Source: Ignavibacteria bacterium (lineage in GTDB: Bacteria > Bacteroidota > Ignavibacteria > Kapaibacteriales > UBA2268). Taken from it: 48,925 nt of DNA. The stretch is taken from contig JAOAEE010000056.1 in the NCBI GenBank assembly GCA_026416955.1, forward strand, positions 1-48,925, given 5' to 3'. Under the pieces are notes generated by a model. The model was given only the letters and a program-made list of their open reading frames with translations, did not search any database and was not told the origin of the DNA. The translations under genes and the position numbers were made by a program. Of the stretch, positions 1 through 48,925 are shown in pieces (within the stretch, counting starts at the first letter, position 1; every line of letters starts with the position of its first letter).

Positions 1-210
1 GAAATTTCATTAACCGAAACCGGCAACACCCAGCTCTTATTAATTAATTCAATGGGTGAAATTATCCAAACAATAATAAACGAAGAAGTAAACATCCGCG
101 GGATACGGAAACATACAATTAATATTAGCAAATTACCCTCGGGGCTTTACCTCTTGCAATTAATAACTCCGAGTGTTTTTGAAACCAAAATTTTTTGTGT
201 TATAAAGTAA
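1..210 (+). CDS. C-terminal end of a T9SS-secreted protein (partial)
   Basis: The reading frame is open from base 1 to a TAA at 208-210, so only the last 69 residues of a longer protein are visible. They have the pattern of a type IX secretion sorting domain: alternating beta strands, a MGEIIQTI strand, then ISKLPSGLYLLQL near the end. In Bacteroidota such tails direct proteins through the Por/T9SS outer-membrane machinery and are removed on export. The function of the missing N-terminal part cannot be told. The next gene starts 7 bases downstream, so the two may be co-transcribed. Confidence 0.75.
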   Translation, partial: EISLTETGNTQLLLINSMGEIIQTIINEEVNIRGIRKHTINISKLPSGLYLLQLITPSVFETKIFCVIK

Positions 211-216
211 TTTCAT

Positions 217-1650
217 ATGAAAAATTCCATAGTATTTATCATTCTAATTTTTGTAAATATTGGTTATATTATTTCGCGTGACTTTCCCAAGCAAAAAATT
301 TGCTTCTCTGTTGGTGCTAATTACAACTTTTTTATTGGGTCGTTCAACAAACTACCTAATGTTCCAAATTGCTGTCCTGAATTCAGTTTTGGAAAAGGTC
401 TTGGTTTTAACTCAAATCTTAGCTATAGGCACATAGTACAAGATAAAATATGGGTTGGCGGTAAAATAGGATTAATTACATTAGACGCCGAGTTTAGAAA
501 AGAAGAACCTACTTTTATTATTACTCCGCAAGGTCTTGAAGAAGGCAGTTTTGAACATTTACTCCGTGCAAATCTTTCGAACGTTTTTATTCAGCCTTTC
601 GTCGAAATAAATTTATACAAAAATTTATTCTTTTCTTTTGGATTAGATTTTGGTTATCTATTCAAAAATTCTTTCTATCAAAAAGAAACAATTATTAAAC
701 CATATGGGTATGGAACTTTTTTAGATTCTCTTGGTAATGATTCTGGTAAAAGATACAGAAACGAATACAATGGGACAATTCCCAATTTAATTAAAAATCA
801 AAATTTCGTAACTATCGGATTATCTTACGACTTACCTCTTAATAAACATACTACTTTGTTATTACGACCAGATGTTTTTTTTAGATACCCATTTACAAAC
901 TTAGTCCGAGATATAAAGTGGAGGGTTTCAAGTTTAGGAGGTAATCTTTCATTAGTCTTTGCTCCAAAAGCAAAAGCACCAAAGAAGAGATTAAAAGAGC
1001 AAAGAATAGAAAGAGATACAATTAAAATAATTAGCAAAAACATATCCCAAGAGACTATCCAGATTGGAAAAGAAAATTTTGAGTATTCCGAAATTGAATA
1101 TGATGATTATATTATTGAATTAACAAAAATTAAAATCATTGATACTTTGTTAATCCCAAAAACATATATCCTGGAAGGCAATGTAGTTGCTGTTGGTCTA
1201 GATGAAAATGGTAACGAAATTCCAAATCCAAGATTTCTGATTGAAGAAATCGTTTCAAATAAATTAGTTCCATTACTTCCTTACATTTTTTTCGAGGAAG
1301 GGTCAAGCGAAATCCCAAAAAAATATAAATTATTCGATTCTTTCGAAAGTGCAAAAAACTTTAACATTAGCGAATTATTTTACGAAGGAACAATTGACAT
1401 TTACCATCATATTCTAAATATTATTGGTCAAAGGATGAGAATTTATACAGATGCTGATTTAACCCTTGTTGGATGCAACTCAGACTTCGGCATCGAAAGA
1501 ACTAATATAAACCTTTCGAAACAAAGAGCAATTGCAATAAAAGAATATCTAATTAATGTTTGGGGAATAGCTCCACATAGAATAAAAATTGAAGCAAGAA
1601 ACCTTCCGGAAAAACCATCCATTCCGACCACAGAACCAGAAAAATGTTGA
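217..1650 (+). CDS. OmpA-family outer membrane protein, 5' part (frameshifted)
   Basis: The protein has an N-terminal hydrophobic signal (about residues 1-20). A region of short amphipathic strands follows to about residue 255, looking like an outer-membrane beta-barrel. Next come a linker and a first OmpA-like peptidoglycan-binding domain from about residue 355 (LPYIFFEEGSSEIP, later NLSKQRAIAIKEYL). The frame stops at TGA 1648-1650 in the middle of the conserved ending of that domain. The missing ending (VEENRRVEL) continues in the next frame from 1646. Removing one A from the A5 run at 1640-1644 joins both parts into one protein of about 715 residues. I read this as one gene broken by a frameshift, sequencing error or slippage site. 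Likely role: anchoring outer membrane to peptidoglycan. No Shine-Dalgarno is visible before ATG 217. Confidence 0.75.
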   Translation: MKNSIVFIILIFVNIGYIISRDFPKQKICFSVGANYNFFIGSFNKLPNVPNCCPEFSFGKGLGFNSNLSYRHIVQDKIWVGGKIGLITLDAEFRKEEPTFIITPQGLEEGSFEHLLRANLSNVFIQPFVEINLYKNLFFSFGLDFGYLFKNSFYQKETIIKPYGYGTFLDSLGNDSGKRYRNEYNGTIPNLIKNQNFVTIGLSYDLPLNKHTTLLLRPDVFFRYPFTNLVRDIKWRVSSLGGNLSLVFAPKAKAPKKRLKEQRIERDTIKIISKNISQETIQIGKENFEYSEIEYDDYIIELTKIKIIDTLLIPKTYILEGNVVAVGLDENGNEIPNPRFLIEEIVSNKLVPLLPYIFFEEGSSEIPKKYKLFDSFESAKNFNISELFYEGTIDIYHHILNIIGQRMRIYTDADLTLVGCNSDFGIERTNINLSKQRAIAIKEYLINVWGIAPHRIKIEARNLPEKPSIPTTEPEKC

Positions 1651-2368
1651 AGAAAACAGAAGAGTAGAGCTGAAAACTACACACAAAAAATTGCTTGAAT
1701 GGATCTATATTGAAAAAATAGATAGAACTGCAACCCCGCCAATAATCCGATTTAAACCATTTGTTGATAGTGAAGCAGGGCTAAAAAATTGGAATTTAGT
1801 TGCCTATCAAAATTCAGAACCAAATCTTAGATTTGAGGTTTCTGGGGAAAAGCAACCTCCTAAAAATATTGATTGGAAGTTGGAGGAATTCCAAAAAATA
1901 ATTCCAAGAAACCCAGAACCTATAATTTTTTCTTTGTCTATATTAGATGAAGTAGGAACTAAGCTCGATATTAAAGAAAAAACCTTACCAATCGAAGTTA
2001 AAACAATTGTTCAAAAAAGGAAAGAGAAAGTCGAGGACTTCGAATTGGAAAAGTTTAGCCTAATTTTATTCGATTTTGATAAAGCAACAATCGAAGGAAT
2101 GAACAAACAAATTGTTTCATTAATCAACTCGAAAGTCAAACCTAATTCACTGGTAAGTATTGTCGGATACACTGATAAAACTGGCGAGAGTGAATATAAC
2201 CGTAAATTATCGGAGCAAAGAGCTTATTCCGTAAAATCTTTACTTAAAGGAGTTAAAGCGACAGCCTATGGCGTTGGTGAAACTATTCTGCTATATGATA
2301 ACAATTTACCCGAAGGAAGGTTTTATTGCCGAACAGTAGAAGTCGTAATAAAAAATCCAATTAAATAA
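1646..2368 (+). CDS. OmpA-family outer membrane protein, 3' part (frameshifted)
   Basis: This is the continuation of the preceding OmpA-family gene in the +1 frame. It starts with VEENRRVELK, the normal end of an OmpA-like domain, so the true content begins near 1646; an ATG at 1589 lies in the same frame but upstream of the join. A beta-rich spacer follows. A second OmpA-like domain then runs from about 2040 to 2360, with FDFDKATI, the strand SIVGYTDKTGES and the helix RKLSEQRAYSVKSLL. Two OmpA-like domains in one polypeptide is unusual for OmpA proper. I recall it from barrel proteins of Ignavibacteria-type genomes, without having checked. The gene ends 47 bases from the convergent gamma subunit gene; no GC-rich hairpin is visible in that gap. 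Confidence 0.7.
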   Translation, partial: VEENRRVELKTTHKKLLEWIYIEKIDRTATPPIIRFKPFVDSEAGLKNWNLVAYQNSEPNLRFEVSGEKQPPKNIDWKLEEFQKIIPRNPEPIIFSLSILDEVGTKLDIKEKTLPIEVKTIVQKRKEKVEDFELEKFSLILFDFDKATIEGMNKQIVSLINSKVKPNSLVSIVGYTDKTGESEYNRKLSEQRAYSVKSLLKGVKATAYGVGETILLYDNNLPEGRFYCRTVEVVIKNPIK

Positions 2369-2415
2369 AAACAATAATTAAATAATAAAATAATTTATAA
2401 TTACAGCAAAAATTA

Positions 2416-3411
2416 TTACAAAGCCTCATAGGAATTCATTAATTCGGTTAGTTCCTTAGTAATTTTTGCTTGCCGAATTTTATTCAATTTCCTTCTTAGG
2501 TTCTTTATTTGGATTTCGGCTTCATCGCTAGTTTTTTGCAAAATTTGTTTTCTTTCAAAATTCTCAGAAAGAACACTTTGTATTAATGAATAAACGATTA
2601 AATACAATGTTACAATTTTAGAGAATTCAAAAGCCTTTTTGATGAAGAAATTAATTTTATCAAAAGTAATTTTCTCATCTGGATCCAATAAATAGTCGTT
2701 AACAGAAACTTCTAACCCAAATTCTTTGATAGTATCCCTTGGTAATATTGGTTCAAGAATAGGATGTTTTTCATTAACCAATAACAGATTCTCATAACAT
2801 CTTGTATTTAATGTCAGAGATCCAGTAAAATCCAGTCTATTAAGTTCATTATAAATGACGTCAATTAAAACAAAGGGATAATTAGCAAAATACGTTTCCA
2901 ATAAATTCGAAAAGAAACCATCCAAGCAACCTAAAAGATTTGAAATCTCATTCAAAGAAGGTTCCTTCTTCAAGATAAATGGTTTAAAATCAACATTTAA
3001 ATCAATTTGTTCCTTAAAAATTTTTCTTCTTCCGAAAATAATTTTTTTTGAATAGTGATTGTTTTTCTCCTTCTCACCAAGTTTTTCAAAAATTTGGTAA
3101 TCAAATTTTCCACAAAAAGGCAACTCTGAGGTTAAAACGAGGACAATTCTTGGAGAATTCAATACCTCGACATTATTTCCGAGATTCAATTTTACACGAA
3201 GATTTATTAAGTTCTGAGTATAAAATAACAATTTCAATGGTTCAATTTGTTTTAAATCTATTTGAAAACTCTCGAAAAATATTGTAAGAATTTGCTTATT
3301 TAGAATGGAAATCTTATTGTAAACATTGAGCGAATAAGGGAAAAGGATATCTGCGATATCCTTAATAGTCTCTAACTCAGCAATCTCAGATTTAATTAGT
3401 TTTTGGCTCAT
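2416..3411 (-). CDS. F1-like ATPase gamma subunit (divergent)
   Basis: This 331-residue protein is the last gene of the F1-like ATPase operon; its start overlaps the alpha gene by 20 bases. The F1 gamma family is recognised mainly from the C-terminus: a long helix with LYLIVYSLIQSVLSENFERK and then KIRQAKITKELTELMNSYEA, matching the usual N-x-x-R-Q-A-x-I-T-x-E-L-x-E-I ending. In the middle, LTSELPFCGKFDY stands where gamma normally has a (S/T)DRGLCGGFN-like strand. The N-terminal helix is poorly conserved and the protein is slightly longer than a normal gamma (about 285-310). In F1, gamma is the rotating shaft inside the alpha3beta3 ring. Here its foot would have to contact an unknown rotor, since no c subunit is encoded nearby. 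Confidence 0.8.
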   Translation of the reverse strand: MSQKLIKSEIAELETIKDIADILFPYSLNVYNKISILNKQILTIFFESFQIDLKQIEPLKLLFYTQNLINLRVKLNLGNNVEVLNSPRIVLVLTSELPFCGKFDYQIFEKLGEKEKNNHYSKKIIFGRRKIFKEQIDLNVDFKPFILKKEPSLNEISNLLGCLDGFFSNLLETYFANYPFVLIDVIYNELNRLDFTGSLTLNTRCYENLLLVNEKHPILEPILPRDTIKEFGLEVSVNDYLLDPDEKITFDKINFFIKKAFEFSKIVTLYLIVYSLIQSVLSENFERKQILQKTSDEAEIQIKNLRRKLNKIRQAKITKELTELMNSYEAL

Positions 3412-4942
3412 ACTTTTGCAATTTTTTTAACCCTTCTATCAATTCTTGCTCTGGACAAATTTCAAATTCACTCTGTTTGAGGAATTCAAGTAACTTTTTA
3501 CCATATTCGATAAACTTTATTTCTGATTCATTTAATTGTATGCCATACTTAATAAATTTTTCTTTTTCGCGAAAAGTTGCCAAATCGGACTTCAAGTTCC
3601 GGGAAACTTTTTTTAATTCATTTGATTGAACAGCAGAGCCAATTCTGGAAACAGATAAGCCAATATTTATTGCAGGCCAAAAATTAGAGTTACACAATTC
3701 CGGGTCTAAATAGATTTGACCATCAGTAATTGAGATAATATTGGTAGGAATATATGCGCTAAAATCACTATCTTTCGTTTGTAAAATAGGAATAGCAGTT
3801 ATTGATGCTGTTCTCCTTTGGGAAGGAAGTGTCATTTGGTTTGGAGCAGGTTCGTCCAAGTAAATATTAGATGCTCTTTCAAGCAATCTTGAATGTAAAT
3901 AAAAAATATCGCCCGGATAGGCTTCTCGCCCCGGTGGTCTTTTCAGCAAAAGTGAAAGATGTCGGTAAGAATTTGCGTGGGTTGTCAAATCGTCGTAAAC
4001 AATTATTACATCTTTCCCTTTATCACGGAAATACTCAGCCATAGTTGTAGCTGCAAATGGGGTAATATAAACTAAAGGAGCAGGGTCGTTCGCTTTGCTA
4101 ACAACGATAATAGATTTATCAAGGCACCCAAATTTATTTTTCAACAAATAATAAATATTTTTTATTTCTGAAATCTTCTTTCCTATAGCAACATAAATAA
4201 AAACCCGATTTTTAATATCCTTTTGACTATAAAAGAAAGTCAAGGCTAAAGAAGTTTTACCAGTTCCACGGTCACCCAAAATTAGCATTCGTTGCCCTAA
4301 CCCAATTGGCATAATGGCATCAATTATTTTCACACCCGTAAGTAATTGCTTTACAACTGGAGCTCGTTTGACAATTGGGGGTGCTAGCTGTTCAATTGGT
4401 CTTAATTCAATATTGAAATTACCTTCATCAAAAAATTTCATTTCTTCTTTTGCATCCTCAATGTTAAGAATCCTACCAAAAGGATCAACCACTTTTCCCA
4501 GAAAATAATCACCCACAGCGGTAAATAAAGATTGATGCGTGCTAAATTTTATCTCGTAGGAATTTTGCTTTGAGAATCCAAAAATGAATTTCTCGTAATT
4601 TTTTTCCTCAAATTTGATCGTAACTTTATCCCCTTCTTTAACAAACCTTTCTTCACCAAAAATAATACATTTAATAACTTTTCGGTCTATATCCATTATT
4701 TGCCCAAATACATAAGGATTGTTCGGGTCTTCCTCAGTCGACCTAATCGATGATGTAGGCAAAAAGACCATTTGCCCAACTCGACCCTTTTCACAACCTT
4801 CGACAATTGCTATTCCATCAGCAAAAGATACTACTTTGCCTTCATATTCTGGTTGTAATTTTTCCTCCTCTATTTCTAATAATTTTAGTTCTTTGTTTAT
4901 TTCTTCAATTAATTGAAATACATCAAGTTCTTCGTTACCCAT
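3392..4942 (-). CDS. F1-like ATPase alpha subunit (divergent)
   Basis: A 516-residue alpha-type subunit. The Walker A loop is GDRGTGKT at residues 223-230, where ordinary alpha has GDRQTGKT, so the nucleotide-contacting Gln is Gly226. The Walker B region is VIIVYDDL (Asp317/318), followed by the conserved RPPGREAYPGD and SRLLERA. The arginine finger is kept in SVSRIGSA (Arg433), so it could complete the catalytic sites of beta. About 30 residues are inserted at 112-139, between the N-terminal barrel and LGKVVDPFG, compared with standard alpha. The start is supported by a GGGAG purine stretch just upstream of ATG 4942. The delta-like gene ends one base before the start. The order delta-alpha-gamma matches normal F-type operons. 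Function: non-catalytic ring subunit of a soluble rotary ATPase. Confidence 0.93.
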   Translation of the reverse strand: MGNEELDVFQLIEEINKELKLLEIEEEKLQPEYEGKVVSFADGIAIVEGCEKGRVGQMVFLPTSSIRSTEEDPNNPYVFGQIMDIDRKVIKCIIFGEERFVKEGDKVTIKFEEKNYEKFIFGFSKQNSYEIKFSTHQSLFTAVGDYFLGKVVDPFGRILNIEDAKEEMKFFDEGNFNIELRPIEQLAPPIVKRAPVVKQLLTGVKIIDAIMPIGLGQRMLILGDRGTGKTSLALTFFYSQKDIKNRVFIYVAIGKKISEIKNIYYLLKNKFGCLDKSIIVVSKANDPAPLVYITPFAATTMAEYFRDKGKDVIIVYDDLTTHANSYRHLSLLLKRPPGREAYPGDIFYLHSRLLERASNIYLDEPAPNQMTLPSQRRTASITAIPILQTKDSDFSAYIPTNIISITDGQIYLDPELCNSNFWPAINIGLSVSRIGSAVQSNELKKVSRNLKSDLATFREKEKFIKYGIQLNESEIKFIEYGKKLLEFLKQSEFEICPEQELIEGLKKLQKYEPKTN

Positions 4943-4943
4943 T

Positions 4944-5534
4944 TCACTCCCATTTATTATTGATTAACTTTGATTTCAAAACTAAATCAAACAAAAGATT
5001 ATTAAGCTCTTCGATACTGTAACTTTTATCTAGTTGAATCCTTGAAATTTCATCATTCGTCATTAAAAATGAATCCAGAAGTTCATTTTTTTTCCAAGGC
5101 TTTTCGTTATCACATTTTCGATAAATGTTAACTTTAAATGCAACAAATCTTTCACCAAACTTATCTATAATAATCTTTTTAATAAATCTTTTTCTCTCGC
5201 TAGTCAATTGAAGGTCATTACCAATATAAACATTTAGGAAACAAAATTTTTCTAATATTTTCTGGGACAAATTATTAAGACAACTAATATCAAAATTGTC
5301 AACGACTATTTCTACAATTTTCTTCATCAAAAATGTTCGTAAACAATTAGAAATGATTTCTTTTGCTTGTTTTCTTTTATCCTTATCATTGGAAAAATTA
5401 AGATTTTCAAAGTTAATATAGTTCAGAATAACTAAGTCCTTGTAAACTGATTCAAAGGAGAAATCCGTACCAAAACCTTTATTATTAATGTAATTTATTA
5501 ACTTTTTTTCTATCACATCCAATTTTTTATCCAT
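4944..5534 (-). CDS. Possible F1 delta-like (stator) subunit
   Basis: A 196-residue soluble, mainly helical protein directly before alpha, the place of atpH (delta) in F-type operons; usual delta length is about 180. The only sequence hint is LTSERKRFIKKIIIDKFG at about residues 109-126. It resembles the LT-x-E-x-K helix that opens the C-terminal domain of delta. The following strand AFKVNIYRKCD would correspond to the delta sheet, but the signature ending of delta is missing. If the call is right, it caps the alpha3beta3 ring and ties it to the peripheral stalk. The assignment rests more on position than on similarity; it could be an unrelated adaptor that replaced delta. Confidence 0.4.
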   Translation of the reverse strand: MDKKLDVIEKKLINYINNKGFGTDFSFESVYKDLVILNYINFENLNFSNDKDKRKQAKEIISNCLRTFLMKKIVEIVVDNFDISCLNNLSQKILEKFCFLNVYIGNDLQLTSERKRFIKKIIIDKFGERFVAFKVNIYRKCDNEKPWKKNELLDSFLMTNDEISRIQLDKSYSIEELNNLLFDLVLKSKLINNKWE

Positions 5535-6281
5535 TTATGGGCTTCTTTTGTTGCTAAAAATTTGCTTCTTATAATTGATAATATCAACAGAATAATATAA
5601 TTGCAAGACTTCGTTGGCTTCTTGTTTATTTTGGATTTGCTTAAACTTTTGTATATTAAGTTCATATCCTTTCTTAGTTTTATCGAAGTATTTATAAAAC
5701 AAATTGTTATAATGATAAAACCCATATACTTTGAAAAGAAAAATCAAAATCAGTACTACTATATTAAAGGTATTGAAAAATAAGTTCAGAAACTTTCTAT
5801 TTTTAGTTCCTGGACTTGAAATTTTACTCGGTTGAATTTTCGTTTCAATGTCTTCGAAAAAATGGGCACTATCGCTTTCGGGCTTCCCTTTTTGTGGAAT
5901 TTGATTTTTTAAGTCATCTAATTTCCTATCTATCTCTTCCAAAAAGGAAATAACATTAAAATTTGCTTCGCTACTTTGTTTCTCGAAAATCCTTGGATTT
6001 CGCGCATAAGCATATGTAAATTTGTAAGATTTTGGTAAATCAACAGCTACAGCTCTAGAACCTTGTACATCTAAAGAATTCTCTTGTGAAGTGGGCTCTT
6101 CTTTTCTCGAAGTGAAAGCAAATCCAAAATAAAATTTGGAGTTTAAAAACAATATTAGATTAATTAAGAATCCAAGGATTAAAAGATAAATACCATAATT
6201 AAGAAAAAATGAATTACCTATTCTCAAATAAATCAATATTTCATAAGGCAGAATAGAATATAAAATTGAAATAATATCCAT
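5535..6281 (-). CDS. Two-TM membrane protein of the F1-like ATPase operon
   Basis: This 248-residue protein has no family I recognise. One strong transmembrane segment lies at about residues 28-48 (YGIYLLILGFLINLILFL). A shorter hydrophobic stretch precedes it (ISILYSILPYEILIYL), and a second strong segment lies at about 168-187 (FNIVVLILIFLFKVYGF). The 120-residue loop between them contains a predicted helix (SFLEEIDRKLDDLKNQI). A charged tail of about 60 residues follows the second segment. It sits where subunit b would be, between epsilon-like and delta-like genes. However, subunit b has one TM helix and a long coiled coil, subunit c is a short hairpin with a buried carboxylate, and subunit a has five or more TMs; none fits. 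It is the best candidate for a new membrane anchor or track for the motor. Confidence 0.6.
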   Translation of the reverse strand: MDIISILYSILPYEILIYLRIGNSFFLNYGIYLLILGFLINLILFLNSKFYFGFAFTSRKEEPTSQENSLDVQGSRAVAVDLPKSYKFTYAYARNPRIFEKQSSEANFNVISFLEEIDRKLDDLKNQIPQKGKPESDSAHFFEDIETKIQPSKISSPGTKNRKFLNLFFNTFNIVVLILIFLFKVYGFYHYNNLFYKYFDKTKKGYELNIQKFKQIQNKQEANEVLQLYYSVDIINYKKQIFSNKRSP

Positions 6282-6283
6282 TA

Positions 6284-6709
6284 TTAATCAAAATTGTTCC
6301 TAATAATTAAATTATCAACTAAATGAAGATCGTTGACCAAAATAGTGATTTTCTTTAATCCAATTTCAAAATCCTCTTGAGCTTTTGTATTCGGAGAGTC
6401 ATCGAAAAAAATTAAAGCTTCCCCATTAATTTCCCAACTAAACCCTTTATCTGGAGAAAAAACAATTGTTTCAACATTTGGAACATAGGCTATCATTTTT
6501 TTTGAATTTGGAACGATAGTAGCCCTATTTTTTTCATTTTCATTAATTGTTAATATATTATCCAACTTTAATTCTTTCAATATACTATCAAAATCTTGAA
6601 CAACTGAATCAATAGGTTTTAAACTTTCAAATGAAATCATTTCAACATCTTCTAATTGGTTATTTAAATGTTGATTAACCAAATAACAAATCTCTACGAT
6701 GCAAACCAT
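6284..6709 (-). CDS. Small epsilon-like protein of the F1-like ATPase operon
   Basis: This 141-residue soluble protein follows beta by 6 bases and precedes the membrane protein by 2 bases. Its place directly after beta is that of atpC (epsilon) in F-type operons, and its length is near the usual 85-140. The second half has short strands (MIAYVPNVETIVFSP, INGEALIFFDD) and ends in LKKITILVNDLHLVDN. That ending loosely resembles the V-T-I-L-A-D strand of the epsilon barrel. No convincing motif is present in the first half. An alternative start is the Met at residue 24. I regard epsilon as a positional guess with weak sequence support. Confidence 0.4.
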   Translation of the reverse strand: MVCIVEICYLVNQHLNNQLEDVEMISFESLKPIDSVVQDFDSILKELKLDNILTINENEKNRATIVPNSKKMIAYVPNVETIVFSPDKGFSWEINGEALIFFDDSPNTKAQEDFEIGLKKITILVNDLHLVDNLIIRNNFD

Positions 6710-6715
6710 ATTGAC

Positions 6716-8371
6716 TTAAATTTTTGATAAATAACCAAGTATCTTATCACTTTGATATACACTATCATCAATAACCTTAATAGTAGTAATGTTATAAAAT
6801 CTCGACTCATCGATTTTCGTACATTCTTCATCGCATAAAACAAATAGGCAACCTACAAGAGTATCCCAAATTGGAACAAAACATTCTTCTATTAAAGCTT
6901 CGCTCGAATCGGTTTCTAAATTAGCTTCAGTTTTTTTCAATCGTTCTATTGTGTAAAATGGTTGAGTTAAAAATCTTAAAAGCCTAATAGAACGAAAATG
7001 TATATCCTTTTGCTCTTCGGTCAATGAATCAATTCCCAATAGATTTATGTTTTTCTCTAGATTTTTATTTATAGTCAAATATTCCTTTGCCTTTGCAAGA
7101 ATTCTTGGGTGGGATTCTATCAATTTAACAAATATCTCTTCTTCCAACTCAATCGTTGAATGATAATTTTCGTACAACTGTCTTGCAAAATTCTCATCAA
7201 TTTTACTAATAAAATTCGATTTGGAGTCTAATACATCCACTGCGGGGTAGAGACTTTTTTCTGCAATATCCCTTTTAAGAACAATCTGTGCGTCCAAATG
7301 GGAAAAAAGTGTGGCTGGTGCTGGGTCAGTTAAATCGTCGGCGGGAACGTAAACTGCTTGAATAGAGGTAATAAAGCCATCTTCGGTCGAGCAGATTCTT
7401 TCCTCTAAATCACCAATTTCCATTTCCATTGTAGGTTGGTATCCAACACTAGAAGGTATTCTTCCAAGCAAAGAAGAAAGTTCCGAACCAGCTTGTACAA
7501 ACCGAAAGATATTATCAATAAACATTACAACATTACAACCTTTGTCCCTCCAATATTCAGCTATTGTAACTGCCGAGTGTGGAGTTCTAAAACGAACTCC
7601 CGGTGGCTCATCCATCTGCCCAAAAACTAAAACTACATTATCCAAAAGGTTAACTTGACTATTCTTCTCATTCAATAATATATTGTGAAGTTCTTGTAGT
7701 TCCTTCCACAACTCTGCTCCTTCTCGGATTCTTTCCCCAACACCAGCAAAAATTATTTTTGTTTCTTTACCCTTTGATTGTATAAAACTTTTTTTAATAA
7801 AATTATAAATTAACTCTTTCAAAAGAACAGTTTTTCCAACCCCAGCACCACCAAAAAAACCCACTTTTCCACCTAAGGGGATAGGACAAGCAAAATCTAT
7901 TACTTTTATACCTGTTAAAAGCATATCTTTGCCAACAGAAACCTTTTGAAAATGAGGTGGATCCTTAACAATATTTATTCTTTCAATGTTAACCAAATTC
8001 TTATCTTTTAAATAATATTCACTCTCCGAAACTACTTTTCCTTCAAGGTCATCTATCGTTTCACCAAGGGTGTTAAAGACTCTTCCGGTAATATTGACAG
8101 GAACGCTAAGTTGTTTACCAAAATACCTCACTTTAAAGTTTTTCCCAAGTAGAAAAGTGCTACCCAAAGCAATTGCCTTTACTATATTGTTCCCACAATG
8201 GGCTAAAACCTCGAGCTTTAGATTCCCCTCATAGTTAGGGTCGTGAACTTCTACAATGTCGTAAATTTTAGGAAGTTCCTCGAAAGATTGCACATCAAAG
8301 TCAATTTCGCAAACCGGACCATTAACGCTAATTATTCTCCCCTCGACATATTCAAACTTATCATCTAACAT
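6716..8371 (-). CDS. F1-like ATPase beta subunit (catalytic, divergent)
   Basis: The protein has 551 residues, longer than the usual 460-480. All catalytic elements are present: Walker A GGAGVGKT (174-181), the GER loop with catalytic Glu213 ([11 protein letters not shown]), Walker B FIDNIFRF (Asp286), and [13 protein letters not shown] with adenine-binding Tyr311. It therefore looks like an active ATPase subunit, not a decayed one. The lever segment that contacts gamma, normally DELSEED, reads DSLTEEQ (448-454), just before [13 protein letters not shown]. The extra length is in a small insertion after the GER loop (about 225-242) and a C-terminal extension after residue 475. The order beta then epsilon-like is as in Bacteroidota, but here both are joined to the alpha-gamma half in one operon. 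A 92-base gap separates it from the acidic leader gene. Confidence 0.93.
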
Positions 8372-8463
8372 AGTTCTATCTACCTATTAAATATTACATC
8401 TTTTGTAAAATAATTATTCCAAGGTTATACCTATACAAATCAAGCCAAACATCATTCAATAAC

Positions 8464-9210
8464 TTATTTATCATCTTCATCCTCATCTTCTTCTTCATCA
8501 TCTTCTTCAAAGGGATCCCCAAACATATCCTCATCATTATCATCAGATAAATCATCTTCCAAGTCATCAGACTGATTATAAAACATACTCGACAATGATT
8601 CGTACTTTTCTTCAAATCTATCTACAAATCTTTCATCATATATTTCATCACTTTCGTCAAATGGGATTAGGTTTTTTCCCTTTTTGGCAAGTATACCTTT
8701 ATAATAATTAAAAATATTTTGCACCGTATCATATTCCAAATCTTCATCGGTGTTTAATTCCCATTCAACAAAATTATCAATGTTCATTATTATGTCGTAG
8801 ATAACACCATTATCAAAACTGTCGTAATATCCACCGTAGTTTAATACTTGATTGAACTCATTAATGATGTCCACAAAATCATCCTCAGTAAGCGTGTAGC
8901 CGTAAATTTGAAATTGGCCACTTTCTTCCAAATTTGCAAATATTTCTTCTTCTAAAATTTTTCCTATTTCGGAGTTAACAACATCTTCCTCAACCTTTGA
9001 AAATTTCCTATCAACCCAAATCCATAATTGATTTTCGGTTTTTACTCTTTTCAAAAATTTTTCGTCACAAGAAAAAGCTTCTTCAAAATACCAATTATAT
9101 TGCCCTTCGAGGTATCCTATGTAATAGGAAACCAATGCTTTGGCTTTCTCGGATTGTAGTTTACTGCTTACGCAGGGTATTTGTTTTGAAAACCATACAA
9201 AAAAATCCAT
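8464..9210 (-). CDS. Acidic-tailed hypothetical protein, first gene of the F1-like ATPase operon
   Basis: A 248-residue soluble protein with no family I recognise. Residues 1-190 look folded and are rich in aromatic and acidic residues (SYYIGYLEGQYNWYFEEAF; LNYGGYYDSFDNGVIYDI). The last 35 or so residues are almost only Asp and Glu, from DDLEDDLSDD to EEEDEDEDD, and must be a disordered polyanion. There is no signal peptide or TM segment. It is transcribed first, ahead of beta, with no other gene between. It may be a regulator, chaperone or adaptor for the ATPase, but this is only guilt by association. A 73-residue frame on the same strand at 8394-8615 mirrors the low-complexity tail and is not considered a gene. 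Confidence 0.7.
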   Translation of the reverse strand: MDFFVWFSKQIPCVSSKLQSEKAKALVSYYIGYLEGQYNWYFEEAFSCDEKFLKRVKTENQLWIWVDRKFSKVEEDVVNSEIGKILEEEIFANLEESGQFQIYGYTLTEDDFVDIINEFNQVLNYGGYYDSFDNGVIYDIIMNIDNFVEWELNTDEDLEYDTVQNIFNYYKGILAKKGKNLIPFDESDEIYDERFVDRFEEKYESLSSMFYNQSDDLEDDLSDDNDEDMFGDPFEEDDEEEDEDEDDK

Positions 9211-9601
9211 ATACCTACCTATAATTATTAATTTAACAAAAAGATAAGTTATTAATCTTTCTTTTGTTCGATATTTAAATTATTTCCATTTATTGTTTAC
9301 CAAGCTCTGCAAGCAAATTTTACGTTAAGTTCTTTCAATATTATTATCGCTTGAAAAGCGAAGAAAACAAAAGCTAAAAATTCGAACATAATTAACATTT
9401 AAGGTGTCTTCTAATTGAAAAAATAAAAAAAGAATAATCATAATAATATTTTGTTGACTTTCAAGAAAATAATATTAGAAAAATCTATTCCATTCATTTA
9501 TATTTTTAAATAAAAAAAATTCATTATTATATTACTAAAGTATTTATAATTTTTTTCTTTTTTATTTTTTCTGTATAAAATTTGTTGATTTTTGTTGCAA
9601 T
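9211..9601. other. AT-rich intergenic region upstream of the F1-like ATPase operon
   Basis: This is the only gap over 300 bases in the window. It lies between the start of the acidic-protein gene and the end of the channel gene, both on the minus strand. It should therefore hold the promoter of the ATPase operon and the 3' end of the channel transcript. It is extremely AT-rich, with long A and T tracts at 9420-9560. No tRNA, GC-rich hairpin, repeat array or credible short coding frame is visible. I looked on the minus strand for the Bacteroidota -7 motif TAnnTTTG and found only near misses (for example around 9315-9325). Confidence 0.5.
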
Positions 9602-11917
9602 TTATATTTCCTTTGCCAATACTATTATTCTATCTTCTGCTCCAAGTTTAAAATATTCTGTTTTCTTTGGGTTAAGTATAAATTTTGCTTGTGGTGTCTT
9701 GTAATTCTGGATTATCCCTATTGCAGTTTCATCCTTTCGCATCGCTGCCTCGACAATCGTGGCAAATGATACCTTTTCCCCAATCCGAACGAAACATTCT
9801 ACATCGCGCACATATATCTCCGAACCCTCGCTTACAAATAAATGGTCGAAAACTTTTATCAATTCCTTCTGCTCCGACAATTGCGCCAACACTGGTCCGA
9901 CTATATTCGAACCAATTATGTAATCTGTTATAATTCCGTTGCTTGCAATTTTAGAATTATTGATATCCAAAAATTCAGCGACTATTGAAAACTTATATTC
10001 TTTCCTAGATTCAAGGCGGTTTAATATAGAAATTAGATATAATGTGTTTGTATCAATTTCGTTAACGGTATCAAATCTGGTATCGTTAGCCAAAATAATC
10101 ACTGTTTCAATATCTTCTACTACGTCTTCTAACTTTTTTTCTTTTCCATATTCAATATGAAGTTTAAGAATGCTATTATTTTTAAATTTTTCATTAATCG
10201 CTTCTCTAATTTCCTTTTTTTCCATTTTATCGAAAAGTAATATGCGAACTAAATTTCCGTTGGAATTTGTAGAAGTAAAATAAGAGTTCAAATACCATAA
10301 GATTTCAGGAATTTTTGGACTGTAACCAAGAATTAGCACATTGTGCCGTTTTCGATAATCACTTAGCATCGCAGAAGAAATTTGTTCGTAATCGATAGAT
10401 ACTTTTCTTCTAATATCTCTACATTCTTTTAAGCTCTTATCATTTTCTGCAAGCAACACCAACAAATCTTCCTTCCTCAGAACAGTGGTTTTGCTTGGAT
10501 TGAGTTCACACTTTTCATTTCTAATTATTCCAACAAGTGTGGCATTGTTGTAATGGTAAATTGCATCAGCAAATTGTACACCAACCAAATTAGGAGGCAA
10601 TTTTGTTATGTATAATTCATTCCCTTTAAAACCAAGAATTTCATAATACGTATTCGAAATATTTGGGTTCAAAACGGCTTGTGCAATTAATCGAACAATA
10701 AACTGTTCTGGGTTAAAGAAAACTACTCTATTATTTCTATCAATATCTTGAATTTTCTTTTTTACCTCGTCACTATATATTTCGGCTACAATATGAAATC
10801 TCGAAGAATCAATTTGTTGACTTTTACCAAGCAATGCAAGCACAGATTTGAGAACCGAATAATCTGCATTTCTATCGTTACCTTCGTTTAAAATAACGAT
10901 TGACTTAGCTTCCCAAGCATTAACCAACTCCAAATCCTTTACATTAGAGATAGAACCACTTACTGCAATAATTTTAGTAGTCGAGAAACCAGAAAATCTA
11001 TGCTCCAATTCATAATCCATATCGGATTTATCCTTGTTTGACAATATGACAATTGTAGCTCTGTCTCTTGTAAGATTTGCTTCTATAAGTTCATCCACAA
11101 TTGAGTAAATTTTGTCGTTCCAACCGAGAATTAGAGAATGATGTTTATTACTCACTTTTGTTTTACCACGCTTTTCGATTTCACGAACTGCTTCCAAATC
11201 GGAAGTAATCAGTCCCACAAAAAAGTTTAAAAGAATTAATGCGGCAAAGAACTGGAAACTAATGAAAATAAGAAAAAATAGAATCTCTGGAAAACCACTT
11301 TGAATTAATTGCTTTATCCCGGGGTCTGAATAAAGTTCTGCCCAAGTGTCGAACATAATAAAATATAAGGTCTCGAGCGAAGTAAAAAGCGTCCCAAACT
11401 TTTCTGGGGAATACTTCCCAAACAAATCAGTCGTAACTACACCATAAATATAAAGTAAAATACACAGCAGTATAAGAACATTGACAATAGAAGGAATTAT
11501 CCTGAACAAAATGTCGAGAATAGTCTTAAATTTCTTCAATTTTTCGAATATTCTTAATAGACGCAAGATTCTTGCAAGGCGCAACACGATTACGAATTCT
11601 GAACTACCACCGAAATAAACTAATGCCATTAAACTCAAGAAAATTACAATAAAATCGAAAATATGCCAAGGGTCGAAGAAGTATCGCCAAATTCGATAAC
11701 CGTGCTCCAACATATAGATAAGCATTTCAAGAATAAAAATTCCGGTAACTATCCAGTCGAACCAAATGAAGAAGATATGAAATCTCTCATATAACTCCCT
11801 GCAAGTGGATATACCAGCTAAAACTCCACCTAAAATGATAACTACTGCAATAGATATTCTGAAACAATTATTGTTGGAAATTTTTTGAGCAAATTCTTGG
11901 ACTTTTGAAATATCCAT
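9602..11917 (-). CDS. Voltage-gated (NaV-like) channel fused to CASTOR/POLLUX-type cytoplasmic domain
   Basis: A 771-residue inner-membrane channel subunit. Residues 20-240 form a six-TM voltage-gated channel. S4 has arginines at every third place (Arg113, 116, 119, 122 in VLRLARILRLLRIF). The pore loop is LETLYFIMFDTWAEL (181-195), resembling the TLESW filter of bacterial NaV channels. S6 ends NFFVGLITSDLEA. From about 257, HSLILGWNDKIYSIVDELIE and the following strands match the regulatory region of plant CASTOR/POLLUX and bacterial relatives (Castor_Poll_mid, RCK-like). A second Rossmann-like unit begins near 525 (HNVLILGYSPKIPEILWYLN). CASTOR-type proteins normally carry a K+-channel-like pore without this voltage sensor. 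Ion selectivity cannot be read with confidence. The gene is monocistronic or paired with the upstream secreted-protein gene. Confidence 0.85.
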   Translation of the reverse strand: MDISKVQEFAQKISNNNCFRISIAVVIILGGVLAGISTCRELYERFHIFFIWFDWIVTGIFILEMLIYMLEHGYRIWRYFFDPWHIFDFIVIFLSLMALVYFGGSSEFVIVLRLARILRLLRIFEKLKKFKTILDILFRIIPSIVNVLILLCILLYIYGVVTTDLFGKYSPEKFGTLFTSLETLYFIMFDTWAELYSDPGIKQLIQSGFPEILFFLIFISFQFFAALILLNFFVGLITSDLEAVREIEKRGKTKVSNKHHSLILGWNDKIYSIVDELIEANLTRDRATIVILSNKDKSDMDYELEHRFSGFSTTKIIAVSGSISNVKDLELVNAWEAKSIVILNEGNDRNADYSVLKSVLALLGKSQQIDSSRFHIVAEIYSDEVKKKIQDIDRNNRVVFFNPEQFIVRLIAQAVLNPNISNTYYEILGFKGNELYITKLPPNLVGVQFADAIYHYNNATLVGIIRNEKCELNPSKTTVLRKEDLLVLLAENDKSLKECRDIRRKVSIDYEQISSAMLSDYRKRHNVLILGYSPKIPEILWYLNSYFTSTNSNGNLVRILLFDKMEKKEIREAINEKFKNNSILKLHIEYGKEKKLEDVVEDIETVIILANDTRFDTVNEIDTNTLYLISILNRLESRKEYKFSIVAEFLDINNSKIASNGIITDYIIGSNIVGPVLAQLSEQKELIKVFDHLFVSEGSEIYVRDVECFVRIGEKVSFATIVEAAMRKDETAIGIIQNYKTPQAKFILNPKKTEYFKLGAEDRIIVLAKEI

Positions 11918-11964
11918 TTCAACTTCTTATTTTAACTAGAAAAATGAATAAAAGAAAAATATTA

Positions 11965-14100
11965 TCAATTACCAATTTTAACTATTCTTTGTATTAGAAC
12001 CTTTGAATTGGTAGAAACCTTTAAAAAGTAAATTCCATTTGGAATTCCACTTTTATCACTCATTACGGACAAATTAAAGGACAAGCGGTGTACCCCAGAA
12101 GATAAATAGTTCGCAAAAAGGTTCCCTTTCTTATTGCCAATCATATCATACAATTCTATTTCTACAATGCTATTATTAGGAAGTGAAACTTGAATTACAA
12201 ATTCATTTTCAAAAGGATTGGGCGCAACTTCCAAAGATATTTCCTTTTCCAAACTTTCAACATTTGTAATCTTTGCATACTGAACAGCACCACGACTAAG
12301 TATTCCAAAGGTACCAGAGTTATTCTCAACCATCTTGTAAGAACGCACCATATAATAAACTAAGCCTTCGTAAAGAGAGCTATCTACAAATTGCGTTTCC
12401 GATAAGGGAGTTTGGTTCAACAGGGTAAATTCCCCATTTTTTGAATATGATTTATAAATAAAAAAACCATCGACTGGTTCACTGGGTGCTTGCCAAGTAA
12501 TTTTCACAGGTCCACCCTCTGGTTGGTAAACAGAAACATTCTGAGGCTTTGGAACAGCGGAAGAGTACTGTGTTAAAGTTGGGTCCCCCATTAACGCTAC
12601 GTGCACTTGATATAATCCTTGCCCAATTAAGTAAAAACGAACGCTATCTTGGGAATACGAAGCTCCAAAGTAATTCGTATAGTTGCTTTGAGTCAATTTA
12701 GTTGAATAGCCAATTGGTAAATTAGCAGCCATATTGTGAAAATACCAATGTGGAAAACCAGCCCAACTACAAGTTAGAATTGAAGGCTTTGAAGCAAGTG
12801 CTGCCCGCATAAAATTGTTCTGTGAATCCCAATCTCCGAAGTAAGAACCAAAGAGCATTGTAAAAACAGCATTAACTTTGTTCGCAACGAAATCATCTGT
12901 CGTTCCAATTCCACCAGCGCTTGTATAAGTACCACCCCCGCAGCCGTATGCCCAAAGGTAATCGTCCGTTTTGAGAGTGGTAAACCAATCAGCAACTACT
13001 ATGTTGCTAGGTCCTAAAAGAGAAGCAAAATTTCGATAACCACTGGAAGCAAAAGCATTAAGGTATCTATTTGCTCCAAAATTGTCATCAATAAGCCCTC
13101 TCCACTTTACTTGCATTTGCCCAGTTCTAAACAAGTGGTTTTTAGTAAGATACGCACGAAGCAAAGAAGTTTCACCTTCGGTAAATTTTGGCATTTTGAA
13201 GAAGTCAATCCTACCCACCCCAAAAGATATTTCGTAACCCGGTGTATTTTGGTCGAACTTGCCATCATTAGGAATATTACGATTCCTAGGGTCAGAAGCC
13301 GATGAGTTATTTACCGAGAAATCTGTCCAGTATGTATCGTAAATACTTCCGTAATACATATCACAAGGCCAAGCGCCCAAATGGTCGGGATGACCATCTG
13401 GGGCAATTAACCCAGAATATGGAACCGCTACCCTTCCCAAAAGAACAACAGTATTAAAATTAATAGGGTCTTTTTCGTATTCTTCCAAAATAAGATTTTT
13501 AACTTGCTGAACTTTTCCGGGGTCGAAATTTTCTGCGCGTGGAACATATTTCGTCACAACAGTCCATCCTTCTTCAATTAGGTCGTTAACATAAGTTTCG
13601 ATTTCTAATTGTAAGTCCCATTGCAATGTCTCGTCGATTACTACCAAAACCTTTCCAAAAGAATGACGTGGTGGAACATTAATACCAGTATGAACATATC
13701 CAAATGCCATAAAGTGGAGAGCAATTGTCGTATCCACGGTTGAGCCATCGGGCCTTTGCATAGTAACATCTGCAAGGGCTTTATATCGGGCGCGCACTTC
13801 GTATTCATATTCTTTGCCCAACTGCACATTATTATCTGTATAAGAGGTGACAGAAGATGATAACACGGCAAGAGGGTTTGTTGGGAAAGTCATATCGCCA
13901 AAATTTTTACGCCTTATTTCGTAGGAATAAGCCAAAGGATGCTTTTCCCAACTAATTACAATTTTTGGTGGACTTGTATAAGTTTTGACAGAAAGTAAAA
14001 CTGCTGCATCCTTAGATTGGTTCTTTCTTAGTTCTTGGGAAAGTATAAGATTATTATTTAAGAAAATAAAAACCAAAAGAAGTAGACAATATTTTCTCAT
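11965..14100 (-). CDS. Secreted gingipain-fold (C25-like) protein with FN3 domains and T9SS tail
   Basis: The 711 residues read in order: signal peptide (1-21), FN3-like domain (about 38-108), a C25/gingipain-like region (about 145-560), a second FN3-like domain (about 570-655), and a T9SS sorting domain ending NGIYFLKVSTNSKVLIQRIVKIGN (660-711, beginning VAPNPFENEFVIQV). The central region keeps the layout of gingipain-type caspase folds: VVLLGR at 218-223, then the two blocks that carry the catalytic residues. The His block usually reads GHGS but is GCGGGTYTS here (386-394). The Cys block (CxxGDF-like) is GSYFGDW (418-424). By this hand alignment the His/Cys pair is Cys/Ser, so proteolysis is doubtful. 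Family membership is by fold-level resemblance. The gene is divergent from mnmG, with a 170-base shared upstream gap. Confidence 0.6.
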   Translation of the reverse strand: MRKYCLLLLVFIFLNNNLILSQELRKNQSKDAAVLLSVKTYTSPPKIVISWEKHPLAYSYEIRRKNFGDMTFPTNPLAVLSSSVTSYTDNNVQLGKEYEYEVRARYKALADVTMQRPDGSTVDTTIALHFMAFGYVHTGINVPPRHSFGKVLVVIDETLQWDLQLEIETYVNDLIEEGWTVVTKYVPRAENFDPGKVQQVKNLILEEYEKDPINFNTVVLLGRVAVPYSGLIAPDGHPDHLGAWPCDMYYGSIYDTYWTDFSVNNSSASDPRNRNIPNDGKFDQNTPGYEISFGVGRIDFFKMPKFTEGETSLLRAYLTKNHLFRTGQMQVKWRGLIDDNFGANRYLNAFASSGYRNFASLLGPSNIVVADWFTTLKTDDYLWAYGCGGGTYTSAGGIGTTDDFVANKVNAVFTMLFGSYFGDWDSQNNFMRAALASKPSILTCSWAGFPHWYFHNMAANLPIGYSTKLTQSNYTNYFGASYSQDSVRFYLIGQGLYQVHVALMGDPTLTQYSSAVPKPQNVSVYQPEGGPVKITWQAPSEPVDGFFIYKSYSKNGEFTLLNQTPLSETQFVDSSLYEGLVYYMVRSYKMVENNSGTFGILSRGAVQYAKITNVESLEKEISLEVAPNPFENEFVIQVSLPNNSIVEIELYDMIGNKKGNLFANYLSSGVHRLSFNLSVMSDKSGIPNGIYFLKVSTNSKVLIQRIVKIGN

Positions 14101-14270
14101 AACCCACCTAATTTGTTGTTTGAATTACAATTAAAATATCAAAAAACTAAAATACACAATTTTTAAAAACAAAAATATTTTCATTTACATTATCATAATT
14201 TTAATAACCAATTCAATTAAAACAAATATTTTGAAGTCCTTTCGTCTATTAATAATCATAATGCGATTTT

Positions 14271-16133
14271 ATGGAAAACAAGTTTGATATAATAGTCATT
14301 GGAGGTGGGCACGCTGGAATTGAAGCATCCTATGTTTCGAGTAGGATGGGTTGCAAAGTTGCACTCGTCACAATGAATAAAAACACAATGGGAAAACCTT
14401 CGTGCAACCCATCAATAGGTGGTACAGCAAAGGGGCATTTGGTAAAAGAAATTGACGCATTAGGGGGTGCAATGGGAATCCTTGCCGACAAGGCTGGAAT
14501 ACATTTTAAAATGTTAAACCGCTCGAAGGGATACGCAGTTTGGTCACCTCGCTGCCAAATTGACAAGGACTTATACCCTATTTATGTCTATAAACTACTT
14601 TCAAAGCAACCAAACTTAACAATCATCGAAGCAACTGTAAAAAGGATAATTATAGAAAATTACAAGGCAAAAGGCATAGAAACTATTAACGGAGAATATA
14701 TTTTTGCACCAAATATTATTCTTTGTGCTGGAACATTTTTAAATGGCGTAATGTGGACTGGTTTGAAAGCAACACCAGGCGGCCGTTTCAACGAACCTTC
14801 CTCAAAATATCTTTCCGATTTACTTGCTGAATTCGGTTTCGAAACAGGAAGATTAAAAACTGGTACACCCCCACGGGTTTGGAAGCATTCCATTGATTTT
14901 TCGAAACTCGAAATTTCTCCTGGTGATGAACCACCTCAACCTTTTCACCGAAAAACACAAAAAGTAAAAAATCGTATTGTTTGTTACTCAACTTCGACTA
15001 ATTCAACTACACACGAAGTACTTAAAACAGGTTTCGACCAGTCTCCAATGTTTACTGGAAGAATAAAAGGTACGGGTCCTAGGTATTGCCCATCTATCGA
15101 AGACAAAGTTAATCGTTTCGCAGATAAAACATCCCATAAAATTTTGCTTGAGCCAGAAGGACTTTTCACAGATTCAATATATGTTAATGGATTTTCTACA
15201 AGTTTACCCGAAGAAATACAAATCAAAGGTTTGCACACAATTCCAGGGCTCGAAAAGGCAGAACTAATTCGTCCGGGTTATGCGATAGAATATGACTTCT
15301 TTTATCCATATCAATTAAAACTAACACTCGAAACAAAACTTGTTGAAGGATTGTTTTTTGCTGGTCAAATCAATGGAACATCTGGGTACGAAGAGGCTGC
15401 TGCACAAGGTATTATTGCTGGAATAAATGCTTCGTTAAAAGTCCAAGGGAAAGAACCCTTCGTTTTGAAAAGAAGTGAAGCATACATCGGTGTGTTAATC
15501 GACGACCTTGTAAACAAAGCACCAGAAGAACCATACAGAATTTTCACCTCACTTGCCGAATACCGCCTTCTCCTACGCCAAGATAATGCAGACGAAAGAC
15601 TGATGAAATATGGTCACCAATTTGGATTAATTTCAGATAAAGATTATGAGGAACATTTAAGAAAAATGGAAATTCTTAAAGAGGCCTACCAAGAAGCCAA
15701 AAAGTATAAAATTAGTCCGTCGGATATCAACACATATCTTTTAGCTGTAAATGAAACACCAATAGAGGAAATTGTAGACCTATATTATATTTCCAAAAGA
15801 AGTAATGTTAACTTGTTGGATGTTTTAAATGTTGTCAACTCCACACCAAGGATTTTTAACGAATTAAGAAAAACACCAGAGCTCGCTAACAGATTGCAAA
15901 TAGAAATTCGTTACGAAGGTTACTTAGAGCGACAAAGAAAAGAAATTGAAATGTTTTTACAAAACGAGAACAAAAAGATACCTAATAACTTTGATTATTG
16001 GAAATTGAACTCCTTGTCCAAAGAAGCAAGAGAAAAATTGTCGAAAATTCGACCAGAGTCCCTTGGTCAAGCCTCTCGAATTCCGGGAGTTTCTGCTTCT
16101 GATATTGCTATACTTGCATTATACTTAAAATAG
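14271..16133 (+). CDS. mnmG: tRNA uridine-5-carboxymethylaminomethyl modification enzyme MnmG
   Basis: MnmG (GidA), 620 residues, the usual length. With MnmE it installs the (carboxymethyl)aminomethyl group at wobble U34 of several tRNAs, using FAD and methylene-tetrahydrofolate. The N-terminal FAD site reads [21 protein letters not shown]. It is followed by the family blocks [22 protein letters not shown] and TGTPPRV. Later blocks include [21 protein letters not shown] and [16 protein letters not shown]. The C-terminal MnmE/tRNA-binding helical domain ends [18 protein letters not shown]. It is followed after 7 bases by a reductase gene on the same strand, probably co-transcribed. mnmE is not in the window. 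Confidence 0.98.
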
Positions 16134-16140
16134 AGGTACA

Positions 16141-17064
16141 ATGGCAGAAAACAAAGTCGCATTACTTGGTCCAACGGGAATTGTTGGGGAAGCAACAATT
16201 GAAGTCCTTTTGCAAGAATTAGATAATGATTGGGAAATTATTGCTTTTTCCAACAAAGAACTAAGTATTGAATTTGAGAGACTAAAAAAAATTTATACTT
16301 TCCCTATTACTGATTTCAAACAATTAAGAAAAAAAATTCTAGAGGTAAAACCCAATGTAATTATCAATGCGATTGGAATAAGCGACCGTGACCTAGCAGA
16401 AAGCAATAAAAAAACTGCTTGGCAAGTAAATGTACAATTGGTAGAACACTTAGTATCTCTTTCGAAAATATTAAATGCCCATCTAATTTCATTCTCCTGT
16501 GAAGATATCTTTGACGGAGCATCCGGCCCCTACTCCGAAACAGACAAACCTAACCCCAAAAATTATTTAGGCAAAACTAAACTAGCTGCGGAAAACATTA
16601 TTATCTCTAACCTTAATAACTTTTCCATAATTCGAATTCCATTGGTCTATGGTGTAAGCGCGCACGGGAAAAAAGACATTGTTGCTCGAATAATTGATAT
16701 GTTAAAACAAAACAAGAAAGTTTTTTTGCCTTACAATTACACCACCAATCCAATTCTCTCAGAAGATGTAGCTTGGGGAATATTAAAAATTATTGAAAGA
16801 AACCTTACTGGTATTTTTCACTTCGGAGGATTTGACTATGTTTCTTTAAAAACTTTCGCACAAAAAATTGCAAAGTTTTTCAATTTAAAACTTGAAATTT
16901 TCTCACACTCAGAAGATTTATTCGGTGCAGAATATGGCCTTCGACAAGCATATTCCGAAGCCTTACTATCTATTAAATTCTCGTCGATAAGCGAAGGTTT
17001 AATGACTTATAAATATCTTGATAGAGAAGAAGGTTCAGAATTTGAAAGGCTTATGAATTATTAA
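16141..17064 (+). CDS. NAD(P)-dependent sugar-nucleotide reductase-like SDR protein
   Basis: A 307-residue extended short-chain dehydrogenase of the dTDP-4-dehydrorhamnose reductase (RmlD)/MAT2B-like type. The nucleotide loop reads LLGPTGIVGEA (residues 8-18), a variant of GxxGxxG. NAIGISDRDLAE corresponds to the RmlD block NxAAYTxVDxAE, in altered form. The catalytic YLGKTKLAAE (YxxxK) follows SCEDIFDGASGPYSETDKPNP. The C-terminal half has the typical TNPILSEDVAWGILKIIE and GIFHFGG. No other sugar-nucleotide gene is nearby, so a rhamnose pathway cannot be claimed. It overlaps no other gene and is 7 bases behind mnmG. Confidence 0.8.
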   Translation: MAENKVALLGPTGIVGEATIEVLLQELDNDWEIIAFSNKELSIEFERLKKIYTFPITDFKQLRKKILEVKPNVIINAIGISDRDLAESNKKTAWQVNVQLVEHLVSLSKILNAHLISFSCEDIFDGASGPYSETDKPNPKNYLGKTKLAAENIIISNLNNFSIIRIPLVYGVSAHGKKDIVARIIDMLKQNKKVFLPYNYTTNPILSEDVAWGILKIIERNLTGIFHFGGFDYVSLKTFAQKIAKFFNLKLEIFSHSEDLFGAEYGLRQAYSEALLSIKFSSISEGLMTYKYLDREEGSEFERLMNY

Positions 17065-17229
17065 ATTATTGCTAAAAGCCTAATAACCAAAAAATTCAAA
17101 AATTATTTAATAATTTGTAACAAATTGTATTTTATTTTGTTATTTGTTTTGAATTTTATTAAACCTTATTGAAAGTTATTTGTCAAATTAATTGAACAAA
17201 CGGATGTTAAACAAAACTAAAGGAGTTTT

Positions 17230-17907
17230 ATGAAAAAGTTAGCGGTTCTTTCAAGCCTTGTTTTGGTTTTTGGAATACTAATCTTTACTGCTTGCAACAA
17301 GCTGGATAATCCAGTGGACCCGAACACAGAAGGAATTGTCTACAACTCCAACATTCCTTTTGAAAATGAAATGAATATTCCCTCCACATTAAGCGAAGCA
17401 ACTATCGAAAAACCAGCAATGCTGCTTTTCCCAAAAGATGACCCTCTTTATCCAGAAAGACCCATTAAGTTTATGGTTCCATTGGGTAGAATTTTAAAGC
17501 AGCTAAATCTAACCGATGAACAAAAAACTCAAGTTCGTGAATTCATTAGTCAATATCGCGATTGTGTCAAAAATGCATTGATGGCACTTCGTGAAAGTGA
17601 AAAAACAATTATTGAGGGTGCAAATCAAGCTCGCCAAAACGTTATGGAACAACTGAAAAATGGCGAAATCGACAAAGAAACAGCACGTCAATTACTAAAG
17701 CAAATCAATGAAAGAACTCGTGAAGCACTTATGAATAATCCAGTTCGTGAGCAAGTTCTCCAACAATTAAAGGAGTGCTGGGAAACTTTGATTGCAAACA
17801 TAAAGAGCATACTTGATGATAATCAAAAAGCACTGTTTGAAGAATTAATAGCAAAATTCAAAAACAATCGAGGTGGCAAAGGTTCCGGACCGGGTACAAG
17901 ACCATAA
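17230..17907 (+). CDS. LTxxQ-motif (Spy/CpxP-like) lipoprotein
   Basis: This 225-residue protein has a signal peptide and lipobox (IFTAC, with lipid attachment at Cys22), so it is a lipoprotein anchored in the cell envelope. The mature part is mostly helical. An LNLTDEQKTQV segment (about 94-104) and a C-terminal DDNQKALFEELIAKFK resemble the paired LTxxQ motifs of Spy/CpxP-type periplasmic proteins, which act as chaperones or metal/stress sensors. The region between contains long charged helices. The last residues are glycine-rich (RGGKGSGPGTRP). A clear Shine-Dalgarno AAAGGAG at 17219-17225 sits 4 bases before ATG 17230. The 165-base gap upstream suggests its own promoter, and a strong terminator follows. 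Confidence 0.65.
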   Translation: MKKLAVLSSLVLVFGILIFTACNKLDNPVDPNTEGIVYNSNIPFENEMNIPSTLSEATIEKPAMLLFPKDDPLYPERPIKFMVPLGRILKQLNLTDEQKTQVREFISQYRDCVKNALMALRESEKTIIEGANQARQNVMEQLKNGEIDKETARQLLKQINERTREALMNNPVREQVLQQLKECWETLIANIKSILDDNQKALFEELIAKFKNNRGGKGSGPGTRP

Positions 17908-17930
17908 TCCCCAATAAAAAATAAACTTCC

Positions 17931-17967
17931 GAGGCTGCTTTTCGAAATAAGCAGCCTCTCTTTTTAT
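17931..17967 (+). terminator. Rho-independent terminator after the LTxxQ lipoprotein gene
   Basis: Perfect 10-bp stem GAGGCTGCTT / AAGCAGCCTC (17931-17940 and 17949-17958), an 8-base loop, then TCTTTTTATTT. It sits between two convergent genes. On the other strand the hairpin is followed by GGAAGTTTATTTTTT, so it may also stop folC transcripts. Confidence 0.9.
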
Positions 17968-17985
17968 TTATTGAATGTTGCTTTG

Positions 17986-19320
17986 TTATATTATTAATTT
18001 TTCGAAATTGGTTGGAAAATCCCAATAAGTTTCCTTTTTCAAAACAGGTACAAGTTCTGCAAGAAGATAAAAAGAGCCAATAATAAAGATGGGCTCCATT
18101 TTTTTGTATGCAAATTGGAAAGCGTTTTCACTTGTTTCGGTCAAAACTACTTCCAATCCATTTGGAAAAAATTTTTCAAATTCAAACCGAGATTTTTTAT
18201 AAACAATATTGTTCCTCTCTGCTCTCTCATACTTTAAATTTGGTAAGAATAAAACTTTAGTAATGGGTAATAAAAACTCAAGCATTTTTATGTAATTCTT
18301 ATCACGCATAGAAGCAAAAATGGTATTCCACTTAGTTTCGAGAAAAATTTCTTTAACTAGTTCTACAGTTTTTTCCACCGAATTTGGGTTATGTGCTACA
18401 TCTACTAAAATCAATGGAGAATTGTTGATTATTTCGAACCTTCCATATAATCCAGAGTTTTTTCTAACTTTTTCTACCCCATTCATTACTGCAAATTTCG
18501 AAATATTGAAATATTTCTGTAAATACTCAATTGCTACAATAGTAGCAGCAATGTTTTCAATTTGGTGTTTACCGACCAATGGTGTAACAAGAGAATACGA
18601 ATTTTCTTCGGTCAAAACTTGAAGTTTCATCATTTGTGGTTCAATTCCGCTTACTTTTGTTTTAACTTTGTTTTCCACAAAGATTAGTTTAGCTTCGTTA
18701 GCTTTTAAATTTTGTAAATACTGGTATACTTTAGAATCATTATACGACACAATTGCTGTACGATTTGGTTTAATTATTCCAGCCTTTTCGAAAGCAATTT
18801 CTTCAATAGTGCGACCAAGATATTCTTCGTGGTCCAAGTCAATTCGAGTTATTATTGAAAGCAATGGGTCGACAACATTTGTAGCATCATAACGACCACC
18901 CATTCCAGTTTCAACTACACAAACATCAGTACCAACTTTCGAAAAATAGTCAAAAGCAATTGCTGTTGTGATTTCAAAAAAAGTTGCATTTAGTTCTTCA
19001 CTGAATTTTATATACTTTTCTACAAGTGGTTCCAAATCATTGTCTGATATAGGAATACCATTAACTTTTATTCTTTCGTTAAAAGAAAAAATGTGCGGCG
19101 AGGTATATAACCCGACCTTTAAACCAGCTTCCATAAATATCGAGGCAAGAAGCGAAGCAACACTACCTTTGCCATTGGTACCGGCGATATGAATTACCTT
19201 GATTTTTTGGTGGGGGTTACCATTTCTATCCAAAATCCGATTAATCCTTTCCAATCCAGGTTTTATTCCAAATCTCCTTAGAGAAAACAATTTATCCAAT
19301 AAGTCTTTTTTCATAAACAA
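17986..19320 (-). CDS. folC: Bifunctional folylpolyglutamate/dihydrofolate synthase
   Basis: A FolC/Mur-ligase family protein of 444 residues. It joins glutamate to dihydropteroate and to reduced folates in the cytoplasm, using ATP. The P-loop is IHIAGTNGKGSVASLLAS, followed by YTSPHIFSFNERIKVNG and CVVETGMGGRYDATNVVDP. The segment DLDHEEYLGRTIEEIAFEKAGIIKP is the family's omega-loop and metal region. The C-terminal ligase domain begins near 290 (FEIINNSPLILVDVAHNP). The start codon overlaps the end of pdxB by 10 bases, so the two are translated from one message. An alternative start is the Met at residue 3. Confidence 0.95.
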   Translation of the reverse strand: MFMKKDLLDKLFSLRRFGIKPGLERINRILDRNGNPHQKIKVIHIAGTNGKGSVASLLASIFMEAGLKVGLYTSPHIFSFNERIKVNGIPISDNDLEPLVEKYIKFSEELNATFFEITTAIAFDYFSKVGTDVCVVETGMGGRYDATNVVDPLLSIITRIDLDHEEYLGRTIEEIAFEKAGIIKPNRTAIVSYNDSKVYQYLQNLKANEAKLIFVENKVKTKVSGIEPQMMKLQVLTEENSYSLVTPLVGKHQIENIAATIVAIEYLQKYFNISKFAVMNGVEKVRKNSGLYGRFEIINNSPLILVDVAHNPNSVEKTVELVKEIFLETKWNTIFASMRDKNYIKMLEFLLPITKVLFLPNLKYERAERNNIVYKKSRFEFEKFFPNGLEVVLTETSENAFQFAYKKMEPIFIIGSFYLLAELVPVLKKETYWDFPTNFEKLII

Positions 19321-20417
19321 TCTAATATTTCGTGTCTCTTTGGATAAAATTTTCTTAGTTTATCAAAATAATTTGCTTTTCCTTCTTCATCTGTATTATA
19401 AATTATGGATTTAAGAAAAAAAGAATCTTCGAGTAATTTCCGAGTTTCCTTTAGTTTATTATAAAGTAACTTAGGGCTCTTAAATACTCTTTTATCCAGA
19501 GGCACATATCTTTGCATTTCTTTTTCCAAAATTGAGTAATTAGGGGTAACATTAGTAAACTTCTCGAAACTTTGTAGCATTTTCAATGTTCCCCGCAACT
19601 TTCCTTCGTAAGAATACCCCGCAATGTGTGGTGTACTAATATCGCAAAGGTCCACCAAGTTTGAATTAATTTGAGGTTCATTTTCCCAAACATCAATAAC
19701 AACCGAAACTCTTTTTTCTGTAAGAATTTGCAACAAGTCGGTTTCCGACACCACTCCCCCCCGTGAAGTATGAATAAACAAAGCATCTTCTTGAATTAAA
19801 TCCAACATATTCTTATTTAGCATCTTAACCGTTGGGTAGTTTCCAGTAGAAGTCAAAGGAACGTGATTAGTTACAATATTTGATTTGCTCAATAGCTCTT
19901 TTAATTCACAGTAAGTAACGTATTCTGGAAAATTATTTTCTTTTCCAAATTCGATTTTTTCGAGGAGTGGAGGGTCGTACACCAACAATTTTAATCCTAA
20001 CAAATGGGAATATTTCCCAACCAACGAACCAATATTTCCAAAACCAATTATTCCAATGGTTAGTTCACATAAATTCGAACCTTTTTCCAAAGCCCAATGC
20101 AAAATAGAAAAAACTACATATTCAGCAACTGAATTTGCGTTCGAACCCTTTGCATCGACAAAATAAATTCCCTTTGAATTAAGGTAATCTAAGTCTATGT
20201 GGTCAACTCCAGAAGTTGCAGTACCCACAAATAGAACTTCGCTTCCATCAAGCAAATCTTTATCAACTTTGGTATTTGAGCGAACAAAAAGAAACTTACA
20301 ATTAGTTTCTAAAATAAATTCCTTCGACAAATTTCTTGCAGAAAATGTTACAACATCCCCAACTTTTGAAAGAGAGTCAGCAAGAAATGGAATTTGCTCG
20401 TCTACTAATATTCTCAT
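19311..20417 (-). CDS. pdxB: 4-phosphoerythronate dehydrogenase
   Basis: PdxB, 368 residues. It oxidises 4-phospho-D-erythronate in the deoxyxylulose-phosphate-dependent route to pyridoxal phosphate. It belongs to the D-2-hydroxyacid dehydrogenase family. Diagnostic PdxB features are the opening MRILVDEQIPFLADSLSKVG, and ATSGVDHIDLDYL followed by DAKGSNANSVAEYV. The NAD site is IGIIGFGNIGSLVG. The catalytic Arg, Glu and His are in HTSRGGVVSE, DVWENEPQ and STPHIAGYSYEGK. The PdxB-specific C-terminal dimer domain (from about 280) is present. First gene of a pdxB-folC unit; divergent from the SemiSWEET-TerB-like gene with a 92-base gap. Confidence 0.93.
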   Translation of the reverse strand: MRILVDEQIPFLADSLSKVGDVVTFSARNLSKEFILETNCKFLFVRSNTKVDKDLLDGSEVLFVGTATSGVDHIDLDYLNSKGIYFVDAKGSNANSVAEYVVFSILHWALEKGSNLCELTIGIIGFGNIGSLVGKYSHLLGLKLLVYDPPLLEKIEFGKENNFPEYVTYCELKELLSKSNIVTNHVPLTSTGNYPTVKMLNKNMLDLIQEDALFIHTSRGGVVSETDLLQILTEKRVSVVIDVWENEPQINSNLVDLCDISTPHIAGYSYEGKLRGTLKMLQSFEKFTNVTPNYSILEKEMQRYVPLDKRVFKSPKLLYNKLKETRKLLEDSFFLKSIIYNTDEEGKANYFDKLRKFYPKRHEILDCL

Positions 20418-20509
20418 AATAGAGCATCAACAAAAATTAAAATTCATAATTTGCAAAATTGTAAAAAACTTTCTTAATTTTCTTTATGTAGAAATTTTAA
20501 GGAATAAAT

Positions 20510-21487
20510 ATGCAATTGCTTGAAAACTTAATAAATGCTTTCATTTGGATTTCGTTATTGATGAGCCTAGTTCAAGTTTATCTGCAAACTAACAAGATAT
20601 GGAAAAGAAAACACGAGCAAGTTGTTGCAGAAAGCCAATCTATTGCTGGATTATCTCTGTTGATATTGAATTGTTTAATATGGTTAATTTCCTATATACT
20701 GAAAAAAGATATAGAGAGTATTATTGATACATCTTTAATAATTGCCCAATCTGTAGTCTTTCTTTTGATTGGAACAGGACTTTGGGTGCGAGGTCAAAGG
20801 AAAAAAGGGTTTTGGACATTACTAAAACATGCATTAAAAATAGAGCGAAAAGAAGCAAATTACTTATTGAAACGCTTTTTCAAACCCCAAAATGCAGAAC
20901 TCATACTGGATATTCTCCATCAAATTGCAATGATAGATGAAGAATTGGATGAACGAGAAAAACAATTAATTCATTATTTTGCAATGGAGTGGAACATTCC
21001 ATACTCTTTGGAACAAAAGAATAAAGAACGAAAAAACATAAAACCCGACGAAAAATATGTTTATTTGAGAAACAAATTGCTTGATTATTTACAAAGGGAC
21101 CCACCAGTTGAACAAGTTGCACAATTGAAGGATTTAATTAAAGAAATGGTCTTAGCCGATGAAAAAGTTACTAACGAAGAAAAATTAATTTCCAATGAGT
21201 TAAATGGAATGATAGATTCATATTTACAAAAAGAAAAACAAACTCAAATCTTCCAAGTAATTATCGTCCCACAAAATCAGGTCCAAGAAGAAAAAGTTAA
21301 AGAATTGATACCCGATAGCCAAGAGCTAAGAACATTCGGCGGAAGGGTTTTTTCTATTGGAACATTCTATTCGAAAGAATTTGCAGAAATGGTGTGCCAA
21401 AGATTTCGAAAGTTTAATCTTTTCACAATAGTCTACAATTTAGAAAGCCTTTTACAAGAAATGGAAAATACCAGAGGAAATGTATAA
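20510..21487 (+). CDS. SemiSWEET/PQ-loop-like membrane domain fused to TerB-like domain
   Basis: A 325-residue protein. Three TM helices lie at about residues 8-28, 48-67 and 74-94. The segment VQVYLQTNKIWKRKHEQ, then SQSIAGLSLLILNCLIWLI, resembles the PQ-loop repeat of SemiSWEET sugar transporters (Q-x(n)-W-K-x-K, then GLSL). An insertion is present and the Pro of PQ is missing. From about 120 to 235 comes a soluble helical domain with two DE-rich turns (IAMIDEELDEREKQLIHYFA; MVLADEKVTNEEKLISNEL), the pattern of TerB/DjlA-type domains. The last 80 residues (TFGGRVFSIGTFYSKEFAEM) look like a SPOR-type alpha/beta fold. The function is not known to me; sensing or transport with a cytoplasmic metal- or stress-linked module is conceivable. 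Confidence 0.5.
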   Translation: MQLLENLINAFIWISLLMSLVQVYLQTNKIWKRKHEQVVAESQSIAGLSLLILNCLIWLISYILKKDIESIIDTSLIIAQSVVFLLIGTGLWVRGQRKKGFWTLLKHALKIERKEANYLLKRFFKPQNAELILDILHQIAMIDEELDEREKQLIHYFAMEWNIPYSLEQKNKERKNIKPDEKYVYLRNKLLDYLQRDPPVEQVAQLKDLIKEMVLADEKVTNEEKLISNELNGMIDSYLQKEKQTQIFQVIIVPQNQVQEEKVKELIPDSQELRTFGGRVFSIGTFYSKEFAEMVCQRFRKFNLFTIVYNLESLLQEMENTRGNV

Positions 21488-21552
21488 ATCTTTAGTAAAA
21501 TGAAATAATTTCCAATTTTTTACGATTTTTATTTTGAATACTTTGGCAGTTT

Positions 21553-23850
21553 ATGAAAACTATTTATACATTTGTCCTTCTTTTTACCCTTTGTGGAACG
21601 ACCTTGTTGGCGCAATGGGAAAAGGTAAAAAACTTACCCGCTGGTTACGATAATTCTTACTGGTTGGAAATGTACTTTTTACCCGACAAACCCAATTATG
21701 GTTGGGTTTGCGGTTACGATGGTAAGGTACTTAGAACTACCGATATGGGAAGAACTTGGAATGGAACAACGATACGCGGTGCTTATCAATTGGAACACAT
21801 ACACTTTGTCGACGAGAAAATTGGCTTTACATCTGGAATTGGTTCCAATGGTTTTGGGAAAATATACAAAACAACTGACGGTGGAGTTACTTGGTTCGAT
21901 ATCACTCCTTTTAGGGCAGAAGACTTATGGGGACATTGGTTTGTGGATAAAGATTATGGAGTTGTTATTGGTGGCGGGTGTATAACACCCCAAAGATTTT
22001 TTCTGACAACAAACGGTGGAAACTCTTGGGATTATTTTACTGAAATCGACTACTTCCCAAATTCTGGTCTCACAGATGTAATTATTTATTCAAGAAATGG
22101 TTTGGGATACGCTACCAGCAGTGGTTACATTTGGAAAACTACCGATGGAGGGAAAAGTTGGCAAGTATTTTCTCGCTCGGGAAACAACGACTGGCAAGAA
22201 GACCTTTGGATTTCTGGAAACACAATAATTGTTCCTTACTCTCTAGGTTGTGGTGGAGATGGAGGCTCAGGTGGTGTTCGCTCCACAAGGGACTTTGGAA
22301 AGACTTGGAAACAGTTCCCAACTGGTACTTCGATGTTTGGAGCTTTCTTGCACGATTCTTTACGAGGCTGGGTTTGTGGCTGGGACAGAGCAGTTTACTA
22401 CACTGCAAATGGAGGTGACACTTGGACCCTGTTAAATTGTGGAATTGACCCCGGAGTTTCTCTCGACGACTTCTGGTTTATTAACGATACTCTTGGTTGG
22501 GTCGTTGGAAGCGGTATTTACAAATTTGTAGGAGTTAAAAAAGTTGTTTCTAAAATCAATGTATTTCCAGACACAACAGCTTGCGAAGGAGACACAATCG
22601 TTCTCAAAGCCACAAACAGTGCAAAATTTTACAGGTGGTCGAACAACTCCGTTACCAAAGAAATCAAAGTTACCAAAAGTGGGACTTATGAGTTAATTTC
22701 TTGGGATACAGATTGTGACACTATTATTCCAGCAACAGTAAACATTAAGTTTTTCCCAAAACCAAAAATTTCATTATCCAAACAAGGAGTAGCATACATT
22801 TGCGAAGGCAATGTTGTACCATTGTGGTATATTACCAATGAAAGAAATGCGAAATGGTCTGATGGTAGAAAAGATACAATATATGTTACCTCCCCCGGTC
22901 GATATGTTGCATACGCAACTAATGAATATGGATGTACCGATAGTGCATTCGTCGAATTTAAATTAATTTCAAGGCCAAAAATACAAAGTATTGGTAGGCT
23001 GGATATTTGCGAAGGGGACTCAGTTATCCTTTTTATTGAAGGAAATTTTAGCAAAGTTGAATGGTTTTCCAATTCGGACACAATACCAATTGGATTTGGA
23101 AATAGATATGTTGCAAAAAAGACCGGTTCCTTTTTCGCAAAAGCATTTGCAATTGAGGGTTGCGTGGTAGTTTCCGACACTATCACTATCAACGTTCGGA
23201 TGGAAACAAATGCTTTCGAAATTCTTCTTACGAGTCCTAAATTTATTCTGAATTTTGATAGTGTCAATGCAAGAAATAATAAATGCTTAGAACTTCCTAT
23301 TAAAAATAGAACAGATGAAAAATTAGTTTTAGATTATATTTTTATCAAGGGAAATACATCTTTTTCCACAATTCCCAGCGAATTTCCATTAGTTTTGGAA
23401 CCAAAGGAGACAAAATCTGTTCATATTTGTTTTGCACCAAATAAAATAGGGCAAGAACAAGATACTATCATTATTTTCGATAAGTGTTGGGACCAATACG
23501 TTTTCCTTGTAGGATTGGGAATTCCAAATTATTACGATGCAGAAAGCTCTTGCAATGTTAAATTAACTGGCAAGACTGTTCAATTTTCAACAAGAAGAAA
23601 TTCTATAGAATATCGGATAATTGCTTCAAACGCGAAACAAATTATTGTGGAAATTCCTTATTCCCAAGAAGAAGTAAAAGTTCAAATATTCAACCAAATT
23701 GGAGAACAAATATTCAATCAACAAAACCAAGGAACTCCTAACATAAATAAAATTTTAATAAATCTTGACCAACTTCCTTCTGGATTATACTTCATAAGGG
23801 TCTACAACGACACAACAAACTTGGTATTTCCTATCCTTTTAGAAAAATGA
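21553..23850 (+). CDS. T9SS-secreted Ycf48/BNR-repeat protein
   Basis: A 765-residue exported protein. The signal peptide is about 1-20. A beta-propeller of photosystem-II-assembly-factor Ycf48/BNR type follows over about 20-330. Its repeated Asp-box-like turns are KTTDGGVTWF, TTNGGNSWDY, KTTDGGKSWQ, STRDFGKTWK and TANGGDTWTL, each preceded by a GWVCG/GYATS-like strand. Next come Ig-like segments with repeated C-E-G-D motifs (ACEGDTIVL, ICEGNVVPL, ICEGDSVIL; about 345-560). An ASH-like domain covers about 565-670 (FAPNKIGQEQDTIII). The T9SS tail is DQLPSGLYFIRVYNDTTNLV. This is a typical large surface protein of T9SS bacteria. Its ligand is unknown. The stop overlaps the engB start by 4 bases (ATGA). 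Confidence 0.85.
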   Translation: MKTIYTFVLLFTLCGTTLLAQWEKVKNLPAGYDNSYWLEMYFLPDKPNYGWVCGYDGKVLRTTDMGRTWNGTTIRGAYQLEHIHFVDEKIGFTSGIGSNGFGKIYKTTDGGVTWFDITPFRAEDLWGHWFVDKDYGVVIGGGCITPQRFFLTTNGGNSWDYFTEIDYFPNSGLTDVIIYSRNGLGYATSSGYIWKTTDGGKSWQVFSRSGNNDWQEDLWISGNTIIVPYSLGCGGDGGSGGVRSTRDFGKTWKQFPTGTSMFGAFLHDSLRGWVCGWDRAVYYTANGGDTWTLLNCGIDPGVSLDDFWFINDTLGWVVGSGIYKFVGVKKVVSKINVFPDTTACEGDTIVLKATNSAKFYRWSNNSVTKEIKVTKSGTYELISWDTDCDTIIPATVNIKFFPKPKISLSKQGVAYICEGNVVPLWYITNERNAKWSDGRKDTIYVTSPGRYVAYATNEYGCTDSAFVEFKLISRPKIQSIGRLDICEGDSVILFIEGNFSKVEWFSNSDTIPIGFGNRYVAKKTGSFFAKAFAIEGCVVVSDTITINVRMETNAFEILLTSPKFILNFDSVNARNNKCLELPIKNRTDEKLVLDYIFIKGNTSFSTIPSEFPLVLEPKETKSVHICFAPNKIGQEQDTIIIFDKCWDQYVFLVGLGIPNYYDAESSCNVKLTGKTVQFSTRRNSIEYRIIASNAKQIIVEIPYSQEEVKVQIFNQIGEQIFNQQNQGTPNINKILINLDQLPSGLYFIRVYNDTTNLVFPILLEK

Positions 23851-24458
23851 GAGTATTCGACGCAGAGTTTATAGTGGGCGCAAATAGTCCAGAAAAATTC
23901 CCAAAAACAAATTTACCAGAATTTGCATTTTCTGGTAGGTCAAATGTTGGTAAATCATCTCTTCTAAATACAATTGTACTTCGAAAAAACCTTGCACAAG
24001 TAAGTTCTAAACCGGGTAGAACGAGACAAATAAACTTTTACAATATTGAAAACAAATACATTTTCGCCGATATGCCCGGATTTGGATATGCCTCTGTCTC
24101 GAAAGAAGAAAGACAAACTTGGGTCGAGTTAAACACAAAATATTTCAAAGGAAGAGAAAACTTGGTATTGGTGTGTTTACTTGTCGATTCAAGAATAGAA
24201 CCCCAAAAAACCGACCTCGCACAAATAGAACTTCTGGAAAACCTAATGAAAAATTATGTAATAGTTTTAACAAAAACAGATAAAGTAGGAGAAAATTCAT
24301 TAAAAAAACTGATAAAAGAATATGAATTTTTGTTGCAATATTGCAATTTTGTAGTGGAACTTTTGCCTTTTTCTGCTATTACCAGAAGAGGTCGCGATGA
24401 ACTAATTGCAATTATTAAAAAGTTTGCTGAAAAATGGAATCAAATGAAGTCGAAATAA
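23847..24458 (+). CDS. engB: Ribosome biogenesis GTP-binding protein EngB (YihA/YsxC)
   Basis: EngB (YsxC/YihA), 203 residues, the normal length. It is an essential small GTPase of 50S ribosome assembly. All G motifs are visible: G1 GRSNVGKSS (about 31-39), G2 in SKPGRTRQINFY, G3 DMPGFGYA, G4 LTKTDKV and G5 FSAITRRG. The start codon overlaps the stop of the upstream secreted-protein gene (ATGA at 23847-23850), and its 3' end overlaps the TamB-like gene by 25 bases. Translational coupling between a surface protein, a GTPase and an envelope protein is therefore likely. Confidence 0.96.
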   Translation: MRVFDAEFIVGANSPEKFPKTNLPEFAFSGRSNVGKSSLLNTIVLRKNLAQVSSKPGRTRQINFYNIENKYIFADMPGFGYASVSKEERQTWVELNTKYFKGRENLVLVCLLVDSRIEPQKTDLAQIELLENLMKNYVIVLTKTDKVGENSLKKLIKEYEFLLQYCNFVVELLPFSAITRRGRDELIAIIKKFAEKWNQMKSK

Positions 24459-27400
24459 AAGGGAAAAATAATTCGAACAAAAAAAGTTTCCTTTGGAAAA
24501 TTCCAATTATCATTGTTTTGGTATTTCTTGCTGGTTCTTTATTAATTACGTTAATTTTCACTTTCAACTTTTCCAAAACTTATCTTTTAAAAACTGCTTT
24601 GAATATAGTAAATGAAGAATTTAACGGAAAAATTTCGTTCGAAAAAGTCCATTTCAATCTCTTTAAAGGCATTATAATAGATAATGTGCTTTTTTCGCTT
24701 AATTCAGATACAATTTTATTTGCAACTAAAGTTAGAATAGATTGGGACTTTAGTCCAATTTTCAAAAATAAATTAATAATCAAATATGTCGAATTAGAAA
24801 AACCATATATCAATCTGATTAAAGGAAAAGGTGAAGACCTATGGAATATCGAAAGATTTTTCAAACCTTCCAAGAAAGAAAAAGCAAAGTCTAAAACAAA
24901 TCTTGTTGTTTTCATAAACAATTTCAAAATCACTCAAGGAAGCGTCAGAATAAAAAATGAAAATCACATAAACACAGAAAACACTTTTCAACCCGAAAAT
25001 CTCTTGGTTCAAAACTTAAGTATTTCACTTAAAGGTAAAATTGATTTATTTCAAAATAAATTTGATTTCGATTTCAAACACCTTTCACTATACGAAATGA
25101 ATTACGGAATTGAAATCGATAAGTTATCTACATTTGTAGGAATAGACACAAACAATATTCAAGCCGAAAAAATTCTTTTAAAAACACCCAAAACAAATTT
25201 GTCCATCGACTTTTATTATGATTTTAAATCTCACAATGTTAGTTTTAATATCGAACCATCTAATGTAAACACAAGCGACATTTTGAAATTTGCAAAGTTA
25301 CCCTTAGCAGAAAACAAAGAAATAAAAATCTCTGGAAAAATAGAAATTGGAAGGGCTATCTCAATTAATGATGTAACCTTACAATTCCCTGGCAATTCTA
25401 AATTGAATATTACTGGAAAAGTTGACCCAACACATTATTCTCCTTTTTTAGACTTGACATTAAATAATGTAAAACTTTATGAGCGAGAAATTCGACCTTT
25501 ATTTCCAAACATATTAAACAGCATTCCAATTGAATTTACATATTTTTATTCGCAAAATTACAAAGTTAAATACGCTAACAGAACAATTTTTTTAGAAGGT
25601 AGTTTTGTGTCGCATCCTGGGAATTTCGCCTCTAAATTAGTTATTGATTCAAATTTCTATTTACAATTTGACATCAACTTTCGGAAATTAAATTTAAATC
25701 ACATTCAACACAAACTTCCAGTAACAGAACTTGATGGCAACACGTATGGAAAACTATTACTAACAAGTATTAGGAAATTAAACGGAAACTTAGTTTTAAA
25801 CATAATTAAAGGGAATTCTGAACTTGACGGTTTTAAAGATTTTCAACTTTCCACTTGCTCTCGTATCGAAAATGGTATTATTCAAATCGACAGTCTTGAT
25901 TTCTCTTATCTTGTAGGAGACACTACAAACTTTACACGAGATAACAAATTGAAGTTAAAAGGAACTTTAAATTTTTCAAACCCAGCGAACCCAGAGTACA
26001 CTGGTAATATAGTTTTAAATAATCTTCCTCTAAAAAAATTTTTCTCAAATAATAACAATGTACCAGAAAATATCTCGGGTAAATTTTACTTCGAAGGAAA
26101 AGGAATAAATCTCGACTCTTTAGAATTAAACTTTTTTGGAAATTTTTATGAATTCTCTTTTTCGGATAGAGCCCTTTTTCCTTTCAAAATAAATTTAACC
26201 ATAAATTTCGGCAATCCATTAAACAAGGAAATTGCAATAAGCTCGGACATATTAAATTGTAGGGTCAATGGTAATTACCAAATTTCCACTCTCGCCGAGA
26301 ACCTAGTAACTCAATTCACCATTATTGAAAAAACTATTTTAAATAAAATAGATAGTGTTTTAGGAAGCGACTCAAGTTCTAATGTTACAAGTACATTAGA
26401 AAATACTTTGCAAAGTAGTAAAAAAAATTCACCTCATTCAAAAAAAGCAAATTTCGAGGCGGACTTTGAAATTAAAGATTTCTCGTTATTAAGTATTTTT
26501 TTAAATACTAATCTCATTTTCTCTGGGGATTTAAAAATTAGAGCAGAAATTGATGAAACAAAAAGTAACTTAGTACTGGATTCATTAAACATAAAATACT
26601 TTTCTTATGAGAGAGGTAAAGATAAAATAAGTCTCTCCAACCTTTTTGCTAATGCACGTTGCTATTCAAAATCGTTAGATTCATTTCCTACATTGGATTT
26701 CTTTACACTAAAAACATCTACTGAAAATAGAATAGTTTTTGGAAACACATATTTCGATTATATAGATGCTGAACTAATCTACAAAAACGAAGAATTAATT
26801 TTCGATTTGCAAACAAGTGTTAACTCTATTTTTGCTACAAAAATAAAGGGAATATCAAAAATTTCCCAGAACCAAATCATCTCAAATTTTGAAAAACTCG
26901 ATTTATCCTTTCAAAATATTTTCCAATGGCGATTGGAGTATCCATTTGTACTATTTGCTAATGCACAGTCGATTAATATAGATAAATTAGAACTTGTTAG
27001 GGAAAATGCTGAAACTATTAATATCAAAGGTAGTTACTATTTTAATGATACATTGGATTTTAAATGTTCTATTTTTGATATTCCCTTGTACGACTTTCAA
27101 AAACTACTACCCGAGGGCAATTCTCTTTCAAAAATAAAAACCTTTTCGGGTAAGGTAAACAAAATTGAATTTGAACTTAGAAACACCCTTGCAAATCCAA
27201 AAATAAATTTAGAGCTACTTTCTTCGGGATTACAATTTGAATCGGTAGAATTAGGAAATATATTTGCTCAAGTATTATACTTTGATAATAATATTGAAGG
27301 GAATGTTACTTTAAAAAATAGAACTGATGCTCCTTTGGAAATAAAACTCATCGAAATACCATTTGAAATCAATCTCGAAGAAATGAAATTTGGTCTTATT

Positions 27401-28921
27401 AAAAACAAAGAATTCAAAGCATTTGTTGATTGCGAAAAATTAAATATTGCTCCACTTTCTCTCTTTACACAAAATTCTTTGGAAGAGCTCAAAGGAAATG
27501 CAAAAATTTCTACTTCTGTTTCCGGATTTCTTCCCGAAGACTTAAGGTTTAATGGTCACATAAGCTTATTAGATGCATCGTTTATCCCAAAAGCAAACAA
27601 CTTAAAGTATTTTCTCGCTGGTAATATTGATTTAAATGGAACAGAGTTTTTATTAAACGAATTAAAAATCTCAAATACAAAAGAAGACTTCCGTAATGGT
27701 AATGGATTAATTTTTGGCAAAATCATTTTTGCAAATAATAGGTTAGAAAACATTGATTTAACACTATCATCCTCGGGGCTGAAAGTGCTAAGCCAAGCAT
27801 CTTCAAAGTCATTACCACAAATTTATGGAGACCTTGTAATTTCAACAACACCAGACTTTTTACGCTTTTATTATACAAGAAACGATATGTCGCTTTCTGG
27901 GACTCTGAACTTCCTTAGTGGAAAATTATATATGCCTGAAACAACGACAAATTCAACAGTACAAGAGTCTTTTGTACAGTATGAAATTTCTGGTTCAAAG
28001 AGCAAAGATACCAACGAAGAGCAAAAAGACGAAAATATTCAATCGCAACCTTCAAATCTTAAATTGGATTTAACTTTGCGTTTCGTACAACCTGTAGAAT
28101 TAACATTAGATATTGCCTCGATTGGTCAAATTTATGCCGTAATTAGTTTAGAAGATAATTTCTCGAACTTAAGATTCTATTCCGACCCCAAGAACAATAT
28201 TTCATTATTAACTGGCAATGACTTGGTCCTGCGTGAAGGCTCAACTTTGAAATTTATTAAACTTTTAAATACTGAAGGAAAAATAAACTTCCCCACTGGT
28301 TCTATCGATAACCCGGGATTAAACCTTAAAGCCTATTATTCTGGACAAAGTGTATACAACGATGCTATTAGAAATTTTACAGTGACAATACATATCACTG
28401 GAACTCGCGAAAAACCAAACTTAAGGTTCGATTATACAATAGATGGTCAACCCGCAAGCGATGATTCCTCGAAAGTTGCACAAGATGCTATCTTTCTCTT
28501 GGCATTTGGAAGGACAAAAAGTGAAGTCGAAAAGGGTGGTTTAAGCGAGAATTTCAACTTTAGCGAGTTTTCTACTTCTGGAAGTTCTGCTCTTCTTTCC
28601 AAATTAGTTTCGGATGCTCTTTCTTCAACAGGTTTCATTTCCAGTGCTGATATCATTCTTCCCCCAACAGCATCATCCCTCGACCGGGCAACCCTTAAAG
28701 TCAGTGGCCGATTTCTTGGGATGACTTGGAACTTTGGAGGAACTATGGCAGATTTGATAAACAACAACGAACTCAGCGTTGAAATACCTATCGGGACTGT
28801 TCTTCCTTTTAGTTTTCCAAACATAATTCTTCAACTTAGTCGAACTTCAAGCCTTACCCAAAGTATCCAAAGGAACCAAAAGGATTGGGAAATTAAATTA
28901 AAATATGGTTCAATCTGGTAA
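24434..28921 (+). CDS. TamB/AsmA-like inter-membrane protein (DUF490-type C-terminus)
   Basis: A 1495-residue protein. An N-terminal TM anchor spans about residues 18-46 (IPIIIVLVFLAGSLLITLIF). A very long periplasmic region of short beta strands follows, the repeated beta-groove architecture of AsmA/TamB proteins. After the TM come an AsmA-like start (NEEFNGKISFEKVHFNLFKG) and DNVLFSLNSDTILFATKVRI. The C-terminal 400 residues are TamB (DUF490) type, with LTLRFVQPVELTLDIAS, GNDLVLREGSTLKFIKLL and AQDAIFLLAFGRT. TamB-like proteins span the periplasm and carry lipid to, or assist protein assembly in, the outer membrane. The start at 24434 lies inside engB, and the first in-frame residues are polar and lysine-rich as expected before a TM. 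No TamA homologue is next to it. Confidence 0.85.
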   Translation: MESNEVEIKGKNNSNKKSFLWKIPIIIVLVFLAGSLLITLIFTFNFSKTYLLKTALNIVNEEFNGKISFEKVHFNLFKGIIIDNVLFSLNSDTILFATKVRIDWDFSPIFKNKLIIKYVELEKPYINLIKGKGEDLWNIERFFKPSKKEKAKSKTNLVVFINNFKITQGSVRIKNENHINTENTFQPENLLVQNLSISLKGKIDLFQNKFDFDFKHLSLYEMNYGIEIDKLSTFVGIDTNNIQAEKILLKTPKTNLSIDFYYDFKSHNVSFNIEPSNVNTSDILKFAKLPLAENKEIKISGKIEIGRAISINDVTLQFPGNSKLNITGKVDPTHYSPFLDLTLNNVKLYEREIRPLFPNILNSIPIEFTYFYSQNYKVKYANRTIFLEGSFVSHPGNFASKLVIDSNFYLQFDINFRKLNLNHIQHKLPVTELDGNTYGKLLLTSIRKLNGNLVLNIIKGNSELDGFKDFQLSTCSRIENGIIQIDSLDFSYLVGDTTNFTRDNKLKLKGTLNFSNPANPEYTGNIVLNNLPLKKFFSNNNNVPENISGKFYFEGKGINLDSLELNFFGNFYEFSFSDRALFPFKINLTINFGNPLNKEIAISSDILNCRVNGNYQISTLAENLVTQFTIIEKTILNKIDSVLGSDSSSNVTSTLENTLQSSKKNSPHSKKANFEADFEIKDFSLLSIFLNTNLIFSGDLKIRAEIDETKSNLVLDSLNIKYFSYERGKDKISLSNLFANARCYSKSLDSFPTLDFFTLKTSTENRIVFGNTYFDYIDAELIYKNEELIFDLQTSVNSIFATKIKGISKISQNQIISNFEKLDLSFQNIFQWRLEYPFVLFANAQSINIDKLELVRENAETINIKGSYYFNDTLDFKCSIFDIPLYDFQKLLPEGNSLSKIKTFSGKVNKIEFELRNTLANPKINLELLSSGLQFESVELGNIFAQVLYFDNNIEGNVTLKNRTDAPLEIKLIEIPFEINLEEMKFGLIKNKEFKAFVDCEKLNIAPLSLFTQNSLEELKGNAKISTSVSGFLPEDLRFNGHISLLDASFIPKANNLKYFLAGNIDLNGTEFLLNELKISNTKEDFRNGNGLIFGKIIFANNRLENIDLTLSSSGLKVLSQASSKSLPQIYGDLVISTTPDFLRFYYTRNDMSLSGTLNFLSGKLYMPETTTNSTVQESFVQYEISGSKSKDTNEEQKDENIQSQPSNLKLDLTLRFVQPVELTLDIASIGQIYAVISLEDNFSNLRFYSDPKNNISLLTGNDLVLREGSTLKFIKLLNTEGKINFPTGSIDNPGLNLKAYYSGQSVYNDAIRNFTVTIHITGTREKPNLRFDYTIDGQPASDDSSKVAQDAIFLLAFGRTKSEVEKGGLSENFNFSEFSTSGSSALLSKLVSDALSSTGFISSADIILPPTASSLDRATLKVSGRFLGMTWNFGGTMADLINNNELSVEIPIGTVLPFSFPNIILQLSRTSSLTQSIQRNQKDWEIKLKYGSIW

Positions 28922-28963
28922 ACACTTACAACAAAAAGAATACATTTATTTTTAAGCATTTTC

Positions 28964-29010
28964 AAAGCAAACCCATCAATTTTAATTTACAGTTTGCTTT
29001 TTATTGTTTT
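28964..29010 (+). terminator. Hairpin plus T-rich tract between tamB-like gene and qmoA
   Basis: A 9-bp stem AAAGCAAAC / GTTTGCTTT (28964-28972 and 28992-29000) with a 19-base loop, followed by TTATTGTTTT. It fits a weak terminator for the tamB-like transcript. Only 27 bases separate it from the qmoA start at 29028, so it could instead be part of the qmoA leader. Confidence 0.45.
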
Positions 29011-29027
29011 ACAAATTTGGGATAAAT

Positions 29028-30320
29028 ATGAGTTCCCATAAAGAATTAAGCGAACAGTTGAAAACAGATATCGTAGTTGTGGGGGCTGGAATTGCTGGAT
29101 TATCTGCCGCATTAGAAGCAGCCGAAACTGGCTACAATGTCTTGTTGATTGAAAAAAATCCATACATTGGAGGGCGAGTAGCCCAACTTTATGAATATTT
29201 TCCAAAACTGTGTCCCCCAACTTGTGGTTTAGAAATAAATATTCGAAGACTTCGAGAAAATAATAAAATTTCTTTACTAACTCTTTCAGTGATAAAGCAA
29301 ATAAATAAAGAAAATGGAACTTATCAACTACTTGTTCAACAAAATCCACGTTATGTTAACAACCGCTGCACCTTATGTGATGAATGTGTAAAAGTTTGCC
29401 CAGTTAGTAGACCAAACGAATTCAATTTCGGATTGGATACAACTCGAGCAATTTACTATCCCTACAATAATGCATATCCTCAGAAATATGTAATTGATGA
29501 AAATTTCTGCCGATTTGAAAACTGCAAGATGTGCGTTGAGGTATGTAAATACAATGCCATAGATTTGAATGAAAAGAAGAAACTATATGAAATTGAGGCA
29601 AAGGCAATAATTTGGGCAACAGGATGGGACCCCTACGACGCTTCTAAACTCGAAAACCTTGGTTACAGAAAATACCCAAATGTTATAACAAATATGATGC
29701 TGGAACGTATCGCCTCGCCCACCGGACCAACCAATGGCGTTCTTAAATTACCAAACTTTGATTACCCAATTGATGAAATTGCCTTTGTTCAGTGTGCTGG
29801 GTCAAGGGACGAAAACCACTTAGAATATTGCTCATCGATATGTTGCCTTGCGTCTATGAAGCAAGCACACTACATTAGAACGAACTACCCAAAAGCAAAA
29901 ATACACATTTTCTATATAGATTTAAGAGCAAGTGGAATTTTAGAAGACTTCTACACAAAAACTAAAAGTGACCCTTTGATTGAATTTCATCGAGGGAAAG
30001 TAGCAAAGGTAACAAAAAGCTCTTCCAATCATCGATTGATTGTTGAAGCTGAAAATACCTTAACTGGTGTTCTAATCCAAAAAGAAGTAGACCTTGTGGT
30101 TCTAGCCACTGGAATGCAACCTACAACAAGTAAAAAAATAATTCCACTCGATAATATTATTGATGAAAACGGCTTTGTTAGAAATGACCATAACGATGGA
30201 ATAATTGGCTGCGGAGTTTGTGTTGGCCCAAAAGATGTAGCCACAGTAGTCCAAGAAGCAACTGGAGCAGCAATGAAAGCAATTGTTAATGTTAAGGAGG
30301 GAAAAAATGGAAACTTCTGA
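29028..30320 (+). CDS. qmoA: Quinone-interacting oxidoreductase subunit QmoA
   Basis: A 430-residue HdrA-type flavoprotein. The start at 29028 (MSSHKELSE) is preferred over ATG 29004 because GGGAT lies just upstream and the FAD motif IVVVGAGIAGLSAALEAAE then sits near residue 14, as in QmoA. Diagnostic QmoA features are YFPKLCPPTCGLEINIRRL, a first Cys cluster CTLCDECVKVCP, and CRFENCKMCVEVC. Another is QCAGSRDENHLEYCSSICC. In sulfate reducers and green sulfur bacteria, QmoABC passes electrons between the quinone pool and APS reductase (AprAB). QmoA is the cytoplasmic FAD subunit. It overlaps qmoB by 14 bases. Confidence 0.9.
   Translation: MSSHKELSEQLKTDIVVVGAGIAGLSAALEAAETGYNVLLIEKNPYIGGRVAQLYEYFPKLCPPTCGLEINIRRLRENNKISLLTLSVIKQINKENGTYQLLVQQNPRYVNNRCTLCDECVKVCPVSRPNEFNFGLDTTRAIYYPYNNAYPQKYVIDENFCRFENCKMCVEVCKYNAIDLNEKKKLYEIEAKAIIWATGWDPYDASKLENLGYRKYPNVITNMMLERIASPTGPTNGVLKLPNFDYPIDEIAFVQCAGSRDENHLEYCSSICCLASMKQAHYIRTNYPKAKIHIFYIDLRASGILEDFYTKTKSDPLIEFHRGKVAKVTKSSSNHRLIVEAENTLTGVLIQKEVDLVVLATGMQPTTSKKIIPLDNIIDENGFVRNDHNDGIIGCGVCVGPKDVATVVQEATGAAMKAIVNVKEGKNGNF
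30294..30300 (+). promoter_or_regulatory. Shine-Dalgarno site that fixes the qmoB start
   Basis: A perfect AAGGAGG ends 6 bases before ATG 30307, inside the end of qmoA. This favours 30307 over the in-frame ATG at 30283. Confidence 0.8.
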
Positions 30321-32523
30321 AAAATTAGCCGTATATATATGTTCTGGTTGTGATATAGCTTCTTCAATTGATTGCAATAAACTCCTTGAAAATGTCGAAA
30401 AAGAATTCAAGCCAGCTATTTGCAAATTGAATAATTGGGTTTGCAACGATAAGTTTGTTAAGCAAATACGAAAAGAAATAGAAGAGAATAAAGTAAATAA
30501 GGTGGTTATCGCTGCTTGTTCCCCAAGATTTCTTTCAGATGTATTTCGATTTGAAAACATAGTCTTAGAAAGGGTTAACTTACGCGAACAAGTTGCTTGG
30601 ACACATCCACCCAACGATGAACATACAAACGAACTTGCACTTGATTATGTTAAAATGGGAATTTCGAAGGCAGTAAATTCTTCCTATCCTATCCCTATTG
30701 TTCTCGATGTCAATTCCACGATACTTGTTGTTGGAGGTGGAATCACGGGCTTGAATTCTGCAATAGCTTGTGCAGAAACCGGTTACAATGTTATTCTAAT
30801 TGAAAAAGAGAAAGCACTTGGTGGTTTTTATAAGAACTTGCATAAATTAGTGCCTAAAAGTTCACCATATCTATTACTTGAAACAAATAACATTAACGAT
30901 ACCATCAACAAAGTTTTATCAAACCCAAGGATTGAAGTTTTGTTAAATACAACTATCGACAAAATTTCTGGGCAACCTGGTATGTTCGATGTCGAGGTAA
31001 AGCAAAATGGCGAAAAAATACAATTCCAAGTTGGAGCGATAATTCAAGCAACTGGTTGGAAACCCTATGACGCAAATAGACTGAACCATCTTGGCTATGG
31101 TATTCTTCCGAATGTGATTACAAACATTGAGTTCGAGCAATTAGTGAAAGAAGACAAAATAAAAGATAGCTTTAATGGGAAAAAAATCGAAAATGTTGTT
31201 TTTATTCAATGTGCTGGTTCTAGGGACCCGAATCATTTGCCATATTGCTCAACATACTGCTGTAATGCAAGTTTGAAACAAGCACTATATGTCCGAGAAA
31301 TTAACCCTGATGCAAAAAGTTATATTATTTACAAAGATATCCGCACTCCTGCGCAATACGAAAAATTTTATAAACGCGTTCAAAGCGAGGACAATATTTT
31401 CCTAACCAAAGGGGAAGTTACTAAAATAGAAAAAAATGGAAACGGCAAAGTTTCTTTGGAAGTTTCGGAAACTCTCATTGCCTCAAAAATAAAGATAGAA
31501 GCAGACTTAGTTGTTCTTGCAATTGGTATGGTACCGACTACATTTGTAGAAGCCCAAGAAACCGAAGAAGTTACAACGACTGCCGACGGCAAGAAAGTTG
31601 CGGCAGGGGCTGAATTAGGTGCGAAAATTTTGAACTTAACTTATAGACAAGGAACGGATTTACCAACTTTAAGATACGGATTTCCCGATTCCCATTACAT
31701 TTGCTTCCCCTACGAAACAAGAAGAACGGGGATTTATGCTGCTGGTACTGTCCGTTCTCCAATGGATGGAATTTCTTGTGTAAACGATGCTTATGGTGCA
31801 GCACTCAAAGCAATACAAGTAATCGAAAGTGTAAGAGTTGGGAAGGCTGTTCACCCCAGAAGTGGAGACACCTCTTACCCAGACTTCTTTTTGCAAAGAT
31901 GTACACAATGTAAGCGCTGCACAGAAGAGTGCCCATTTGGAACACTCGATGAAGATGATAAAGGCACTCCGAAACCAAATCCAAATAGGTGTAGAAGATG
32001 TGGAATTTGTATGGGGGCTTGTCCAGAAAGAATCATAAGTTTCAAAAACTATTCACCTCAAATAATTTCTTCAATGATAAAGTCCCTAGAAATTCCCGAA
32101 AGTGATGAAGAAAAACCCAGAATACTTGCATTTTTATGTGAAAACGACGCTTATCCTTCCTTGGATATTATTGCAAAGAAGCGCATCCAATATTCTCCTT
32201 TCATTAGAATAATTCCTGTTCGTTGTTTAGGTTCTGTAAATATTATCTGGATTGCTGATGCCCTTTCAATGGGTTTTGATGGAATTATTTTAATTGGCTG
32301 TAAATATGGCGAGGATTACCAATGCCATTTCATTCGGGGTAGTGAACTTGCAAATAAAAGAATGGAAAACGTTCAAGAAAAATTAAAGCAATTAGTTTTG
32401 GAGCCCGAAAGAGTAGAAATCCACACATTATCAATAGATGAATTCGAAAAAATCCCAACTATTTTCAATAACTTTGCACAAACGATTGAGAAACTGGGTC
32501 CCAACCCATACAAGGATATGTAG
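30307..32523 (+). CDS. qmoB: Quinone-interacting oxidoreductase subunit QmoB
   Basis: QmoB, 738 residues, an HdrA-like FAD/iron-sulfur protein with an MvhD-type C-terminus. It opens with VYICSGCDIASSIDC and AACSPRF. The FAD motif is LVVGGGITGLNSAIACAE near residue 142. QCAGSRDPNHLPYCSTYCC is the HdrA Cys block. Two 4Fe-4S motifs follow (CTQCKRCTEECP and CRRCGICMGACP). The C-terminal MvhD-like domain has FLCENDAYPSLDI, RIIPVRCLGSVNIIWI and ILIGCKYGEDYQCHF. This arrangement and the ending GPNPYKDM are those of QmoB. qmoC, the membrane haem-b/iron-sulfur subunit, should follow but does not: the next gene is on the opposite strand 4 bases away. AprA, AprB and Sat are also absent from the window. 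Confidence 0.9.
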   Translation: METSEKLAVYICSGCDIASSIDCNKLLENVEKEFKPAICKLNNWVCNDKFVKQIRKEIEENKVNKVVIAACSPRFLSDVFRFENIVLERVNLREQVAWTHPPNDEHTNELALDYVKMGISKAVNSSYPIPIVLDVNSTILVVGGGITGLNSAIACAETGYNVILIEKEKALGGFYKNLHKLVPKSSPYLLLETNNINDTINKVLSNPRIEVLLNTTIDKISGQPGMFDVEVKQNGEKIQFQVGAIIQATGWKPYDANRLNHLGYGILPNVITNIEFEQLVKEDKIKDSFNGKKIENVVFIQCAGSRDPNHLPYCSTYCCNASLKQALYVREINPDAKSYIIYKDIRTPAQYEKFYKRVQSEDNIFLTKGEVTKIEKNGNGKVSLEVSETLIASKIKIEADLVVLAIGMVPTTFVEAQETEEVTTTADGKKVAAGAELGAKILNLTYRQGTDLPTLRYGFPDSHYICFPYETRRTGIYAAGTVRSPMDGISCVNDAYGAALKAIQVIESVRVGKAVHPRSGDTSYPDFFLQRCTQCKRCTEECPFGTLDEDDKGTPKPNPNRCRRCGICMGACPERIISFKNYSPQIISSMIKSLEIPESDEEKPRILAFLCENDAYPSLDIIAKKRIQYSPFIRIIPVRCLGSVNIIWIADALSMGFDGIILIGCKYGEDYQCHFIRGSELANKRMENVQEKLKQLVLEPERVEIHTLSIDEFEKIPTIFNNFAQTIEKLGPNPYKDM

Positions 32524-32527
32524 AATT

Positions 32528-32905
32528 TTATTGGGTTTCTTCAAAAATTTTATCGACAAGTCTAGCAAAATATTTGATATCGAAGGGTTTTTGTACATAA
32601 TAATTAAAACCTTTGTTCAATGTCTCGTCACGGTCGAAAATACCAATGTATGCAGTGATTGCTATAACTGGTGTGTTCTTATATTCCGGGGTAGAACGAA
32701 TTCGCATAAGAAATTCAAATCCGTTTGCACCGAAGGGCAAATTTAAATCCACAATAAATAAATCATAATTTTTCTGGCTGCATTTCTCCCAACCCGATAT
32801 AGCATCATTTGCAATATCTACTTCAATTTCATTCTTTGTTAAAATCTGCTTAATAAGCATACTATTTGTTATATCGTCTTCTACAACAAGTATTCTTTTT
32901 CCCAT
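32528..32905 (-). CDS. Single-domain response regulator (CheY-like receiver)
   Basis: A 125-residue receiver domain with no output domain. It has the acidic pair in LVVEDD (Asp10/Asp11), the phosphoacceptor Asp in LFIVDLNLP (about residue 53), the switch Thr in VIAITAY and the Lys in YVQKPFD. It lies 14 bases behind the multi-PAS histidine kinase on the same strand, so it is most likely that kinase's phosphotransfer target. It would act by protein contact, not on DNA. It ends 4 bases from the convergent qmoB gene. Confidence 0.92.
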   Translation of the reverse strand: MGKRILVVEDDITNSMLIKQILTKNEIEVDIANDAISGWEKCSQKNYDLFIVDLNLPFGANGFEFLMRIRSTPEYKNTPVIAITAYIGIFDRDETLNKGFNYYVQKPFDIKYFARLVDKIFEETQ

Positions 32906-32919
32906 TGGAAATTCAAATT

Positions 32920-35900
32920 TTATTCTACATTTTTATTATATCTTATTGGTAAAAGAATTGTAAACTTACTACCTTTGCCCAAAGTACTTTCGACAAATAC
33001 TTTTCCACCAAGCAATTCAGTAAATTTTTTTGCAATGGACAATCCAAGACCTTGCCCTTCGAACTCTCTGGAAAGCCCTTGACTTACTTGGAAAAACTCT
33101 TTCCAAATAAGATTAATATATTCCGCTGGAATACCAATACCAGTATCGGAAACTACCATCTCTACGAACTCTTTGTCGTTTTCTAAATTAATAATTCTTA
33201 AAGAAATAGAAATTTCCCCTTCTCTGGTAAATTTAAAAGCATTGTGAACTATGGAATTAGTTATTGCTCTAACCATATACTCATCAAGTTGCACAACTAT
33301 TATTTCTCGTTCGGATGCGAAACTAACTTTCAATCCCTTTTCTTTGAAATAGTCTTTTAACAACTCAACAATTTCTTTAACAATTTCAACTAGTTCAAAT
33401 TCTCGGATTTGGACATTTAGTAGGCCCGCTTCAATTTTGGAATAATCAATAATCATATCTACAGTATTTAACAGTCGAGCACCACTACGATAAATTATTT
33501 CCCCTATTTGGTTAATTTCAGGTTCATTTCTTTCGTACATTAGAACTTGTGCCCAACCCATTATCCCATTAAGCGGGGTACGAAATTCGTGAGAAAAATT
33601 CAAAAGTAGGTAGTTTTTCAAAGCATTTAGTTCTTCTGCCTTCTCCTTAGCATCTTTTAATTGCTGAACAAATTCTCTTTCTTTGGTAACATCGTGAACT
33701 AACCCAATTAAATTGATTAATTTTCCATTTTCATCCCGAGTGGGATAAATTTGTATTTGAAACCATTTCATTAATTTCTCGGAAAACATTTCATAATCAA
33801 CCACATATTGGTTTTCAATTTTTTCGAATAGGCTATCAAAAAATTCTTTCGAGTAAAAAGGAGAATGAATATCCTGAATTGTTTTCCCAACCAACTCTTC
33901 CCTTTTTACACCTACAAGCTTCTCAAGACTTCTATTAATATAAGAAAAAGTTCCATTTGGTTCTAAGACAAAAACACCCGTTGGGGTTTGTTCGACTATT
34001 TGATTAAACTTTAACAAATTCATTTCAAGTTCTTTAAGTTTTGTTATGTCCCTTCCGACGCCGACTATTCCTTTGATTTCTCCTTTTTCATTTACTACTG
34101 GAGAAAATCTTGTTTGAAAATAAAAAGTGTTTTCTCCCAACTTCCTTGCCCATTCATAAACAGCAATTTCTCCTTTCAAGCATTTTTCTTGCATTTCAAT
34201 ATGAATTTTTCCATCCTCTTCTCCAAGAATTTCAAGAGCAGTTTTTCCAAGAAAATCCTCTTCTTTTAGACCCCAATTTTGAACCCATTTCCCATAAAGC
34301 CCAGTATGCCTATGTTCAGTATCGAGAGTATAAACAATGTCGTCCATTGAAGAAACAAGGGAACGAAATTTTTCTTCGCTTTCTTTTAGTTCTTGTTCAA
34401 ATTTGATTCTTTCAGTCAAGTCGGAAGCAACTCCAACGTAAGCGAAGGGAACTCCATTTTCGTCATATATTGTATTCACAGAAAGTTGTACAATAAACTT
34501 CCTTCCAAACTTATCTTTGCTCCAAATCTCTCCACGCCAAATTTGATTCTTTGATAGAGTATCAAAAATTTCTGCATCGATGGATGGGTCTAACGACTCT
34601 GGAGTTCGAAGTAAATAAACAGTTTTTCCTTTAATTTCTTCAAGTGTATACCCATAAAGTTTCTCAAACGCTTTGTTAACATAAATAAACTTATTGGAAA
34701 CATCAGTGATTGTTACTGCCTCTCCAATTGAATCCAAAGCCTTAGCAAGTTTCAATATTTCATAGTAAGACTTCTTTTTTTCTGAAATATCTCTTACAAT
34801 TGCAATTAGAAAAGTCTTTTTAGAATACGTGACCCTGTTTAATGTTACTTCGCATTCAAATTCTGTTCCATCCAATGTTTTATGCATCCACTCAAACCTC
34901 AATTCTTCTCCTTTGTATGCCCTGTTAATAATATCTATTGCTTTTTTCCGAGAACTTTGACCATCGGGTTGAAATTCGGGTGAAAAAACATATGGTGGTT
35001 TGCCGATAATGTCACTTCGTTCGCATCTAAACATTTTCAACGCAGAAAAATTACAATCGATAAAAGTATCGCCCGACATAATGAAAATCGCATCAGAAGA
35101 GCCTTCGAATAAGGCACGATACCTTCTCTCGCTTTCTGTAACTTTTTCTTCAAGAAGTTTACGCTCGGTAATATCTGTAATGTATCCTTCTAAAGCAACC
35201 ACATTGCCCTCTTCGTCGTAAATTCCCCGACCTTGCTCAAAAACCCATCGTAAATCACCGTTCTTTGTAATAATGGGATATTCATCTTGAAATACTTGCT
35301 TTTTACGAAGTAAAATTTGCCATTTTACCCAAAGTCGTTCTTGGTGGTCTTTGTGGATTAAGTCATTAAAAGATAAAATCTTATTCCCAATCACTTCTTC
35401 GGGCTTGTAACCTGTTATATTATAAAAATTCTCGGAAACATATTCCACTGTCCAATATCTATCGTTTCTACAACGATAGACAAAACCGGGTAGATTACTT
35501 AACAGACGGTAATAAAATCGTTCTTTTTCCCGAGAAGCTCGCTCTATTTTTTCTTTTTCATTTTCAATATATATCGTGTAAAGTGCAACGGAAATATCGT
35601 CGGAATATTCCCGCAAAAAAGTAATTTCTTCATTATCGAAGTCTTCTTGATAATTCGAAATTACTAGAAGACTGCCAAAAAATAAATTTTCGAAAAATAG
35701 GGGAAGCATTATTCCAAAAAAGACAGTACCATTTATTGTAAAACTAAATTTTTCATATTTGACAACTTTTTTTTGGTTTTTAAGGTTCAATGACAATTTT
35801 TCTTCTGAAATTCCACTTAAAATAATGTACAAATTTTCATCAATAAAATCAGTTTCCAAATCAATTTTGAATTTCGATTTATAGAAAATTTTCTTCTGGA

Positions 35901-36477
35901 ATGGTGTATTTTCGCTTGTATATATGCCTACAAAAACATAATTTTTTGTTTGGTATAGTATTTGGCAAGCTTGTTCGAGAATTTTTTCTGGATTCCGCTC
36001 AAGAAACAAATATTGGTTCAAATTTCTTATTGATTTCAATAAACTATTAAAATGAATAAGTTTTTTTTCTTTTAAAACCGTCTCGGTTTCTTCTTTTGCA
36101 ATATGAACTATATATTTTAAATTATTCTTCTCATCAAAAGTGGGGGTACAATTAACTTTAAAATATCTATTTCCAACTTTAGTTAACATTTGAAAAATTT
36201 GTTCTACACGCTGGGAAGAGAATTCTTTACCTGGACAAAATTTAGGTATCTGCGACAAATGAGAGCAATTAAAAACTTCATAGCAATACGGTAAATCAGT
36301 ACAATTTTCATCAATATTGGAAAGAATTCTACCCTTTTTATTTAGATAGATAATCTTTCCATTTTCTTCCGAAATTGCAACAATATCATCAACAACATCT
36401 AAAATTCTCCCAATTTCCACCAATTTCTCGATTTCTTTTAAGGTTAACATATGAAAATGTACATTATACGAAAGCAA
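32920..36477 (-). CDS. Soluble multi-PAS/GAF sensor histidine kinase
   Basis: A 1185-residue kinase without TM segments, so cytoplasmic. Domains in order: an N-terminal PAS with a four-Cys patch (CYEVFNCSHLSQIPKFCPG, about 65-83), a GAF-like domain (about 165-305), and PAS domains at about 325-445, 450-570, 575-695, 705-825 and 830-945, several closing with a DITERK-type PAC end. HisKA follows with phosphoacceptor His in LNFSHEFRTPLNG (about 970). HATPase_c has the N box IVHNAFKFT, G1 DTGIGIPAEY and G2 GQGLGLSIAKKFTELLGG. It would autophosphorylate on His and pass the phosphate to the receiver encoded downstream. An alternative start is Met10. The input signals are unknown; the Cys patch in the first PAS could bind metal or sense redox. 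Confidence 0.92.
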   Translation of the reverse strand: MLSYNVHFHMLTLKEIEKLVEIGRILDVVDDIVAISEENGKIIYLNKKGRILSNIDENCTDLPYCYEVFNCSHLSQIPKFCPGKEFSSQRVEQIFQMLTKVGNRYFKVNCTPTFDEKNNLKYIVHIAKEETETVLKEKKLIHFNSLLKSIRNLNQYLFLERNPEKILEQACQILYQTKNYVFVGIYTSENTPFQKKIFYKSKFKIDLETDFIDENLYIILSGISEEKLSLNLKNQKKVVKYEKFSFTINGTVFFGIMLPLFFENLFFGSLLVISNYQEDFDNEEITFLREYSDDISVALYTIYIENEKEKIERASREKERFYYRLLSNLPGFVYRCRNDRYWTVEYVSENFYNITGYKPEEVIGNKILSFNDLIHKDHQERLWVKWQILLRKKQVFQDEYPIITKNGDLRWVFEQGRGIYDEEGNVVALEGYITDITERKLLEEKVTESERRYRALFEGSSDAIFIMSGDTFIDCNFSALKMFRCERSDIIGKPPYVFSPEFQPDGQSSRKKAIDIINRAYKGEELRFEWMHKTLDGTEFECEVTLNRVTYSKKTFLIAIVRDISEKKKSYYEILKLAKALDSIGEAVTITDVSNKFIYVNKAFEKLYGYTLEEIKGKTVYLLRTPESLDPSIDAEIFDTLSKNQIWRGEIWSKDKFGRKFIVQLSVNTIYDENGVPFAYVGVASDLTERIKFEQELKESEEKFRSLVSSMDDIVYTLDTEHRHTGLYGKWVQNWGLKEEDFLGKTALEILGEEDGKIHIEMQEKCLKGEIAVYEWARKLGENTFYFQTRFSPVVNEKGEIKGIVGVGRDITKLKELEMNLLKFNQIVEQTPTGVFVLEPNGTFSYINRSLEKLVGVKREELVGKTIQDIHSPFYSKEFFDSLFEKIENQYVVDYEMFSEKLMKWFQIQIYPTRDENGKLINLIGLVHDVTKEREFVQQLKDAKEKAEELNALKNYLLLNFSHEFRTPLNGIMGWAQVLMYERNEPEINQIGEIIYRSGARLLNTVDMIIDYSKIEAGLLNVQIREFELVEIVKEIVELLKDYFKEKGLKVSFASEREIIVVQLDEYMVRAITNSIVHNAFKFTREGEISISLRIINLENDKEFVEMVVSDTGIGIPAEYINLIWKEFFQVSQGLSREFEGQGLGLSIAKKFTELLGGKVFVESTLGKGSKFTILLPIRYNKNVE

Positions 36478-36500
36478 AATAATAAAAACTTTATAATAAT

Positions 36501-36535
36501 AAAAAAAATTCCCATTGCATTATGCAATGGGAATT
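36501..36535 (-). terminator. Strong rho-independent terminator after the YceI gene
   Basis: A perfect 13-bp inverted repeat AATTCCCATTGCA / TGCAATGGGAATT (36507-36519 and 36523-36535) with a 3-base loop. On the minus strand it is followed by eight T. It ends the YceI transcript and lies just upstream of the histidine kinase gene. Confidence 0.9.
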
Positions 36536-36555
36536 ATATTAAAAGAAAAATTGTA

Positions 36556-37176
36556 TTATTTTGAAAAGATTAAATCTAGTTCGAGAGTAAAGTTATCGTA
36601 AATTACATTATCTCCGAGGTTCTCGAAAAAGGAGCCAGAGCCAAAACGAACATCAAACTTAGTTCTATCAATTTCAAGCTTTGCCTTTGCTTTAATTTTG
36701 TCTCCATCGACCTTAATAGTAGCTGGGAAGGAAATAGTTTGAGTATTTCCTTTTATTGTCATTTTTCCTGTAATTGCAATATTTGGGTCTCGAGCTTTTT
36801 CTTGTTTAAGTGGTGTAGAATGTAAAATTACAAATTTCGCCGTTGGAAATTTCGAAACAGAAAAGAAATCGTCGCTTTTAAGGTGCCCAACAAGTTTTGC
36901 ATTTGTTTCCTTGTCTTTCAAATCTTCATTTTCAATAGTATTCATATCAACTTCAAATTCCCCTTTTAGAATTTTATTCCCATCATACACAATAGAACCA
37001 GATTTAAAAGCAACCCAACCCCAATGAGCTCCCAAGAATTTTTTCCCTATCCACTTAATTTTACTTTTTTTAGTATCAAGTTTATAGGTATCTTGGGCAA
37101 AGCTTAAAGAAACATTAATTATAAGAGAAGCAAAAACGAAAATTAATAGCAATAATTTCACTTTACCTTTGGGCAT
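36556..37176 (-). CDS. YceI-family periplasmic lipid-binding protein
   Basis: A 206-residue exported protein with a signal peptide (about 1-27, ending LSFA). The YceI lipocalin-like barrel follows: YKLDTKKSKIKWIGKKFLGAHWGWVAF at the start, LVGHLKSDDFFSVSKFPTAKF in the middle and DRTKFDVRFGSGSFF near the end. The last is the usual R-x-x-F-x-V-x-Y/F-G block. YceI proteins bind isoprenoid or fatty molecules in a long hydrophobic pocket in the periplasm; their physiological role is not settled. It is a single gene with its own terminator, divergent from the citrate synthase gene across 207 bases. Confidence 0.93.
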   Translation of the reverse strand: MPKGKVKLLLLIFVFASLIINVSLSFAQDTYKLDTKKSKIKWIGKKFLGAHWGWVAFKSGSIVYDGNKILKGEFEVDMNTIENEDLKDKETNAKLVGHLKSDDFFSVSKFPTAKFVILHSTPLKQEKARDPNIAITGKMTIKGNTQTISFPATIKVDGDKIKAKAKLEIDRTKFDVRFGSGSFFENLGDNVIYDNFTLELDLIFSK

Positions 37177-37329
37177 TTATACACCTTTGATTAATATGAC
37201 ATAAAACTTTTTTTAACGAATACTAATTCTATTTATTTTAAAAACACGAAAGTTACAATTTTTCAATTTTGCTTTGTTTTTTTCCTACCAAATATTAGAA
37301 CATAATTTTATTTGTTAATTTGCAAATTG

Positions 37330-37344
37330 CTCCCCAGTTGGGAG
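37330..37344 (+). other. Short GC-rich hairpin in the citrate synthase leader
   Basis: CTCCC/GGGAG stem with loop CAGTT in an otherwise AT-rich region, about 40 bases before the citrate synthase start, followed by GGCTTTT. It could be a leader stem or a weak attenuator; five base pairs is little evidence. Confidence 0.25.
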
Positions 37345-37383
37345 GGCTTTTGTGAGTATTAATAACAATAATTAAGGTGTGAT

Positions 37384-38667
37384 ATGTCTCTTCTTAAAGA
37401 AAAATTAGCCCAAATTTTTCCACCACTTCGACAAGAAATTCAAGCATTTGTGAAACAATATGGCGACAAAGTTGTCTCGCAAGTAACACTTGCCCAGGCA
37501 TATGGAGGAATGCGTGGAGTAAAATGTTTAGTTTGCGACACGAGTGAAGTGCCACCCGATAAAGGATTAATTATTCGAGGAATAGAACTAAAATATTTGT
37601 TCGATAAGTGGCCCGAGGAAATTCTTTGGTTGCTCTTGACTGGTGAACTTCCAACCCAAGATGAACTGAAAGATTTGCAAGCAGAATTGAAGGCTCACGA
37701 AGAAGTCCCAGAATATGTATGGAACGTGCTCGATACAATGCCCCCAGACTCCCACCCAATGACAATGTTCAACACTGCAATTCTCGTAATGCAAAGAGAA
37801 TCTGTCTTCGCGAAACGATATGCAGAGGGAATGAAAAAAGATGAATATTGGGAAGCAACTTACGACGATTTAATCAACATTATTGCAAAACTTCCTGCAA
37901 TTGGTGCCTATGTATATCGTAAGAGATTTAACAAAGGTCCAAGAATTGAAAGCGACAAAAACGCAGATTGGGCTAAAAACTTTGTGCATATGATTGGGTT
38001 GCCAGACCCAAATGAAGAACTAACACAACTTATGAGACTTTATTTTACATTGCATTGCGACCACGAGGGGGGAAATGTTAGCGCATTTTCTGCTGCTACA
38101 ATAAATTCTGCTTTGTCAGACTTATATTATGCATTATCTGGTGGTCTCAATGGTCTTGCCGGACCACTTCACGGTCTTGCAAATCAAGAATGTTTGGCTT
38201 GGATAATTGGAGTTGTGGAAAAATTTGGTGGTGTTCCTTCACACGAAGATTTAGAAAAATACGCTTGGGACACATTGAACTCTGGTAGAGTGATTCCCGG
38301 CTATGGCCACGCAGTTCTTAGAATAACAGACCCAAGATTTGATGCCTTTCTTGCTTTTGGCAATAAATACTTCCCAGAAGACCCAATATTTAAAACTGTC
38401 GCCAGGGTTTACGAAGTAGTTCCAAATGTTTTGAAACAAGTACAAAAGATAAAAGACCCGTGGCCTAACGTCGATGCTGCATCTGGTGCCACTCTATACC
38501 ATTATGGAATGACTGAATTCAGTTACTACACTGTATTATTCAGTATTTCGCGTGCACTAGGAATCTGCTCTCAAGCAGTGGTTGCAAGAGCTATGGGTTA
38601 TCCAATAACAAGACCAAAATCTCTTACCACCGCAAGTTACAAAAAGCTTGTAGAGGCGGAGCAATAA
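37384..38667 (+). CDS. Citrate synthase (eukaryote-like type)
   Basis: A 427-residue citrate synthase. It condenses oxaloacetate and acetyl-CoA to citrate, the first step of the TCA cycle. Sequence and length are of the mitochondrial-like class, not the short Gram-negative hexameric type: an N-terminal helical extension, then YGGMRGVKCLVCDTSEV and GLIIRGIELKYLF. The catalytic residues are His in LAGPLHGLANQE, His in PGYGHAVLR and Asp in VDAASG, and all three are present. An AAGGTG ribosome site lies at 37374-37379. Malate dehydrogenase, which makes its oxaloacetate substrate, follows after 60 bases on the same strand, so the pair forms a metabolic operon. gltA is the common bacterial name, but this subtype differs from E. 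coli GltA. Confidence 0.95.
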   Translation: MSLLKEKLAQIFPPLRQEIQAFVKQYGDKVVSQVTLAQAYGGMRGVKCLVCDTSEVPPDKGLIIRGIELKYLFDKWPEEILWLLLTGELPTQDELKDLQAELKAHEEVPEYVWNVLDTMPPDSHPMTMFNTAILVMQRESVFAKRYAEGMKKDEYWEATYDDLINIIAKLPAIGAYVYRKRFNKGPRIESDKNADWAKNFVHMIGLPDPNEELTQLMRLYFTLHCDHEGGNVSAFSAATINSALSDLYYALSGGLNGLAGPLHGLANQECLAWIIGVVEKFGGVPSHEDLEKYAWDTLNSGRVIPGYGHAVLRITDPRFDAFLAFGNKYFPEDPIFKTVARVYEVVPNVLKQVQKIKDPWPNVDAASGATLYHYGMTEFSYYTVLFSISRALGICSQAVVARAMGYPITRPKSLTTASYKKLVEAEQ

Positions 38668-38727
38668 GTAAGAAAATCATTTGAAAGTACTCAGTTGTAG
38701 TTATGTTAAATTTTTTGAGGAAATATT

Positions 38728-39663
38728 ATGAAAATAACAGTTATTGGGGCTGGAAATGTTGGAGCAACAACTGCTCAGCTACTTGCAAACGCTGAACTTG
38801 CCAATGAAATATATCTTGTTGATATTTTGGAAGGTATTCCCCAAGGGAAAGCACTCGATATGTATGAATCTATGCCAATTATGGAATCGGATACTAAGAT
38901 TTATGGTGTAAACACATATGAACAAACAAAGGATTCTGATATTGTAATTCAAACTGCTGGAATGGCAAGAAAACCGGGAATGTCGCGGGACGACTTACTC
39001 GTAGCAAATGCAAATATTGTATCTTCTTGCATTAAAGAAGCATTTAAATACTCTCCAAATGCTTATTACATAATTGTTTCCAATCCGCTCGATGTTATGA
39101 CCTACCTTGCAATGAAAATTACAGGGTTACCTCGTAGTAAAATATTTGGTATGGCTGGAATATTAGACACTGCACGTTATAGAGCATTTATCTCGATGGA
39201 ACTTGGTGTTTCTATGCAAGATATTCAAGGTATGATACTTGGTGGCCACGGCGACACAATGGTACCACTCCCTCGTTTCACTACTGTTGCCGGTATTCCA
39301 ATTACCGACTTAATTCCACCAGATAGGCTCGATGCTATAGTAAAGCGAACAGCTGGTGGCGGCGGAGAAATTGTTGCATACTTGAAAACTGGCAGCGCAT
39401 ACTATGCGCCTTCGGCTGCAGTTGTTCAAATGGTAGAGTCCATCGTCAAAGACCAAAAACGGATCCTACCTTGTTCTGTAATGCTCGAAGGAGAATATGG
39501 ATACAATGATGTGGTTGTAGGTGTACCAGTTGTACTTGGTAAAGGTGGATGCGAAAGAGTAATTGAATTGAAATTAAATGAAGAAGAAAAAGAATTGCTC
39601 CACAAGTCTGTAGAGCACGTTCGAAAAGTCATACAGGAAGGAATGCAATTGATTAAAATGTAG
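38728..39663 (+). CDS. mdh: Malate dehydrogenase (NAD-dependent, LDH-like type)
   Basis: A 311-residue malate dehydrogenase of the LDH-like class seen in Chlorobi and Bacteroidota. The NAD site is ITVIGAGNVGATTAQLLA, with Asp in YLVDILEG choosing NAD. The substrate arginines are in AGMARKPGMSRDDLL (the Met-Ala-Arg-Lys-Pro-Gly loop marks malate, not lactate, specificity) and DTARYRAFI. The catalytic His is in LGGHGDTMVPL. It interconverts malate and oxaloacetate for the neighbouring citrate synthase. A GAGGA ribosome site is at 38717-38721. A bidirectional terminator follows. Confidence 0.96.
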   Translation: MKITVIGAGNVGATTAQLLANAELANEIYLVDILEGIPQGKALDMYESMPIMESDTKIYGVNTYEQTKDSDIVIQTAGMARKPGMSRDDLLVANANIVSSCIKEAFKYSPNAYYIIVSNPLDVMTYLAMKITGLPRSKIFGMAGILDTARYRAFISMELGVSMQDIQGMILGGHGDTMVPLPRFTTVAGIPITDLIPPDRLDAIVKRTAGGGGEIVAYLKTGSAYYAPSAAVVQMVESIVKDQKRILPCSVMLEGEYGYNDVVVGVPVVLGKGGCERVIELKLNEEEKELLHKSVEHVRKVIQEGMQLIKM

Positions 39664-39704
39664 ATTAATAACAAATACCTAAATTTTGCAATCTTAAATC
39701 TTTA

Positions 39705-39746
39705 ACAAAAAAACAAGGGGTGCTTTACCCCTTGTTAAATAATTTT
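39705..39746. terminator. Bidirectional terminator between mdh and pyruvate kinase genes
   Basis: A perfect 10-bp stem AACAAGGGGT / ACCCCTTGTT (39712-39721 and 39727-39736) with loop GCTTT. It is followed on the plus strand by AAATAATTTTTT and on the minus strand by seven T. It serves both convergent transcripts. Confidence 0.88.
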
Positions 39747-41171
39747 TTAGCGAATTTCAATAATTTTAATAGAATTTTCACTATTTGGAAACTCAACTCT
39801 TGTCAACGAAGCAAGAACAAATTTGTCGCCACTTTTCCCAATTTTCTTACTTTTAACTAAGTTAACAATCTCATTTGTATCATAAGCTGCCTCTTTTTGT
39901 GGAATACGATATGGTTCAACCCCCCAAACAAAAGATAATTTTCTGTATGTCTCCAAATACTCTGTCAAAGCTAAGATTGGAATTTTAGGCCTATATTTTG
40001 AAAGAGCCATAGCTGTAAAGCCACTCCTTGTTAGTGCAATAATACCTTTTGCCTTCAACTGTTCTGCAATTATGGTTGAAGCATTAGCAATTGCGTCGTA
40101 TATATCCGCATTGTAGTAATACCCGGTTTTATTAATATGATCTGAAAATTCCTCTTTTTCCGCTTCCAATATAATTCTATTCATATAATCAACTGCCTCG
40201 ACAGGAAAGGAGCCAACACTTGTTTCTCCACTCAACATTAAAGCATCGGCACCATCAAGTACTGCATTTGCAACATCGCTTGCTTCGGCACGTGTAGGTC
40301 GGGGATTGTTTATCATTGATTCCAGCATTTGAGTAGCAATAATTACTGGTTTTCCGTAGTACCTACATTTTCGACAAATCTCCTTTTGAATAATTGGGAC
40401 TTTTTCTGCTTCAATCTCCAAACCCAAGTCACCGCGTGCAACCATTATACCATCGGCTTCGTTAATTATCTTATCAATATTTTCTAATGATTCGGCCCTT
40501 TCTATTTTAGCAATTATTGGAAGTATTCTCCCAAAAATTTTCATCATTGCACGAAGTTCAATAACATCTTTTTCCGAGCGAACAAACGAAAGAGCAACTA
40601 AATCGATATCATTCTCGATACCAAATTTCAAATCGGAAATATCCTTTTCGGTTATCGAAGGTGCAGAAGATTTTGATTTTGGGATAACAATTCCTTTGTT
40701 GCTTTTAAGTACCCCTCCTTTAATTATCCTGGTAACCAATCCATCATCTTTTATCTTTTCTACTTCTAATATAATATATCCGTCATCAAGAAGAACCAAA
40801 GAACCAACTTTTGCTTCGTTTACTATTGTTTTATGATTTGTGGATACAATTTTTTCCGTTCCAACCTCAATTTCTTTAGTAGTAATCTCTAATACATCTC
40901 CATCTTGTAAATGAACAGCATCGCTTTTAACCTTACCAATTCTGATTTTTGGTCCTTGCAAATCTTGTAGTATTGCAACTTCTCTTCCTACTTTTAAACT
41001 TGCCTTACGAATGTTTGAAATAATTTCTTTGTAATTCTCGTGTGAATTGTGCGAAAAGTTCAACCTTGCAACATCCATTCCTTTTTCAATTAAACGGGAG
41101 ATTGTCTCTACCCTTTCAGAAGCAGGTCCAATTGTACAAATGATTTTAGCTTTTGCGTCAGAAGTTTTCAT
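39747..41171 (-). CDS. pyk: Pyruvate kinase
   Basis: Pyruvate kinase, 474 residues from the start chosen here. It converts phosphoenolpyruvate and ADP to pyruvate and ATP in the last step of glycolysis. The start at 41171 (MKTSDAKAKIICTIGPAS) gives the normal N-terminus. An in-frame ATG at 41228 would add 19 unrelated residues and overlap the upstream gene. Signatures: RLNFSHNSHENYKEII, LQDLQGPKIRIG, IAKIERAESLENIDKI (active-site Lys), GIMVARGDLGLEIE, and IIATQMLESMINNPRPTRAEASDVANAVLDGAD. The C-terminal domain (from about 350) is present. It ends at the shared terminator with mdh. Confidence 0.97.
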   Translation of the reverse strand: MKTSDAKAKIICTIGPASERVETISRLIEKGMDVARLNFSHNSHENYKEIISNIRKASLKVGREVAILQDLQGPKIRIGKVKSDAVHLQDGDVLEITTKEIEVGTEKIVSTNHKTIVNEAKVGSLVLLDDGYIILEVEKIKDDGLVTRIIKGGVLKSNKGIVIPKSKSSAPSITEKDISDLKFGIENDIDLVALSFVRSEKDVIELRAMMKIFGRILPIIAKIERAESLENIDKIINEADGIMVARGDLGLEIEAEKVPIIQKEICRKCRYYGKPVIIATQMLESMINNPRPTRAEASDVANAVLDGADALMLSGETSVGSFPVEAVDYMNRIILEAEKEEFSDHINKTGYYYNADIYDAIANASTIIAEQLKAKGIIALTRSGFTAMALSKYRPKIPILALTEYLETYRKLSFVWGVEPYRIPQKEAAYDTNEIVNLVKSKKIGKSGDKFVLASLTRVEFPNSENSIKIIEIR

Positions 41172-41178
41172 AATTCTA

Positions 41179-41781
41179 TTAGAATTGTACAAAATCTGCC
41201 AATTCCTCGGCGGTTTTGAAGTGGACAATCAAATTATCTTCAACAAGTTCTTGAACAGCCTTTTTTGCTTCGTTTATTGAAATTTTATGATAATAAGCAA
41301 AATGCCAAATATCTTGGGGGGTTACTGAAATTTCTAAAAGTAATGCTTGTGCTATTGTGAGCTTTTCGTTGCGTAGAAACTTTTCTCGTAGAGTTTCAAG
41401 CAAAAGGTGCGAAGTTTTTTTGATAATCATTTCCTCTGTAAAATAGTAATTGATATTATTAACAAGGTCGCAAATTGGGAAACCACCGAAATTTTTTACT
41501 AACAGAGGGAGAAAGGAAATAGAAACGACATAAGGTTCCTCGTCAACATTTCCCCACAAATCTTCCCAAACATCATAATCATTTTCTTTAAGCCACTCGA
41601 AAAATTGTATCTCCTTCTCGGGTAAATACACTAAAGTATCATTGGAAAACCTACGAACAAGTTCGAAAGCAATTTCAGGTGTAATTTGGGTTAATAGTTG
41701 TGGAGGTATATGTATTGGTTGTTTCTTCTCTTTTTCTAACTCGAACCATTTGATTATTTCTTGTAATTCCATAAAATTCAA
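41179..41781 (-). CDS. Hypothetical protein upstream of pyruvate kinase
   Basis: A 200-residue soluble protein that I do not recognise. It is acidic, with many aromatic residues (FFEWLKENDYDVWEDLWGNV), and predicted mainly helical. There is no signal peptide or TM. The C-terminal third (LTIAQALLLEISVTPQDIWHFAYYHKISINEAKKAVQELVEDNLIVH) has the pattern of a small winged-helix-like unit. It ends 7 bases before the pyruvate kinase start, so the two are probably in one operon. Met4 is an alternative start. The upstream gap contains the tRNA-Gln gene on the other strand. Confidence 0.7.
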   Translation of the reverse strand: MNFMELQEIIKWFELEKEKKQPIHIPPQLLTQITPEIAFELVRRFSNDTLVYLPEKEIQFFEWLKENDYDVWEDLWGNVDEEPYVVSISFLPLLVKNFGGFPICDLVNNINYYFTEEMIIKKTSHLLLETLREKFLRNEKLTIAQALLLEISVTPQDIWHFAYYHKISINEAKKAVQELVEDNLIVHFKTAEELADFVQF

Positions 41782-41860
41782 AGTAAATTTTGTTAATAAG
41801 CAAAAATAAATATATTCGAAATAATAAATAAAATTATTTTTTTAATTTTGTAATTGATAT

Positions 41861-41933
41861 TGCCCCGTGGTGTAACTGGCAACACGTCTGACTCTGGATC
41901 AGAAGACTCCAGGTTCGAACCCTGGCGGGGCAG
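41861..41933 (+). tRNA. tRNA-Gln (anticodon CUG)
   Basis: The 73-base cloverleaf has acceptor stem TGCCCCG / CGGGGCA with discriminator G and a D arm with GGTGTAACTGGCAACA. Its anticodon stem is TCTGA / TCAGA around loop CTCTGGA (anticodon CTG). The T arm is CCAGG-TTCGAAC-CCTGG. CCA is not encoded. It reads CAG glutamine codons. Confidence 0.95.
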
Positions 41934-41952
41934 CGAGTAACTTGCTAAAATA

Positions 41953-44900
41953 ATGTTGGAAAATTTTCTTAGTTCTTATCTCAAAGAAATTTTTTTTATT
42001 TATAATAACCCAGATACAAGAGAAGAAAGTTTCTATCCCGTACTTGAAAAATTGTTGAAATCCCTTTTGGAGTATTTCAACAAGTCCAACGCTTTTGTAA
42101 CATTACTTCCTAAAAAGACAGAAGGAGGTAATCCCGATTTTAGAATTTGGGATGGAAATTGTCATATTATTGGGTACATCGAGGCAAAGCACCCTTCTGT
42201 CCATTTAGACGCAATCGAAAATACGGAACAATTGCTTCGATATCGAAATACCTTTCCAAATTTGATTCTAACCAATTTTATTGAATTCTGGCTTTACCGA
42301 CAAGGAAAGTTAATATTGAAAGTTGGAATTACCGAACCTTTCGTTTTAGAAAAACTTAAAATTCAACCTTTTTTAAAGAATGTTAAAGAATTTTCGAATT
42401 TGTTCGAAGTTTTTGTTTCATTTTCCTTACCAAAAGTATTTACCTCGTCCGAATTAGCAAAGGATTTAGCCAAAAGAACAAACATTTTAAAAGAAGTTGT
42501 TTTCGAAGAATTAACAACTAATCCTACGAATTCAGAAATTTCAAGTTTTTACGAGGCATTTAAGAAATTTCTCATTAGTGGGCTTTCACCAAATGAATTT
42601 GCTGATTTATATTCGCAAACAGTTACTTACGGTCTTTTCATTGCAAGAACACGCTCAAACGGCAATTTTACTCGGAGAGAGGCATTCTATAAAATACCCC
42701 AAACAATTGGTATTCTAAGCCATTTGTTTCGTTTTATTTCTCTTGGTGATTTACCAAAACAAATGGAGTGGATTCTCGACGATATCGTAAATGTCCTCGC
42801 AGTAACAGATGTCAAAAGCTTGCTGAAAGAATATTTAATATCTAAGGAAGGCGAAGACCCAATTATCCATTTTTACGAAACTTTTCTTTCTGAATACGAC
42901 CCAAGCACAAGAGAAAAGAGAGGAGTTTATTACACACCCGAACCAGTAGTATCGTTTATCGTTCGTTCTTTAGACAACTTGTTAAGAAAAGAATTCGACT
43001 GCCGAGATGGCTTTTCAACAAGTAATGTCACACTCTTAGACCCTGCGGCTGGAACATTAACTTTCCTTGCATACGCTACAAAACTTGCTGTGGAAAACTA
43101 TATTTCAAGTTATGGGGAGGGTGGTAACCTTCGCTTTATTAAAGAGCATATTTTAGAAAACTTTTATGCTTTCGAATTAATGATGGCACCCTATGCAGTT
43201 GGACACTTAAAAATTTCCCTACTCTTGGAAGAACTTGGTTATTATATGCAAGACAAAGAAAGATTTAAACTTTACTTAACAAACACATTAGATTTAACAG
43301 AATTACCCGAAACAACTTTGCCCGGGATAAAGGTTTTATCCGAAGAGTCACACTCAGCAAGCAAAATAAAAAATGAAGTTCCAATCCTTGTAATATTAGG
43401 AAATCCACCATACTCTGGGCATTCTGCAAATACAAAACCAGAAATGATAAACTTTTTAAAAGTAAACTTAGATGGCTTACAAAGTTATTATGAAGTGGAC
43501 GGAAAACCACTTGGAGAAAAGAACCCAAAATGGCTACAAGACGACTATGTAAAATTTATTAGATTTGCACAATGGAAAATCCAAAAAGCAGGAAGAGGCT
43601 TAGTTGGATTCATTACTAATCACAGTTATTTAGATAATCCCACATTTCGAGGTATGCGACAATCATTAATGAAAACCTTCAATGAAATTTACATCTTAAA
43701 CCTTCACGGAAACTCACTAAAACAGGAAAAGGCACCCAATAATTTAAAAGATGAAAATGTATTCGATATCAAACAAGGTGTTGCAATTACAATTTTTGTT
43801 AAAAGACCAATAAAAAAACGAAAAACAAAGGTATATTATTACGACTTGTGGGGAAATCGTTCGAAAAAGTATGAATTTCTTAAAAGCAACAATATTTCTA
43901 CTATCGACTGGATAGAATTGCACCCAAGTTCAAATAATTATTTTTTCATTCCAACTTCAATAGAAAACAAACAAAAATATCAGAAATTCATTAGCATAAC
44001 AGAAATCTTTAAAGAAAAAAATGTCGGCGTTGTAACTGCTCGGGATAAATTTACAATTCGCTGGACTAAAGATGAAGTTTGGACCACTGTACTAAATTTT
44101 ACGAAACTCGACATCGAAATGGCACGCAAATCATACGATTTGGGCAAAGACGCAAGAGATTGGAAAGTTGAACTTGCACAACAAGATTTACTTGAAAGCG
44201 GTCTTACTAAAGAGAACATAGTACCAATTTTATATCGACCTTTTGACATTAGATATACTTACTACACTGGGAAGTCCCGCGGATTTCATTGCATGCCACG
44301 AAAAGAAATAATGCAACATATTTTAAAAATCCAGGACAACTTAGCATTAATTACTATTCGTAGGTCACGAAGTTCTGAGATTTGGAATTTCTCTTTTGTC
44401 TCGGAAACAATAATTTCTGGGTCGACTGCAATAAGTTCTCTTGACATTAATTATATCTTTCCTCTCTACCTTTATAAAGAAACATCTACGAAAAATACTA
44501 AAATCTCTGGCAAACTAAGTTCTTGGCTTTTGTTCGAACCTAAACAAGATTATTTTAACAAAATACCTAATCTTTCCGAAAATTTACTACTGTTACTCTC
44601 AAGGAATTATAACTATCAACCATTACCTGAAGATATATTTTATTTCATTTATGCAATCTTGTATTCTGATAAGTATAGACAAAATTACAACGAGAACTTA
44701 AAGTTGGACTTCCCAAAGATTCCTTTCCCCAAAAATAAAGATTTATTTTCTAAGTTGGTTAAATTAGGTAAAAGGCTCGTTAGTGTTCATTTGTTAAAAT
44801 CTAAGGAAATTTATCCCTCAATTGCAAAACTTCAAGGCGAAGGAAATAACTTAATCGAAAAACTCGAATACAAGTCCAATAAATTATTTATTAACAAACA

Positions 44901-45123
44901 ATCATATTTTGAAGGTATTAACCAGCAAATATGGAACTACCGATTTGGGGGATATAAAATATTGGAAAAATGGCTGAACGACCGGAAAGATAGATACCTA
45001 ACTTTGGACGAAATCAAAACTTTCTGCCAAATAGTTACAGCAATTCAAAAAACTATGGAAATTCAATGGGAAATAGACAAGATATACGATAATATAGAAG
45101 ATGAACTAATTGACATTATCTGA
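41953..45123 (+). CDS. Type IIG-like restriction endonuclease-methyltransferase
   Basis: A 1056-residue single-chain restriction-modification enzyme. A PD-(D/E)xK nuclease domain is at the N-terminus (Pro61-Asp62 in GGNPDFRIWDG and Glu77-x-Lys79 in GYIEAKHP). A helical linker follows. The gamma-class N6-adenine methyltransferase domain begins at KRGVYYTPEPVVSFIVRSL, with SAM motif DPAAGTLTFLAYA (about 358-370) and catalytic motif LGNPPYSGH (about 479-487). The remaining 450 residues should hold the target-recognition domain. There is no helicase domain, so it is not the LlaGI/type ISP layout. It would modify one strand pattern and cut unmodified invading DNA. It starts 19 bases after tRNA-Gln and ends 12 bases from the convergent dapB. 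No separate methylase, specificity or regulator gene accompanies it. Confidence 0.88.
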   Translation: MLENFLSSYLKEIFFIYNNPDTREESFYPVLEKLLKSLLEYFNKSNAFVTLLPKKTEGGNPDFRIWDGNCHIIGYIEAKHPSVHLDAIENTEQLLRYRNTFPNLILTNFIEFWLYRQGKLILKVGITEPFVLEKLKIQPFLKNVKEFSNLFEVFVSFSLPKVFTSSELAKDLAKRTNILKEVVFEELTTNPTNSEISSFYEAFKKFLISGLSPNEFADLYSQTVTYGLFIARTRSNGNFTRREAFYKIPQTIGILSHLFRFISLGDLPKQMEWILDDIVNVLAVTDVKSLLKEYLISKEGEDPIIHFYETFLSEYDPSTREKRGVYYTPEPVVSFIVRSLDNLLRKEFDCRDGFSTSNVTLLDPAAGTLTFLAYATKLAVENYISSYGEGGNLRFIKEHILENFYAFELMMAPYAVGHLKISLLLEELGYYMQDKERFKLYLTNTLDLTELPETTLPGIKVLSEESHSASKIKNEVPILVILGNPPYSGHSANTKPEMINFLKVNLDGLQSYYEVDGKPLGEKNPKWLQDDYVKFIRFAQWKIQKAGRGLVGFITNHSYLDNPTFRGMRQSLMKTFNEIYILNLHGNSLKQEKAPNNLKDENVFDIKQGVAITIFVKRPIKKRKTKVYYYDLWGNRSKKYEFLKSNNISTIDWIELHPSSNNYFFIPTSIENKQKYQKFISITEIFKEKNVGVVTARDKFTIRWTKDEVWTTVLNFTKLDIEMARKSYDLGKDARDWKVELAQQDLLESGLTKENIVPILYRPFDIRYTYYTGKSRGFHCMPRKEIMQHILKIQDNLALITIRRSRSSEIWNFSFVSETIISGSTAISSLDINYIFPLYLYKETSTKNTKISGKLSSWLLFEPKQDYFNKIPNLSENLLLLLSRNYNYQPLPEDIFYFIYAILYSDKYRQNYNENLKLDFPKIPFPKNKDLFSKLVKLGKRLVSVHLLKSKEIYPSIAKLQGEGNNLIEKLEYKSNKLFINKQSYFEGINQQIWNYRFGGYKILEKWLNDRKDRYLTLDEIKTFCQIVTAIQKTMEIQWEIDKIYDNIEDELIDII

Positions 45124-45135
45124 AGAAGATAATAA

Positions 45136-45852
45136 TCAGATATTAAATTCGTAAAATCCCTTTTTTCTATGAATAAATTCTGCAGCAAGCAAAGCACCAA
45201 TTGCAAAGCCTTTTCTGTTTTTTGCAGTGTGTGAAATTTCAAGAGTATCGAATTCGGAATCCAAAATTACACGGTGAATACCAAATACTTCCCCAAGTCT
45301 CAATGAAGCTATCTGAATACTTTTCGAATCAATATCCCTTGGGTCTGTTACTATTCTTTCTTTTGCTTTGAAGTTGTGTAAAATATGTTCAGCAATTTTC
45401 AAGGCAGTTCCGCTTGGGGAATCTTTCTTGTGTCTGTGGTGTGTTTCTTCTACTAAAATGTCATAGTTATTTATTTCATTTAATATTTTGGAAGCTTCAT
45501 CAATTAATTTAAGAATAATATGAATTCCAATCGAAAAATTAGGGCTAAAAATTAGACCAATCTGATAATACTCGACAATTTTTTTTACTTCTTCGATTTT
45601 ATCGTACCAACCGGTAGTCCCAACTACAATATTTTTACCAAGAGTGGCCACCTTTTTAATATTATCGACAACGCTTTCAGGCGTAGTAAAATCTATTGCA
45701 ACTTCAAAACTGTATTCTTTTGTCGTATCGATTGGAAAATCAATATCAAAAATATCTGTAATAATAAAATTTCTAGCTTTTGCCAATGATTCGATTTCTT
45801 TACCCATTTTTCCATACCCTATCAGGGCAATTTTGGGTTTTTCTTGGTTCAT
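45136..45852 (-). CDS. dapB: 4-hydroxy-tetrahydrodipicolinate reductase
   Basis: DapB, 238 residues. It reduces the dihydrodipicolinate intermediate on the diaminopimelate route to lysine and peptidoglycan. The nucleotide site is IALIGYGKMGKEIESLA, followed by DFTTPESVVDNI and VGTTGW. The catalytic region is ETHHRHKKDSPSGTALKIAE, with the His pair and the K-K-D-S-P-S-G-T-A substrate loop. The C-terminus has LEISHTAKNRKGFAIGALLAAEFI. Its start overlaps the stop of the upstream aminotransferase gene by 4 bases, so they are translated together. Confidence 0.96.
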   Translation of the reverse strand: MNQEKPKIALIGYGKMGKEIESLAKARNFIITDIFDIDFPIDTTKEYSFEVAIDFTTPESVVDNIKKVATLGKNIVVGTTGWYDKIEEVKKIVEYYQIGLIFSPNFSIGIHIILKLIDEASKILNEINNYDILVEETHHRHKKDSPSGTALKIAEHILHNFKAKERIVTDPRDIDSKSIQIASLRLGEVFGIHRVILDSEFDTLEISHTAKNRKGFAIGALLAAEFIHRKKGFYEFNI

Positions 45853-47054
45853 AGATATTTTTCTCTGTAATGTTGATAAAACTCAGCAACAAGGTCGAAT
45901 GCCTCGGAAAGAATTTCTTCGGATGGGAGTATCACAATTCTAAAATGGTGCGTTCCAGGCTTTTGCCCAAATCCACTACCAGGAACCACAACTACACCAG
46001 TTTCTTTCATAAGTTCTTTGGCAAAATGATTATCGTCATTTACATTCACCGAAGGAAAAGCATAGAAGGCACCGTGGGGCTCAACTAAATCAATTCCATC
46101 AATTTTCGACACCTTTTCTTTCACTAAATCTCTGCGCCTCTTCAATTTTTCATTAAGTTCCGCTAGATGGGTTTGGTCTCCTAGCAAAGCAACTGGAATT
46201 GCGTATTGAATCGGATGATTAGCACATAATCGAGCCCGCAAAATTTTGTTGATCGCATCAATATAGTCATCGAGTAAAGAACTTGGGCCACTAACAATCC
46301 CCCAACCAATACGAAACCCCGGTGCAATATAATTCTTGGATAACCCAGAAAATGTGATACAAGGAAGTTCCTCGGACAAAGAAGCGATGGCTATATGCTT
46401 GGCATCATCAAAGAGTAGTTTATCGTAAATTTCATCGGCAAAAACCACTAAGTTGTGTTTTAGTGAGATATCAACAATTTCAAGTAGAATATCTTTTGTG
46501 AAAACTGAACCAGTTGGATTATTTGGATTAATCAAAACAATTGCTCTTGTTTTATCATTAATCTTTCGCTTAATATCATCAATATCAGGTTGCCAACCAT
46601 TGTTTTCATCGAGATAATAAGGATTTCCAACAAGTTCAAGTTTACTTTGTATTGCTGAATATAGTGGGTACCCCGGTTCTGGTATCAAAACATTCTCGCC
46701 AGGATTTAACAATGCAGTCAAGCAAATTTCAATTGCTTCGCTTGCTCCAGTTGTAATAAAGGTATCCAGAATATTGTTAATTCCTTTTCTTCGAGCATCT
46801 TCTTGGATTGCATCAATTGCTACTTTAATTCCAGAAGAAGGAGAATAACCATTGTGATTTTCATTCATTGCCTTGTAAACAGCATCGATAATATGTTGTG
46901 GGGTTCGATGACCATATGGATTTGGGTCTCCTATGTTTAAATAAAGCATCTTTTTGCCACTCTTTGAAATTTCTTCGGCAAGGACTACAATATCGCGAAT
47001 AGCATATGCAATTCCGTGGGTTCTACTTGCTGGCTCAATTTTTTTACCTGTCAT
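45849..47054 (-). CDS. Class I PLP-dependent aminotransferase (alanine/aspartate-type)
   Basis: A fold-type I aminotransferase of 401 residues from the start chosen here. An in-frame ATG at 47132 would add 26 hydrophobic residues that do not look like family sequence, so MTGKKIEPASR at 47054 is preferred. Signatures: YLNIGDPNPYGHRTP, YSPSSGIKVA (PLP phosphate and ring region), INPNNPTGSVF, FADEIYDKLLF, the PLP-lysine block TFSGLSKNYIAPGFRIGWG, and FRIVILPSEE near the end (substrate-carboxylate Arg). It resembles AlaA/AlaT-type alanine aminotransferases. The 4-base overlap with dapB opens the alternative that it serves lysine or diaminopimelate synthesis. It lacks features I would expect of DapL, so substrate remains open. 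Confidence 0.85.
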   Translation of the reverse strand: MTGKKIEPASRTHGIAYAIRDIVVLAEEISKSGKKMLYLNIGDPNPYGHRTPQHIIDAVYKAMNENHNGYSPSSGIKVAIDAIQEDARRKGINNILDTFITTGASEAIEICLTALLNPGENVLIPEPGYPLYSAIQSKLELVGNPYYLDENNGWQPDIDDIKRKINDKTRAIVLINPNNPTGSVFTKDILLEIVDISLKHNLVVFADEIYDKLLFDDAKHIAIASLSEELPCITFSGLSKNYIAPGFRIGWGIVSGPSSLLDDYIDAINKILRARLCANHPIQYAIPVALLGDQTHLAELNEKLKRRRDLVKEKVSKIDGIDLVEPHGAFYAFPSVNVNDDNHFAKELMKETGVVVVPGSGFGQKPGTHHFRIVILPSEEILSEAFDLVAEFYQHYREKYL

Positions 47055-47155
47055 AGGTTCATTCAAATTAAAAATAACTAAATTAAGAAAAAGAAAATTA
47101 GAAAATGAATTAGAAATGAAGACTGTATACAAATAGCAACAAATAATATGTAAAA

Positions 47156-48922
47156 TTATATGTCTATTTTAATACCTAACTCACGAAGTTGTTTTTCTTC
47201 GACAAAGGTTGGACAATTTTCCATCAGGGCAAGGCCACTGGTTGTTTTTGGAAATGCTATGACGTCACGTATATTGTCAGTATCGGTAAGTGTCATCACC
47301 AAGCGGTCTAACCCAATTGCTATCCCGCCGTGTGGAGGAGCACCATATCTTAGTGCTTCGAGCAAAAAACCAAATTTTACATTAATATCTTCATCAGAAA
47401 GTTGTAGCAAACGAAAAATCTTTTCTTGTATTTCTGGTTTAAAATTTCGTATACTTCCCCCACCTATTTCTTCACCATTTACAACAACATCATATGCTTT
47501 TGCACGAACTTTCAAAGGGTCAACATCAAGCAAATGAATGTCCTCATCTAATGGGGATGTAAATGGATGGTGTTTAGCAACGAATCTATTTTCTTCTTTA
47601 TCAAATTCAAACATAGGAAAGTCGACAACCCAAAGAAATTCATACTTCCCATTTACCTTTTCTAAGATTCCTGTTCGTTTTGCTATTTCCTTGCGCAAAG
47701 CACCAAGAATTGTATAGCATTTTTCCCATTCATCTGCAACAATCAGGAATAAATCGCCATTTTCTATTTTCCCCTTTTCTTGTATTGAATTAATAGCCTT
47801 TTCATTAAGAAATTTTGCAATTGGGGAATTTATTTCACCATCAATTTTTTTCATCCACAATAGTCCTTTACCACCGTATTTTTGTGCAAGTTCGCTCAAT
47901 TCATCAATCTGTTTTCGGGAATAATTTGCACAGTATTTTGCATTCAACCCAGCAATAACTTTTCCCGAAGCAATTGCCTCATCAAATACACGAAAGTTTG
48001 TTCCAACAAGACCATCGGTTAGAGTAACTATTTCCAAATCGTACCGTGTATCGGGTTTATCGCTTCCGTATCTAGTAATCGCTTCGGAAAAACTCAAGCG
48101 TGGGAAGGGTGTATTTATTTCAATACCTAAAATTTCTTTCCACAAACTTTTAAATAAACCTTCGGTAACATTGATGATATCCTCCCGGTCGACAAAAGAC
48201 ATTTCCAAATCAATTTGGGTGAACTCGGGTTGACGGTCGCTTCGCAAATCTTCATCTCGGAAACACTTCACAATTTGCACATATCTATCGAAACCAGAAA
48301 TCATCAATATTTGCTTATATAATTGCGGGGACTGAGGCAAAGCATAAAACTTTCCTTTATGAATTCGAGAAGGGACAAGGAAATCCCGGGCTCCTTCAGG
48401 TGTTGATTTTGTAAGGAACGGTGTCTCGACTTCGATAAATCCATTTTCGTAAAAATACTTGTGAATAATTTGATATATTTGGTTTCTAATTATGAACCTC
48501 CTTTGAACAGATGGTCTTCTTAAATCTAAAAAACGGTACCTAAGACGATTTTCTTCGCTTACATCAACAATGTCCGAAATTTCGAATGGTGGCAAATCCG
48601 CTTTATTTAGTATCCCAAATTCTTCAAGTTCCACTTCGATTAAGCCCGTTGGCAATTTTGGATTAGGATTTTCCCTTTTTCTAACTTTCCCCTTAGCCCA
48701 AACAACAAATTCTTGCTTCAATTCTTTTACTTTTGCAGAAAGTTCTTGATTGACATCTGGGCTGACAACAAGTTGTGTTATTCCATACCTATCTCTAAGG
48801 TCTATAAATATTAATCCACCCATATCGCGGATAGAATGAACCCAGCCATTAAGTACGACTACCCTACCTTCGTCGCTCAAACGTAATTCACCACAAGTAG
48901 CAGTTCGCTTTGGAAAATTCAT
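47156..48922 (-). CDS. aspS: Aspartyl-tRNA synthetase
   Basis: Full-length bacterial-type AspRS, 588 residues, with ATG only 3 bases from the window edge. An N-terminal OB-fold anticodon domain (VVLNGWVHSIRDMGGLIFIDLRD, about 23-45) comes first. The class II motif 1 region is FIEVETPFLTKSTPEGARDF, and motif 2 is CFRDEDLRSDRQPEFTQIDLEM. The bacterial GAD insertion domain covers about 280-420, and motif 3 is GGIAIGLDRLVM. It charges tRNA-Asp with aspartate in the cytoplasm. Whether it also charges tRNA-Asn (non-discriminating) cannot be told from this window. A 101-base gap separates it from the aminotransferase. Confidence 0.97.
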   Translation of the reverse strand: MNFPKRTATCGELRLSDEGRVVVLNGWVHSIRDMGGLIFIDLRDRYGITQLVVSPDVNQELSAKVKELKQEFVVWAKGKVRKRENPNPKLPTGLIEVELEEFGILNKADLPPFEISDIVDVSEENRLRYRFLDLRRPSVQRRFIIRNQIYQIIHKYFYENGFIEVETPFLTKSTPEGARDFLVPSRIHKGKFYALPQSPQLYKQILMISGFDRYVQIVKCFRDEDLRSDRQPEFTQIDLEMSFVDREDIINVTEGLFKSLWKEILGIEINTPFPRLSFSEAITRYGSDKPDTRYDLEIVTLTDGLVGTNFRVFDEAIASGKVIAGLNAKYCANYSRKQIDELSELAQKYGGKGLLWMKKIDGEINSPIAKFLNEKAINSIQEKGKIENGDLFLIVADEWEKCYTILGALRKEIAKRTGILEKVNGKYEFLWVVDFPMFEFDKEENRFVAKHHPFTSPLDEDIHLLDVDPLKVRAKAYDVVVNGEEIGGGSIRNFKPEIQEKIFRLLQLSDEDINVKFGFLLEALRYGAPPHGGIAIGLDRLVMTLTDTDNIRDVIAFPKTTSGLALMENCPTFVEEKQLRELGIKIDI

Positions 48923-48925
48923 AAT

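Follow-up and report, generated by a model that had tools for sequence, protein, structure and literature searches.

The gene at positions 9602-11917 on the minus strand of the window (the whole stretch of DNA analyzed, 48,925 nucleotides) encodes a 771-residue protein, P0001, in which residues 4-246 form a six-helix channel of NavAb type, its voltage sensor complete, and residues 258-771 form a full CASTOR/DMI1-type tandem-RCK gating ring. The fusion is a real, rare natural chimera with a BK-like layout and a CaV/NaV-family pore, and it is apparently undescribed so far.

Domain architecture of P0001

The gene is a single intact frame from ATG to stop with no internal stop codon. Pfam analysis of P0001 gave matches above the cut-offs to Ion_trans (residues 17-246, 8e-31), Slo-like_RCK (residues 259-348, 2e-8), and Castor_Poll_mid (residues 405-498, 2e-22), and an NCBIfam search returned no family above cut-off. 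Comparison with PDB sequences using phmmer matched residues ~10-279 to NavMs, NaChBac, and NavAb at 1e-24 or better and residues 250-768 to the LjCASTOR gating ring crystal structure with E = 8.6e-44. The initial annotation had placed a six-TM voltage-sensor channel and a CASTOR/POLLUX cytoplasmic region in one chain, and the single frame and both searches bear this out. All domains are encoded on the minus strand. The S1-S4 voltage-sensor domain (residues 17-126) lies at 11540-11869, and S5, the pore helix, the filter, and S6 (residues 141-240) lie at 11198-11497. RCK1 with Castor_Poll_mid (residues 258-498) is at 10424-11146 and aligns to LjCASTOR from residue 320. RCK2 (residues 523-771) is at 9605-10351, where a second stretch of the phmmer match to the CASTOR ring covers residues 642-768 and the LjCASTOR alignment extends to residue 853.

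AlphaFold2 was used with 36 sequences to model the P0001 monomer (mean pLDDT 80, pTM 0.58). The channel part is mostly above 85 pLDDT and the ring mostly 70-90, with weak stretches at residues 421-434 and 499-522. Structural alignment of the model gave Z 16.8 and rmsd 4.1 over 221 for residues 4-244 against NavAb, and for residues 258-771 against LjCASTOR 320-853 it gave Z 29.2 and rmsd 8.2 over 418. Most of the chain aligns with Slo1/BK (Z 19.4, rmsd 16 over 474). The large multi-domain rmsd means that domain placement in this monomer model is uncertain and not readable as a gating state. An ordinary TrkA-type RCK pair, which the initial annotation had named as one finding that would count against it, was rejected because TrkA_C falls below cut-off (20 vs 27 bits), TrkA_N has no match, and the first strands contain no GxGxxG; Castor_Poll_mid is far above its cut-off, and the model matches LjCASTOR with a Z of 29.

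Distribution and origin of the fusion

The architecture, whose spread the initial annotation had suggested gauging by a domain search, is rare, with five full fusions and one broken copy in one bacterial order. The full fusion occurs in 5 of the 123 genomes of this order: the window genome, G450 (locus L046), G021 (L047), G452 (L131), and G028 (L048). In a sixth genome, G451, a frameshift close to the end of a contig interrupts the fusion copy (L049). Among genomes of the window's genus, four others have the ring-only channel and no fusion. Sampling 395 genomes from the phylum gave only three fusions, and no fusion turned up in 1,171 sampled genomes of four other phyla; the ring was present in 74 of these 1,171 (E up to 1e-80), with no match reaching into the voltage sensor. 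A pattern scan of ~85,000 species genomes gave no further fusion among the matches listed. Open-access papers were searched for a NaV or other voltage-sensor channel fused to an RCK or CASTOR-type domain, and no prior description was found in them. The possibility raised in the initial annotation that the fusion is an already described family thus finds no backing in the open-access papers searched.

The pore and the ring are joined by a tether at 11120-11215 on the minus strand, which was compared in length with its homologs. The span from the S6 glycine (G235) to W266, the Trp that closes the first RCK1 strand, is 32 residues in P0001, L046, and L047. Almost every ring-only relative, the paralog in the window genome among them, has the same 32-residue spacing, and the spacing in L048 is 30 residues. 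Judged by these lengths, the fusion joint preserves the register of pore and ring, as expected of a coupled channel.

The window genome is a draft of 78 contigs and the L049 copy is frameshifted near a contig end, as might be seen with an assembly chimera, a decayed gene, or read-through of two adjoining genes. We consider this explanation extremely improbable. The same architecture and conserved junction in other genomes indicate that the fusion is neither chance nor an assembly artefact. The same junction in the same register in independent genomes, the intact frame, and the substitution rates rule out an assembly chimera or pseudogene, and the base composition is that of the neighboring genes. 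Comparison of L046 with L049 over residues 1-213 gave dN = 0.024 and dS = 0.32 (dN/dS ~0.08), which indicates purifying selection on the channel half in that lineage.

The ring tree (98/99) and the channel tree (100/99) each group P0001, L046, and L047 as a clade, to which a larger ring tree gives weak support (80/39). L048 falls outside this clade in the ring and channel trees, but AU tests do not reject a single origin (p 0.154 and 0.244); these two trees are limited by long branches and do not separate one fusion event from two. An old transfer or loss may lie behind the patchy distribution. A recent foreign origin was rejected on the P0001 GC3 of 0.30 compared with 0.26-0.31 in neighboring genes. 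Viral contigs contained no relative, which argues against a phage origin, and a plasmid origin was discarded because plasmids carry only ring-only relatives covering ≤70% of the query.

The P0001 gene is flanked by an F1-like cluster and a secreted-protein gene, and L046 is flanked by uvrA- and uvrB-like genes, so these two have no shared neighborhood that would point to a conserved operon partner. Promoter and terminator scans gave counts at chance level. The F1-like cluster (2416-8371, minus strand) is a second, divergent F1-ATPase-like set by Pfam, with beta-like (6716-8371), alpha-like (3392-4942), and gamma (2416-3411) genes. Three small unassigned proteins are encoded between the subunit genes. 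One of them (5535-6281) has what look like TM helices at each end, and a search of 53 other genomes of the family gave no convincing homolog of it. The cluster shows no Fo a or c subunit. Other alpha/beta-family genes, apparently an ordinary F1 set, lie elsewhere in the window genome (contigs C52 and C16). The cluster is reminiscent of the F1-like ATPases of gliding mycoplasmas. Between the cluster and the channel gene, 8464-9210 (minus strand) encodes a 248-residue protein that has no Pfam match and ends in a strongly acidic tail. An OmpA-like protein at 217-2368 (plus strand) appears to be divided between two overlapping frames (217-1650 and 1589-2368), which suggests a frameshift or sequencing error near 1640. 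At 41953-45123 (plus strand), a 1056-residue protein resembles a type IIG restriction-methylation enzyme (NPPY motif) as judged by eye only.

Voltage sensor and selectivity filter

The four regularly spaced S4 arginines of the initial annotation are confirmed as R113, R116, R119, and R122 (11552-11581, minus strand). Residues F61, E64, D88, R113, R116, and R119 are invariant in 36 of 36 aligned channels, and R122 is Arg or Lys. The four S4 arginines, F61 and E64 in S2, and D88 in S3 make up the charge-transfer set of NavAb. P0001 has these sequence features of the single-domain bacterial NaV/CaV superfamily: a six-TM Ion_trans domain, an S4 Arg at every third residue, and S2/S3 counter-charges. 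At the sequence level, the P0001 voltage sensor is complete.

The selectivity filter spans M188-E194 (11336-11356, minus strand) and reads M1 F2 D3 T4 W5 A6 E7 in the numbering of the CavMr paper (PMC7041947); the FDTWAEL motif is residues 189-195. The pore-helix Thr (T183) is 9 residues from the filter Trp (W192) in P0001, L046, and L047, compared with 10 in the other 33 of 36 aligned channels, the fusion L048 included; these channels were drawn from a scan whose patterns contained part of the fusion filter, which biases filter frequencies and leaves the spacing result less exposed. L131 shares the short form by inspection (SLFFVAFEGW). The corresponding filters are SFEGWSG in L046, SFEGWSW in L047, AFEGWSW in L131, and TFDDWSE in L048. 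The fusion-clade filter is thus one residue shorter on its upstream side and lacks Thr1, and the nearest relatives of P0001 read xFEGW. The initial annotation had called the filter close to bacterial NaV, a description that fails on the spacing, the missing Thr1, and the xFEGW neighbors. The name BacNav in the strict sense is not applied to P0001 because its MFDTWAE filter with a spacing of 9 departs from the canonical bacterial TLESW/TxExW with a 10-residue spacing. A K+ filter of the TVGYG type is absent from P0001. Filter position 7 is a bulky Trp in L131 and L047 and mostly Asp, Glu, or Asn in the other aligned channels.

Gly4 is the main determinant of Ca2+ selectivity in CavMr, and the xFEGW-type Gly4 motif is found in CavMr and in CaV repeats I/III (PMC7041947). 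NavPp has the filter TLEDWTD and is Na+-permeable and Ca2+-blocked (PMC7041947). These two behaviors mean that neither selectivity reading is safely transferable to the fusion clade. We judge that the cation pore of P0001 is more likely to be Ca2+-permeable or weakly selective than Na+-selective, and because the shortened filter has no characterized counterpart the permeant ion is a guess.

Ring ligand sites, gating, and known systems

CASTOR is a Ca2+-selective channel whose RCK ring carries the sites through which cytosolic Ca2+ activates it, and the ring additionally binds Na+/K+ and Mg2+ (PMC6697748). The initial annotation had described the CASTOR pore as K+-channel-like, which is wrong for its selectivity since the pore lacks TVGYG and is Ca2+-selective (PMC6697748). 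CASTOR site residues were placed on the PDB chain sequence, and 17 of 17 checked residues agree with the paper numbering. L047 and L048 retain all tested CASTOR Ca2+ ligands (A342, S345, D442, E493, E552, D553, and D554), and Ca2+ control of these two channels is therefore likely. The P0001 ring retains the equivalents of A342, E493, E552, and D554 and has S345 replaced by Thr, D442 by Ser, and D553 by Asn, which leaves only E493 and D554 among the S345, D442, E493, D553, and D554 equivalents. Ca2+ control of P0001 is uncertain, and with the D442, D553, and S345 equivalents lost its ring may not respond to Ca2+. The L046 ring has S345 replaced by Glu, E552 by Gln, and D554 by Arg.

The reading we favor, and hold to be probable, is that P0001 is a homotetrameric NaV/CaV-family cation channel with S6 tethered to a CASTOR-type ring, integrates voltage with a cytoplasmic signal, and passes Ca2+ and/or Na+ rather than K+. 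The domains, the full set of voltage-sensor residues, the length of the linker, the ring fold, and the recurrence in five genomes are seen in the sequences and the model, and we infer the tetramer, the dual gating, the permeant ion, and the ligand; the anatomy most naturally predicts a channel controlled by voltage together with a cytoplasmic ligand. Four subunits would form one pore with four voltage sensors around it and eight RCK domains below, the S6 helices being tethered directly to the CASTOR/DMI1-type gating ring. Depolarization would move S4 and favor opening, and a cytoplasmic ligand would move the ring and pull on S6 through the short linker, so that both movements would converge on one S6 gate as in BK. 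The ligand would be Ca2+ in relatives with intact sites; in the window lineage, the ligand or the affinity for it may have changed. The fusion would have originated in a single bacterial order through the joining, at S6, of a NaV/CaV-family gene with the ring of a CASTOR-type 2TM channel. A more specific proposal, which we put forward only tentatively, is a prokaryotic counterpart of BK, fused independently of Slo, with an inward Ca2+-permeable pore, a previously unseen shorter filter, and joint opening by depolarization and Ca2+. If the pore admits Ca2+ and Ca2+ activates the ring, the channel would amplify its own signal through positive feedback on Ca2+ entry.

An unlikely alternative to the favored reading is a Na+-selective voltage-gated channel whose ring replaces the usual coiled coil and acts mainly as a tail for tetramerization or modulation. 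It would fit the sequence and fold of the channel half, which are those of the bacterial NaV family, the loss of several CASTOR Ca2+-ligand residues in P0001, and the Na+ permeability and Ca2+ block that NavPp shows despite its acidic TLEDWTD filter (PMC7041947). However, the filter is one residue shorter without Thr1, its neighbors (xFEGW) have the Gly4 on which the Ca2+ selectivity of CavMr depends, and a linker of exactly the length found in ring-only channels argues for mechanical coupling. More doubtful still is a voltage-gated channel whose ring has a ligand different from Ca2+, for example a metabolite, a nucleotide, Na+/K+, or Mg2+. Altered Ca2+-site residues in both P0001 and L046 point this way, RCK domains elsewhere bind nucleotides and various ions, and the CASTOR ring itself binds Na+/K+ and Mg2+ (PMC6697748), but L047 and L048 keep the full tested Ca2+-ligand set. 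The first strands of P0001 also argue against a nucleotide, reading LILGWND in RCK1 and LILGYSP in RCK2 as in CASTOR, with no GxGxxG nucleotide motif.

The plant nuclear Ca2+ channels CASTOR/POLLUX/DMI1 (LjCASTOR, 6o6j and 6o7c; MtDMI1, 7vm8) share with P0001 a tandem-RCK ring with Castor_Poll_mid and some, but not all, of the Ca2+-site residues. Their membrane part differs: CASTOR has four predicted TM segments and the filter ADSGNHA (PMC6697748), whereas P0001 has a voltage sensor and a NaV/CaV-family pore. With residues 4-246 NavAb-like, P0001 is a ring homolog of CASTOR/POLLUX/DMI1 and not a full family member. In bacteria, CASTOR-type rings, studied mostly in plant symbiosis, here sit on an altogether different pore. 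Bacterial ring-only 2TM CASTOR-type channels, such as the window-genome paralog L127 (G000:C68:52941-54707), have a homologous ring and an equal S6-to-RCK1 linker length. Unlike P0001, L127 has two TM helices, no voltage sensor, and another filter (LDGGV region), with 29% identity over the ring. As a compact system encoded by one gene, P0001 would allow voltage sensing, gating by the ring, and ion selectivity to be separated and swapped, with ring-only relatives in the same bacteria as ready controls.

The bacterial NaV/CaV channels NavAb, NaChBac, NavMs, CavMr, and NavPp share the six-TM fold, complete voltage sensor, and filter Trp with P0001, but all end within ~300 residues, whereas P0001 continues into a gating ring and has a filter one residue shorter. 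Slo/BK channels (Slo1 and Slo2.2) have the same layout as P0001, with an S1-S4 sensor, pore, short S6 linker, and tandem-RCK ring in one chain. P0001 differs from them in lacking the K+ filter TVGYG and in having a NaV/CaV-type channel half and a CASTOR-type ring, so the BK-like layout is likely convergent. The BK layout has apparently been built a second time from other parts, a NaV/CaV-family channel joined in register to a CASTOR ring.
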